Assembly (NCBI RefSeq): GCF_019320115.1
Contig: NC_089581.1
Span: 71,345,155 to 71,409,154 of the forward strand
Reading direction: 5' to 3'
From: Miscanthus floridulus
Lineage: Eukaryota; Streptophyta; Magnoliopsida; Poales; Poaceae
DNA: 64,000 nucleotides
Below are positions 1-64,000 of this stretch, in pieces (position 1 is the first letter of the stretch; every line of letters begins with the position of its first letter). The position numbers and the translations under genes are program-made. The notes under the pieces are model-generated. The model saw nothing but the letters and a program-made list of their open reading frames with translations. It searched no databases and was not told the origin of the DNA.

Positions 1-1093
1 CTCCGTTGACCGCTCGAAATATTCCAGCTACAATACTGTTAAAAAAAATTCAAAATCCTAGGAAGGCCTTAGGGTCGAGGCATAATCGTGCCAACTGCTG
101 GCCTTGTCCTTGATGCGTGCTCTTTTTTTTATCTCTTTGTGAGAGGATGATGCGGTCAATCATAGCTGTCCCAGGCAGACGAGGCTGTCCTGTTTGAAGA
201 TGATGATTCAAAAATCGAGTAATGCAAGATGGACATGCAGGGATGCAAAGTATTTTTAGAATTTAGAAGAAAAAATACGTTTTGTAAATATTTTGGTTTT
301 GGAGCACAAATGAAGTGTTTGGATGTAATAAAATTTATGGTTTTAAAAATTATAGTATCACTAAAACTGTGGTCTTTTGGAGTTGCTCAACTCTAGACTT
401 CTTCTTTTTTTCTAAACTATGGTTTTGCACATCTATAAATACCAAAACTGTAGTTTCTTAATACCACCTATAATACTATAGTGTGCAAACAGGGACGAAA
501 TCAGAACTCCGTATGCATCCATCCACCTCTCCCCTCCCTAAGGATTCCAGTCCGATGCGTAAAAGTGGCTGTGGTTGTGCTACCCTCCTAGTTCTGTCAT
601 TTTCGAGTGTAATTTCCATATAATGGTTGGAACTAAGAATAAGAAAAACCCAATAGTGAGCATGTGCATTGTAAAACTTTGCTTTTGCAGTTTGCCAGAG
701 AGTAAATACTTTGCTTTTTATGGCCCTACTCGCTTGAACTTATCATATCTTTTAGCCTGGCATTTCAACGAAGCTAACAGGACAAGTGGGCATGTGCATT
801 GGAATCGTCATTCCAAAGTGGCGTGTCATTCTAAATGTTAGCAGTTTTCTTCCATCCTACAGAAATAAACGACATCTTCATATATAGGTTTTGGCATGTG
901 TGTTTGAGGAAAAAAAGAACAGAGTAACTAATGTCTCACCTTATAATAAGTGTTCTATTTGCATTGTATCTTAGCTCACCTTTTATAATAAGTGTTCAAT
1001 TTGTATTATCTCCTAGCGGTTATGCAATACGATTTTTTGACTTGTTTATGTTAATGTCCACGTGGGTTTCACTTGAATCATCTTGAGCTTTGG
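1..1093. other. AT-rich flank without recognised gene
   Basis: I see no coding frame with codon bias or a domain here; short open frames (for example 575-841) look random. A short direct repeat (core TATAATAAGTGTTC) lies near 941-955 and 983-997. The stretch ends at the 5 bp ATTAG (1094-1098) that precedes element A. Confidence 0.6.
300..497. repeat. possible small non-autonomous DNA transposon (MITE-like)
   Basis: This AT-rich segment has loosely inverted ends: GTGTTTGGATG-like on the left and TGTGCAAACAGGGAC on the right. Several short TATGGTTTT/AAAACTGTAG motifs face each other between them. Many grass MITEs begin or end in such TGTTTG motifs. The ends match only partly and I see no clean target-site duplication, so this is a weak call. 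It could be ordinary AT-rich DNA. Confidence 0.25.
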
Positions 1094-1098
1094 ATTAG

Positions 1099-1569
1099 TG
1101 TGGGGGGTATAACCCCGGATACCCACAGGGCTGCACATGGGCCGAGCCGCTAGGGGAGACCTAGGCCACAAGATTACGTCACGCGGAGCACGACACAGGT
1201 TAGCGTGCCTCGCAAGGCTACGTGAAGATCCTTGGCGATCAAGGGAAATCCGTTCGGATATGCTAGGATACCGCAATATTTGTAATTCCTATCATGTAAA
1301 CCGATTAGGATAAATTTAACTAACCTGTAACCCTACCCCCGAGCTATATAAGGCGGGTAGGGACCCTCTCGTTTTCATCTCATCTCATAATACAATCCAC
1401 TAAAGACACATGACGTAGGGTATTACGTCAAGCTGATGGCCCAAATCTACCTAAATTGTTGTCTCTACGTTCTGTGTCACCATCTAGTTCCCATCACGCG
1501 CACCTCCACCTGTTCATTTACTACCATAGGCATACCTCTCGGTAGACTGCCGATCATATTTCGTCGATA
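1099..1569 (+). repeat. 5' LTR of element A
   Basis: It begins TGTGGGGGGTATAACCCC and ends ...CGTCGATA, apparently a decayed ...CGACA, just before a primer-site-like sequence. The first bases can fold back (GGGG-TATA-ACCCC). ATTAG (1094-1098) would be the left target duplication, but the matching right copy is not in the window. The 471 bp length suits short-LTR TAT elements. Confidence 0.8.
1344..1353 (+). promoter_or_regulatory. TATA box of the element A LTR
   Basis: CTATATAAGG lies in the middle of the LTR about 225 bp before its end, flanked by GC-richer DNA. This is the usual place for an LTR promoter, with transcription expected about 30 bp downstream near 1380. The motif is seen; the function is inferred. 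Confidence 0.65.
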
Positions 1570-1570
1570 G

Positions 1571-1588
1571 TGGCGCTCCAGGTAGGGG
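1571..1588 (+). other. primer-binding site of element A
   Basis: TGGCGCTCCAGGTAGGGG starts one base after the LTR. It has the TGGCGC start typical of plant gypsy primer sites, which pair with a tRNA 3' end. I have not assigned the tRNA. Confidence 0.6.
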
Positions 1589-1617
1589 GTGTGCGTGCTG
1601 ATTCCATGGCAAACTAG

Positions 1618-4247
1618 ATGGTCCGCTTCCCGAGCTCCACGATCCTTCCGAAGTCAGGCCAAACCTTTACGGTCAGATCTATGAACTGGATCATCGGCGC
1701 CAATGGCGTCGAGGAAATTGTGGAGGTGGTGCAGAATCACCCTGCGCCGATCATGCCAGCGTCTTCAACAATATCTCCGATCTCGGTGCCCTGTCGCTGG
1801 GTTAGGAGATCCATCAGCAATGACGATTTGATCGCATCTATCGATCGGGTTACAGACCGCTTAGCAGAATGTCAGCTCCTCGTGGACTCGGTCTTAAATC
1901 GGTTAACTGCGAGCAGCGAAACTCCTGCGCTCCAAGGTCGCCGAGCCACTACGACCGAGCAATCTGCTCGGCCACATTATCCGGGTGACAAGATTCAGAT
2001 CTAGTGATCACGGCAACTCCAGAAGGGCGTATGGTGCGATGTCGACCACTCCCAACGACCGGCCTACGCCTAGCCGACTACGAAGCCCCGATGGAGAATA
2101 TGCTGAGGCCCTATCCTTTTGGGCTGGTGGGTGCGGGATCTGCGGACCAAAACACCGTCCACCACCTTTTCATCAACCACTCCGAGCGTGACCGCGTCGA
2201 CGACCTCTACAAGATTGATCTGCCTACGGCCGATTAGCCTGCGCCTATGGTCAACATGGTGGCTATTTGTCAAGTACCGGATGATTCTCTCCACAACATC
2301 TTGGATGAGAGCCCTGACACATACTCTGAGGGCACCACCGAGACCGTCTCTAGCTGCCCCCCTTTTCCTCCAGGATTCGGGGGCAAGATCTTTCATATCA
2401 GCCACGACAACATCACCAAGGACAGCGAAACCGTCGAAGAGGGCAATGCTCGCCTGGCGAAGAACGTCGATCGTCAACATCTTCGAGATGAAGAAGCCAC
2501 CCACGGAGCTGACAGGGATCCTAACGCCCTACACCACGCGCGCCGCAATCTAGAGGATGAGTTCGACATGGTAGGCAACTAGCCGGTACAGAAGACGCTA
2601 AGCGCCAATCTCGCTGTCATTTTCAACGAGCTAGAGAAGCTCCCATGGACTCCGAAAGTCGAGAAGATCCAAGCGCATGTCAAAGCGGCTCAAGTTCAAG
2701 TCAACGACATCTGGCACCCCGCTCCGCTTTACTCAACTGTGTCGACTCTCAACTGTGTCGACTCACAGCCGTCGCTCCCGTAGCTCCTACCACGATAGAG
2801 GAAGTCAACATCAGGGCTCTGAGCGCCCTTGACCCAAAGCTGGTGGCCCCTACCTCTATAGAGGATCTAGGGGCAACTATGAAGGACATCCGGACCAAGG
2901 TGGATGCCCTCCTCATCCACCAGGCAACCGAGGGGGCAACCACAATGTATGACGTTCGTGAACACATCAACGCCAACATCGACATCTGTGACCGCATCGA
3001 GAACAGTAGGTCCGCGCGCCACGACATGGAGATGGAATGCCAGCAGCAATATGATGCCGAACATGGAGCACCCGGTGCAGCCCAAGCACCACCCGTTGCC
3101 AACACCTCTGGACTTCGCCCCTTCATGGTAAGGCTCCGGGCTATCCGATGGCCCGTAGGCTTCAAGATCTTAGGGGTGGACACCAACGACGGCAAGGCTA
3201 ACCCCGCGCAATGGCTAACGCTCTACATGATCGTCGTAAGGTCCGTAGGAGGAAGTGAAGATGTGATGGCAATATATTTGCCCGTCATGCTCAACCAATC
3301 TGTGAACAACTGGCTCCTTAGCCTACAGGTAGACTCCATCCGATCTTGGGATGACCTCAAGAAGGTCTTCACCGAGAACTACATGGCTACGTGTGAGCAA
3401 CTGGGCACCAAGTATGATCTAGAGAAGGTTCGTCAAACCTCTGGGGAACCCCTGCGCGGTTTCATCAGGTGCTTCTCAGAGAAAAGGAACTTAATCCCCA
3501 ACATCAGCGACGGTGAGGCCATCGCCGCATTCACCAAGGGGCTCCATCACGAGCAACTTCATGGAAAGTTATACCGCAAGAGGCCTACGACCATCGACAA
3601 GCTGCTATAGATTGCAAATAGCTACGCCAACACCGAGGAAGCCGAAAGGGTAGCCCGCTCTGATCACCCCAACACTATCATGACGACTATCATGAAGAAA
3701 AGCGCTACGATGATCGCGATCACCGCCACGACAAGCATGATCGTCGCTCTGATGATCGCGAGCACCGGCGTGATGATCGCCTGGAGAGCTTGAGAGGCAG
3801 ACAGAACCGCTGCCATAGGCCTAAAAACTCAGTAAATGCCGTTAACACTCCTCGCGCTAAGCGCACCTACGACGCTGACTACGCCAAGCTCCTAGATGGT
3901 CCATGCCCTATCTATAAGGGCGCCAAGCATACCATGGGAGAGTGTAAAGGCCTAAATAGGGCTTTCCATGTGGAGGATGCAAAGAGGCCACGATGCAACG
4001 ACAATGAAACAGACGATGGCCAAGGCGGAGGACGGGAGAAGGATGTAGGCCCTGTCTACCAGGATGCCACCAAGACTGTTGCCTCCATCTTTGGTGGGAG
4101 GGCCACCTCCGAGAATAGGCGGGAACAGAAGCTCACCGCCCGGTAGATCACGTCGATCGCCTCCTACGACGACAAAGTCACGGATCCAAAGTACCTGAGC
4201 TGGTCGGAGCACCCGATCACCTTCTCCAGGGCCAACCAGTGGGCAGA
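1618..4247 (+). pseudogene. gag of element A (broken)
   Basis: Gag forms the particle around the RNA. Pieces lie in shifting frames: an N-terminal part (2247-2640), with TAG at 2581 where Gln is expected; the core (2645-3610), with residues around 165-320 matching the TAT gag (SIRSWDDL, Y-ATCEQLGT, LRGFIRCFS); a charged Asp/Arg/His-rich linker (3680-3790); and a zinc-knuckle region (3790-4146). The knuckle reads C-x2-Y-x4-H-x4-C, so its second Cys is replaced by Tyr. A short tandem duplication (CAACTGTGTCGACTC) occurs near 2736-2765. The final part before protease (4150-4247) runs to the B insertion site. No full-length frame remains. Confidence 0.82.
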
Positions 4248-7200
4248 TGTGGCAGAATCGCTCGAAATAACACACCCTCGAAGGCGCTCGTCTTCCACCA
4301 GACACTAAGCACCTCAAAAGCAGGCTACCTCTGGCGGGTTCCGTCGAGCACACCCTAAGGGAGAGCCCAAATAATCCATATTTTTCCTATAGGATCCAAT
4401 ATTGAGAATGAGTTACAATACTTAGTCCATTTCATACATCCAGAGTTCTTAGAAATGTATTATTACATTACCAAATTCAGAGTGCGGAATATTAAACAAC
4501 AGAATAAAATAAACATCTATCGATAATAAACAAGGATCCGTTTGTGCCCACCAGAAGAATCCTTCACACAACGACTACTCCTTAAGCAGTACCTGCAACA
4601 GGGGTAAATAAACCCTGAGTACACAGTGTACTCGCAAGACTTATCCGACTACTAGAAATAATTTCCTAACTCCAACGGATATGATAAGCTTTATGGTTTG
4701 CTGGTTTCCTTTTAGCAGAAAGCAATACTAATAGTGAATCCTTATTTATGGTATTATTAGTAGTAATAATTATTTCATTAGCTAGCCATTCTATGTAAGC
4801 ACCTGTTTTACTTTCAAGCAAGAGTTGAACAAACAGTTCCATTTCATCACCTTTCATCTTTCAGTTCTTACTACGGTGCTAGACTATAGACAAGCCGTAC
4901 TAGATTGCCCGACAATTCACGAATCAATGTGCCTAGCTAGGTATCCCGAAACACACGCCCCGCTTGTACCCCAGGCACAAGCAGGACCAACCCATCACTC
5001 TCCTATCACGGGATCTAGGTCCCCATCCAAACTTGGAGTCCAAGCCCCCACTCCTGAGTCCTAGACTCGGTGCGGTGCTTAGACCTCCACCATCCCCACC
5101 TCCAATCAGTCGGTCCAGAAAGAGACGAAACCCACGACAAGAGAGCAACAAGGCTTCCCTGCGCCCATACCCAAGTAAGTGCTCAGGATAATAAGTCTGT
5201 GACTTGCCTGGAACCCAATACAACTGCCGGTCCTTAACCGACACAGACAGGGAAAAAGTGTAACCAAGCTATGCCCTGTTGGCCACAGGACACAACCTCT
5301 TACACCCACCAATACCCAAACCATATTCCTACACGGTCTTCATTTTCCTTTCCACCATTTTATCATGAGGGATAATAATCACCTATTGTGAGTAACAGCA
5401 GGTTACTCACGCTACTGAATCCTGAGCATAACAGCTACTCGACCAATACTAGTAGGACTCATAGGTAAGTATATTTATGCATGTAGTTTCCATGAAATGT
5501 CTATAACGTAAATGCACATCATATATATATATACACATTCAATGATCATTCGAAATAGGGGTTATGCACCGGGGCTTGCCTTGGGCAGGCAGTGTGTCAA
5601 TAGAGTCAGCAACAAACTGCTCTAGGGCTCCCTCCTGTACGAGAATCTCCTTGTACTCCTCAATGATCTCCTTGAACTCCTATTCGCCCGCAGGAACAAA
5701 CTCTACCAACTCGTTATCTACATGCATGAAATGATGATGCAACACTTAGTAATACGACAACAACAACTCTTAAAATACGAACACACCTATCAAGCTACCA
5801 AGCTAGTTCTACCGACTAAGGTGCTAAGTTACCTATTGTTACCACTAACAAGTATGAAACATGACATGTACTATCTTAGCAACTAAAGGTATTCTTACTC
5901 TTAATACCGATTTACTATATATATACTAAAACAAGGAGTATTAGCTACCCTATATATCAGTCTACTCAAGGGCTACAAAAATTACAGTGAGCAAAAATTT
6001 CATGGCTAAAGCTATCACCAATTTGCCACAAAAATTCCTACAAATATTAAGCTAAATAATACTAAGCTCTTCTAAATGAATTAATGAATCTATCATTATC
6101 ATAGATAACTATAAACTAACTACACCAACAGATAGATAGCATTTTTGTGAACCTAACAAATTTTGTTTCACTATTTTTGGACATCTACAGAATTTACTAT
6201 AATTTTTCAAAGTTTAGCTCAAAACTAAATTGAATAACCCTTTACTAATTCACTAGAAAATGAAAAACTGAAATCCACTATGTGGCCCGCGAGCGAGCGG
6301 CGCGGCCCACTCCCGTACATCGTGCGCGCACGCGACCCACCAGCACGACCCATGTGGACACAGCCCAACCGCGTGACGATGGCCCACGATAGGGAGGCCC
6401 ACGCGTGCCGGTACATTTGCTAAAATGTCCTCGCTCTAATATTGAATCCAACCGAGGTCCATAACACTATTCCTTTAGTCAACTATCTTACAATTACGAC
6501 CCTCCCCCTTTCCTTCTTTACCATGGCCATACCCTCGGGCACCCACGCACGCACTGACGTGGCGGCGCTGGCACCGGGCAGTCACGTCGACCAGACTAGC
6601 CCCTCCCCGCCCCCAATAGCGAGCCGATGCTCACCTAGGTGCAAACTTGAAGCAATGGGCAGTGAAGTGGTGAACGTAGACATTGTCCCGAGCTCCCTCC
6701 ATGGCGGTGAACTCCTCCCTACGATGGTGGCCACGTTCCCATGAGCCAAAGCATAGACGACGTGAACAAACTCAAGAATGGGCATCAGCAACTCACCCAA
6801 AACCTACCAGACGTGGTGGCTTGACCGGGGACAGACCAGGTGCGTCTGGCCACGTGCACATGGAAAGCTTTGCGACGGCGGTGGTGGCACGATCGAGCCA
6901 GCAGCACCGGGAAGGCAGTGGTGGTGGAAATTGGGTGCGCACAGGATGGAGGGGAATAGGGCAAAGACACAGTGCCAATTGATTGAACAAAGGTGGATGG
7001 TGCGAGGTGAATTGAACGGGCACTGCCATGGGGTCTTAAGATGGCGAGGGAAGCTTCAAATTGGGCCTCAACATGGTACGATTGCAACAGTGGCCGAGCT
7101 CAGCGCGTAGCTAGGATCCCACTCAACCATCAGACGCACTCAATTGCATGGATTTGACCAGCGCTGCGTGCTGGCCCAGGCACGGCTCAGTGACTTCGGT

Positions 7201-8052
7201 GCGACACCATTAAAGGCAGAGGTGACTGGGGAGCGCAATGCTTGCCACTTCAATAGAAGAGGACAAGGTCACATAGGGGGCTACACGTGCACGTACAGAG
7301 TCCACACGGCTTGGGCGGCCGCAGCGCCTTAACTGGCAAGCCGACGATGACACGACCATGTGCCGGTGCTGTAGGCGTGCGCAGCAACGGCAGCGGCAAC
7401 GCGACGCAAGTGATGTGGGTGCACGCGAGGTGACGACGCGATGTAGAGACATGTGCGCGTGCAGGTGATGATGGCTGCGGAGCGCAGTGACCGCATCCAG
7501 ACGCTGACACTGACTAGAAACATGCCATGCACGCATTATAAAGCACCCCAAAAATCAAACTCGTCAGTTCAGGCATCCTCAAGAGGGGATGTTAAACTAC
7601 TGAAACAAGGCCTAATACCCCACCATTACTTAACCCAAATCTCCTACAAAAATTGCTAAACTTGGCCTTGTTGAACCATCTTTTGACTTAAGAAATTTGA
7701 CTAAGTCTTGCTCGGATTCACGTCAACTTCGATTTCCAAGCTACCAACTATGCTAGCTAAGGAATTCATTTCTCGATCACAGGTATTTCATCATCACCTA
7801 CGAAGTTTGTACTACAAACTTTATTAAAGTTTTGTCTATGTGTTCTATAGCATTTTTGTTCAATAAAAATTTGTTTAAAACCCTAAGTGATATAACGTGA
7901 CATTGAAATGTAGCTTTCGTTTCGCATTTCCGATGATCGTTTCGAGTGACAAAAATTGATCTACATACTAAATCACATGCATTAACACATAACCATGATG
8001 CTCATGATATGTTTTAGCAATAGATTTATAGTGTAACACAGAGGGTGTTACA
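4248..8052 (-). mobile_element. Solo LTR B, Tekay-type, 3.8 kb
   Basis: Read on the minus strand it starts TGTAACACCCTCTGTGTTACA and ends ...CGATTCTGCCACA, the ends of Tekay-type LTRs. The flanks are GCAGA (4243-4247) and GTAGA (8053-8057), a 5 bp target duplication with one C-to-T change. No internal region is present, so this is a solo LTR left by LTR-LTR recombination. It has a GC-rich block (6270-7540), a TATA-like site on the minus strand (near 7531-7540), and the LTR-conserved segments described below. The target is the gag-protease junction of element A. Confidence 0.88.
5580..5717 (-). other. candidate LTR-encoded exon 2 in LTR B
   Basis: After an acceptor-like CATGCATGTAG, the minus strand is open for 138 bp apart from one TAG where CAG could be expected. 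It is Glu/Val-rich (EFKEIIEEYKEILVQEG) and ends at AAG|GCAAGC, a GC-type splice donor. The frame, the phase (1 at both ends) and the donor match the equivalent segments in D and H. The donor motif is shared with all other Tekay-type LTRs here. Protein homology to D and H is weak in this copy. A matching acceptor (CTGTTGCAG) lies at about 4593-4601, but the downstream frame stops after three codons. Confidence 0.45.
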
Positions 8053-8057
8053 GTAGA

Positions 8058-10299
8058 TATCCTATACCTAGGGTGTTTCTCTCTCATCATGGATCCTATC
8101 ATTAAGGGCGTGCATTTCTAGAAGGTCCTCATCGACGAATGGAGCGCCCTCAACATCCTGTTCACCAGATCCCAAGCTAAGCTAGGGCTCAAGAAGGAAG
8201 ACCTCACCCCCATGGACTCTCCATTCTAGGGCATGATTCCTAGGAAGGCATCCCAACCTTGGGGGCAGATCACTCTGCCGGTGCAGTTCGGCACCGCCAA
8301 GCACTTCCGAACTGACTACGTCAACTTTGTAGTTGCTGACTTCAACATAGCGTACCATGTCATACTTGTCTGACCAGCCCTCGCCAAGTTCATGGATGTG
8401 CTACACTACATGTACCTGGTGTTGAAGATGCCGATGGAGCAGGGGATCCTCTCCTTGCATGCTAACCTTGACATCACCTACGCCTGCAAGAAGGAAAGCT
8501 TCGCACTAGCCGAGGCTACGGACATCTCCATCTGCATGTAGGACTGCCTCACTACTTCACAACAGATACCACCGGAGGAGCTGGAGATCCCCATAATGGA
8601 GGCCACCTGAGCATCAACCAAGTCCAAGGAGGTGAAGGAAGTGGTCCTTGTCCTTGGTGATCGGAACAAGACTGCTGGGATCGGGGCCAACCTCGATCCT
8701 AAATAGAAGACATGCTCATTAGCTTCCTGAGGGAGCTCATCGATGTGTTCGCATGGAAACCTGTAGACATGCCTAGCGTACCTTAGGAGCTGATCGAGCA
8801 CTCCTTAAACGTCTCGACGACTGCCAAGCCGATCAAACAGAAGCTTCGACGATTTGCGTAGGATAGAAAGGAGGCTATTAGGGTAGAAATAACATGGCTC
8901 CTAGCTGCCGATTTTATTAAAGAGGTGTATCATCAAGAGTAGTTAGCCAACCCATTTCTTGTAAGATAGAAGAATAAAGAATGGAGAATGTGCGTTGATT
9001 GCACCGATCTCAACAAACACTGCCCTAAAGACCCCTTCAGCTTACCTCGTATTGACGAGGTCATAGATTCCACAACCGGTTGTGAGCTCCTGTGCTTTTT
9101 AGATTGTTACTCTGGTTATCACCAGATCTCCTTGAAGGAAGAAGACTAGATCAAGACGTCGTTCATCACGCCCTTTGGCGCCTATTGCTATACCACCATG
9201 TCCTTTAGGCTCAAGAATGCTGGTGCTACATAGCAAAGAGCCATCTAGCGTTGCCTTAAGGACCAGATCGGAAAGAACATTGAGGCCTACATTAATGATG
9301 TGGTGGTTAAGTCAAAGACTGCCAATACCCTCATCTCTGACCTCATCGAAACCTTCAAAGCCCTGAAGGTGCATCGATGGAAGTTGAATCCCACTAAGTG
9401 TATTTTTGGTGTCCCATCTGGTATGCTACTAGGCAACATCATTAGCCACCGTGGCATCAAAGCCAATCCAGAGAAGATAGAGGCGATGACCAAGATGAAA
9501 CCATTGACTTGCGTTAAGGACGTCTAGAAGCTAACGGGGGGCATGGCGGCTTTAAGTCATTTCTTATCTCGTCTGGGTGAAAAGGGACTCCCCTTCTTTA
9601 TGCTACTCAAGGCTCAAGAAAAGTTCATCTGATCAGAGGACGCTAACAAAGCATTCGCTGAGCTCAAGTGGTTTCTCACCTCACCTTTGATCATGACCAC
9701 ACCCCAAACTAGCGAAACCCTTCTAGTCTACATCGTGGCGACCAATTGGGTGGTCAGCATGGCCATCGTCATCGAGCACGAAGAGGCCAAACACGCATAC
9801 AAAGTCTAACACCCGGTCTACTTCATCAGCAAGGTCCTAAATGAGTAAGACTCGCTATCCTTAGGTCCAGAAGCTACTATACGCCATCCTGATCACATCC
9901 CAGAAGCTCTGTCATTACTTCAAAGCTTATCCCATAGCAGTAGTTACTGAGTACCCACTCGGTGACATCCTCCACAACAAGGAAGCCAACAGATGCATCA
10001 TTAAATGGGTGGTTGAGCTCAGCATCTACACCATAGAGTTTAGGTTACGCTAGATGATCAAGTCATAGGCGCTCACTGATTTCATCGCCGTGTCGACGGA
10101 TATGCAGACTCCTATCTCGATCGACCACCCCGAGCACTAAACCATGTATTTTGATAGATCCCTAAACCTCAACGGTGCCAGGGCAGGTGTATACTTCATC
10201 TCTCCATCCAGGGACAAGCTTCGCTATGTCCTTCGGATCCACTTTTGGGCATCCAATAATGCCACAGAATATAAGGCGGCACTACACGGTCATCGTATA
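8058..10299 (+). pseudogene. protease and reverse transcriptase of element A (broken)
   Basis: The aspartic protease, which cuts the polyprotein, is seen as VLIDEWSALNILF near 8127-8170, where related proteins have a D-G-G or D-S-G triad; the site looks lost. The RT region follows: RMCVDCTDLNKHCPKD (about 8985), SLPRIDEVID, CYSGYHQI, then YINDVVVKS near 9285-9315. That last motif should read Y-x-D-D; the first catalytic Asp is Asn, so this RT would be dead. The connection domain and start of RNase H run to 10299. At least a dozen in-frame stops occur, mostly TAG where Gln or Trp is expected. It resumes at 13822 after solo LTR D. Confidence 0.85.
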
Positions 10300-10659
10300 T
10301 GTGGCAGAACCTCCTAAGAAATCGGGCCCACGTGCACCTATCATTGTCTTAACAGACCTCGGATAGCGTTCACAAGTTCCCAACAACTCAATAGGTCTAT
10401 CGGGTGTCCTCAGGAAACCCGAATCATCCACAATTCTCTTTTCAAACAGGATCCCAATCACAGACATTGCAGATTACAACAGTTTATTCAAATATATACA
10501 TCAGAGTAAAAGATAGCGGAAGTCTTAAGATAACATAGTTTACAAACCAGTTGTTTTCAAACTTACAATACCATAAGTGTCATACAACCATAGTAGCGGG
10601 ATAATATTACATTAAATTTATTTATCATACAAACTAGTGCCTTGTCCAAAGGCCATTCA

Positions 10660-10733
10660 TCACTCCTCATCGTCATTGACTTCAAACACAGACATGTAGC
10701 AGGGACCAAAACAAGCCTGCGCATGCAACTCAC
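10660..10733 (-). other. candidate LTR-encoded exon 3 in LTR D
   Basis: This follows the block ACTCAGGGTTTGTTAACCC and acceptor CTTGTTGCAG. In the phase set by exon 2 it reads GELHAQACFGPCYMSVF then EVNDDEE and stops at TGA (10660-10662). H has a matching end (CYMTVVQIDDAE, stop) and G ends ...TDDEG and stop. The intron between exons 2 and 3 would be about 956 bp with GC...AG ends. A poly(A)-signal-like AAATAAATTT lies about 45 bp further on. Confidence 0.55.
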
Positions 10734-11689
10734 CTGCAACAAGGGTTAACAAACCCTGAGTACAAAAGTACTCAACAAGACTAACTCGACATAAAGGGGT
10801 GTAAGACTTTTAGAGATGCAGGGGTTGGGGCAAGGTAAGGATGTAGCAAGATTCAAAAGTTCTTTGCTAAAAGCTTACTATTCTTATCCTATTTTCAAGT
10901 TTTACCCCTAAGTCCTTTTAGTTCATTATCTCAACTAAATGTACATTTCCCATATTCCAATCCTTCTCATTCCATTCTTTTCTCATATTTTAGTAATTCA
11001 CCAGTCTTGCATTGCTTCTGTAATGAATCGAGTCTCCATATCCGCGGAGCACCGGCAATTCGAATTGATTCAAGTCCCAGCTGGGGATTCCTTATCACAT
11101 GACATATGTAGAACTTAATCTTGCATACATCAACCTCGCTACCGGATCCTCCTATACTAAGCCATCTCCACGCCACCCAAGAGCACAACACACCTCAAAT
11201 CCGGCCACATTCCAGCCACGAGGGTACACGCTACTCCCACCATCTCTCCACTCCCAATGCATGGGCATTCGTCTTAGTATCGGATTAGCTAAAGTAGGCT
11301 TACCGGAGTATGTGACCAGTACTACAAAGTGTCTCATTTAGAAGATCCACAATGAGTGGCCTTTAAGCAACATAGTCGGCAACATTACCCAATATTCAAG
11401 ATAAGTCACCCGACTAGTCTCTAGTTCATTCAACCTTCTTTCTTTCTTTGGCTAGTATGCCATCTTTGATTATATCAAAACTTTTATTTTGAAAGCCTAT
11501 CATAAAGCATACTAAGCATTCTACGCCTTTGTAAATGAAAACATCTTCAAGGATGGTAAACAATTAACAAGGTAGGCAATGCATCAAGTAGGTAACATTT
11601 GAATTAATCAACTTAATGCAATAAGTAACATATGTGATAAACTTTTCAAAGTAACAAGGTAAGGGTTTAATGCATAAACTGGGGCTTGC

Positions 11690-11797
11690 CTTCGTTGACG
11701 ATCTCAGGTTCCGGATCAGTACCACAATTATCGAATCCCGTGACAACCGGGGATTCTTCCAGAACTTGCTCAACTAGAATCGTTTCACTCTCGGGTT
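11690..11797 (-). other. candidate LTR-encoded exon 2 in LTR D
   Basis: Minus-strand acceptor CATGTAG, then 108 bp with no stop, then the GC donor GAAG|GCAAGC. The peptide contains VEQVLEES, GFDNCGT and PEPEIVNE. LTR H encodes a near copy (VVEEV, GFDNCGT, PEPDFSDN). In the GFDNCGT block the two DNAs differ at four bases and all four changes are silent. Both ends are phase 1, so it can splice in frame to the segment at 10660-10733. No known family is recognised. Confidence 0.6.
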
Positions 11798-12707
11798 CTA
11801 CATGAAATGATAACATATGCTTTAACATGATGATAATATAAACATGATGCTGTCATGGTACATGAAATATAACAACACTTCGAATACAACCGTTTTTTCA
11901 CGGTACAGTTGCAAGCCAACAAAACCAACTTGCAATTCTACAGTCAAGAACCACACATGTGACTTGACCAAACTGATCTTGAAACCCTACTAATCACAAA
12001 ACATGATCAAAACAAGATTAAACACTAATCAAACATTTAGGGTTTGCTTTTATTTATTTTTGAATTAATTTGGAAATAAGCCCAAAAATGAACTTGTTCT
12101 AAATGACCTCAAAATTTTATGTAAGCTTCCTCATGACAAATTAGTGTACCAAAACAAATTTCATAATTTTTGGAATTATACAGTGGCCTACAAAAATCAT
12201 GGAAATTGCATTTATCAATTAATGGACTGAATATTTGAACATTAAATTTTTTTTCAAATTTCAAGTTTCATATTTTTCAACCATACTAGAATATGTACAG
12301 AAGCTACACAAAATTTTTCAGAATTTTTGGAGTTATGATTATTTTCCTACAAATTCCCAAAGTTTTAGCACTATTCAAAATTCAGAAAATATCAAAACCT
12401 TACTGTTCTTCTCTTTCTTTCTCACTGACAACCCGACCCCGCTGTCAGTGACACAGACAAGGCATACGTCGGCGCTGCCATCATCGGTCGGCCAAAACAC
12501 GCTGGCGGTGACGCTCCCACGAGGCAGACCGCACCTACATGATCTACAACGTGCAGTGAATCTAACCTAGCCCTCAAAACGGCAGCAGGCACACCGGAGG
12601 AAGCTCCACGCCGGCCATGGCAGCGTGGGCACGATGGTGCACGACGTAACCCCAGCAACGAAGCAGTAGAGACTAACACGAAGCGAGCATCACGCTCAGG
12701 AGCTCAC

Positions 12708-12975
12708 CACGATCATGCCGGTGTGCTTGGTGAAGACGGAGACGGACTGGAACGTCCTGGCCACGGCGAGGTCGATGGTGGCGGAGCTCTGGCCGGTCTC
12801 GGGGAAGAACGCGTTGCGCCGGGCGATTCCGGCCAACACAAGCGACGTGAGCAAGCCAAAGAGGAGCGCAAGGCCGAGGCGATCGTGTTGGCATAGCTGG
12901 GCACGACGGACGTGGTTCGACGGTGGCTATGGCGAGCGGCGGAGCTGACTGGCGGCGGAGCAGAGCAGAGGGGAA
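12708..12975 (-). other. candidate exon 1 of LTR D, with a host-like coding scrap
   Basis: Downstream of the TATA box one minus-strand frame encodes a hydrophobic stretch (LGLALLFGLLTSLVLAGIA), then a polar part ending at HTGMIV. Over its last 23 codons every third base is G or C, which is typical of grass genes and unlike the surrounding DNA. The frame runs directly into GTGAGCTCCTGAG, a consensus 5' splice site at 12707; H has the same GTGAGCTCCTGAG after its GC-rich block. I read this as captured host exon sequence or an LTR leader exon. The protein family is not recognised, no in-frame ATG is seen, and its phase (0) does not match exon 2 (phase 1). Confidence 0.5.
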
Positions 12976-13001
12976 AACGGAGAGCGACGGCGGCGGTGCT
13001 C

Positions 13002-13011
13002 CTATTTATAG
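13002..13011 (-). promoter_or_regulatory. TATA box in LTR D
   Basis: The minus strand reads CTATAAATAG within GGCTATAAATAGGAGC, a near-ideal plant TATA box, followed by a pyrimidine- and GC-rich leader. It lies about 810 bp from the LTR start, so it would mark the U3/R border. Transcription would start near 12975. Confidence 0.7.
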
Positions 13012-13821
13012 CCGGGGAGAACGCGCCCGGCGTCAACAGCTCACGCACGAGCTCGCCACGGAGCTTGCTGCATGTCAACGCGCGAGGAAGCGGTGCAAAT
13101 CGATCAGCGGCGACAACTGCGTGACGCCGGCGGCAAGCAGAGAGGTGGCGCTCGGCTGATTTTGATTTTTGAAGTATTTACAGAATTGCCACTACGTTAA
13201 TTTTGTAAATTACTCTCAATTTTTCTAAAGAAGTTGAAAATCTCCAAAAATGAAAGGTGCTCAACTTTTCAAACTCTACAACTTTGCTTCAAGGAACATT
13301 TTCAAATTCTGCCTCCATTTTGAAATTTGAATTTGGGGTGCATTTGAGTATTTGAATCATTTCAAAATTACTCCAAATTTTATATGTAAACTTTAAAAAC
13401 TTTGAATACCAAAGTTGATCCTTATAAAATAATCTTCAACTTTGCTTTTTGCCTCAACCCCAAATTTCAAATGGATTTTGAATTAGTCAAAAGGGGCAAA
13501 AAGGACTTTTACGATTTGAATTTGAATTAAAATTTGATTTGTTTACCTTTTTACTTTAACTTTGATTTTTGACCAGTAACATGGCCCATTAGGGTTATTT
13601 GAGTCAAATGACACATGGCCTCACATGATCACATGAAATTTGACCCTGGTGGTCATGATCTTTATTTAGGGGTTTGAATCACATCACACATAAAATAACA
13701 ACTTATGAAATAAATCTTATTTTGTGTATGCATTCAAAATTTTCTACTTTATGAATGCTTTGCAATGCATATGATGACATGTCACGTTTTAGTGCTAGGT
13801 CAAAACACCAGAGGTGTTACA

Positions 13822-13926
13822 GTATAGATGTAGAGCTTGGCGTCAAATGCCTCATGGCATACAGTGACTCTGCACTCGTAATCAACCAACTCAACAAAGA
13901 CTGGAGCTGCACTAGTGATAAGATGG
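13822..13926 (+). pseudogene. RNase H fragment of element A
   Basis: The frame continues from before LTR D: ELGVKCLMAYSDSALVINQ then NKDWSCTSDKMD, the RNase H core of TAT elements, with the AYSDSALV motif. It ends abruptly at GATGC, shared with the copia LTR that follows. RNase H degrades the RNA strand of the hybrid during reverse transcription. The rest of the domain and all of integrase are absent. Confidence 0.85.
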
Positions 13927-15355
13927 ATGCTCTAACTCATTGCATATGCATTTAGGATCTAGTGGAATGCTAACACCCTTGAAAATGTTTGTGAAAATAT
14001 GCTAACACATGTGCACAAGGTGTTACACTTGGTAGTTGGCACATTTGAGCAAGGGTGAAGAAGTTAGAGCTAAAAAGGAGTTAGTCTTGCTGGTCACTAA
14101 GTGACCGGACGCTGGTCTCAGAAGAACCGGCGTGTCTGGTCAAGTGTGGCAGCGTAGATGCTAGTGTCAGTCAATCGACCAAACACTGGGTCATGGACTG
14201 ACCGGACGCTGGCGAGGTGAGTCCGGTCCTATTGTTGGACAGCACTCAGAGGCTATTGTCTCTGACCGGACAATGGCAGGGTCCAGTCGTGCTTGACTAG
14301 ACGCGTTCGGTGGGCAAAAGGTGTTTCTAGAACCTTACTAGAAACAACCGGACGTTGGTGGCTCAGTGTCCGGTCAGTTATAGCGTAGCGTCTGGTCACC
14401 TCAAGTTACTGTTAAAGTCGGGACACGTGGCTGTCGTTGGGCGACCGAATGCTGAGGTCCAGCGTCCGGTCAACATGACCGGAGCGTCTGGTCAGCCCGT
14501 GTTGTGCCCAGTGAAGGGGTACAACGACTCTATTTCATGGGGGCTTCTATTTAAGCCCCATGGCCGGTTGAAGCTCATACCTTGGGCAATTTTCATTGAC
14601 ATAGCAACCTTGTGAGCTTAGCCAAAGCCCTCCCACTCATCTCCATCATTGATTCATCATCTTTGTGAGATTGGGAGTGAATCCAAGTGCATTGCTTGAG
14701 TGATTGCATCTAGAGGCACTTGGTGTTTGTGTTTCGCTGTGGGGTTCGCTTGTTACTCTTGGTGGTTGCCGCCACCTAGATGGCTTGGAGCAGCAAAGAT
14801 CATCAAGCGGAGGTTGGTGATTGTCTCCGGCTCCGATCGTGGTGATTGTGAGGGGTTCTTGACCTTTCCCCGGCGGAGAGCCAAAAGGTACTCTAGTGGA
14901 TAGCTCATGGCTTGTGTGATCCTCATCTTGTGTTGGTTGTGCGGCACCCTATTGAGGGTTTGGTGTGTGAAGCCAATTAGCGCGTGAACCTCCAAGTGAG
15001 TGAATCGCCACAACGAGGACTAGCTTGTCGGCAAGCAAGTGAACCTTCTTGATCACTCTCATTACATTACCACAAACTAGTTGTCAAGCTCTTTAGTGTA
15101 CCTAGTTGTGAGAGCTTGCTTGGTTGGTTGGTGTGGCTCTTTAGTTAGCCTTTGAGAGAACACTAACATAGAGTAGTGTCATAGCCTTTGTGTAAACAGA
15201 CACTATCTAAACTAGAATTGTGGTAGGTGGCTTGCTTTTTGAGTAGGCTAGCGCAATACTTGCTTCGCCTCATAATTGTCTAACTACTTTGTTAAGTGTT
15301 GTTGTAGAAATTTTATTAGGCTATTCACCCCCCCTCTAGCCATTAGGACCTTTCA
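13926..15355 (+). repeat. 5' LTR of element C, lacking its first ~325 bp
   Basis: It aligns with the 3' LTR from GATGCTCTAACTCATTGCA onward and ends ...TTAGGACCTTTCA. The left part is missing and the join to element A falls in shared GATGC. Relative to the 3' LTR it also lacks about 105 bp near 15036, between two AACCT repeats. A run of GACCGGACGC-like motifs in both orientations lies at about 14100-14490. Confidence 0.85.
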
Positions 15356-15357
15356 AT

Positions 15358-15369
15358 TGGTATTAGAGC
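15358..15369 (+). other. primer-binding site of element C
   Basis: TTGGTATTAGAG follows the LTR by two bases; the usual copia site is TGGTATCAGAGC, pairing with the 3' end of initiator tRNA-Met. Here one C is now T. Confidence 0.8.
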
Positions 15370-17175
15370 TGAGGTCACTGTGATTTGAAGCTTAACAACC
15401 TTCGGTGTAAAAATAACTCAAATCAACAACACCAAGAAGCCACCCCAATTTGATAGCACAAATTATCCTTATTGGAAGTCAAAGATGACCACACACATCA
15501 AGTCAATCAATAGAAAGGTGTGGAAGGTGGTAGAAACCAAAATTGAGATTGGTGATCTAGAGAATCCCACCACGGCCGAAGAAGTGCTTCTCCAAAACAA
15601 TGACATTGCTCTAAGTGCTATTCATGATGCAATTGATGAAAGAACATTTGAGCAAATCAAGAATATTGAGATGGCACATGAAGCATGGAAGAAGTTGGAA
15701 GAATCATTTGAGGGCACTCAAGCCATAAAGGGTGCTAAGGCATATATCCTCAAAGAGAAGTGTGCAAGCTTCAAGATGAAGGAGGATAAGAGTGTGCCGA
15801 AGATGTTCCATAGGCTTCAAGTGCTTGTCAATGATCTCAAAGCACTTGGAGAAGAGGTGAAGGACAAGGACTTCTTCCATAAGTTCTTGAGATGCTTACC
15901 TTCAAGATTTGGCACATTGGTCACCATTCTAGTAAGAAGTGGTTTGGACACCATAACACCAAACCAAGTATTGGGAGATATAATGACCGATGATATTTAT
16001 AGAGATGATGATGAGAAGGAAGAAAAGAAGGAGAAGAAAGATGACAAGAAGGATGACAAGAAGAAGAGCATGGCATTCAAAGCCACATCATCCAAGGGCA
16101 AAGCTAAGCAAGAAACATCAAGTGAAGAAGATGAATCTTGGGATGATGATGATGATGATGATGAGAAGATGGCTCTTTTTGTCAAGAGATTTGACAAGTT
16201 CATGGTGAAGAAGGAAGTCTTCATCCAAGAACAAAGAAGAGTCAAGAAGATGCTTCAAGTGTGGAAGCAAAAATCATCTTGTTGCTCAATGCCCATACAA
16301 TAGCGATAATGATGATGACAACAAGAAGAACAAGAAGAAGGACAAGAAGGAAAAGAAAGAGGAGAAGGACATGATGGCATTCAAGAAGAAGAAGGGTGGA
16401 TCATATGTAGTCACTTGGGATAGTGATGCTTCCTCAAGTGATGATGATGATGATAGTGATAATAACAAGACCACCAAGAAGAAGGTTCTTGCAAGCATTG
16501 CTATCAATGAGAAGCCTTCTCTCTTCGAATCTTCATCATGCTTCATGGCTAAGGCCACTAAGGTACAATCTTGTGATGATGAAAGTGATGAAGAACATGA
16601 TGATGAAAATGAACATGAAAGTGATAGTGATAGTGATATTGATGAACCTACTAAAGATGAATTATTTGACATGCTAGAAGATGCTAAAGAACACTTTGAC
16701 ATCAAGAGAAGGGAATGCAAAAGCTTGCGTAAGGAACTAAAGGACCTTAAGCAAGCCTTTAATGAGCTCAATGCATCTCATGAGAGGCTAGAGGAAGCCC
16801 ATGAGAAGCTTGGCAAAGCTCACAAAAAGCTTGAAAAGGCTCATTCATCTTTGCTTGATGAGCAAAATAAAGAGAAGCATGTTGAAACTTGCAATGTAGG
16901 TTTAACTTGTGATATAATTGATGAATCACTATCTATGCCTATCATTGTTGCTCCTACTAACCCTTCTTGTAGCACCTCCACTTCTACCTCATCTAGTAGT
17001 GATGGTCTCACTTGTGACACCTCACTAGTGGTTGAGAATGAGAATCTCAAGAAGGAGGTCAATAAGTGTAACGTCCCGCCTCTCCGAGGCCGGGCCCGCT
17101 TACATCTGGTAGCTTCCCTAGGACATAGACTGTCCTCATAGACCAACACAAGTCTTTTCTGCGCACTTTGTCCTC

Positions 17176-17303
17176 ACTCGTGCGCCCCCGGGAAGAACTT
17201 TCTGGTCAGTCACCCATCGCTCCAGGCCAAGCACGCTTAACCTTGGAGTTCTTAAGAGATGGGCTTCCTAAAAAGAAGTTGCAACTTATTGGTATGAGTA
17301 TCC
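17176..17303 (-). ncRNA. 5S rRNA-like domain in the 3' LTR of Cassandra
   Basis: Minus-strand matches to plant 5S rRNA are visible: GGATACTCATACCA near the start, AGAACTCCAAGGTTAAGCG in the middle, CGTGCTTGG, GATGGGTGAC, and a GGGAAG/CACGAG-like end. These cover box A, the intermediate element and part of box C of the pol III promoter. It is a diverged 5S copy inside an LTR, not a ribosomal gene. Confidence 0.85.
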
Positions 17304-17652
17304 TATTAATCCTGTTAAGCCCTGGGTTGGGATGTTATATCCTCACCCCCTTAAGAGATCGATGTCCTCATCGATCAATCCCAAGCCAGGAGCATCCTCT
17401 CTTGGCCACGTCCATGTGTCCAGAGCCAGCGCATGTGCCATGCTGTGTGACCACGTCGGATCCACACCAGCCATGCGCACCATGCCTGCGCAACTGCGAC
17501 ACACGCGCTCGTGAAACCATGAGAGTCGGCTCTGATACCATTCTGTAACGTCCCGCCTCTCCGAGGCCGGGCCCGCTTACATCTGGCGGCTTCCCTAGGA
17601 CATAGACTGCCCTCACAGACCAACACAGGTCTTTTCTGCGCACTTTGTCCTC

Positions 17653-17780
17653 ACTCGTGCACCCCCGGGAAGAACTTCCTGGTCAGTCACCCATCGCTCC
17701 AGGCCAAGCACGCTTAACCTTGGAGTTCTTAAGAGATGGGCTTCCTAAAAAGAAGTTGCAACTTATTGGTATGAGTATCC
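17653..17780 (-). ncRNA. 5S rRNA-like domain in the 5' LTR of Cassandra
   Basis: This is the second copy of the 5S-like domain, at the same LTR offset as the one at 17176-17303 and differing from it by only a few bases. In the transcription direction (minus) this is the promoter-proximal copy. Confidence 0.85.
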
Positions 17781-17844
17781 TATTAATCCTGTTAAGCCCT
17801 GGGCCGGGATGTTACAATAAGCTCACTCACACCTTAGCTAAAGC

Positions 17845-18400
17845 ATTGCAATCAATGAGAAGCCTTCTCTCTTCAAATCTCCATCTTGCTTCATGGCTAA
17901 GGCCACTAAGGTACAATCTTGTAATGATGAAAATGAACATGAAAATGAAAATGATAGTGATAGTGATGATGATGAGCCTACCAAAGATGAATTATTTGAC
18001 ATGCTAGAAGATGCTAAAGAACATTTTGACATTAAGAGAAGGGAATGCAAGAGCTTGAATAAGGAGGTAAAAGCCCTTAAGCAAGCCCTTAATGAGCTCA
18101 AAGCAACTCATGAGAGGCTAGAGGAAGCCCATAAGAAGCTTGGCAAAGCTCACAAGAAGCTTGAAAAAGTTCATTCTTCTTTGCCTAATGAACAACATAA
18201 GAAGAAGCATGTTGAAACTTGCAATGTAGGTTTAACTTGTGATTTAATTGATACATCACTATCTATTCCTATCATTATTCCTCCCACTAACCCTTCTTGT
18301 AGCACTTCCACTTCTACCTCATCTAGTAGTGATGGTCTCACTTGTGATGCCTCACTAGTGGTTGAGAATGAGAACCTCAAGAAGAAGGTCAATAAGCTCA
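17845..18400 (+). repeat. second copy of a duplicated gag segment in element C
   Basis: This repeats about 16495-17066. Shared landmarks are NEKPSLF, SCFMAKATKVQSC, DEPTKDELFDMLEDAKEHFDIK and CNVGLTCD, ending VENENLKK-VNKLTHTLAKA. The left copy's end lies after the Cassandra insertion (17817-17845), where LTHTLAKA joins directly to the start of copy two. The copies differ by several substitutions and short indels in the acidic run, so the duplication is not very recent. Confidence 0.85.
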
Positions 18401-18818
18401 CTCACACCTTGGCTAAGGCCTATGGTGGTGAGGACCGCTTGCTTATGTGCTTGGGTAGCCAAATAGCCTCTCTCTACAAAGAGGGATTGGGCTATACCCC
18501 CAAGAAAGGCAAAGCGGCCTTTGCTCCTCACAAGACTAGTTTTGTGAAGAACAATAGTCGATTTTGCACTAGTTGCAAGCAAGTGGGTCATAAGGAGCAT
18601 GAATGCAAAAACAAAAGCAAAAATGCTAATGTATCCTTCATAAAGCTTGATTCATGCTATATGCTTACTAAGGGTACAAATGGTGTGAAGGCTAAGTTCA
18701 TTGGTAAACCATGGATGAGCTCAAAGAAGAAAGTCATTTGGGTACCAAAGAGCTTAGTGACTAACCTTCAAGGACCCAAGCAAGTTTGGGTACCTAAAAG
18801 GAATTGATCTTCTTTTGT

Positions 18819-21800
18819 AGGTCAATTACAAAGCCAAAGGAAGGCATTGGGTTCTTGATAGTGGGTGCACTCGACACATGACCGGTGATGCAAGAATGTT
18901 CAACTCAATCAACACCAATGGCAATGATGGTTATGATAGTATCACATTTGGTGACAATAGCAAAGGCAAGGTCAAAGGGCTTGGTAAGATTGCAATATCC
19001 AATGACATGAGCATATCAAATGTGTTGCTAGTAGAGAGCTTGAACTTCAATTTGCTATCCGTGGCTCAATTGTGTGATCTTGGATTCAAATGCATATTTG
19101 GAGTAGATGATGTAGAGATCATAAGTGTAGATAGCTCTAACTTGATCTTCAAAGGCTTTAGATATGAGAATCTATACTTGGTTGATTTCAATGCTAGTGA
19201 AGCTAGATTATCTACATGCTTGTTCACTAAGTCTAGCATGGGTTGGTTATGGCATAGAAGGCTTGGTCATGTTGGAATGAAACAATTGAATAGATTGGTT
19301 AAGCATGACTTGGTTAGAGGCTTGAAAGATGTTGTGTTTGAGAAGGATAAACTTTGTAGCTGTTGTCAAGCCAGCAAACAAGTTGGAAACACCCATCCTA
19401 AGAAAAGCATGATGAGCACTAGTAAAGCATTTGAGTTATTGCACATGGATTTGTTTGGGCCAACATAATACACTAGTATCGGTGGAAATAAATATGGCTT
19501 TATGATAGTGGATGACTACACTAGATACACATGGGTATTCTTTCTAGTGGACAAAAGTGATGTATTTGCAACATTCAAATCATTTGTCAAAGGCATTCAC
19601 AATGAGTTTGAAACAACCATCAAGAGAGTTAGAAGTGACAATGGTAGTGAGTTCAAGAACACTAGAATTGATGAGTTATGTGATGAATTTGGAATTAGAC
19701 ATCAATTCTCGGCCAAGTACACTCCACAATCAAATGGCCTTGTTGAGAGGAAGAATAGAATACTCATTGATATGGCAAGGTCTATGCTTAGTGAGTACAA
19801 TGTGACTCAACTTTTTGGGCTGAAGCTATCAACACAGCTTGCTATTGTAGCAACCGCCTCTATTGTCACCGATTGAAAGAGAAGACACCATATGAGCTCT
19901 TAAATGGTAGAAAGCCCAACATTGCATATTTTTGGGTCTTTGGTTGCAAATGCTATATCTTGAAGAAAGGGACTAGATTGGGCAAGTTTGAAAAGAAATG
20001 TGATGAAGGATTCCTACTTGGTTATTCCACTACAAGCAAAGCATATAGAGTTTGGAATTTGGATAGTGGTACTCTTGAGGAAGTTATGATATTGAATTTG
20101 ATGAAACCAAGGGTTCACAAGTAGAGAATGAGAGCTTCAAAGATGTTAGAGGCATTCAACTTTCAAATGCCATAAAGAACATGGATATTGGTGAATTAAG
20201 GCCTAGGCAAGTGAATGATGATGAAGATGATCAAGTGCAAGTGTTCTCTAACTCAAATGTGCAAGATGATACAAATCAAGTTAGTACAAGTGGATCTCAT
20301 GACAATGAACAAGATCAAGTGGATAGTACATCATCTCAATCCAATGATCAAGCAAGCACAAGCAATCAAGTTCAAATCCTCCAACCAACCAATGTTGCAA
20401 GGGATCATCCATTAGACACTATCATTGGGGATATTTCAAGAGGTGTACAAACAAGATCAAGAGTAGCATCATTTTGTGAACACTTCTCATTTGTATCATC
20501 TATTGAACCAAAGAAGATAGATGAAGCATTGAAGGATATTGATTGGGTGAATGCTATGTATGAAGAATTGAATAACTTCACAAGAAATCAAGTATGGGAG
20601 TTGATAGAAAGACCAAAGGGACACAATGTGATTGGAACCAAATGGGTCTTTAGAAACAAGCAAGATCAAGATGGGATAGTTGTAAGGAACAAAGCAAGAT
20701 TGGTAGCACAAGGCTATACACAAGTTGAAGGTCTTGACTTTGGAGAAACATATGCCCCGGTTGCTAGATTGGAAGCAATTAGAATCTTGCTAGCCTATGC
20801 TTGTGCCCACAACATAAAGCTCTATCAAATGGATGTCAAGAGTGCATTTCTCAATGGCTACATCAATGAAGAAGTATATGTTGAGCAACCTCCCGGTTTT
20901 GAAGATGATAAGAAGCCCAACCATGTGTATAAGTTAAAGAAAGCTTTATATGGTTTGAAGCAAGCACCTAGAGCATGGTATGAGAGATTGAGGGACTTCC
21001 TACTCTCTAAAGGGTTCACAATGGGCAAGGTTGACACCACTCTTTTCATCAAGAAGATTGGAAAAGATCTATTTGTGTTGCAAATATATGTTGATGACAT
21101 CATATTTGGATCAACTAATCAAGATTTTTGTGATGAGTTTGGAAAAATGATGGCTAATGAGTTTGAGATGTCCATGATTGGAGAGTTGAGTTACTTCCTT
21201 GGTCTTCAAATCAAGCAATTGAAGAATGGTACATTTGTAAGTCAAGGCAAGTACATCAAGGACATGATCAAGAAGTTTGGCATGATTGATAGCAAAGTCA
21301 TTAGCACACCAATGGGAACCAATGGCAACTTGGATAGTGATGCAAGTGAAAACATGGTGGATCAAAAGTTGTATCAGTCTATGATTGGAAGCCTACTCTA
21401 TATGACCGCATCAAGGCTAGATGTCTTGTTTAGTGTATGCATGTGTGCAAGATTTCAAGCCTCACCAAGAGAAAGTCATTTAAATGCTACAAAGAGAATA
21501 TTGAGGTAATTGAAGCATACACCAAATGTTGGTTTGTGGTATCCCAAAGGAGCAAGTTTGAGCTAGTTGGTTACTCCGACTCGGATTATGCGGGATGCAA
21601 GGTTGAAAGGAAGAGCACCTCGGGCACATGTCAATTATTAGGAAGATCACTTGTTTCATGGTCATCAAAGAAGTAAAATAGTGTTGCATTATCAACCGCC
21701 AAAGACGAATACATATCCGCCGGTAGTTATTGTGCACAAATATTTTGGATGAAGGCCACTTTGAGTGACTTTGGAATCAAGTTCAAGAAAGTGCCATTGC

Positions 21801-22039
21801 TATGTGACAATGAGAGTGCAATCAAACTAACCAACAATCCGATTCAACATGCAAGAACAAAGCATATTGATGTCCACCACCATTTCATAAAAGATCACCA
21901 ACAAAAAGGGGACATTTGCATTGAGAGTGTAGGCACCAAAGATCAACTTGCCGACATATTCACCAAGCCATTGGATGAGAAAAGGTTTTGCAAGCTAAGG
22001 AATGAGTTGAACATATTGGATTACTCAAATATGTGTTGA
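18819..22039 (+). pseudogene. pol of element C: protease, integrase, RT, RNase H (broken)
   Basis: Protease motif LDSGCTRHMTGD at about 18854 (Asp-Ser-Gly intact). GAG-pre-integrase WLWHRRLGHVGMKQLNRLV near 19250. The integrase core has HMDLFGP, RSDNGSEF and NGLVERKNR, the D-D-E residues. RT runs from about 20630, with [31 protein letters not shown] and YVDDIIFGS (21087-21113) intact. RNase H contains GYSDSDYAG and ends with ADIFTKPLDEKRF...LDYSNMC. Damage: TAA at 19466 where Gln is expected, frameshifts near 19815, 20085 and 21560, TAA at about 21507, TAA near 21675. Most domains are well preserved, so this copy is fairly young. Confidence 0.9.
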
Positions 22040-23226
22040 TGCACCCCCCACTAATATGACATGCCTCTCCTTCGAGCTATTCAAGGTAAAAGTTGATTGG
22101 CATGACATACATCCTTGCTAAGGACATGTTTAGTGCATCTAGTCACATTTTCAATCTCATTAGGACCTTTCAAGTGGTTCCAGTTTATTAGGCTCATTCA
22201 TGAAAATCAAATGAATTTGATGTTTATATGGTATCACTATTGCTTCTATGCTTGACTTGATCTAGTGATAGCATATGACATGTTTGTGGGCTTGTAAACC
22301 TAGTGTTTAATCTAGAAAATAAACTCTAAGTATTTAACTCAACATGGTACAAGATAACCCTTATTTGGAGGTGTGAAGAAGCTTGTCCTTAGATCAAATT
22401 GAGTTAAATATCTTTGGTAAATGATCTAGATTGGACCAAATTTAAAAAATGATCCTCACTCCATTGATTGACATTGCTAATCTCGACCCTACAAGTGGTA
22501 CTATCTATGTTTGAAGTCTTTGTGGTCATTGATGACAAAGGGGGAGAGAAACAAAGATATAAGTGAAACAAAGACATAAGTGACAAAGGGGGAGAAATAG
22601 TGCACAAAGACAAGTGAAAGGGGAGAGAGATAAAGATACAAGTGATAGGGGGAGAACTTGACATAAGGGGAGAAATATGACAAAGGAATTAAAATTTTGA
22701 GCACACAAGTAGGGGGAGCAAGCTCATAAACTTGTATGGTGCATTTGAATGTGCATTTCATATGTTTGCTTGCATGGCACAAGTTCTAAATTTAAAATAT
22801 CCATGCTTGTGTGATGTATGCTAGTTGTAAGATTGTATGATGAAATGAAATCACTAGATAACTTTCATTTCCAAGTAAACTTTTATAATTGGTATCTTTT
22901 CAAAGTATGTTTCCAAGTGGTATAGAACTAACCATGATGGTAAGGATGGTATAACGGTGCACTCCGATTGGTATCACGCTTCAAAGGTCCATCTTTTATA
23001 CCTTAGCATCATTTGGTAGACATTGTCTCCTACTTTTCCTATCTAAGCATATGTGCAAGCTACAATCCAAACTCTTGGCACATATGTAGGGGGAGCAATT
23101 GCTACCATTTAGGGTACATGAAACTTGTCCATATTATTTTACACATGGTAAATATGCTTGGACAAGCAACATGGATTCAATTGAATTTTATTTCATATCT
23201 TTGTATAAGGGTTGTCATCAATTACC
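22040..23226 (+). other. pol to 3' LTR spacer of element C, with repeated purine tracts
   Basis: No coding frame is seen. Between about 22535 and 23110 the sequence GGGGGAG or a close variant recurs many times (AAGGGGGAGAG, ATAGGGGGAGAA, GTAGGGGGAGCA), resembling the true polypurine tract at 23227. Long spacers with repeated purine tracts are known in SIRE-type elements. No extra ORF is present, unlike element E. Confidence 0.7.
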
Positions 23227-23240
23227 AAAAAGGGGGAGAT
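23227..23240 (+). other. polypurine tract of element C
   Basis: AAAAAGGGGGAGAT lies immediately before the TGAAAGCTCT start of the 3' LTR. It primes plus-strand DNA synthesis in LTR elements. Element E uses the same sequence. Confidence 0.85.
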
Positions 23241-25102
23241 TGAAAGCTCTAGTTTGGTTTTGGTGAATTGATGAAACCCTAAGTGCTAACCTAGTTTATC
23301 AAGTGATCATGAGATAGGTAGCACATTCCAAGTGGTGAAGCAAATGAAGATCATAGCATGATAATGATGCCATGGTGATGATAAAGTGCTTGGACTTGGA
23401 AAGAAGAAAGAGAAAAACAAAAATCTCAAGGCAATGGTATAAACCGTAGGAGCTATTTTGTTTTGGTGATCAAGACACTTAGTGAGTGTGATCACATTTA
23501 GGTTTGATAGCCATACTATTAAGAGGGGTGAAACTCGTATCGAAATGCGGTTATCAAAGTGCCACTAGATGCTCTAACTCATTGCATATGCATTTAGGAT
23601 CTAGTGGAATGCTAACACCCTTGAAAATGTTTGTGAAAATATGCTAACACATGTGCACAACGTGTTACACTTGGTAGTTGGCACATTTGAGCAAGGGTGA
23701 AGAAGTTTGAGGTGAAAAGGAGTTAGTCTTGCTGGTCACTAAGTGACCGGACGCTGGTCTTAGAAGAACCGGCGCGTCCGGTCAAGTGTGGCAGCGTAGA
23801 TGCCAGTGTCGGTCAATCGACTGGACGCTGGGTCATGGACTGACTGGACGCTGGCGAGGTGAGTCCAGTCCTATTGTTGGACAACACTCAGAGGCTAGGG
23901 TCTCTGATCGGACGATGGCATGGGCCGGTCGTGCTTGCCCAGACGTGTCCGGTGGGCAAAAGGCGTTTCTGGAACCTTACTGGAAACGACCGGACGTTGG
24001 TAGCTCAGCGTTCGGTCAGTTATAGTGCAGTGTCTAGTCACCTCAAGTTACCGTTAAAGTTGCGACACGTGGCTATCGTTGGGCGACCGGACACTGAGGT
24101 CCAGCATCCGGTCAACATGACCGGAGCGTCCGGTCAGCCCATGTTGTGCCCAGTGAAGGGGTACAACAGCTCTATTTCGTGGGGGCTTCTATTTAAGCCC
24201 CATGGCCGGTTGAAGCTCATACCTTTGGCAATTTTCATTGACATAGCAACCTTGTGAGCTTAGCCAAAGCCCTCCCACTCATCTCCATCATTGATTCATC
24301 ATCTTTGTGAGATTGGGAGTGAATCCAAGTGCATTGCTTGAGTGATTGCATCTAGAGGCACTTGGTGTTTGTGTTTCGCTGTGGGATTTGCTTGTTACTC
24401 GTGGTGGTTGCCGCCACCTAGACGGCTTGGAGCAGCGAAGATCGTCGAGCGGAGGTTGGTGATTGTCTCCAGCTCCGATCGTGGTGATTGTGAAGGGTTC
24501 TTGACCTTTCCCCGGTGGAGAGCCAAAAGGTACTCTAGTGGATTGCTCGTGGCTTGTGTGATCCTCATCTTGTGTTGGTTGTGCGGCACCCTATTGAGGG
24601 TTTGGCGTGTGAAGCCAATTAGCGTGTGAACCTCCAAGTGAGTGAATCGCCACAACGAGGACTAGCTTGCCGGCAAGCAAGTGAACCTCGGTAAAAATCA
24701 TTATGTTCATCATTGATTCCGAGGTGATTGGTCTTCATTGTTATTCATCCTTGTGATTGATTGGTTCCTTCATCTACACGGCGGTATAACCTTCTTGATC
24801 ACTCTCATTACATTACCGCAAACTAGTTGTCAAGCACTTTAGTGTACCTAGTTGTGAGAGCTTGCTTGCTTGGTTGGTGTGGCTCTTTAGTTAGCCTTTG
24901 AGAACACACTAACATAGAGTAGTGTCATAGCCTTTGTGTAAATAGACACTATCTAAACTAGAATTGTGGTAGGTGGCTTGCTTTTTGAGTAGGCTAGCGC
25001 AACACTTGCTTCGCCTCATAATTGTCTAACTACTTTGTTAAGTGTTGTTGTAGAAATTTTATTAGGCTATTCACCCCCCCTCTAGCCATTAGGACCTTTC
25101 CA
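23241..25102 (+). repeat. 3' LTR of element C
   Basis: It starts TGAAAGCTCTAG after the purine tract and ends TTAGGACCTTTCCA, about 1.86 kb. The GACCGGACGC-like motif array lies at about 23745-24140. It includes the ~325 bp start and the ~105 bp segment (about 24690-24795) that the 5' LTR lacks. Target duplication cannot be tested because the left end of the element is gone. Confidence 0.85.
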
Positions 25103-25677
25103 CTAGCAATCATAATAAACTCCTCGATGAAGAGAAGGAATCATCTCCTGAACAAGAAAAGGAAGTTTTGATAGCCAAATCACAACCACTCCAATCCCAA
25201 GATTTAGCTATCAATCCCGAACCATCAATACCCTAGAATCCAAATCATCCAAAAGAAGAAGAAATTCAACCTTTTAAAATTTCTTGTGAGGATGATTTTT
25301 ATGCTGATTTTGAGAAAAACTTAAACTTCTAGTTCCACAAGAGACCTTCAAGTGAATATAATTTAAATCCTCTCAAGAAGGGATCTCTTAGAAAGTGTCC
25401 TTATTCCCATATAGAACATTGGGAAGAATTCAAGGGTGGCATGTCAAGTAATGCCATAGAAGGAGAGCTAAGCCATCTAGAAGCCATTCCTATCCTCTCC
25501 CCTTCTATGTCCACATTACTTGTCTCATCTAAACCCATCTTTCAACCCATTCTTGACTCCAATGATCCCTTTTATGCTCTTTCTCCTAAGTCTCATGATG
25601 ACCCTAGAAATCCATTAAGACAACCAAAGCATAGGAGTCATGAAGACCATAAGGATGACCAAGAAGAGCAACAATAA
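25103..25677 (+). pseudogene. unrecognised retroelement coding tail
   Basis: One plus-strand frame runs about 190 codons with only two stops (TAG near 25235 and 25331, each possibly a decayed CAG). It is rich in Glu, Lys, Ser and Pro, with KESSPEQEKEVL, EDDFYADFEKN and HIEHWEEFKGG, and ends in an acidic, charged tail (EDHKDDQEEQQ) at TAA 25675-25677. An LTR start follows at once. I do not recognise the protein. A C-terminal part of a gag-like protein of a non-autonomous gypsy element fits the position. Its left part is cut off by the end of element C. Confidence 0.45.
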
Positions 25678-25886
25678 TGTCAGGTTCATAAACCCAGGGT
25701 CCCCGATGGGCCCGCTTCCCAGCAAAAACTCGGCCCAACAGACAGCATTACAAAGACGCGTGACTCCTGGGCCGGCCCAGATATCTAACGATAGGTCGAA
25801 AGAGCGATCTAGTCTCCGACCGGAAGGCCTAGCCAAGGAGGGGACAACACTTGCTTCTGACTCTGACCCACTTTTCTGACCGGGAG
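25678..25886 (+). repeat. start of an LTR, interrupted by LTR F
   Basis: It begins TGTCAGGTTCATAAACCC and continues with GC-rich sequence such as GGTCCCCGATGGGCCCG. This is a familiar type of start for grass gypsy LTRs. After 209 bp it is broken by Tekay-type LTR F; GGGAG (25882-25886) would be the target site of F. The rest is not seen before the assembly gap. Confidence 0.6.
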
Positions 25887-28500
25887 TGTAACACCCCTGG
25901 TGTTACGATCTCATTTAGCACCGCGATTTAGGCCTAAGTCAAAATTTTGAAACGAGTTTCTCAAATTTTTTATTTATAACGTACTTGATGTGATAAGTGA
26001 ATCCTATGTGACTTAGTTTTGTGGACTCAAATAAACACCCTAGTTAAATCATGAAAAGCAAATGGTTTGTTCTGTTAGATTAAGCATGAAAAGCAACTTT
26101 TATAAATAGAATAAAATCCATTAATAAATAGAACAATGTATATATATATATACTCACGTGTTTATTTTGATAAGCACGCTCAGTTGAAAAGCTCTGGTCC
26201 AGTGACATGTTTACATTTACGTAACAGACATGAGCTAGCACAGCTGCTTAGCTGCTTCATTTATTTTTCTAGCATGGCGTGCAGCGTACTCGCCTGACAT
26301 TGCTATTGATCACTGTCTCGTTCTCATCATGGCTATGTGTTTCTCTGCAATTGCAAAGTCTCCTCATGTATCCACATCCATGCTCGCTAGCCTTCCCTTT
26401 TGCTTCTCTCTCTGGTTTGATTGCTTCTATCTGCATTTGCCGAACCACTCCTTGTTTTCCCTCCCTCACTGTCTTATCGTTTGTTGCCGTTGTTCACGTT
26501 GCCGCACGTGGTTTTGCCCCTGCCCTTGCCATGTCCTTTTACATTCCATGTGCATGTAGGCATGCAGCTGATGGCCACGCTGCGCCGTCCTTCCATGTCC
26601 CTACGTCCGTGCTCTGGCATGCGTGCTGTTTCCTCATTATTTTCCCTTTTTTTGCTCTCGTGCTGGATGCGCCACGGCACCTCCTCACACTCCGTAGCTG
26701 CTTCCATTCCTCCACGTAGCACTAGCGCTGCCCACCAGTCACCTCTCCTTTTCCCCCTCGTGAGCGCACGTGTCCCTTGGCTCAGCGTGGGCCAACTGCC
26801 CCACGACGCGTTTGGGCCGCAGCAAACCGCCATCATCACGCGTTGAGCTCCGCGACTACCAGCATCTACGGCCGTGTCGGTCGCAGCACCACGCCACCTC
26901 CCCTATCCCATGCTTACCCATGCCCCGCCCTGGTCCACACTGGACTAGCGGCTCCGCAAGATTGCCTTCCCGTGTCTCCTCCCATCACCTGCCGAGCAAC
27001 CTGTGCACCCGTGCCACAGTCACCGGCGCCCCTCCTCTTCCCCGCTTCATGAGTCCCCACTGTGGCCACGCCTCATGTCGTGCGAGCATCGGTGCCGCGC
27101 TGCCGCAGCACCACGCCACTATCCTTCCTCTCACCAAACCCGCGCGTGGCTTCGCCCCCTGCCGCACCTCGCCATCGCCCGCCCTATGGATGTGCTGGAC
27201 CAAAGACATGGTGCTACCCCTCCACAGCCCGCCGCTACCCCGCACCTTCCTCCCCGTGTGCATGTGCAGCCGCCACGCCTGGAGCGTCACCCTCCCGCAT
27301 GCCCATGCCCTAGTCCCGTGCTGGAGCCGCTGCTCCTTGATGCCCGTGCCACAGCGCCTGGCCACACCGTGGTCCGCCGCTGCTCCACGCCGTTTTCCCC
27401 CACCGGCGGGTGCGCTGGTGGCCAGGATTTGACCGGTCACGCCGTCTCGTGCCCCTCTGCTCCTGCTCTGCTTGTGAAGAAGGTGAGGAGGTGGGAAAAT
27501 TGTAATAGAGGATTTTTTAGGGTTCTCAATGCGAAGTCAGTGACTCGTAGGAATAGTAGCGCACCAAATAGGTAGAAGACTATGGACATTTTTGCAAAAT
27601 TGTAACGGCGCCCTGGGCTTCCCTAGCTGGGTCAGCCTACCGCGCCCGCTTGGGCCGGTCTTGCGCCTGCCCGTGCCTAGGCCACTGGCCGTGCGCCTGT
27701 CTGACTGGGCTACGGCTACCTGTGGGATGTCCATCGCCTGCGCGTCTGGGCCGCTGGCCGTGTGCCCCACCTGGGCCGCCGTTCACGCCCGCACCTGGGC
27801 CGTCGGCCGTGCATCGCCTGGGCCGGCCTGGTGCTACGCCATCTAGACCACATGCACCGTTCCACGTTGGGCCGTGCGCATGCTTGCGGGCCGTCGGGCC
27901 GATCTGCTGGCCGCAGGCGCTTTAGTTCGTAAAGTAATTGCTAAAATAGTTTTAGGAAATAAACTAGTAAAATCAATATAAAATTGTGTAGTTGTCCAAA
28001 AATAGTGAAACTAGTTTTGTTGAGTTCCTAAAATCATAATATATCTACTAGTATGTTTTGTTCACATAGTTGGATAATATTCTTGGGAGCTATATAATTA
28101 ATTTAGGATACTTAATATTATAAAAATATAAACTTGTAGGAATTCTTGGGAGCTTTCTATTTGGTTGATGGTGGATGATCTGAAGATGCAGATACTAACT
28201 TTTTGGTTATATTTTACCCAGGCAAGCCCCGATGCATAACCCCTACTTTTCTGCAGTTTAAATTATATTTGTGCATTAAGTTTTAAGGAGTTGAATGAAA
28301 CCCACTTGCATATATATATATATATCTTTATCCTATGAGTCTTACTAGTATGATAGGATCGGGTAGATTGCTATGCTATAGGACTCTGGTAGAAGTCGAG
28401 TGATTGTCTATCACTCACGAGAGATAGAAAATATATTACTGTATTATTATCACTTGGAAAATATAAATGGTGGAAAGGAAAAATGGTGACCGGACAAGGA
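25887..28500 (+). repeat. Tekay-type LTR F, cut by the assembly gap
   Basis: It starts TGTAACACCCCTGGTGTTACG, the palindromic start of this LTR family. It contains a GC-rich block (26270-27920) ending near a donor-like AAGAAG|GTGAGG (27480-27486), the conserved CAG|GCAAGCCCCG at 28219-28230, then AT-rich DNA with a (TA)n tract. The last ~1.2 kb expected of such an LTR falls in or beyond the gap. The many GC-rich open frames (26279-27575) overlap in several frames and show no clear codon bias. Confidence 0.8.
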
Positions 28501-28600
28501 NNNNNNNNNNNNNNNNNNNNNNNNNNNNNNNNNNNNNNNNNNNNNNNNNNNNNNNNNNNNNNNNNNNNNNNNNNNNNNNNNNNNNNNNNNNNNNNNNNNN
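28501..28600. other. assembly gap (100 N)
   Basis: Exactly 100 undetermined bases, the usual placeholder for a gap of unknown size. A plus-strand Tekay LTR lies left and a minus-strand TAT-like LTR with its primer site lies right, so missing DNA should include at least the end of LTR F and the body of the right-hand element. Confidence 0.98.
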
Positions 28601-28609
28601 CGTGCCAAC

Positions 28610-29056
28610 TGTCGGCGTTTGATGACTGACAACGCGTTAGAGGTTACCCTGAACGATGTTTGGTGGGCTTCGACGAAGGCGAGATCGATGGTAAACTTAA
28701 AGACAACAATTCATTCTAGTTTAGGTTGCTAGAATAGCCTAATACCCTACGTCTAGTTAGGCATGTTGCCTTGCGTTGGATTGCTGTGTATGAGATGTTG
28801 TACAAGGGAGTACTCCTGCTTCTCTTTATATAGTCTAGAGGGCAAGCGCATATATCAAGTCCCAGTCGGATATAATAGAAGTTCTAGTTCTATTACAGAG
28901 ACTAATTTTCCTAGAATTCGACTAGCTCAGTCCTTGTAGCCTTGGAGAACACGCCACCTTGTTCCACGCCATCTAGGCAGACCTTGTGCCAGCCCAACTC
29001 CTTGTCGGGTAGTTGGCCCTATGGAAAACCCTTAGGATCTTAATCCATCAAGCCCA
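28610..29056 (-). repeat. TAT-like LTR in minus orientation
   Basis: Read on the minus strand it would start TGGGCTTGATGG and end ...AAACGCCGACA, followed by GTTGGCACG (28601-28609), a decayed primer-site start facing the gap. A TATA-like CTTTATATAGT (plus strand, 28824-28834) gives ACTATATAAAG on the minus strand. GACGTAGGGTATTA also occurs in the LTR of element A, so the two are related. The start (29056) is uncertain. Confidence 0.6.
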
Positions 29057-29783
29057 ATGTTGGGGAAGGATGAGGTTGACATCAGGCCTAGATCATCTCA
29101 CGCGAGGCAAAAATGGCTCACACGAGGCCGAGAACGGTCCATGGGAGGCGAAAATAGCTCACATCGGGCTAGAAACAAGTAATGAGAGGTGAGAGTGGGT
29201 CATGTTGGGACAAAAATAGTGGTTGAAAATGACTAAGTTGGTCCAAAAATGGGTAATGAGCAAAAATGAACAAAAAACGGGCGAAAACGAGCCAAAATGA
29301 GTGAAAACGGGCCAAAAATGGCTCAGGGGACCTGGTCCTACCAAGGCGGCCCACCCATGGGACCCCACATAAAAAGTCCAAGGTTCAGTCCATCCATGGC
29401 CATAACGACTCTCATGCGGCTCCTAGGACGAAAACAACGTTTCTGAGAAAAAACCTAGCAAAACTGCATATCACATGGATTTCGTGGGTCCTCCAAAACG
29501 TGCATGGTTTTGTGAATGGAAAACTCCCAATACTTCTGGGAGGGGGGATGTCCCTCAAGTATAGTAGGGAGAGAGGGTTCGGGTGGTTACACCGGCCCTC
29601 GACCACACACCCGTGGCCTCCACTAGCCATGGCTGGCTACGACTTGCCGGATGCTTCACTCAGTGGATGCATGCTTCTGGCCTATTGTTGGAGAAAGATA
29701 AGGTTGACATCGAGCCCAAAACCTCTCACGCGAGGCGAAAATGGCTCACACAAGGCCAAGAACGGGCCATGATAGGCTAAATA
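29057..29783. repeat. repeat-rich segment with two ~95 bp direct repeats
   Basis: The segment starting TGTTGGGGAAGGAT at 29058 recurs as TGTTGGAGAAAGAT at about 29688. Both continue through GAGGTTGACATC, CTCACGCGAGGC, AAAATGGCTCACAC and GAGAACGG. Between them lie shorter A-rich repeats built on GGGCCAAAA and CGAAAA. This could be LTRs of a small element cut short by LTR G, or a subterminal repeat region. No gene is supported. Confidence 0.45.
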
Positions 29784-31849
29784 TGAAACACCCCAGGTGT
29801 TTGTTACCAGTTGAGCTCAACCATGACATGTTAAGTGGTGATGGAGATGTTAGGTCAAACATATAAAAATGAGCCACCACTTCAACTTGGACCATGCATT
29901 GCTTACATGTTGCCCTTTCCAAAAAGTATGCTTGAGTAATGTTGGATGTACTTCTTTCATGTGTCTCACATCAATATCCATCTATATTGATCCATGGAAA
30001 AGTTTCATGAAGTTTGGAATCAAGAAGTCACATGAAATGATAAGTTATATCTTTGTTGGAATTGCACTGTTAAGTGAATGGAAACATTGGTCATTAAATG
30101 AACATTGCAACCTTGCCCAAATGACTCTAGAGGAACTCCACAACAAAAGTTATGAAAGGTTCATGTTAAGCAGATATCAAGAAAATGCTCCAATCGGTCT
30201 AAAACTCTAATTTAAGCTTTATCGTGATGCCAGTTTAACCTGTGCTGACCAATCACTTAGATTGCTTGCATGGGGTTGTACCTTAAATAAAAGTTGAAGT
30301 TGGAATGGAGTACAACAAACTTTATTTTTGTACCAAGTCATAATTCAACTCCTAAGTGGCTCAATTTGTAGCCTCAAGTTCGAATGCATTGTTGTTTTGG
30401 GCCCAACAAAATATTCTAAGTCCTTGATCGATAACAGCGAGTTGATATGTTTGGAAATTTTTATCATCTAGATATACTTGACAGCTCAATTGGATTCCTT
30501 AATATGAGTTGAAGTACACTTTGTGAAGGAAACAATAGAACAAGTGTCACCAGATTTGGAGCTCGTTTCGACCTTCAAAATGAATTCCCAAAACTGTAAA
30601 CTTTGGAAATTTATATCTCTCAAACCTAGCATAATCTGACATGTATCCTTTAAGCAAAGTTGTAGTATAGTTTGAGTAGAACAACTTTTGTTTAAGTACT
30701 AAGACCTAGTTTGACCTCTAGAACATCCAAACGGTGGACAAGATTTTGAATCCAATGATGTTTTTTCAGTGTTCGAAAATCGGCTGTCTAGGATGCCTGA
30801 ATTTCATGATTTTAGTTTTCGTATACCTATCTTTGGTGAATTTTAGTTTGCAAACCATTTTGAATTTGGCCAAACTTTTTAACAGAAGTTGGAGTACTCA
30901 CGTAGCTCTACACAACGGCATAATTGATTCAAAAAATCGTCAATCGGTTTAGGTGATATGATGAGAGGATAATCGAGTTTCAGTTGAAGGTTTGAGGTGG
31001 TATTAGATTTTGAATAGGCAGGAATGGCAGCTATGGCCGACTGGCCATAGGGTTTCGATGCCGTGTGCCCTCACACTCGCTAGCATGCTTGCCATGGCGC
31101 CCCGCTCGCTCGTCTTGGTCGCCCGAGCACCCAACCTTCTCGCTCGCTCCCTCATTTCCTTGGCCCTCGCTCTCTCGCTTCCCTCTGCCTCTCGCTCGCC
31201 ATGGATGGGGCAGGGCAGAGCTCAGGCTGCCATGGCTGTGCTCTCCCTCTATCCCAACTAAGCATAGCACCACATCCCTCAGCTCACGCCGCACCTCCAA
31301 TGGCCCTCGTATCGTCAACTCCGCCACTGCAGTTCGCTGCCGCCGGCGCGGCCATTCCGGCAGCCGTAGGCACGCATGGCGGGGTCACCTTGGACCATCC
31401 TCGGCTCCACTGAGCAGCCCCACGGGTGAGCGCGGTTCCTGGGATGCTCCCCAGCTCTTCCCCACCACTACCGGTGACCTCCCTCCGCCGAAAAGCGCGA
31501 TCCCGGTGACCTCCCTATTCAAATCCACGTCAAGGATGTCGCGCTTAAATTAGAGAAAAGGGAAGGGCCGTTCTATGAATCTATGACTCATGTGAATAGT
31601 GCTCATAAGGACTGGTTCGCTAGGATCTGTAGTAGTAAGAAGTATAGGGTCCTCGGTGCAAGATCTGTTTTTCTTTTATGGCTGAAACTATGAAAATGTG
31701 TAGTAATTAGTAGAAAAATCATAAAATAGTAAATGAAGACTTTTTAGAATCCTTGTAAAATTATCTATGCAGTAGATATATAATATGTCATGCTTTAGTT
31801 TAAAGTTTCTGCTGTAAAAATAGATTTATGCAGGTTAGGGTTTGAATGT

Positions 31850-33310
31850 TGGTCTTGTCTTTTTCATAACTGCAGTAGTATTGCTCAATTAAATGTAAAA
31901 GTTTTATGGCATGTTACTTATGTGATGATTAATGTCTGGTAAAAATTTCAGGATTTTAGGATTTGCAGTTTAGGAGCTATAAACATAACAAATGCGCTGT
32001 GTTGCTTTGCTCCTATTCTAAATAGACTTGAAAGATTGCATTATTCAGCTCAGTTATGTTTCGAATCATACTGTGATAACAATAAATGAATTGCATTACT
32101 TTTCTTAAGCTTTTCAAAAAGCTAAAGATCATAATTTTTGGTTAAGTAGATGTCCAGTTATAGTTGTCCAAAGTCCTATAGCTGCTTCTGCCCAAACCCA
32201 GACAGGGTTGCCTTGTTGGTAATGTATGGCCATGTTAATAGTAGAATTAGCTCTAGGAGTTTATAACAAAGTTGTTTACAATTTGCTAGGATTTCTAAAA
32301 AGTTTAGAACCACATTTACTGGACATATGGAACTCTAGTTATAGCTGTTTAAAGTTGCATACTAGATTCTCTCCATGTTTTGGATAGAGATGCATTTATT
32401 GGATTAATTGACCTTGTTAACTATAGAATCATCTTAAGATGAAAATAAGAAAGTTGTAGGTGACTTTCTAAGATTTTCAAAAAGTTTTGATTTATGTTTT
32501 TTGGAGGTCTAGAACTCCAGTTATTCTTCTCTGAAGTTCCTATAGGTTTTCTGTCTATAATTGTACCACTGCTGTTTGGGCTGCAGTTGCAGTTTTGCTT
32601 GTGCAATTATTTTCGTGGTGTAAATGATGTTTGCTATGGTTATAGTGAATACAAAAGTTGTAGCAAATTTCATAATCTTGCTTGTGTTCAAATTGCAAGA
32701 CCATAGGCCTGATAGTTTAGGAGTTACATAACTTTTAAGTCTTCTATCAGAGCAGATCTGAAAGATGCTAGTGTTGATCTAGTTAGGATTTGAATCACCC
32801 CTAGATGATAATAGAATAGTTGTATTTCTTTTGTTGAGCTTTCCAAAATTTCTATGAACACCCTTTTTGGTGATCTAGATCTCTGGATACAATTGTCTGA
32901 AGTTACATGGCAGAATCTGTCCAAGTCTGGACAGAGGTGCTCAATTGTGCTTGATTGACCTTGTTAATTGTAGAATCACCTTGTGATGATAATAAACATG
33001 TTTTAGATAATTTAATAAGCTTTCTTTAAAGTTAAGTTTCATGCTTGTTTGATGTCTGTAACTCTAGTTATGCATTTTTGAAACTACTACTACTTTTCTA
33101 TCCTAGTTCTGCGCAGGTCTAAAACATTGGCATGTTTGACCTGGTTAGCTTTGGAATGAGCTTTTGGTGTTAATAACAATGTTGTAGGCAATTTCATTAG
33201 CTTTCCAGAAAGTCTAGGATCACCCTTATTGGATGCTTATATCTCCAGTCATGATTGAAACAAGTACCTGCTATGCTGCTGTCCAGATTTGGTGCATATA
33301 ATAAATTGGT
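31850..33310 (+). repeat. degenerate ~183 bp tandem repeats inside LTR G
   Basis: About six to seven diverged units. Each has a TGACCTTGTTAA-TTTAGAATCACC-like anchor (near 32208, 32409, 32590, 32773, 32955, 33138), then AT-rich text ending in GTTGTAGG, AGCTTTC-AAAAGT and CTCCAGTTAT. The 32409-33138 spacing is close to 182-183 bp per unit. Units differ greatly, so the array is old. Confidence 0.65.
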
Positions 33311-34789
33311 TACCTTCGCTTGCTTTTAGTTTGGCTACACTTGTAGTTAGTTCTTGATTGGTACATGCTTGGTGTAACTGAATTTAAGTAAACTAATATG
33401 CCATGCTTGATGTACTTTCTATCTCTATGTTTGGCTTGATGTGAATAGCTTGCTCTCTAAGAACTCATGTCATGTGGTGTAGCCTTGTGCTTGTCTTGAA
33501 TGTTTTTATGTGATGCATCTTTTATTACCATTCCCCACATTCATGCACTTGCATCGTGCATCTCAATTAGGTACGCTAGATGAACCACGTGCCAAATGGG
33601 ATGTTGGAGCCAAACCTGAGGAAGGTGCATGGTGAACCTATCCCAAAGATGGAAGGACTTAGCGAGTGTCGTCTAACAAACACTGACTTAGTTTGGGATC
33701 CCAGGCAAGCCCCGGAGCATTCTAAGTCTCCCATGTTTTTACAAATATCTTGAGTATCTTTTATTGTTGATGATGCGTTAAGTATAGGAATTGGTTGGAA
33801 CCAATTGTTGCATTATATCCTTATCTTGTCCAGATAAAATCCTATGAATCCTAATTATGTTCAGGAACGGGTTAAATGCTTAGCCATGCTTAGTGCGGTA
33901 GAAGTCAGGTGATTTCCTGTCACCTGTGAGCTTTAGGATGAGGTGGGTCATGGTTGGCTATATTTGCTATCGTGGAAAAGAATACTGTTAATAATGAATT
34001 GAGACCGGGTGGAGTCTTTGTGTAGGGTTGGACATAGTGACTCCGTCTGTGTCGTTTAAGGACCGATACGATGTACGTCCTCATGTCATGTTGAACGCAG
34101 CCTAACACTTAGCTGGCCGGATAAGTCGTTCCGACCACAAAGCCTAGTAGCTTGACTCAGGTCGGGAACCGGGGGGTTATAGTGCACATTTTGGAGGCAG
34201 TAAGGATGTGCTTGGGGACATTGGCGTGAGTCCAAGGGGTCAGGTGCTTAAAATTCCTACACTTCCTGGCAGAGTGTCGCCCTTGAGAATGCGGCGCTGT
34301 CCGGACTTGTGACTCCTGAGTTGTACCAAAGGTGACTTGATTGTGACCCCAACGGGGGAAGCAAGGTTTGTGTTAAGAATACCCCTCCAACTGGATTGGA
34401 ATCGATTCGAGTCGTCGTCTCTCCCAGATAGTGAGAACTTGACTAAGCAGCGGCAACGTAGATTCACTAAATTTAAAGATATGGTTAAGTGATGATGATG
34501 ATGATAATGAGCCATGAAATACCTAATATGGTTATTATTGTTTGCAACTTAATCAAGTGATTGATTAGTACAGGTGCTAATATAGATGGTAGGTAATGGG
34601 TAAAAGTCACTGCTAGTACAGGTGAATAATGCTAATGATTACTTAAGCTTTTATGCAAAAAGGTTGTCAGCTCAGCTCCACCAAATAAAGCCTTGCATAA
34701 TCCTTGGTGTCACTTTATTTTTTGGTTTATGACAGGTAAGTCTAGCTGAGTACATTCTCGTACTCAGGGTTTATTCCCTTTTGTTGCAG

Positions 34790-34851
34790 AAGACGTGCTA
34801 TATAACGGCTACTGCAAGTATTGCTTGCACCCAACGGATGATGAGGGCTAG
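34790..34851 (+). other. candidate LTR-encoded exon 3 in LTR G
   Basis: It follows TTTTGTTGCAG. In the same phase as in D it stays open for 20 codons and ends in TDDEG at TAG (34849-34851), like the EVNDDEE and stop of D. TGCTATATAACG early in the segment matches TGCTACATG of D and H. Exon 2 of this copy is unclear: the GC donor at 33704 is conserved but the frame before it has a stop. Confidence 0.45.
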
Positions 34852-35085
34852 ATCATGGGCATGATATCTGTTATCTTATCTTACTGCTTTTGTTGGAATG
34901 TGATCAAGTAGGACTGGCTATGTATTGAAATACATGTGTGTGTTAAATTACTGCTTCTGCTACTTTCAAACATGGTTTGTAATAAATGTGACTCTGATGT
35001 GATGTGTGAACTGTTGTAACATGTGATGTGCGAATGTTGAATCATGTATGATCTTGGCTTATTGTTGGTTGTGAAATGATCAAGA

Positions 35086-36503
35086 TGCCCAAGAGAGGGT
35101 GAATTGGGCTAATTCCAAAATTTTTTGCAATAATTAAACCCTATGGTTAGCCCAAGTGTTTCTATTGATCTACCGAACAAAAGATTAGCAACCTATGTTC
35201 CAATCCCACTCTAGCATGACAATTCTATGAATATAAATGACAAGAATTGAATTTCTCAAAGTAAATGCTCAAAGTAAAGAGAGAAGGAGGAACGCGGTGA
35301 CATTTTGCCGAGGTATCAGAGAGTCGCCACTCCCCACTAATCCTCGTTGGAGCACCCACGCAAGGGTGTAGCTCCCCCTTGATCTGCTCAAGGATCAAGT
35401 GCTCTCTATGGGTTGATTCTTTGACACTCCGTCGAGGTGAATCACCCACAACCGCTCACAACTCGAGTTGGGTCATCCACAAGCTCTGCCGGATGATCAC
35501 CAAACTCCCAATCACCACCAAGCCATCTAGGTGATGGTGATCACCAAGAGTAATAAGCACGAACTCTCACTTGACCATGACAAGCCTAATGAGAAGGGTG
35601 GATGCACACTTTGCTACTCTTGCTTTCACTAATGAGGGCTCTCTTTGGGATTCTCAAATCTCAATCACCTCTCTAGGACCTTGCACTTCTTGGCACTCTC
35701 AAGGGTGTTTCTCAGCAGCTGGAATGAGCAAAAGTACCCCCCACACACAAATGGAAGAAGTATTTATACACCCATGTTCAAAATGAACCGTTATGTGCCT
35801 CTACAGGGTGACTAGATGCTCCAGTCATGTTGACCGAACACTCCGGTCAGTTCTCCCTGAACTCTAGTGTTTAAGTTGTGACCAGACGCGTCTGGTCATG
35901 ATTTTCCCTCTCTTGAACCTTACTAGAGTCGACCGGACGCTAGCACGCAGTGTCCGGTCAGTCACTTCTCAGCGTCCGATCGCACCAGACGATTTCACCT
36001 TGATCAAATGAACTGACTGAACTTTGCGCCAGTGTCCGGTCACACCAGAACCAACGTTCGGTCAGTATTTGACTCGCCATTCACTTTCAACTTTCGATCA
36101 TACATGAATGAAGTTTGCTCCAATGGATTTAAGGGCTTTTTAGGAGCTACCTAGTGCTAGATTTAGTAAGTGTGCACCATACCTAACCCACTAGACTCAC
36201 CTAGGTCAAGCTACCCATCCATACCCCCCTTAATAGTCCCCCCAAAGGAAAAACAAAGTCCTAAACTACTCTAAGTGTCTCCTCAACATCGAATGACACT
36301 TAGAACTAGTCCATCCTTAACCTTGTCATCCATCCTTTGAAAACCAAAATGATTTCCATCGTAGGGGCATGACCACCATGATAGCCCAATCGATCTCCAT
36401 TACCATGACCTAACTTAATTGCCTTTGCAAAACACATGTTAGTCACAGTAATCACGTATTGTCATTAATCACTGAAACCCCACTAGGGGCCTAGATGCTT
36501 TCA
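35086..36503 (-). repeat. 3' LTR of element E
   Basis: On the minus strand it begins TGAAAGCATCTAGG right after the purine tract and ends ...CTCTCTTGGGCA. Length is 1418 bp. GACCGGACGC-like motifs in both orientations lie at about 35815-36065. The ends and motif style match the LTRs of C, but the sequences are otherwise largely different, so C and E are different families of one lineage. Confidence 0.8.
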
Positions 36504-36517
36504 ATCTCCCCCTTTTT
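36504..36517 (-). other. polypurine tract of element E
   Basis: Minus-strand AAAAAGGGGGAGAT directly before TGAAAGC. Further G-rich tracts (AAAGGGGGAGAGG, TAGGGGGAGCG) occur upstream in the element at about 36953-36996. Confidence 0.85.
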
Positions 36518-37013
36518 GGTGATTGAGGACAATACCTCCTCAAGTATGTGAAAGAGATGAGGTTTTTAACATGCTTGGTTCATATAAGCTTTTGACAATA
36601 AGAACAAAAGTGTTAGGCAAGCTTATATGACCCAAGCCAACATGATGTACTCAAAAGATATGAAATAAGCAAGAGTACAAGTAATAAAGCTCATTTGCAT
36701 CGGAGTAAAACGCGAAAGCAAAGCAATTGAGCATAACACAAGTGATATGACATATAAATAATTCAAAGTAGAGAGCACACATGTCACATATCACATATCA
36801 CATAAATATCATGATCACATTAATATCATGATAATGATCACACTTAAGTAGTTCAATGCATAATAGTAAACATGAATGCATAATGTATCACACATAAAAC
36901 TCCAAATGTAATAGATAAGCTATAAGCTAATAGATAGACTCCCCTAAATGTATCGCTCCCCCTAAGACTAACATACTCGATCCCTCTCCCCCTTTGGCGT
37001 CAAACACCAAAAC

Positions 37014-39361
37014 CTAAAGGTTGGTCGGTGGGGCTACAATGGACGAGTTGGGCACTGAGGTGCGAGGAGCAAGCTAGAACTATGTGCCATCATCATCTGA
37101 TCCTGAGCTTTGAGCAGTCTAACCCTCTATAGCTGGAAGCGATGCTAAAGTGTTCTGGGTCGGATCTATAACTAGCGCTGCCTGCTCTGATGATGTAACT
37201 GATGAAGGGAGCACCTCTGTAGTCCTGATAATAGGTGCAACTATGGAAGGACCTGGGACATGTAGCTCTAGTGGAGTAGGCTGCCCTATCAACTCACTGA
37301 ATGAAGCACCAAGGCTCCTAGAAACTAGGGTGAGCACTGACAAACTCTGAGGCGAAGTAAAGCCCGTATGAAGGAGTGAACTATGGAGCTGGCACTGGCG
37401 AAGCAAACCACTAGGACACCTGCTCTATAGGTGAAGGAAACTGTGGCGCTAGTGGTCCCTGACTCTAAAGCCCATTGGGCTGAAAAGCTAGAGTCATAGA
37501 AGTGGTGGTAGACTGACCAAGCTAGGGTGAAGGCTGTGGCGGTGGAGCCCCAATAGCTGTCACTACATGCTGCATAAACCCAAGTAGCTACTGCTGCATG
37601 AGAAGCTACTGTTGATGCATGGCATACTGCTGCTGCTGTTGCTGGAACTCATCCTATCGAGTCTAAAATTGTGCAAATGTAGCAGCAGTCTCCTGAGCCT
37701 GGTGAGCCTGATCTTGCCTCATCCGCTCAAGTATAGCAAGTAGAGTGGGATCTGTCTATGGTACAGGTGGAGCTAAACTAGAGCTATTGGCCTTATGGTT
37801 ATGTCATTGAGGAGGCATCTGAGGGATAGGCTGGTAGTCATCATCTAACCTATCACTGGGGTCGCTCGTGCCCATCCCCTCCAGCTGAGCATCTAACTGC
37901 TCCTCCTCTATAGCTGCTATGCCCCTGATGGTCTTATCCTACTGGGTTGTAGTCTTGGCACCTCTAGACAACAGCACAGCTGGCTGGGTGTCCTCACTGC
38001 ACTATGGCGGATCATCTGAGTCATGTTGTGTGCAGGGAACTCTGTAGTAGCACCACTATACTCTGCCAACATCTTAGGTGGCCTCATAGTAACTGCCCTA
38101 TTGATTAGGAATGTAATCCAGTGAGCATATGGTAGCTGCCTATGACCCCTGAACCCCTCTATAATAGTATCCTCCATCTCTGATAGAAGAAGATCCCAAA
38201 TGTCAAACACAGTCTGCTACATCAGAGAGTTCAGTAGCCATAGTTGTATGCGAGTCAAGCCATCGCGATACCCCATCCTTAGGAGCAGTGTCCTCCTCAT
38301 AATAGCATCAAGCACTCTAGCAGTAGGAGTGAGATCACTAGGTGTCCTGCTCGACCCCTCGCCGAAAGGCTCTATGATGCAATGACAAACTAGATCTATA
38401 GGGGGCACAAGACTATCGTGAGGGCATCTGGGAGGCACTGTATGTCCATAGCAAACCTCATGAAGCCGGATGGGCTGCTCCTGAAGCCTGAGAATCTCTC
38501 TGACCCTAGAGCTCATTAGCCTGTAATCTCTGCCTCTGAAAGCAAAGTGAATGAATCTGTGCAGCGGGTCAATCCAAAGTGTAGCATAGAACTCATGGAC
38601 TCAAGATGGAACATATAAGCCTGTCCATCCAAGTAAATCTGTCAGCCCTGGCAAGTAAGATAGGTAAGGGCGAATATGCTCTCTAGCTGCTGCTACAATG
38701 GACTCAATATTGCACACCCTCTGAGATCTGAATATTGCCCCACTATTAAGATATGCATTATAAAAATCTTCCTACAGTGGTGTGTAGAAGCCCTTTGAAG
38801 CTCAGTCATCCCTCCTTGGCGGGAACCACTGCTCAAACTCCACAAATCTGAGTTGATGCACCTTAGGAGGCGGACGAGAACCCCTCCGCTGTGTCTCTGG
38901 CCTCGATGTGACTAGAGCACAGGTACGACCAGAGCAGCGCCACTATGGCTGAGGTGCCTACTCTGTCTCCTTGGTCTGCTCTCCCTCTTGAGTCTGATCT
39001 ACTGGCTATGGCTGCTGCTATGACTAACCCTGAGGCTAACTCTCGTCAATAACCACACGCCGTCCTCCAACCATGACAGTCCTAGCTGGACCACCATGAC
39101 GGCGCTCAACCTACTCAAGTGCAGCCCTCATAGTTGGAGAAAGCTGATCTACAATAATAACACCACTCCTAGCACCTCCTCTCTCTATGCACTCTACGAC
39201 CTCTACAACTATGGCTGCTCTCGCTATATCTGCATCAGGGTACATGTGCTTCCTTATTGCTAGCTTCTTCATCGTCTGCCTTTTGTATCTATAGGCAGGC
39301 AAGGCGGGGGCCTCAGATCCTCATCACCAGGACCTCCTTCGACATTCTTGACACGAGTCAT
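37014..39361 (-). pseudogene. extra ORF of element E (plant transposon-protein-like, env position), broken
   Basis: About 780 codons on the minus strand from ATG (39361) to TAG (37014-37016). Seen: a basic N-terminal part (YRYKRQTMKKLAIRKHMYPD), GVIIVDQLSPTMRAALE, a Gln-rich stretch, then a globular part with LRFVEFEQWFPPRRDD, VHEFYATLWIDP, FRGRDYRLMSSRVREILRL, PTARVLDAIMRRTLL, TRIQLWLLNSLM and YAHWITFLINRAV, then a Gln/Pro-rich tail. The globular part resembles the 'putative plant transposon protein' type found in many plant elements, by memory and not by search. I see no clear signal peptide or membrane segment, so an envelope role is unsupported. Many TAG stops replace Gln codons, and there is a frameshift near 39300. 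Confidence 0.65.
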
Positions 39362-40600
39362 CTGATGGATCTGAAAAGAACAACTACCGCTGATAAAGAT
39401 CAACTGCCAACTGTCACTTTCGAGGCTTGGCCTCGTTCCATACTCACGAGCTTGGCCCCGAGTTGGCTAACAACTATCAAAGTGACCCCAGAAACACCGA
39501 CTCGCTGCACGTTGGAATATATCAGATATATGAATAATTATAATATTTCTAGAGATACGAAACCCTAAGAAAGCAAGCAATAGATATGAAATTGGAAACG
39601 AGGGCTTGCTACCTGACGAACCGCCAAACCGAAGAACAAGGAACGGATCAGGGAACTACCGGATTGGAACTGTGATGCTAGGGTTCCGGCGAAGTGATGC
39701 GACAGCCAAAAAGATGTAGGGTAGTGGATTAGGGCATGACATGGAGCAATGTGGCACTAGTGCTTAGCTGTGGTGAGGGCAGTGCAAGGGCACAAGCTCG
39801 ACGGCGTTAGGCAGGGGCTCGGCGGCGCTAGGGCAGAGGCGCGAGCACTACGGCAGCGCTGTGGTTGAGGCGTGGACTAGAGGTGGTGCGCTGGAGCGGC
39901 TGTGCACAGGCACGGTAGTGAGTCAATGCGGTGTGGTGAACAGCGGTGGATCAGGCACGGGAGCGCGGTGGCTTGGGCGAGCAATGGTGATTTGGCGGCG
40001 TAGGCAAAGTCGGTGGATTAGGGCAAACAACGCACGTGATTATATGGTGGCTCCCATGGAATAGAAAAGGAAACAAATAAGAGTTAGGATCCCGCATGAT
40101 TTCTTCTGACTGGACGCTCCGGTGGCAACGATCGGACGCTACCACCCAAAGTCCAGTCGATTCTAGAGAGGTCCCAAACCCCTAGAATCGCGTCCGGACG
40201 CGTTCGGTGAACCCCGACCAGACATAGCCAGAGTCTGGTCCACACTGCCTTGATTGCCTTCGCCTCATCGGACGCTGAACCACCATCTGATCGGACGCTG
40301 AACAGCAGAGTTTAGTCACTCCATCGCAACAGGTTCACCTCCTGTGAACTGACCGGACGCTGGACTTCAGAGTCCAGTGCAGCATCCGATCACTCTTTTT
40401 CCAGCAAATCTTCAAAGTCATTCATGCTACCTGTTCCCAATCAAGTTTCAACTTCAATAAGACCCAAATAAACACCAATTGGAACTGATGTGAGTGACTT
40501 CTCTCAAACCCTCAATTTTTTTAAAATATTTTGCCTTAGGCTATAATTCTTTTTAAGAAAATAGGAAATAAGAGGGCAATTGAAGATAAACGACAAAGCA
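39362..40600 (-). promoter_or_regulatory. upstream region and spliced leader of the extra ORF of E
   Basis: Reading toward the ORF: a block with inverted GACCGGACGC-like motifs (40110-40385), a TATA-like CCATATAATC (about 40050), a GC-rich Pro-coding-like leader (39780-40000), then a possible intron, donor TCAG|GTAGCA at 39612 and acceptor TTCTTTTCAG at 39371, 242 bp. The ATG follows nine bases after the acceptor. The arrangement suggests a separate promoter for the extra ORF. Motifs are seen; promoter and splicing are inferred. Confidence 0.45.
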
Positions 40601-40804
40601 ACATTCATGCATATGCAATGCAATACTTGAAAGTAAATCTAGTTGCTTGTCAAGTTTGATCCAAGGTTAAGCTTCTTCACACGCTTTACGACAGTTATCT
40701 TAACCATGTTAGACAAGCCCTAAGTGCATTACCATAAAGTAACATGTTGTATATTATAATGAAATGCAAAGGACAACACAAACTCAATTTTTAGTGAAGT
40801 TACT
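40601..40804 (-). other. pol end and start of spacer of element E
   Basis: After element I and one copy of its target site are removed, LDFSN continues into this segment and pol ends at once. The following DNA is AT-rich non-coding. GTTAC (40800-40804) is the target site of element I. Confidence 0.65.
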
Positions 40805-42602
40805 GTCGACATAGAATTTTCGCTTCCGTGCCAAGGACACACGCAGCAAGCCGGAAGGGTCCGCTCGATGGAGCAGATCCACCTGACTTTAGCGCAAGGA
40901 TGGTCGATCCTGCGCAATCCTCCTGAGACGTGCCAGTCAATTTGACCCTACAATTGATAAGGAGAGAAAGCTTATCAGTAATTAAGGGCGGAACATGCCG
41001 GTGTTGCCAGACAGTCCTGAATGTGTGGCTCTAAGAGCCGATATGAGAGGAAATCGACTAAATAGCCGATCCCAGCATGTTCACAAGAATGAATCGATTA
41101 AAGCTCATGGGGTTGTATAAGAAGGATCGGTTATCATTCAGGATAAATGTTATTTAAGCAAATATTAATCAATGGTAATAAGATATCAATGATGATTGGT
41201 TTATACTGAACCAATGATTACAAGTAACCTGAACTCCTTTTATTTAAAGAAACAACTCAACACCTCTTAACCATTTAATAATGGTAAATCTAATGAACAT
41301 GTTAGATCTCATCTATCGCCATGACCTAGTGGGGCATGAGGCAGAATCATGTAGGCCATAGAAACAACAATAGACTCGACAACCCTAACTCATTACTAAT
41401 ATCAGTGGGGCATGAGGCAGAATCATGCAGGCCATAATACCATAACAAGATCATGGGGCTAACGCATCTTTCAACTTATCTCTACTTCAATGATCTCATA
41501 ATGTGAACTGTTCATGAAAGCATTCAATATCGACTAAACAGCCGGTTTAGGCATAGCGCACAGTTAAGGTCATGCCTTCTCAGGAATAGGTCTACTAACT
41601 AACGATCCCCACTCCATGGTGCCAATAGTGGGGTGAGATGAAGAATCCCACAGGCCATGATGACGGGCCATGGAACAGTTTTCATTAACTAATAGATCTA
41701 CTCAAGATCAGACATGCCTTAACCGCACGCTATGCACGATTAAGATTGACGCAAAACAGCCAATAAAAAACATAACTCATCGCTTAAGATGTAGATTAGA
41801 TCAGTTTTAGATTAGCAAACGATGAGTTAAACAAGATATAAGGACAATCTAGATCAATCTCAATCGGGCAGAGTGATATTGCTATAATTAGATAAACAAT
41901 GAAAGCAATAAGCAATATCAGTAACTTAATGAATCTACCAACGACTGCCATTCTAAGGTAGAGCCGATAACTTGACCTTGATCTAATTCAAGCAGTGGGG
42001 TGTGAGGCAGAATCACACAGGTCATACTTGAATTAGACAAGAATCGATAACTAGCCTATACTAGAGTCGCAGTGGGGGTCGACCAGATCGATGCAGCCAT
42101 ATGAACAGAGGTATAAACCATGACAGTACTTACAAACAAGTAGTGGAGGTCGACTAGATCGATGCAGCCATACTCGCTGAAGAACTCAGCTGAGATCTAC
42201 TCTACTCCTCCTAAGGGGTGGCCGGAGCCAAAAAAAGTAATTGACTTTGTAGTTTGATTGATTGTTGTTCTACAATAGCCGGGGTTTGGTATTTATACCC
42301 AGAGTCTAAACATGAATCCTACTCAAGCACGATTTGTTACAACCTTCGGCATAAAATGAAAATATTCCTAATTTAAGATAACTATGGACTCTAATCTTTC
42401 CCTTTTTGTAGAGTCCAGCATGTTTCGTCCGAGCGCCAATCATAGTCCTTGTCGTTATCTGCTGGCGCTATTTGAAGAAAGATGATTCTAGTGCTGCATC
42501 CAAATCAGCTGGTTTCGATCCGCACGCAATTATTTCCTTGCTGACATGATTCTGGGAGTTCTCGAGCTCTTGAGATCCTCCTTCCAAATTCTAGTGTAAA
42601 CA
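40805..42602 (-). repeat. 3' LTR of element I
   Basis: It begins TGTCGACATAGAATTTTCGC and ends ...CTAGTGTAAACA on the plus strand. It is nearly identical to 50261-52060, with scattered substitutions and small indels. It contains six copies of a hairpin motif flanked by GTGGGG and CAGGCCAT (near 41329, 41404, 41627, 41996, 42078, 42150). Confidence 0.92.
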
Positions 42603-42620
42603 CATGCCCCCAATTTTGGG
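42603..42620 (-). other. polypurine tract of element I
   Basis: On the minus strand CCCAAAATTGGGGGCATG abuts the TGTTTACACTAG start of the 3' LTR. The AATTGGGGGCA form is usual in TAT-type gypsy elements and fixes the direction of the element. Confidence 0.75.
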
Positions 42621-43512
42621 ATAAAAGTAATTTTATTCCAAAATTATCCTGTCTGCATCCTTGATTGGTCCATAGTCACGGGTAGAGAACCTTGATCTAG
42701 GGGTCCACCGTTTGTCGCCGCTTACATCCATTCACGAGCCCATGCCTCAAAACCTTTGCAAGAGCACCACTGTTTCACGGGCATTTGGATTCACCTTCTC
42801 GGACTGGCTACAAAACGCTCATCTGACCTTGGCGAGAGCAACTCGACACTTCAGCCATGTTTTTCTTCCATCTGTCTTTTCGAGTGCTCCCAACCCCGCT
42901 AGACCCTCCATGGTCTATCTCTTTGCGATAAAGATCTTGAGTGGTTAGAAGAATTCTTGTGCATAGGGTGATTGTGTCGCCCATTCTAGCACCTTGTTGA
43001 GCAAGAGGATCAGCTGCTACGGCTAGAAGAAGTCTTATGACGCGCCTGCGTCTTCTCACCATGCTCGCAGAGCTTTTCTAGTGTTTGCAAGGGCTAGAAT
43101 GTGTGGACACTTTTCCCTTGTTTGTTCCATCAAATGCCTATCGGGAGAACCATAAGCTTCTTTCCAGCGGCTTCCCTAGTCACCTAGAAATCTATGGGTA
43201 TCTGCTAGTTAGGTGACCTTTCCTTTTCTTTGGCATAATCTTATTAATGGGCTGATGTGACTTGGTTTATGATGATCCTTGGCCTTGTGGGGATCCAGAC
43301 TTCCTTCAATCCAAAAGAAGCCTTGGTGGGTTGACCTTTGGTCCATGTAAATTCTTTGTATCCATCCCACAATGCTTCGTAACTTGGGGGACTAATAAGT
43401 CCAAATCTGTTACCTTTCTATTATCTATCCCCTGATTTCCTATTGTGTCGATCCATTTCTATCTCTGACTTCAATTTCATATCTCCAGCGAAACTAATTT
43501 TGCCTTCCCGGG

Positions 43513-43522
43513 CTATATATAC
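43513..43522 (+). promoter_or_regulatory. TATA box of the antisense gene in element I
   Basis: CTATATATAC in GGGCTATATATACGGGCC lies about 100 bp before ATG 43614, with a short pyrimidine-rich leader between. It points opposite to the element's own direction. This is a good plant core promoter by sequence; activity is not shown. Confidence 0.6.
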
Positions 43523-43613
43523 GGGCCACGACTGAAGGCCGAGCAACAATCCACTTTGTCTCAATCCCTTCGCATCCTCAATATAGTCTCTATTTTTCTA
43601 TAAGCTTGAGATC

Positions 43614-44392
43614 ATGGAAATCAGCAAGAGGTCTACTAAGGGCACTCTCGAATGGATCTATAACATCGCACCAGCGCCTTCATCGTCGAGAGCGTGCAGC
43701 CCATGATGCACCCACCGCCTTAGGTCATAGGGATGGCTCCGTTCAGCCTCTAGGGGTCTTCCTTGTCAATAGCTTATCACCTAGCTTCCTTGCTACCTAG
43801 GGTGGCGGATCGGCAATGATGACCTGCTCGCCACCATTGACAAGCCATGGCCTAGAGTCTTGCCGAATGTCTTTCTTTCATAGAAGTCAACCCTGACCAT
43901 GGCTCCATGTCGATCAGTCCCCCGTGGTTGATTCAGTGTATGATAAATTGGCCAAAGCCAAGCCCAGAATCATGGGTGAAATATCATAACCTTTGTTTCC
44001 TGTTCAACTTCACCTTCAGGATTCTGATCATCTCCCTTTTGAACTTTTTAGATTTGTCCACTCAACTAGAGAGCCTTCAACTAGCTGCGGAGTACGCAAT
44101 AGGATTTGTCAATGCCAGAGGTGTCATCCCAATATTTCGCCTATATGACATCCTAAATCATGTCAGGGAGGTCGCTCTTCATGGGTCCGTATGGTGCTGC
44201 CACGGCGTTGGCTACCGCACAGGCCCGTTCTGGCCACAATCTTCGGCTTCTTCCTCATGGTTTTCGGATGCGGTGCACCCTGGGGATCATGAGCGTTTGA
44301 CTGAGGATTTCCTTAGCGCCGCTGACTCTGTGGCCTTCAACACCCTGGCCGATGATATAGTAGGCAAAGTGTCTTCGGCCCATAACTTGTAA
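43614..44392 (+). pseudogene. antisense gene of element I, copy 1 (broken)
   Basis: It starts ATGGAAATCAGCAAG downstream of the TATA box; this frame stops after about 30 codons, and the reading continues in other frames. The clearest part is the end: after a pyrimidine-rich acceptor (GAACTTTTTAG, 44041-44051) it reads TQLESLQLAAEYAIGFVNAR, and finally HERLTEDFLSAADSVAFNTL...VGKV with TAA at 44390-44392. The same exon end recurs in copy 2. Antisense genes between pol and the 3' LTR are a known trait of some TAT-type elements; their role is unknown. Family recognised by position only. Confidence 0.5.
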
Positions 44393-44559
44393 TAGGTGGT
44401 ATTTAGCAAACAATTTCTTCATCTTGAGTGATTTCTCCTTTGTTTTATACCCCACATTACACGCATCACTTTGTCGGCATAATCGATACGCATTGTACCG
44501 GCTTTCACCCCTTCAGGCGTACTTTCTAGCTAGCAATGATACCCCTCCTGGTATCGGCT

Positions 44560-44740
44560 ACTAAAACTGACGACCGAGCAAATCGTTGTTTAGTATCAAT
44601 CCAAATGCTAGGGTAATATTCCTTCAAATATTTCCCATTTGATTGCTCTACCGAATTTTCTTTCTCTTCTCAGTATCTACAAGTATCACCAGGCGCATAA
44701 CATTTGATCTGATAAGGTTCTTCCTAGTTGGCTAACCATC
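44560..44740 (-). pseudogene. possible integrase C-terminal remnant of element I
   Basis: On the minus strand GWLAN-EEPYQIK-Y-PGDT then NGKYLKEYYPSIW resembles the W-x-GP[YF]-x-I ... LKKYYPS end of gypsy integrases. It is the only pol trace downstream of protease. It has one or two stops and is short, so the call is tentative. Confidence 0.4.
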
Positions 44741-44884
44741 CAGCCGAACCTGCTTGTTCCCTGATTTGATCGGTGACTTTATTTTCTAGACTAAGTCTTC
44801 TTCAGAAAATTACTTGATCTTGACCTTTTAATCATAATACCTTGCAATCCTCAGTTTATTGGTTTCAGTATTTTTTTCAAGAGC

Positions 44885-46442
44885 ATGCAGCCGAAGGCAC
44901 CTCAAGTCTTTAAAGTCATCCATCACAAAATTCTAGTAGACATCGGCTTGATAAATCATTTTGCAACATCGCACGCCTTGATCCAGTTTGAACTTCCCAA
45001 AGAAAGACTGCATTGTATTTATGCACAAGTCCATAAGGCGGTCACATTAGCTCCTCTGCTCTTGGTCATCAAGGACAACCTATTCTCAGCCTTCCCTAGA
45101 GTCCTGTCTCCCTTTTACATTTTTGAAGATCAGGTCCTGAAGGTGAAACTAGGTTCAGAGGAGTTTGTTTGACCGCAAAACCCCTTTGGCCAAGGGGCAT
45201 TTGAACAGGCGAGAGGCTTAAAGAATCACTATAGTCAACTGATCACCTCCGCTTCAGCTAAAGAGCTGATTCTTTGGCAAAATAACCGATTCTAGACTCC
45301 CGATCTCAATCCCACTTAGGTCTGAAAACATGGCTTTTGTCAAGAGAGCCCTCCAATCTCCTATCCTTAGTTATATAGCGCTGTATTTCAATATTTGTGG
45401 AGTGGCGTTTTGCCCTTCTATTAATTGCAGTTGCCTTTTACGTGTCTTGAGGCATCCACCTATTCGCTTCATGTCTTCAAATACCAATCGAGGGCTTTGG
45501 CTTCAAACGCCTCTTTATCTACAATTGTTCCTTCACTTTCTTCCATCTGCCAAAACATTGCAGTGGTTCCATTCCTCTTTTCTACAGATTCAATCATTCT
45601 TCTTGGCCAGCGAAGGTAATCGAGGTAAGCATGTGGTAGAGGACATCTCGGTAGAAGTCATGCTGATGAACCAGCATCTCCGATGCATAAGGTAAGATTG
45701 GCAACCCCTGTTCATGATGATGATCTGTTTCGACTTGCCTATAAGCTCATTATGAATGACAACCTTCACCCTTTTCCCAAGACTGATAATCCTACTGATG
45801 CTGCATCTTCCATGCTGGCTTCATCGTTGGGTTCTTCCAACTCGTATGATGGTGATGATGCCCAGCGCTTCTTCCGAGAATGGAGGGCGGCCGAGGACCA
45901 TTATTCCAAGGTGATTCGGAACAATGGCCAACTAGAGATTCGTCTAGGAGTCCTCCAGACTGCTCTTAATGCGGCAGAGGAGGAGACCAACACCGTTCGA
46001 GCACGGCTGGCGGAGTCTGACGCTGTGGTAGCAGGTAAAATGAGCCCCATGAATGTTTCCATTCTGTTTTCCGTTGCTTTTGTCTTGATATTCTTCGGCA
46101 ATCACCAGCCCAAATGGTGCAAGTGGAGTCTCTTCAATTAGTGGAGAACGCAGCCGCAGACGCCGTCAATGCCAGGGGTTCCCTTATTGACGCTCGTCTC
46201 CAAGACATCCCTAGTCCATGTCCAGGAGATTGCCCTTTACTGGCGTTCGTCATGGTGCGTCGGTGGCGCTAGCTGTGGCATAGGTCCAAACCGGGCATGA
46301 TCTCCACACCATGGAGGTTGGCTTCTCGACTGACGATGGCCCTGAGGGACATGAAGATCTGATAGAAGATTTCACCATAGCGGCAGAGGCCATCATGGAC
46401 ATCACACCCACTCAGGATGTGGTGAACAAGGTCTTTGACTAG
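44885..46442 (+). pseudogene. antisense gene of element I, copy 2 (broken)
   Basis: Plus-strand coding-like pieces: 44885-45172 (VFKVIHHKILVDIGLINHF...), 45330-45695, then 45683-46034 with LFRLAYKLIMNDNLHPFPK and a coiled-coil-like RLGVLQTALNAAEEETNTVRA. A 74 bp intron is well supported: donor GCAG|GTAAAA at 46035, acceptor ATCACCAG ending 46108. The next exon reads QMVQVESLQLVENAAADAVNAR, homologous to copy 1, and ends HEDLIEDFTIAAEAIMD...VVNKVFD at TAG 46440-46442. Frameshifts occur after about 46190. The function is unknown; the gene looks like a two-exon or longer coiled-coil protein carried by the element. Confidence 0.5.
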
Positions 46443-46935
46443 TTTGTATTTAGGATAAGCCGATGAATGAAGACTCCTGTTCCTTTATGATTGTGCTTTA
46501 GTGTGACATCCTTGCGTATGACTATTTTTGCTTTTTTGTTTTTGCTCTGTAGGCGATACATATCGTATCGGCTTTTACTATCTTTGAAGATTTTTACTTT
46601 TTGAACTAGAGGCGATACCCTCCTGGTACCGGCTTTTGGAGCCGAGAACTGAATCGGCTATCAAATTCAGATGTCAGAATAACATCTCTTCATGCATTTT
46701 TCATTCCAAAGATCAAACAATCGATCAATCCAAGTCAAGCATCCTATTAAGCGAACAGAGCTTCTCTTAAGAAATCCATCAACTCTGAATCGCACTTACA
46801 CTTTAATTAGCATTCACTTACGTCAGCCTAAAACCATTTCCAATACTCAATGTTTATTTTTCCTTAACTCAATGGCCGACGCGATGCCACGATTATTGAT
46901 TAAAACAAACTTTCAGAGCTGATTGCTTGAACTGG

Positions 46936-47640
46936 CTATTGGCCTTCATTGTTAATCTTGATGAAGCCTCCTTCCCATGTTTTACCAGAAAGGCATTCGA
47001 AATCTCCTAATTCCCAAAACACTGGATCGGCTGTTGCGATGCTCACAGACTCATCAGCGCGAACCACCTCGACATCATCCGCATGCCATTGAATCAAACA
47101 TTGATGCATGGTTGATGGCACGCAACAGTTTGCATGAATCCAGTCACGACCGAGGAGTAAACTGTATGAGCCTTTTCCATCGATGACAAAGAATGTGGTG
47201 AGCAGAGTTTTACTCCCAATTGTTAACTCGACGTTTACTGCCCCCCAGGTCCTAGATGTATTCCCTCCGAAGTCTCTAAGCATCATTTCGGTCTCAAGCA
47301 AATCTCCTGGTCCCTTGCCAAGCTTATGAAAAGTAGTGTAAGGCATAAGATTGACAGAAGCACCTCCGTCCACTAACATTTTGTTCATCAGGCTTCCCAT
47401 CAACAAAACCTTTCATGTATAAAGCCTTCAAGTGCCTGATGTTTGACTGGCTTATCAAATATCGCTTGGTGTGTAACCATCAACTTGGCAACCATCTCTT
47501 CATACTCTGATTCATCGAAGTCTGAGTAAACTTCCTGATCCGTCGGAGCTCTGAATTCTGATGGCAACAGAAAAGCCATTTGGATATTAGCCGATGGTTG
47601 TTTCTTATCAGCTATTTGCTTGGTACGCCACACTTGAGTT
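46936..47640 (-). pseudogene. protease of element I
   Basis: The minus-strand frame has KMLVDGGASVNLMPYTTFHK, the D-x-G-A active-site region of a TAT-type retropepsin, and YSLLLGRDWIHANCCVPST, the ILGRDW-like second motif. It ends at a stop soon after KTWEGGFIKINNEGQ. Upstream (47640-47400) is the usual linker with SDFDESEYEEMVAKL. The active-site Asp is present. Frames overlap with a shift near 47400. RT should follow but does not. Confidence 0.8.
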
Positions 47641-50100
47641 TTACCAGATGGCTAAGCTTGTTCCATCTCCTTATTCCTTAGGCGTTGCACTCTTCTCTTC
47701 TTGGCTTCTTGTTAAACCTCTAGGGCACCATTGGCCTTTCTGCCAAACATGTTCCCTCTGGTTGTTTCCTTCTTCATGATCAGCCCAGTCTTGGTCAACA
47801 ACTCTCTTTCCCAACCGATCATGAATACTTTTATTTTTTAAGCGCCGATCCATGTTATTATGATGATATGCATTCTGGGTATGGATAGACCGGCGGTTGA
47901 TTTGAGATTGCCTAAACTCCCAATATTGATTACTGCACTTCGGATAGTCATGTCTAGTAGGCAATTTTAAACCTTCATTCCAGCAGTATCTGAAGAAAGG
48001 AAAATTCTAGTGCGATTCAGCTTGCTTCCTTTCATACCTTTCTTCTTCTAGTTGACATTGGTATTCTTGATCCTCTAACCATTGCTGATGATCTTTTTCC
48101 TTCTGCCACCACCACTTATTCAACAGGATTCGAGATGTGACTTGTGGCCTCGTCGCTCCATCCTTTGACGTCCCCCTTGCTCATATCGGCTCTTCTGCTG
48201 ATCACGATGTTTTTTAATCTCTCTGTATTCATCAGCCGATATTTGCATCTTGGGATCGACTGTTCCATCTTTTCTTGATTTGGCCGATGTTAGGACCTTA
48301 GTTTTTCCTTTGAATATCCCAACATCAACCATATTTTGATCTCCTAGGAAAGGATTATCATCAACTTTCATCTTCCGAGGCATATCGAACTTGAGTCTCC
48401 CTTGCTGAATAGCCCTCTATATATGCTGCTAGAAAATTCTGCACTCATTAGTGGAATGAGAAGTAGCATTATGGAACTTGATAGAACTTCTTATTCTTCA
48501 ACTGTTCAGGGGGCAATATAACATGATTGTCCAGCAATTTGATCTGGCCCTTCTCAAGTAAAAAGTCAAAGAGCTTGTCGATTTCAGTGACATCAAAGTC
48601 ATAGCTCTCCTCGACTCCTCTTCCCCAAGGATTTGGCACCATTACTGTCTTCTTGCTCCAATTCCATTCAGCTACAACAACCTCCTCTTCTTCATCTTCA
48701 TAGCCATCATCTGCTGAGTATGGATCATAAGCTTCGGCTATGGTGGTATTCTTCTAGAATCGAGTGTCTCTGCGCATACTCTAGAATTGGCTGTTGAGCG
48801 CTGCTACTCGTTGAGCCAATTGACCCAAGTTGTCAAATTCTTGTCCTAGCAACTTTTCCTTCCACATTGGTAGCATTCCTTGGACAGCTAAAGCAGCTAG
48901 CTGATCATCGGCCAAGCTCAATGAGAAGCACAAATTCCTAGTCTCTCGAATCTCTAAAGAAACTTAGTGCCCGATTCATTAGTCCTCTGTCTTATGGTCG
49001 TCAGATCGGTGATCTTCTTTTCTCTAGTCCCAGTGTAAAAATATATATGAAACTTCTTCTCTAGGTCAGCCCAATTGGCAATGGAGTTGACTGGTAGTGA
49101 CAAGAACCAAGTGAAGGCTGGCCCTGATAGGGATAAGGAGAAAAAATGAACCCGATGGGCATCCTCAACTGATGCTTCACCAATTGTGTAAGATACCGAC
49201 TGACATGTTCTATTGTGCTTGTACTATCTTGACCAGTGAACTTGGTGAACTCTGGGAGCCTGTAATTTGTAGGAAGAGTGACCAAATCATACCATTCTGG
49301 ATATGGATGTTTGTATGAAAAGGTCAGCCCCTTAGGCTTCAAACTGAACTGATTCTTCATCATCTCGGTCACCTTCAGCAGCAACTCATCAGCTTGCGAT
49401 TTGGATTTCTCGGTACTTGCTGACCCATCTATGGATTGAAATCTCACGTGCCTTGATATCCTAGATTTGGCATCATGTGGAGGGTGTTATAATCCATGCC
49501 ATAGTGATAGCCTTATGGAATCTCAATCTGTTGGGTCCTTTGCTGGCTTGCTGCTTGAAGTCTCTGATTATAGACATAAGGATCTATATCTCTATGGATC
49601 TTTTGAATTGATGGTGCTATTTTTTGAGCCGACGATGGTATGTGGCCTGATGTGCCAAAATTGATCATCTGGTTCTGACTTTGCCTCGTCGGCTGTTGTA
49701 CATGCTGTATTGATGGTCTAGGATTGTACTGTACCTGATTCTGTAGCAGTGCCTAGAGTTTGTTCAGATGAACCTTGAAGTGTCTGGCATCACCATTACC
49801 AGCTGGTACTGCTTCTTGATGGCTGGTACCGACTTAATTAGTCCCTTGAGTCGACGGATCTAGAATATTATAATAAGTTGATCCAACCTGACCAACTGGA
49901 ATCCCATGAATCGCCTCTTTCATGGCGTTGTGAAATGCACCAACAAAAGCTTCATTGCGGCTTGATATGGCATCACAAATAGATTTGTCTATGGCTTCTG
50001 TAAAGAAATGCGTGTCTTTGGCTTCAACTGTATCTATCTGCCCGTGTAGTAGAACCTTTGATAGCGGAAATTTCTAAATAATTGTGCTGTCACGTGTTTT
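47641..50100 (-). pseudogene. gag of element I (broken)
   Basis: Minus strand, N to C: EAIDKSICDAISSRNEAFV near 49960; MKNQFSLKPKGLTFSYKHPY then PEFTKFTGQDSTSTIEHVS near 49200-49350, the gypsy gag core; NECRIF, GRLKFDMPRKMKVDDNPF near 48350-48450; ISADEYREIKKHRDQQKSRY near 48200; and WCPRGLTRSQ near 47700, a motif of TAT polyproteins before protease. Frames shift and stops, mostly TAG at Gln positions, interrupt it. Confidence 0.75.
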
Positions 50101-50260
50101 GGTGTAGGACAATAAACACTTCTTTGAAATTCTTTTGTAGCTTGCTGATGGTATCCTTATCTTCATCAGGTAGGTCTTCATAGTGTACCATAAGGATGTT
50201 GTCATTGTTGTGAGCCACCATGACGATTGTGGGGTCCCACCTGAGGGTGCTAGAAATGTG

Positions 50261-52060
50261 TGTCGACATAGAATTTTCGCCTCCGTGCCGAGGACACACG
50301 CAGCAAGCCAGAAGGGTCCGCTCGATGGAGCAGATCCATCTGGCTTCAGCGCAAGGGTGGTCGATCCTACGCAATCCTCCTGAGACATGCCAGTCAATTT
50401 GACCCTGCAATTGACAAGGAGAGAAAGCTTATCAGTAATTAAGGGCGGAACGTGCCGGTGTTGCCAGATAGTCCCGAATGTGTGGCTCTCAGAGGCGATA
50501 TGAGAGGGAATCGACTAAATAGCCGATCCCAGCATGTTCACAAGAATGAATCTATTAAAGCTCATGGGTTGTATAAGAAGGATCGGTTATCATTTAGGAT
50601 AAATGTTATTTAAGCAAATATTAATCAATGGCAATAAGATATCAATGATGATTGGTTTATACTGAGCCAATGATTACAAGTAACTGAACTCCTTTTATTT
50701 AAAGAAACAACTCAACACCTCTTAACCATTTAATAAAGGTAAATCTAATGAACATGTTAGATCTCATCTATCGCCATGACCAGTGGGGCATGAGGCAGAA
50801 TCATGCAGGCCATAGAAACAACAATAGACTCGATGACCCTAACTCATTACTAATATCAGTGGGGCATGAGGCAGAATCATGCAGGCCAGTAATACCATAA
50901 CAATATCATGGGGCTAATGCATCTTTTAACTTATCTCTACTTCAATGATCTCATAATGTGAACTATTCATGAAAGCATTCGATATCGGCTAAACAGCCGA
51001 TTCAGGCATAGCGCACAGTTAAGGTCATGCCTTCTCAGGAATAGGTCTACTAACTAACGATCCCCACTCCATGGTGCCAATAGTGGGGTGAGAGGCAGAA
51101 TCCCATAGGCCAGTGATGACGGGCCATGGAACGTTTTCATTAACTAATAGATCTACTCAAGATCAGGACATGCCTTAACCGCACGCTATGCACGATTAAG
51201 ATTGACGCAAAATAGCCGATAAAAAACATAACTCATCGCTTAAGATGTAGATTAGATCAGTTTTAGATTAGCAAACGATGAGTTAAACAAGATATAAGGC
51301 CGATCCAGATCAATCTCAATCGGGCAGAGTGATATTGCTATAATTAAATAAACAATGAAAGCAATAAGCAATATCGGTAACTTAATGAATCTACCAAAGA
51401 CTGCCATACTAAGGTAGAGCCGATAACTTGACCTTGATCTAATTCAAGCAGTGGGGTGTGAGGTAGAATCACACAGGCCATACTTGAATTAGACAAGAAT
51501 CGATAACTAGCCTATACCAGAGTCGCAGTGGGGGTCGACTGGATCGATGCAGCCATACGAACAGAGGTATAAACCATGATAGGTACTTACAGACAAGCAG
51601 TGGAGGTCGACCGGATCGATGCAGCCGTACTTGCTGAAGAACTCGCTGAGATCTACTCTACTCCTACTCCTAAGGGGTGGCCAGGGCCAAAAAAAGTAAT
51701 TGACTTTGTACTTGATTGATTGTTGTTCTACAATAGCCGGGGTTTGTTATTTATACCCGGAGTCTAAACATGAATCCTACTCAACCACGATTTGTTACAA
51801 CCTTCGACATAAAATGAAAATATTCCTAATTTAAGATAACTTGGACTCTAATCTTTCCCTTTTTGTAGAGTCCAGCATGTTTCATCCCAGTGCCAATCAT
51901 AGCCTCTGTCGTTATCTGCTGGCGCTATTTGAAGAAAGCCGATTCTAGTGCTGCATCCGAATCAGCTGGTTCCGATCCACACACAATCGATTTCTTGCAG
52001 ACATGATTTTTGGAGTTCTCGAGCTGTTGAGATCCTCCCTCCAAATTCTAGGTGTAAATA
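50261..52060 (-). repeat. 5' LTR of element I
   Basis: It is the partner of 40805-42602 and ends with GGTGTAAATA (expected ...TGTAAACA) before target site GTTAC. The six hairpin motifs recur near 50782, 50860, 51080, 51452, 51530 and 51602. On the minus strand, sequence just past it (TAGCACCCTCAGG) may be a decayed TGGCGCC-type primer site. Confidence 0.92.
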
Positions 52061-52065
52061 GTTAC

Positions 52066-54333
52066 TAAAATCAAGAACATTGAGCTCATTCCACAATCGA
52101 CAAAAAGTTGCCTCATCTAGCGGTTTAGTAAAGATATCCGCCAATTGATGCCTCGGTTCTTACACCTTCTAATGAAATATCATTCTTTGCAACATGATCT
52201 CTAAGAAAGTGATGGTGGATATCTATGTGCTTGATGCAAGAGTGTTGAACCAGATTATTTGCAATGTTTTACCGCACTTTCATTGTTGCACAAAAGATGT
52301 ACTTTTTCTAGAACTACACCATAGTCTAGCAAAGTTTGTTTCATATAAAGTATTTGTGCACAACAAGCACCTGTGGCAATGTATTCTGCTTCAGCGGTGG
52401 ACAAAGCCACACTATTTTATTTCTTGAAGGACCAAGACACAAGTGATCTACCAAGCAAATGGCACCCTCCGGATGTGCTTTTTCTATCCACTTGGCAACC
52501 GGCATAATCCGAATCGGAATAGCCAACTAATTTAAAAATAGCTCCTTTGGGATACCAAAGGTCAATGCTTGGTGTGTGCTTAAGATACCTAAGGATTCTT
52601 TTAATGGCAATCAAATGAGTTTTCTTAGGATTAGCTTGAAATCTAGCACACATATGCACACTAAACATGATGTCGGGCCTAGATGCGGTTAAATATAACA
52701 AGCTACCAATCATAGAGTGGTAGAGAGTTTGATCAACCATGTTACCTCCCTCATCTAGGTCGAGATGTCCATTAGTTGGCATTGGTGCCTTGATTGGCTT
52801 ACATTCATCCATCTTGAATCTCTTGAGAAGATCATTTGTATATTTCTCTTGAGAGATGAAAATCCCTTATCTCATTTGTTTGACTTGAAAACCAAGAAAG
52901 AATGTAAGCTCTCCAATCATTGACATCTCAAACTCCTTCGACATCAATTCACCAAACTCTTTGCAAGAATCTTCATTTGATGATCCAAAGATGATATCAT
53001 CAACATACACTTGACAAATGAAGATATGTCCATCAAGCTTCTTGGTGAATAGTGTGGTGTCGACCTTCCCAATTGTGAAGCCCTTCTCAATGAGGAAGTC
53101 CCGAAGGCGCTCATACCAAGCTCTTGGGGCTTGCTTAAGCCCATATAGCACCTTGGACAACCTATAAACATGATTAGGATATCTAGGGTCTTCAAACCCT
53201 GGAGGTTGATCAACATAGACTAGTTCATTAATAAAGCCATTTAAAAATGCACTTTTCACATCCATTTGATATAGTTTCATTTCATGATGTGATGCATATG
53301 CAAGGAGGATACGAATGGCTTCTAGTCTTGCAACCGGTGCAAAGGTCTCTCCAAAATCCAAACCTTCAACTTGAGAGAACCCCTTTGCAACTAGTCTTGC
53401 CTTGTTCCTCACAACAATGCCTTGATCATCTTGCTTGTTGCGGAACACCCACTTTGTTCCAATGACTCTTGCACCTTTTGGTCAGCTCTTCAAGAGTCCA
53501 CACTTCATTGCGGGTGAAGTTGTTCAACTCTTCATGCATGGCATTTATCCAATCTGGATCTTGAAGAGCTTCATCTACCTTAGTAGGCTCAAAGCAAGAG
53601 ATAAAAGCAGTGATGTTCAATAAATGAAGCAAGCTTTTGTGAGCGTGTCATTACTCCCTTTGATGGACTCCCTATGATGAGATCTTGTGGATGAGCTTGA
53701 AGTAGAGGTGAATTTCTTCTATCAACCACTTGAGGGGGAGGTTGTGGAGCATCAACATCTTGTGCTTGTACCACCATTTGCTCATGGGAGACATGAGTGT
53801 CTTCATTTTCTACTCTCCCATCTTTTTCACCATCTTATGGTACACTTGATGAAGAAGGTGGATTGATCACTTGTACATCATCTTCATCATCATTAGGCTT
53901 GATGTCTCCAACTGGAATATTCTTCATGGCCTCCCTCAATGGTTCATCACCTACATCATCAAGATTCTCATGTGCTCCTTGGGAGCCGTTAGATTCATCA
54001 AATTCCACATCATATGTTTTTTCAACCAAGCCGGTGGCATAATTAAATACTCTATATGCTTTGGACTTTGATGAGTAACCAACAAGAAAACCAATATCAC
54101 AACGTCTTTGGAACTTCCCTAGGTGTTGCCGCTTCTTGTAGATGTAGCATTTGCAACCAAACACCCTAAAGAAGGAGACGTCCAGCTTCTTCCATTGAGC
54201 AACTCATAAGGTGTCTTGCCAAGAAACTTTTGAAGGAATAGGAGGTTGGATGCATAGCAAGTGGTGTTGATAGCTTCCACTCATAGAGCTTCGGGAGTGT
54301 TGTACTCATCAAGCATTATTCTTGCAAGAGTGA
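52066..54333 (-). pseudogene. pol of element E: end of integrase, RT and RNase H (broken)
   Basis: Minus strand: LARIMLDEYNTPEAL at the H insertion point, FGCKCYIYKKRQHLGKF and GFLVGYSSKSKAYRVFN (integrase C-terminal region, about 54160-54060), an acidic linker, then RT with [31 protein letters not shown] and YVDDIIFGS (52982-53008, intact), then RNase H with GYSDSDYAGCQVDRKSTSGG (about 52490) and ADIFTKPLDEATFCRLWNEL at the end. Frameshifts occur near 53450 and 52300, and stops near 52867. It is close to pol of element C but clearly a different family. Confidence 0.88.
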
Positions 54334-56385
54334 TGTAACACCTCTGGTGTTTTAAACCCTAAAAGATGTCCATGTCATCATATGCATTGCACATCATTTC
54401 GAGTTAGTGAAAACTTTAATATGCACTTCACTAAAACAAGTTTATTTTATGATTATATGTGCTGACTTGTATGGATGAATCAAGTTCAAAACTTTAGCAT
54501 TGAATTGGAATTTCCTGAAAACCCTAATTTCCAGCATTTAATATTACCCTAGAAAACCTAATTCAAAATCTAAGCACATTTTGGGGTTGAGCCTAAAAGG
54601 AAAAGTGTAGAGTTTGTCAAGGTGTACAAACTTGGTTTTTGGAGTTTTCAAAGTTGTTATATAAAATTTGAAGTAATTTGAAAAGGCAATAAGTTCTTAA
54701 AGTGTCCCCTTTTGATTTCAAACTTGCATTTTCGAATCTAGATAGAATTTGGGTATGGTTATTAAAGCAAAGTTGCAGAACTTTGAATTTGGAACAACTT
54801 TTATTTTTGGAGATTTTTGAGTTTCCATACAAATTTGAGAGTAATTTAAGAAATTAAGCGAGTGGAAATTCGGTAAATACTTGGAACAGTGGAAGTAGGC
54901 AGACTCTCACCGCCCACCATGCTTCCACCGGCTTCTACGCATGCCCGCAGGTGCCACCTCTGGCTTTGACGTGTCCGCGTCATCGTGGCGTGTCAAGCGC
55001 ACCTTCACCGTCGCTCTTCGCTCGCCGATAAGACTGGGAGTGCTCTCCCATCGTCCTTTCTTCTCCTTTGCTTTTCCCGTCACCACCTCCAGCTCCAACA
55101 AGCTCGCGCCGTCACCGTAGCGCCTTCCTAGTCGTAGCAAAGCTAGTCACAGCTCTGCCTGCTCCTTGCGAACCCAACTGACCAATCCTTGAAGCCTGAC
55201 TCTGCCGAGAAAACGCTACGCATCGTCCTTCTTCCTCGCGGCCGGCAGCATCGCCGTCGAGCTTGCGTCACCATGGCTGGCAAGCTCTGGTAGCTTTCTC
55301 GATCTCTCATGCTTGGTTTCATCTTTACCATGCTACGCTGGTGCTCTGTGGCCCTTTAATTGATCCTTTCCTCCACTACAGATGCTGAAACGCCATCGTC
55401 GACGTCAGCCTACGCCGCCGTGTTTGTTGTGATCGACGACAAGCCTCTCCGTTGCTCCTCCGGTCCATCTTTCAGCTCGAGCGTGTTTGGGGTGAGCTCC
55501 TGAGTCTTCCCAAGCCTTGTGTTTAACCGCTATCGACCTCCCTTCGCCGGCGTGCCACAGCCACGCCATCGTGGCCGCCATGGCTGGCGTCGTGCTCGAA
55601 CCAAGCCGTAATTGGTCTAGCTAGTGCCACCAATCGACGCACTGTGATGTGGGGAACGTGGTAGTACCTTGGCCGTCGGTGAGAAATCGTCGGTCAGCGA
55701 GTTTTGCCGCCATGGTCAGCGTGGGAGAACGGTGCTGACATGTGGGACCCGATGTCAGTGGTCGTGGGTTTGAAAATGGATTTTTCTATTTTTGTAGAAT
55801 TGAATGAATAGTGTTGTGATTTCTTATTTTTGTGTAGAATTAAATAGAGCTCCAAAAATTATGAAAATTTTTGTGTGACCTCTTTGAGATGTAAACTATT
55901 TAGGAAAAATATTAAATGTTACTTTTAGTACATTTTGAATGTAATAAAAAATTGCTCAATTTAATTAATAAATGGGTTTCCATGATTTTTCTAGGCTTAA
56001 ATAAGTATCCAAAAATTATGAAAATCGTTTTGCCACTTAGTTATCATATGATGAGTCTTCACAAAAATTTGGAGCTCATTTGGAAGAAGTTTATTTATTT
56101 CATAATTTTGAATTAAATAATTAATTCATAAAAGCAAATAGTAAACCTTAATGACTTAGGTTTTGTTTGAATTTTGGATTGAGTGATGACCTTGGGTCAT
56201 TAGTATAAAATGATCCTTGGTACTTAAAGTAAGTGTTTGAGTTTGTGAAAAAGTTTAGTTAGTTGTTGGTTTGCAACTGTACCGCGAAGGAAAGTTGTAT
56301 TCAAGTTTTAACTTTTGCATCCATCGTCAAGCATCATGTTTTATATCTCGCATCATATTAAACATGGCATTGTTACTACGTGTAG

Positions 56386-56502
56386 TGAACGGAAGCGAGA
56401 ACGTGGTAGTCAATCAAGTTGTTGAGGAAGTTAATCCGTCTGTTGAGGTCGGATTTGATAACTGTGGAACATCCCCGGAACCTGACTTTTCCGACAACCA
56501 AG
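56386..56502 (+). other. candidate LTR-encoded exon 2 in element H
   Basis: Acceptor-like TACGTGTAG, 117 bp open, then GC donor CAAG|GCAAGC. It encodes VVEEVNPSVEVGFDNCGT and PEPDFSDN, matching D with many silent DNA differences. The donor and acceptor phases (1 and 1) are the same as in D. Upstream the frame stays open to ATG 56365, so an unspliced small ORF is also possible. Confidence 0.6.
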
Positions 56503-57514
56503 GCAAGCCCCGGATGCATTTAAACCTACCTTGTGTTTTACAATTTTATATCGCTTTTGCTTTTCTAATACTGCATTAAGTGATTAGGAGTTGAGTGGAA
56601 ACCTAATTGGTGCATTACCAACCTTGTTTTTCCATATCAACCTTGTTACCCTGTTTCAATCCGAGAATGCTTAATTATGCTTAGCCATGCTTAGAATGAT
56701 AAAAGTCGAGGTGATTACCGGTCACCTGCGAGATATAAATGGTTTTCTTGGATACGATTGGTTATTTATGCTATCATGAGGTATAATCTTGTGGAGTAAT
56801 AAATCTAGATCGGGCAGACTCGGTGTATGAGAGCCACAGGACATGGATGTCTTGTGAGCGGGTTCTTTCCGCCTGTGTTGATTAAGAACCGTCCGTTGTT
56901 GAATTGCATGAGGTGAGACTTTGTAGTACTAGCCACATACTCCGGTAAGCCTTAACTTAGGCTATTCTATTACGAGAATGGCTACTCACGCACTAGGAGT
57001 GGAGAGATGGTGAGGGTTAGCAGTGTACCCACGTGGCAATGGGCTGGATTGGTGGAGTACTGTATTCTCGGGTGGCGTGGACCCATTCTTGTTTTAGAGG
57101 ATCTGAGGGTAGGTTGGTATATGTAGGTCAGGGACCTGCATATGTCATGTGGTTGGGAATCCCCAAGCTGGGTTATAATCGGTTCGAATCGTCGTTGCTC
57201 CTCGGTTATGGAGACTCAACTCACTGTTCATCATCGTAGTTAATAAATGAAACATTGAGGAGGTTTGAGAAAGGGTTTGATATGAAGATCATGGTCTCAT
57301 TACGGATCATGGTAGGTTCATATATGATCTTGATAAGGGTTATATGTTGAAAGAAAGAATCTTTTAAAAGAGCTTTTATGCAAAAGAACCTTGTCATTTG
57401 CTAAAGCCTTACCTTGAATCCCTGAGCCTGCATTCTTGAGTCTTATTAGTTTTTATTTTGGTTAAGTCTTGTTAAGTACTTTTGTACTCAGGGTTCAGTT
57501 AACCCTTGTTGCAG

Positions 57515-57587
57515 GTGAGCCTCATGGGCAGGTCTAGTCTTGGACCTGTGCTACATGACGGTTGTTCAAATCGATGATGCCGAGTAA
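57515..57587 (+). other. candidate LTR-encoded exon 3 in element H
   Basis: It follows GTACTCAGGGTTCAG and AACCCTTGTTGCAG. It begins GEPHGQ in the phase of exon 2, and after a small frameshift reads CYMTVVQIDDAE and TAA (57585-57587), matching the end of D. The intron from 56503 would be 1012 bp, GC...AG. Confidence 0.5.
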
Positions 57588-57953
57588 ATGTGTGGCCCTT
57601 AGGCAGGGCACTTCCTTTGTGTGTTATATTTTATGTTACTAATGTCCACTCCACTACTATGGTTTGTAATAATAATCATACTCAGTTTGTAAGGTTTGAA
57701 ATAACTATTTTATAAACTAAGTTATTGTAAGACTTCCGCTATTTTACTCTGATGTATATTAATGATAAATTGTTGTAATACTACAATGACTCTATAATGG
57801 GATCCTGCTCGGAAAATCGTGGATGATTCGGGGTTCTCCGAGGACACCCGATAGTCTTCTTAAGTTACCGAGAACATATGCATAGTCGTCATAGGTCATT
57901 GGATAGTGACAGGTGCATATGGGCCCTATAATTTAGGAGGTTCTACCACAGAG

Positions 57954-57966
57954 TGGTATCAGAGCA
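57954..57966 (+). other. primer-binding site of element H
   Basis: TGGTATCAGAGCA, three bases after the LTR, is the perfect complement of the initiator tRNA-Met 3' end expected in Tekay elements. The leader to 58340 is non-coding. Confidence 0.9.
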
Positions 57967-58340
57967 CCATTACAAAGTTTTTGTAGTATTGTTTTACAAA
58001 AACTTCAAAATGATTTGGGGCAAATAAATTTAATCTGTTAATTTGGTCCAAATTGCTTCTGACTTATCTTAATTCATTCTCGACCATTCCTTATTTGATT
58101 AAAAAGGTTTTATATGGTGGAGTAGTAATCTTATTATGCCCTATATAATATGAACTATTGTTTATATGCTTTAGGAGCTTTGATGTTTAAGTTTCGTAAG
58201 AATGATTCATGCATCATGATTAATCCACTTGTTACTTACTTTCCCTCTTAGTCTAGGTTGAGTAGTATAAGTCCCATTCTTACTACTCTTTAGACTTTTC
58301 TCAGATTGTCTTACTGTTATTAAATCTTGCTTTCTATAGT

Positions 58341-60298
58341 ATGGCTCGTACCAAGGTAACGCCCCATAAGTCCGTTGGACCCAAAGGAGTTCCTCGTCAC
58401 TAGCTTGCCCCTAGAAGTGATGGTGCTAGCAGTAGTAGCTTTAGGCCTGATCCCCAGGCTGAGGTACAGAGGCTTTCAGCAGAGTTAGCACAGGCTACTA
58501 GAGATAGGGCCTTGGATGCCATCCAGGTGGGCAAGTTACAGGATCAATTGAGGCATGTCGCACCACCGCTCATAAGAACTGTGAGCGTATGTTAGTTTGT
58601 ATGGTGGAAGGAAGAAATGAAGCTTGGCATAGAGAAGATGTAGCTAGAGCCCGAGTTCATGAGTTAGAGTTTTATGTAGAAGACTTAGAAGAATATTATA
58701 CCAACCTGCATGAAGAAGTCCATAGGTTGAACAACCTTCTGAATCCAAATCATGAGCCTCAAGCTGATGCAATGGACCCAGGTGTCGTCATAGCAGATGA
58801 TGATGAGCCTAAAGAGGAGGAAGAAGAAGATCCAGAAGTAGTGATGGTCAATGAAAGTGATAATGAAGGCAGAAATGTTTCTGGAATGGATACCGATCAC
58901 GAGGTTTGATGTGATCGAGGAGAAGAGTAGAGTTGTAATATAGTGAGTTCTAGTCTAGTTGGGTAGTCTTGCTTAAGTGTAGACTTGTGTATAAATAAGT
59001 AAACCCAATGTAATGTGTTTGTAGTAAGCTCTTTTAATATTTCAATAAATGCTTGTGAGTAAAGTTTGGCTTGTCATGAATAGATGCCTCGTACTCATGC
59101 CTCGGATGTTCCTAGGTTCTTCGCAAGACGAGGGTGGTGATTCCTGATCCACCACCTAGTTCCACCAACTTTGGCTGATGCTATCGCAGCACTGGTCCAT
59201 GTGACCAGTAGATAATGCTCAGTTTGCTTTGGGAGTTAGCTCAAAGCAATCAGAATATGATGCAAGGGAATCAGTGGTTGTAATCATTCAAGGCAGGAAG
59301 CTACGTATGTTGACTTCATGGATACACGACCACCAGTATTTACCAAGGCTGACGAACCACTTGAAGCTGATGATTGGCTTCATACCATAGAGCAGAAGTT
59401 TGACCTCATTCCATGCACTGAGTTCTAGAAGCCTATTTTTGCTACCCAACAGCTTAGAGGTGTAGCAGGTGCTTGGTGGGCGAACCTTGTGGCCATGCAA
59501 CCAGCCGGTACTCGGTTAACTTGGGCTGAGTTCCATACTACTTTCCGTGCCCATTATATTCCAGAGGGAGTTATGGCCATGAAGCTGGATGAGTTTCTTG
59601 CTTTGAAGCAAGGTGATCAAACAATCATGCAGTATGTGGGCAAGTTCAATCACCTTTCATAGTATGCACAGGAGCATGTTAACACGGATGCCAAGAAGAA
59701 GTGGTTCATGCATGGTCTTAGTACCAAACTTCAGACCATGATGACTACATGCACAAATGTCATGTATCATGAGGCAGTTAACATTGCTATTGCTTCAGAG
59801 GAGAAATATCGGCAGCATAAGGAAATTAAGAAGAAAAAGAGTGTGCCATCTAGGTCTTACGGTGGCAATCAAAAGAGATAGAAGATAATTTATCATCCGG
59901 TGAATCACAACTGTCCTCCTTATCGTCCACCATAGTTCCAAGCCGGGCAGCGACCAAATGTCTTTCCTGCTATAACTTACCCAAACTCACAACAGACAAA
60001 TGTTCCTGGTGTTCGTGCTCCAACACCCCAAGGCCACAATTACCCATGTTTCAATTATGGGAAGTCAGGTCATTTCTCTAGGGAATGTCCGTAACCTAAG
60101 CAGTACAATCCAAATTTTTAGAAAGCTCCTAGAAATCAACAACAGGGTCAAGCTCAGGACAAGAACAACAACCAAAATGCTCAGAAGGGCAAAAATGAAA
60201 AGAAGACGGGGAGGGTTTTCTATACTCAAGCTGGGGAGATTCTAGAAGGGGAACCTATGATGCTGGGTATGTTTCCTATCAGCCGATCATCCTGCTAG
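58341..60298 (+). pseudogene. gag of element H (broken)
   Basis: It starts MARTKVTPHKSVGPKG at ATG 58341. TAG at 58401 stands where Gln fits. An acidic segment at 58589-58909 is in another frame. The core lies near 59310-59830: EPLEADDWLHTIEQKF, GAWWANLVA, TRLTWAEFHTTFRAHYIPEG, TIMQYVGKFNHLS. The zinc knuckle (about 60049-60090) reads CFNYGKSGHFSREC, so the second Cys is Tyr, as in element A. It ends in a Gln/Asn/Lys-rich tail. There are at least six TAG or TGA stops. Confidence 0.8.
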
Positions 60299-60300
60299 TT

Positions 60301-63300
60301 ATGCTTTTTTATTCTGGTGCATCTCATACATTCATCAATAGAACCTTTGTCATAAAGCATGAAATTCCAATTGGGGAAACAAAGGAGAATTTTTATATAA
60401 AATCACCCAGGGGACATCTGTGTACTAAGGAAATGGTGTACCAGGTACCCATAAACCTGGGTGGGCACATTTTTCCCACTACCATGATTATTCTAAAAGA
60501 TCAGGATATAGACGTGATCTTGGGAATGAATTGGATGTATCAGCATAAGGCTATTGTAGATACGTTGAATAGGACAATAAGGGTGAGTTTGCCAGATAGT
60601 AATTCTAAGCTTCTTATCCAACTTCCAATCTTAAAGAGAATAGTGGAAAAAGTTTGTGCCACTTTAGTCAAGGAGATTAGAGATATCCCTATAGTTTGTG
60701 AATTCTCAGATGTTTTTCCTGAAGATTTACCCAGTCTACCACCTGATAGGGATGTCCAGTTTGGAATAGATCTAAAACCTAGAACAGCTCCAATCTCTCG
60801 GAGAGCTTATAGGATGCCTCCCAAGGAATTAGCTGAGTTGAAGACTCAATTGCAAGAGTTGATTGATAAAGGTTTTATCCAACCTAGTTCATCACCTTAG
60901 GGGATGTCCAGCAATTTTGTGAAAAAGAAAGATGAGACCCTTGAGATTAGTGTTGACTATCGACCATTGAATGAAGTGACAATTAAAAATAAATATCCCT
61001 TACCTTGGATAGATTTACTTTTTGATCAACTGACTGGAGCTAAGGTTTTCTCCAAGATTGATTTGAGGTCAGGATATCATCAAATCAAAATTAAGCCTGA
61101 AGATATTCCCAAAATGACATTTACCACCAGATATGGACTTATATGAGTACCTTGGTAATGTCTTTTGGTTTGACAAATGCCCCAGCTCAGTTCATGTATC
61201 TGATGAATTCAGTGTTCATGCCTGAGCTAGACAAGTTTGTAGTAGTCTTTATTGATGACATCTTAGTATATTCCAAGAATAAGAAAGAACATGTTGAACA
61301 TCTCAGAGTTGTTCTGACATGCCTAAGAGAACATCAGTTATATGCCAAGTTCAGTAAGTGTGACTTCTGGTTAAAGGAAGTACAGTTCTTAGGGCATGTC
61401 TTGTCAGCTGAAGGAGTTGTAGTAGATCCAAGCAAAGTTAAGGATATACTAGATTGGAAACCACCAACCACTGTTCATCAGGTTCAGAGTTTTCTAGGAA
61501 TGGCGGGTTATTACCGCCGTTTCATTCCAGATTTCTCTAGAATATCCAAGTCCATCACTGGATTGTTGAAAAACCAAGCCAAGTTTGTCTGGTCACCTGA
61601 CTGTGAAGAAGCTTTCCAGACTTTGAAAAGATTACTAACCACTGCACCAATGTTAGCACAACCAGACATCGAGAAGCCGTTCGACATTTATTGTGATGCT
61701 TCTGGTATTGGTATTGGGTGTGTATTGATGCAAGAAGGCCGAGTCATCGCCTATGCTTCCAGACAACTTAAGCGACATGAAGAACATTATCCAACCCATG
61801 ATTTGGAGTTAGAAGCAGTTATCCATGCTTTGAAGATTTGATGGCATTACCTGCTTGGTAATACTTGTCATATTTATATAGATTACAAGAGTCTAAAGTA
61901 TATCTTTACTCAATCAGAATTGAACATGCGGCAAAGAAGATGGTTGGAATTGATTAAAGATTATGACTTGGAGGTGCATTACCACCCTGGTAAAGCAAAT
62001 GTGGTTGCAGATGCACTCAGTCGTAAGAGCCATTGCAATTGTCTAACCATGAAGACAATGGATCTGACTTTATGTCAGGAGATGGAGGAGTTGAAAATAG
62101 AGATAATTCAACAAGGTAGTTTGACCAATATAATTGTTGAATCAACTATCCGAGACCAAATTATTGCTGCCTAGAAAGAAAACAAGGGTATAGCCCATAT
62201 CAAAGAAAGAGTTAGGAAGGGAAAAGCAACATGCTTCAGAATAGATGATGCAGGTGTGTTATGGTTCAAGAATCGCCTTGTGGTACCCAAGGTTCCTGAG
62301 TTGCGACAGTCAATTCTTGAAGAGGCACATACCACCTAGGTTCTCTATTCATCCAGGAAGTAATAAGATGTACCATGACTTGAAACAGAGATTTTGGTGG
62401 ACCAAAATGAAGATAGAGATTGCTCAATATATAGCCAAGTGTGATACTTGTCAAAAAGTAAAAGCTATACATTTGAAGTCCGCTAGAGAGTTACAGCCAT
62501 TGCCTATTCCAGCTTGGAAGTGGGAGGATATTAGTATGGACTTTATCGTCGGTCTACCCAAGACATCAAAAGGTTTTGACTCAATATGGGTTATTGTAGA
62601 TCGACTGACTAAGTCAGCAAATTTTCTTCCAGTCAAGAGTATATATCCCACTATCCAATATGCCAAGATGTATTTAGCATGAATCGTGAGCTTACATGGT
62701 GTACCAAAGACCATTGTGTCGGATAGAGGTACACAGTTTATTTCCAACTTTTGGAAACAATTGCATGCTTCGATGAGTACAAAACTTCTGTATAGTACCG
62801 CTTATCATCCACAGACTGATGGTCAGACTGAAAGAGTAAATCAAATACTTGAAGATATGTTAAGGTGTTGTGTCCTTAACTATTCCAATAAGTGGGATGA
62901 ATGCCTGTCTTTGGTTGAGTTCTCATACAACAATAGTTATCAAGAGAGCATTAAGATGGCTCCATTTGAAGCACTCTATGGTCATAGATGTAGAACATCG
63001 CTAAATTGGTCTAAACCTGGGGAACGATGGTTCTTTGGAGTTGACCTTGTGAAAGAAACAGAAGAGAAGGTTAGGCAAATACAAAATAATTTGAAGATAG
63101 CTCAGTCCCGACAAAAGAGTTATGCAGATAAACGACGTCGACCATTGGTGTTTAACAAGGGAGATTATGTATATCTGAAGGTATCACCAATGAAGGGAGT
63201 CAACCATTTCGGTGTTAACGGCAAGTTGGCACCTTGTTATATTGGACCATTTCAAATATTAGAGAGGTGTGGAAAGGTGGCATATCGCTTGAAGTTACCA

Positions 63301-63342
63301 GAACATCTCTTAGTTGTACACGATGTGTTCCATGTCTCCTAG
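60301..63342 (+). pseudogene. pol of element H: protease, RT, RNase H, integrase (broken)
   Basis: The protease begins LFYSGASHTFINRTF, where the catalytic Asp of D-S-G-A is Tyr. [43 protein letters not shown] (61248-61274, intact). RNase [17 protein letters not shown] and [18 protein letters not shown], then [16 protein letters not shown]. Integrase: H...H near 62350, CDTCQ (62441), SMDFIVGLPK, VSDRGTQFISNF and DGQTERVNQ (D-D-E). Damage: TAG 60898, small insertions near 61140-61155, TGA 61840, TAG 62172, frameshift near 62290, TGA 62680. Over 90% of the protein text is still readable. Confidence 0.9.
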
Positions 63343-63419
63343 TTAAAGAAATGTCTTCAAGTGCCTGATCAAAATATTGATATTGAAGGAGTGGAACTTG
63401 AACCTGATTTGACCTATTC

Positions 63420-63564
63420 CGAATATCCTATCCGAGTTCTAGATCAGAAAGACCATGTCACATGAAGGAGGACAATCAAGTTCTACAAGATACAATGGAA
63501 TCAACAATCAGAAGAAGAAGCTACTTGGGAATCCGAAGATTTCTTACTAGAACAGTTTCTGGAG
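63420..63564 (+). pseudogene. chromodomain at the integrase end of element H
   Basis: In frame after a TAG (63340) and linker: YPIRVLDQKDHVT, one TGA for Arg, then KFYKIQWNQQSEEEATWESE and FLLEQFLEF. It has the R-V-L-D start, I-x-W and E-A-T-W-E signature of chromovirus chromodomains, which bind marked histone tails and steer integration to heterochromatin. This settles the chromovirus assignment. Confidence 0.88.
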
Positions 63565-63726
63565 TTTCTTATGTCGATATAGAATAATGTTGTGTTTTGT
63601 CTTTACGAACTATATTTTGTAAAGGGACCTTAGCTATTTTATGGTCAGGTTTTGAATGTTTTTGCTTGACACATTTCCTTTTCCATTACTTTATCCTAGG
63701 ACTTTTAAATCTCGGGATGAGATTTC

Positions 63727-63742
63727 TTTTAGGGGGAAAGGT
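63727..63742 (+). other. polypurine tract of element H
   Basis: TTTTAGGGGGAAAGGT lies directly before the 3' LTR start TGTAACACC. Confidence 0.85.
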
Positions 63743-64000
63743 TGTAACACCTCTGGTGTTTTAAACCCTAAAAGATGCCATGTCATCATATGCATTGCAC
63801 ATCATTTTGAGTTAGTGAAAACTTTTATATGCAATCACTAAAACAAGTTTATTTTATGATTATATGGTTTTGATATGCATTCGCTCACCGATAAGACTAG
63901 GAGTGCTCTCCTGTCGTCCTTTCTTCTCCTCTGCTTTTCCTGTCGCTACCACCAGCTCCGACGAGCTCGCGCCATCACCGTAGCGCCTTCCCAGTCATAG
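63743..64000 (+). repeat. start of the 3' LTR of element H, with internal deletion
   Basis: The first ~125 bp match the 5' LTR with few differences. Then about 560 bp present in the 5' LTR (roughly 54457-55015) are missing, and it rejoins at CTCACCGATAAGACTAGGAG (5' LTR CTCGCCGATAAGACTGGGAG). The window ends inside it. Confidence 0.85.

Follow-up and report, generated by a model that had tools for sequence, protein, structure and literature searches.

Long Terminal Repeats of Grass Retrotransposons May Carry a Small Spliced Gene for an Acidic Protein

Long terminal repeats (LTRs) are usually regarded as noncoding control regions. A 64,000-nucleotide stretch of the Miscanthus floridulus genome (here called the window) raises the question of whether they can also hold a gene of their own, because an earlier note on this DNA had proposed that five LTRs in it (B, D, F, G, and H) share one order of parts and encode a small spliced protein. 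Judging from sequence comparison, we think it probable, though some way short of certain, that LTRs of at least three grass families (D, H, and G) carry a small spliced gene whose acidic protein product is under selection.

The internal region behind LTR H contains the domains RVP_2, RVT_1, RT_RNaseH_2, and SH3_Tf2-1 (60199 to 63339), and with its protease, reverse transcriptase, and RNase H domains the host of LTR H is a Ty3/gypsy retrotransposon. Its lineage may be Tekay/Del chromovirus, Tekay being the label given in the earlier note, with which the LTR length and the Met-type primer binding site (PBS) agree. LTR D and LTR H are about 70% identical in aligned blocks, and no second (partner) LTR of D was seen within the 64-kb window. 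B, F, and G are LTR regions more distant from D and H; GGCAAGCCCC is common to all three, and GTACTCAGGGTT...TTGCAG is common to B and G and absent from F. A further long LTR pair, with repeat blocks 90 to 99% alike, lies at 40804 to 42594 and 50261 to 52051. Copies were searched in one genome (2.68 Gb in 2420 contigs, of which C1 to C19 are chromosome-sized), and the features of the window are collected in Table 1.

Table 1. Observed and predicted features of the LTRs in the window (a slash marks the predicted splice position)
Feature	Position	Strand	Remarks
LTR D	10305..13821	-	TGTAACACC...CCACA
Predicted TATA box TATAAATAG (LTR transcript promoter)	13002..13010	-	exact in 36/45 D rows
In-frame ATG before TGTAG (D)	11814..11816	-	no stop between, 29/29 DNA-ranked D rows
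TGTAG, acceptor-like end of putative first intron (D)	11798..11802	-	29/29 DNA-ranked D rows
D coding exon 1 (putative)	11690..11797	-	108 nt, phase 1-1, PESETILVEQVLEESPVVTGFDNCGTDPEPEIVNE
D predicted GC-AG intron	10734..11689	-	donor AG/GCAAGCC in 29/29 DNA-ranked rows; acceptor AG in 48/49
D coding exon 2 (putative)	10660..10733	-	GELHAQACFGPCYMSVFEVNDDEE, TGA; same-phase homologue of H exon 2
AATAAA	10617..10622	-	38 nt past D exon 2 stop
LTR H	54334..57950	+	5′ LTR of Ty3/gypsy element; Met-type PBS TGGTATCAGAGC at 57954
In-frame ATG before TGTAG (H)	56364..56366	+	no stop between, 37/40 H rows
H coding exon 1 (putative)	56386..56502	+	117 nt, phase 1-1, NGSENVVVNQVVEEVNPSVEVGFDNCGTSPEPDFSDNQ
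H predicted GC-AG intron	56503..57514	+	donor AGGC in 36/40 rows
H exon 2 (putative)	57515..57587	+	frameshifted in window copy; sister copies GEPHGQVCLGPCCMTVVQIDDAE, TAA
G donor motif G/GCAAGC	33704..33710	+	upstream exon 1 unrelated in window copy
G exon 2 (putative)	34790..34851	+	EDVLYNGYCKYCLHPTDDEG, TAG
B exon-1-like acidic segment	5580..5717	-	one in-frame TAG in window copy

Exon 1 of D and exon 1 of H share, in the same phase, the peptide V.QV.EE...GFDNCGT.PEP. The sequences bear out what had been read from them earlier: both segments encode the core GFDNCGT and PEP, all four DNA differences within GFDNCGT are silent, and both segments are bounded by TGTAG and AG/GCAAGC with phase 1 at both ends. 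The reading frame is conserved among copies: none of the 29 DNA-ranked D rows has a stop in exon 1, and an in-frame stop occurs in only 1 of 40 H rows (intron-ranked copies, including that of the window). In a metagenome protein, P0045, a D-type exon 1 runs straight into an H-type exon 1 within a single frame, a pattern resembling recombination or splicing together of two families.

About 1 kb past exon 1, TTGTTGCAG ends at 10734 in D and at 57514 in H, and the exon 2 peptides that follow are homologous between the two families in the phase predicted by splicing. The D copy of the window reads in phase after TTGTTGCAG up to NDDEE-TGA; the commonest D reading is GESHAQACFGPCCMSVFEVNDDEE followed by the stop (16 of 49 distinct rows), with a stop at the same CAG codon in 7. 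In the window copy of H, a 2-nt insertion leads to TAG after 7 codons. The phase-1 acidic end with a stop that had been described for both LTRs is therefore present in D and in sister copies of H (...QIDDAE and stop) but not in the H copy of the window, where DDAE lies in another frame. Among six other aligned H loci, L002, L003, L004, and L007 read GE.HGQVCLGPCCM..VQIDD.E and stop, L003 having lost the acceptor AG, and in L005 and L006 a stop replaces Q; L008 is without homology at exon 2. The expected stop was reached in 12 of 19 further H rows (from 20 regions fetched, L171 being absent from the tabulated rows), with a stop at one CAG codon in 4 and a stop at a later Q codon, a shift near the end, and a lost stop codon in 1 row each. 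Both exons and the splice sites are intact in 38 of 50 distinct D loci, which were picked for high similarity.

The other LTRs follow the same plan to different degrees, and the claim of one order in five LTRs goes too far: F (28221) has the donor motif, which an N gap follows, but lacks exon 1, the exon 1 region of G in the window is unrelated, and B contains a stop. In G, 10 other copies were fetched of 39 listed, and all 10 have an acidic exon 1 ending in ...EEELPECPDHRPSSFLK or a close variant, open in phase 1 in 7 (stops in L210, L212, and L215); the upstream end differs in L212, and the donor is altered in L218. In 4 of these copies, exon 2 encodes DDLLYQGFCKYCLHPAGDED or something very similar and reaches the expected stop; of the remainder, 2 have altered ends, 3 stop after DDLLY or DDLFY, and 1 is nonhomologous. 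Layout and exon phase in G are the same as in D and H, and the peptide is different. The window copy of G (33590 to 33704) is unrelated in its exon 1 region to the acidic exon of its family, which suggests that LTR cassettes may be swapped. In B, the window copy has a stop in exon 1, as do 16 of 21 rows, and the layout is kept. Across the B region (window 5717 to 4592, minus strand; copies L150 to L169 and L190 to L209), the acidic exon 1 persists with mostly broken frames, and the in-phase protein usually stops three codons past the splice (GTA or GST and then the stop); B is perhaps a lineage losing the gene.

Copies picked by similarity to the exon or its protein are a biased sample, so we searched with the adjoining intron and fetched the neighboring exon, scoring in each search the best 40 of thousands of candidates; the exon was fetched for all 39 other hits in H and for 20 and 10 of the 39 other hits in B and G, respectively. 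Values from protein-ranked copies (omega = 0.27 in H and 0.19 in D), which are biased towards silent differences, were set aside as a test of selection. With mutation rates taken from the flanks, omega for H exon 1 was 0.42 (0.26 to 0.66) in 40 rows. After four shifted, chimeric, or gapped rows (L125, L135, L145, and L149) had been dropped, the remaining 36 gave 0.44 (0.26 to 0.69) in frame, while the wrong frames came to 1.14 and 1.25, and with the exon's own rates they gave 0.56 (0.34 to 0.86) versus 1.27 and 1.45; across analyses, the in-frame value ranged from 0.41 to 0.56 and the wrong frames went down to 1.09. The antisense frames gave 1.13, 0.62, and 1.61. Nucleotide diversity (π) at codon positions 1, 2, and 3 was.110,.080, and.170 (permutation P value = 0.005, or 0.014 with stratification by base and CpG), all P values in this analysis being optimistic because the copies have a common ancestry. 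Nineteen disjoint nearest pairs of H copies held 96 nonsynonymous versus 48 synonymous differences (omega = 0.66, P value = 0.013), and disjoint far pairs gave 0.38, a difference expected if selection acts on active lineages and copies decay afterwards.

G exon 1 showed the same pattern in 9 of 10 rows (L212 dropped), with π of.077,.062, and.139 (permutation P value = 0.006; stratified, 0.002). In B (21 rows), π was.184,.147, and.215 (P value = 0.044; stratified, 0.114) and omega was 0.87 (0.68 to 1.14). The 29 DNA-ranked D rows, copies too young for such a comparison, had π of.034,.009, and.021 and an omega of 0.91 (CI, 0.44 to 1.73). Codon models in IQ-TREE, based on too few codons to be decisive, gave an omega of 0.38 under MG (kappa = 1) and a nonsignificant 0.77 under GY with free kappa (1.3 lnL units from omega = 1 at kappa = 9.3). 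The earlier note had held that a dN/dS near 1, or equal conservation of all codon positions, would speak against a protein; in exon 1, the in-frame value for H (0.44) is not near 1, and the third position is the most variable in H and G. Constraint is accordingly seen in exon 1 of H and G, and not in the young D rows, in B, in exon 2 within H, or under the GY model. The signal appears to exceed chance in exon 1 of H and G and at the second acceptor, among copies that share ancestry.

Comparison between families covered both exons. Between D and H, differences per codon position in exon 1 were.35,.25, and.58 (37 open H rows against 57 open D rows, of which half are protein-ranked), with a dN/dS of 0.18 (10 by 15 of the open rows). 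The corresponding values for exon 2 were.32,.17, and.40, with a dN/dS of 0.20, in a comparison of those rows whose frame is intact (12 of the 27 in H and 37 of the 49 in D). Within H alone, exon 2 gave no significant signal (omega = 0.86; CI, 0.55 to 1.55), and a wrong frame gave 0.82.

The splice sites are also constrained. TGTAG is present in 38 of 40 H, 17 of 21 B, and all 29 DNA-ranked D rows, and the donor in B is AGGCAA in 19 of 21 rows and AGGT in one more. The second acceptor, in 106 rows from four families, is CAG in 79, TAG in 20, something else in 7 (two of them nonhomologous), and CAA in none, so that YAG stands in 99 of 106; in B, the AG is kept in 16 of 19. An AG/GCAAG donor and a YAG acceptor, as in GC-AG spliceosomal introns, thus recur across copies. 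CAG is a symmetric CHG site, and control stretches showed 90 C>T versus 95 G>A changes among 897 site-copies, a total made up unevenly of 12 versus 38 in the H and D sets and 78 versus 57 in the B and H 5′ sets. Against this, 20 changes of CAG to TAG versus 0 to CAA has a P value of about 5e-7 if copies are taken as independent, which they are not. The homology of exon 2 between D and H, together with the constraint on the acceptor AG, favors splicing. With the constraint on exon 1, these observations support the reading of a small spliced protein encoded in the LTR.

The strongest competitor, which we nonetheless consider unlikely, is a small unspliced open reading frame (ORF) that begins at an in-frame ATG before TGTAG and runs on through the "donor" to a stop soon afterwards (the D type ending in ...NEGKPRFMH), exon 2 being unrelated or regulatory. 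Such an ATG stands a few codons ahead of TGTAG in 37 of 40 H rows and all 29 DNA-ranked D rows, inspection by eye adds B and 7 of 10 G copies, and 296 of 303 related proteins retrieved, among the matches listed, match the form that reads through past the donor. The exon 2 motif is absent from these 303 proteins among the matches listed (120 each of 222, 1329, and 1061). In retrieved proteins, conservation of exon 1 (0.906) is no better than before it (0.918) or after it (0.942). However, the proteins from ENA/JGI are probably predictions made from DNA and so may be unable to reveal splicing. Intronless genomic copies were absent from the best 40 of 2068 and the best 40 of 2326 candidates, a negative result that is uninformative on splicing. 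Several features argue against the unspliced ORF. The stretch from ATG to AG in H has no protein constraint (omega = 1.03; CI, 0.40 to 2.95), and TGTAG and AGGCAAG are nearly fixed. The coding signal stops at the donor, past which third-position diversity is low and omega is 8.7 in H, and this rules out a conserved ORF reading beyond it. The exon 2 peptides of D and H are homologous in just the phase that splicing would give, and a one-base difference just before the acceptor leaves the two families no common unspliced frame into exon 2; and the second acceptor tolerates C-to-T change yet keeps its AG. The intron just past the donor (window 56514 to 56561 and H copies) is strongly conserved in a noncoding-like manner, with π of.060,.016, and.016 in the read-through frame, and is perhaps a regulatory element.

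A second alternative, somewhat less likely still, is a long leader intron whose conserved splice sites regulate the RNA of the element, the ORFs, left over from an ancestral protein or arisen by chance, being no longer selected. It would account for B, which with a decayed frame keeps its donor and acceptor in the proportions given above, and it fits both the weak constraint on exon 2 within H and the nonsignificant GY model; it is at odds with the third-position excess in H and G, the conservation of the exon 2 peptide between D and H, and the near absence of stops from H exon 1. Chance combined with transposon decay, by which conserved LTR blocks happen to be open and to have third positions rich in mutable bases, is very improbable: the segments are short, transitions dominate the exon (ts/tv of 3.7 versus 1.4 to 1.7 in the flanks), and one of six noncoding control frames also gave a P value of 0.010 (0.053 stratified), but the permutation stratified by base and CpG still gives 0.014 (H) and 0.002 (G), the wrong frames of the same exon at the same rates have omega above 1, and layout and phase agree between families.

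Returning to the spliced LTR gene, we infer that it is transcribed, spliced, translated, and functional, as follows. A Pol II transcript would start at the LTR TATA box (13010 in D), with the GC-rich 5′ part noncoding, and would hold coding exon 1 (about 36 to 47 codons), an intron of about 1 kb bounded by a GC donor and a YAG acceptor, and, with its stop, coding exon 2 (about 20 to 24 codons), followed in D by the poly(A) signal. Translation would start either at the ATG before TGTAG with intron 1 retained, for which the D ATG is a possible start codon, or at one supplied by an upstream exon. The idea that the GC-rich 5′ part holds a first coding exon was rejected for both families: in H, the ten lowest 20-codon windows had omega of 0.54 to 0.71 and 9 of the 10 contained stops, and in D, omega was 0.94 to 1.02 in three frames. 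This part of LTR D contains a 65-codon frame (window 12893 to 12696, minus strand; LALLFGLLTSLVLAGIARRNAFFPETGQSSATIDLAVARTFQ...) that looks like a captured piece of a host gene but has an omega of 1.02, is open in 27 of 45 rows, and has no Pfam or PDB match. In the H LTR, the corresponding GC-rich stretch (54990 to 55800; homologous loci L230 to L249) is hypervariable, with π of 0.15 to 0.41 per 30 bp versus 0.06 to 0.09 in the adjoining AT-rich part, possibly through CpG decay.

Full-length unspliced RNA with a long R would be the replicating form, and only a spliced fraction would yield protein; because the replicating RNA is unspliced, the intron would survive in new LTRs. GC donors are generally weaker than GT donors, which fits such partial splicing. 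The product would be a strongly acidic protein (pI about 4) of about 60 to 70 residues, with at least two cysteines in the exon 2 part. For D, a protein of 66 residues is predicted, 17 of them acidic and none basic (pI 4.05), and the predicted G protein has 19 acidic and 3 basic residues; NEGESHAQACFGPCCM is an example of a predicted junction-spanning peptide. D and H peptides had no Pfam match up to an E value of 1, and the predicted D protein had no PDB match up to an E value of 10. From its acidity, small size, and analogy, we would guess, with low certainty, that the protein is a trans-acting accessory factor aiding expression of its own element, for example through binding to histones, the Gag nucleocapsid, or other basic partners.

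We further speculate, as a doubtful extension, that very long LTRs (at least 3 kb) may be self-contained genes, with a promoter, two coding exons, a regulated GC-AG intron, and a poly(A) signal, and that each solo LTR may be a source of an acidic trans-acting protein that aids its family (e.g., against silencing), a cargo that would explain the length of these LTRs. If true, this would give a reason for unusually long LTRs and make solo LTRs genes beyond their role as promoters. It would also add a class of proteins hidden by repeat masking, with thousands of candidate places per family search in one genome.

Accessory genes of retroelements are already known, and a spliced gene encoded in the LTR is possibly new for plants; among the matches listed from open-licence literature (titles and the beginnings of abstracts), none describes a plant LTR that encodes a spliced protein. 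In a review of plant additional ORFs (aORFs) (PMC7264820), these frames are likewise accessory and of a role described there as unknown, and they are found in the internal region, for the most part between pol and the 3′ LTR, in sense or antisense. In grasses, Retrosat2, RIRE3, and RIRE8 resemble the elements studied here in having LTRs longer than 3 kb, a predicted R of about 2 kb, and an extra ORF, but this ORF0 precedes the gag-pol ORF and is treated separately from the LTR (PMC3485330); Retrosat-2 is placed under Tekay in PMC6317226. The D and H exon coordinates, in contrast to the internal placement of aORFs and ORF0, fall inside the LTR. BARE1, also a plant LTR retrotransposon, offers a parallel for the proposed transcript, since it has a spliced, translated RNA pool separate from an unspliced, replicated one; according to that report, its splicing removes 104 nt and favors Gag only, with no new protein and none encoded in the LTR (PMC3735527). 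A further likeness is to mouse mammary tumor virus (MMTV) sag, termed an "LTR-encoded ERV protein" (PMC11998498), which is likewise a retroelement accessory protein lying inside an LTR and kept open. The predicted coding exons of H have a sag-like placement: they sit within the LTR, ahead of the PBS, and on the same strand as the pol domains. Sag, however, belongs to a mouse betaretrovirus and is a type II membrane protein, whereas the LTR gene described here would encode a small acidic protein and have its intron wholly within the LTR.
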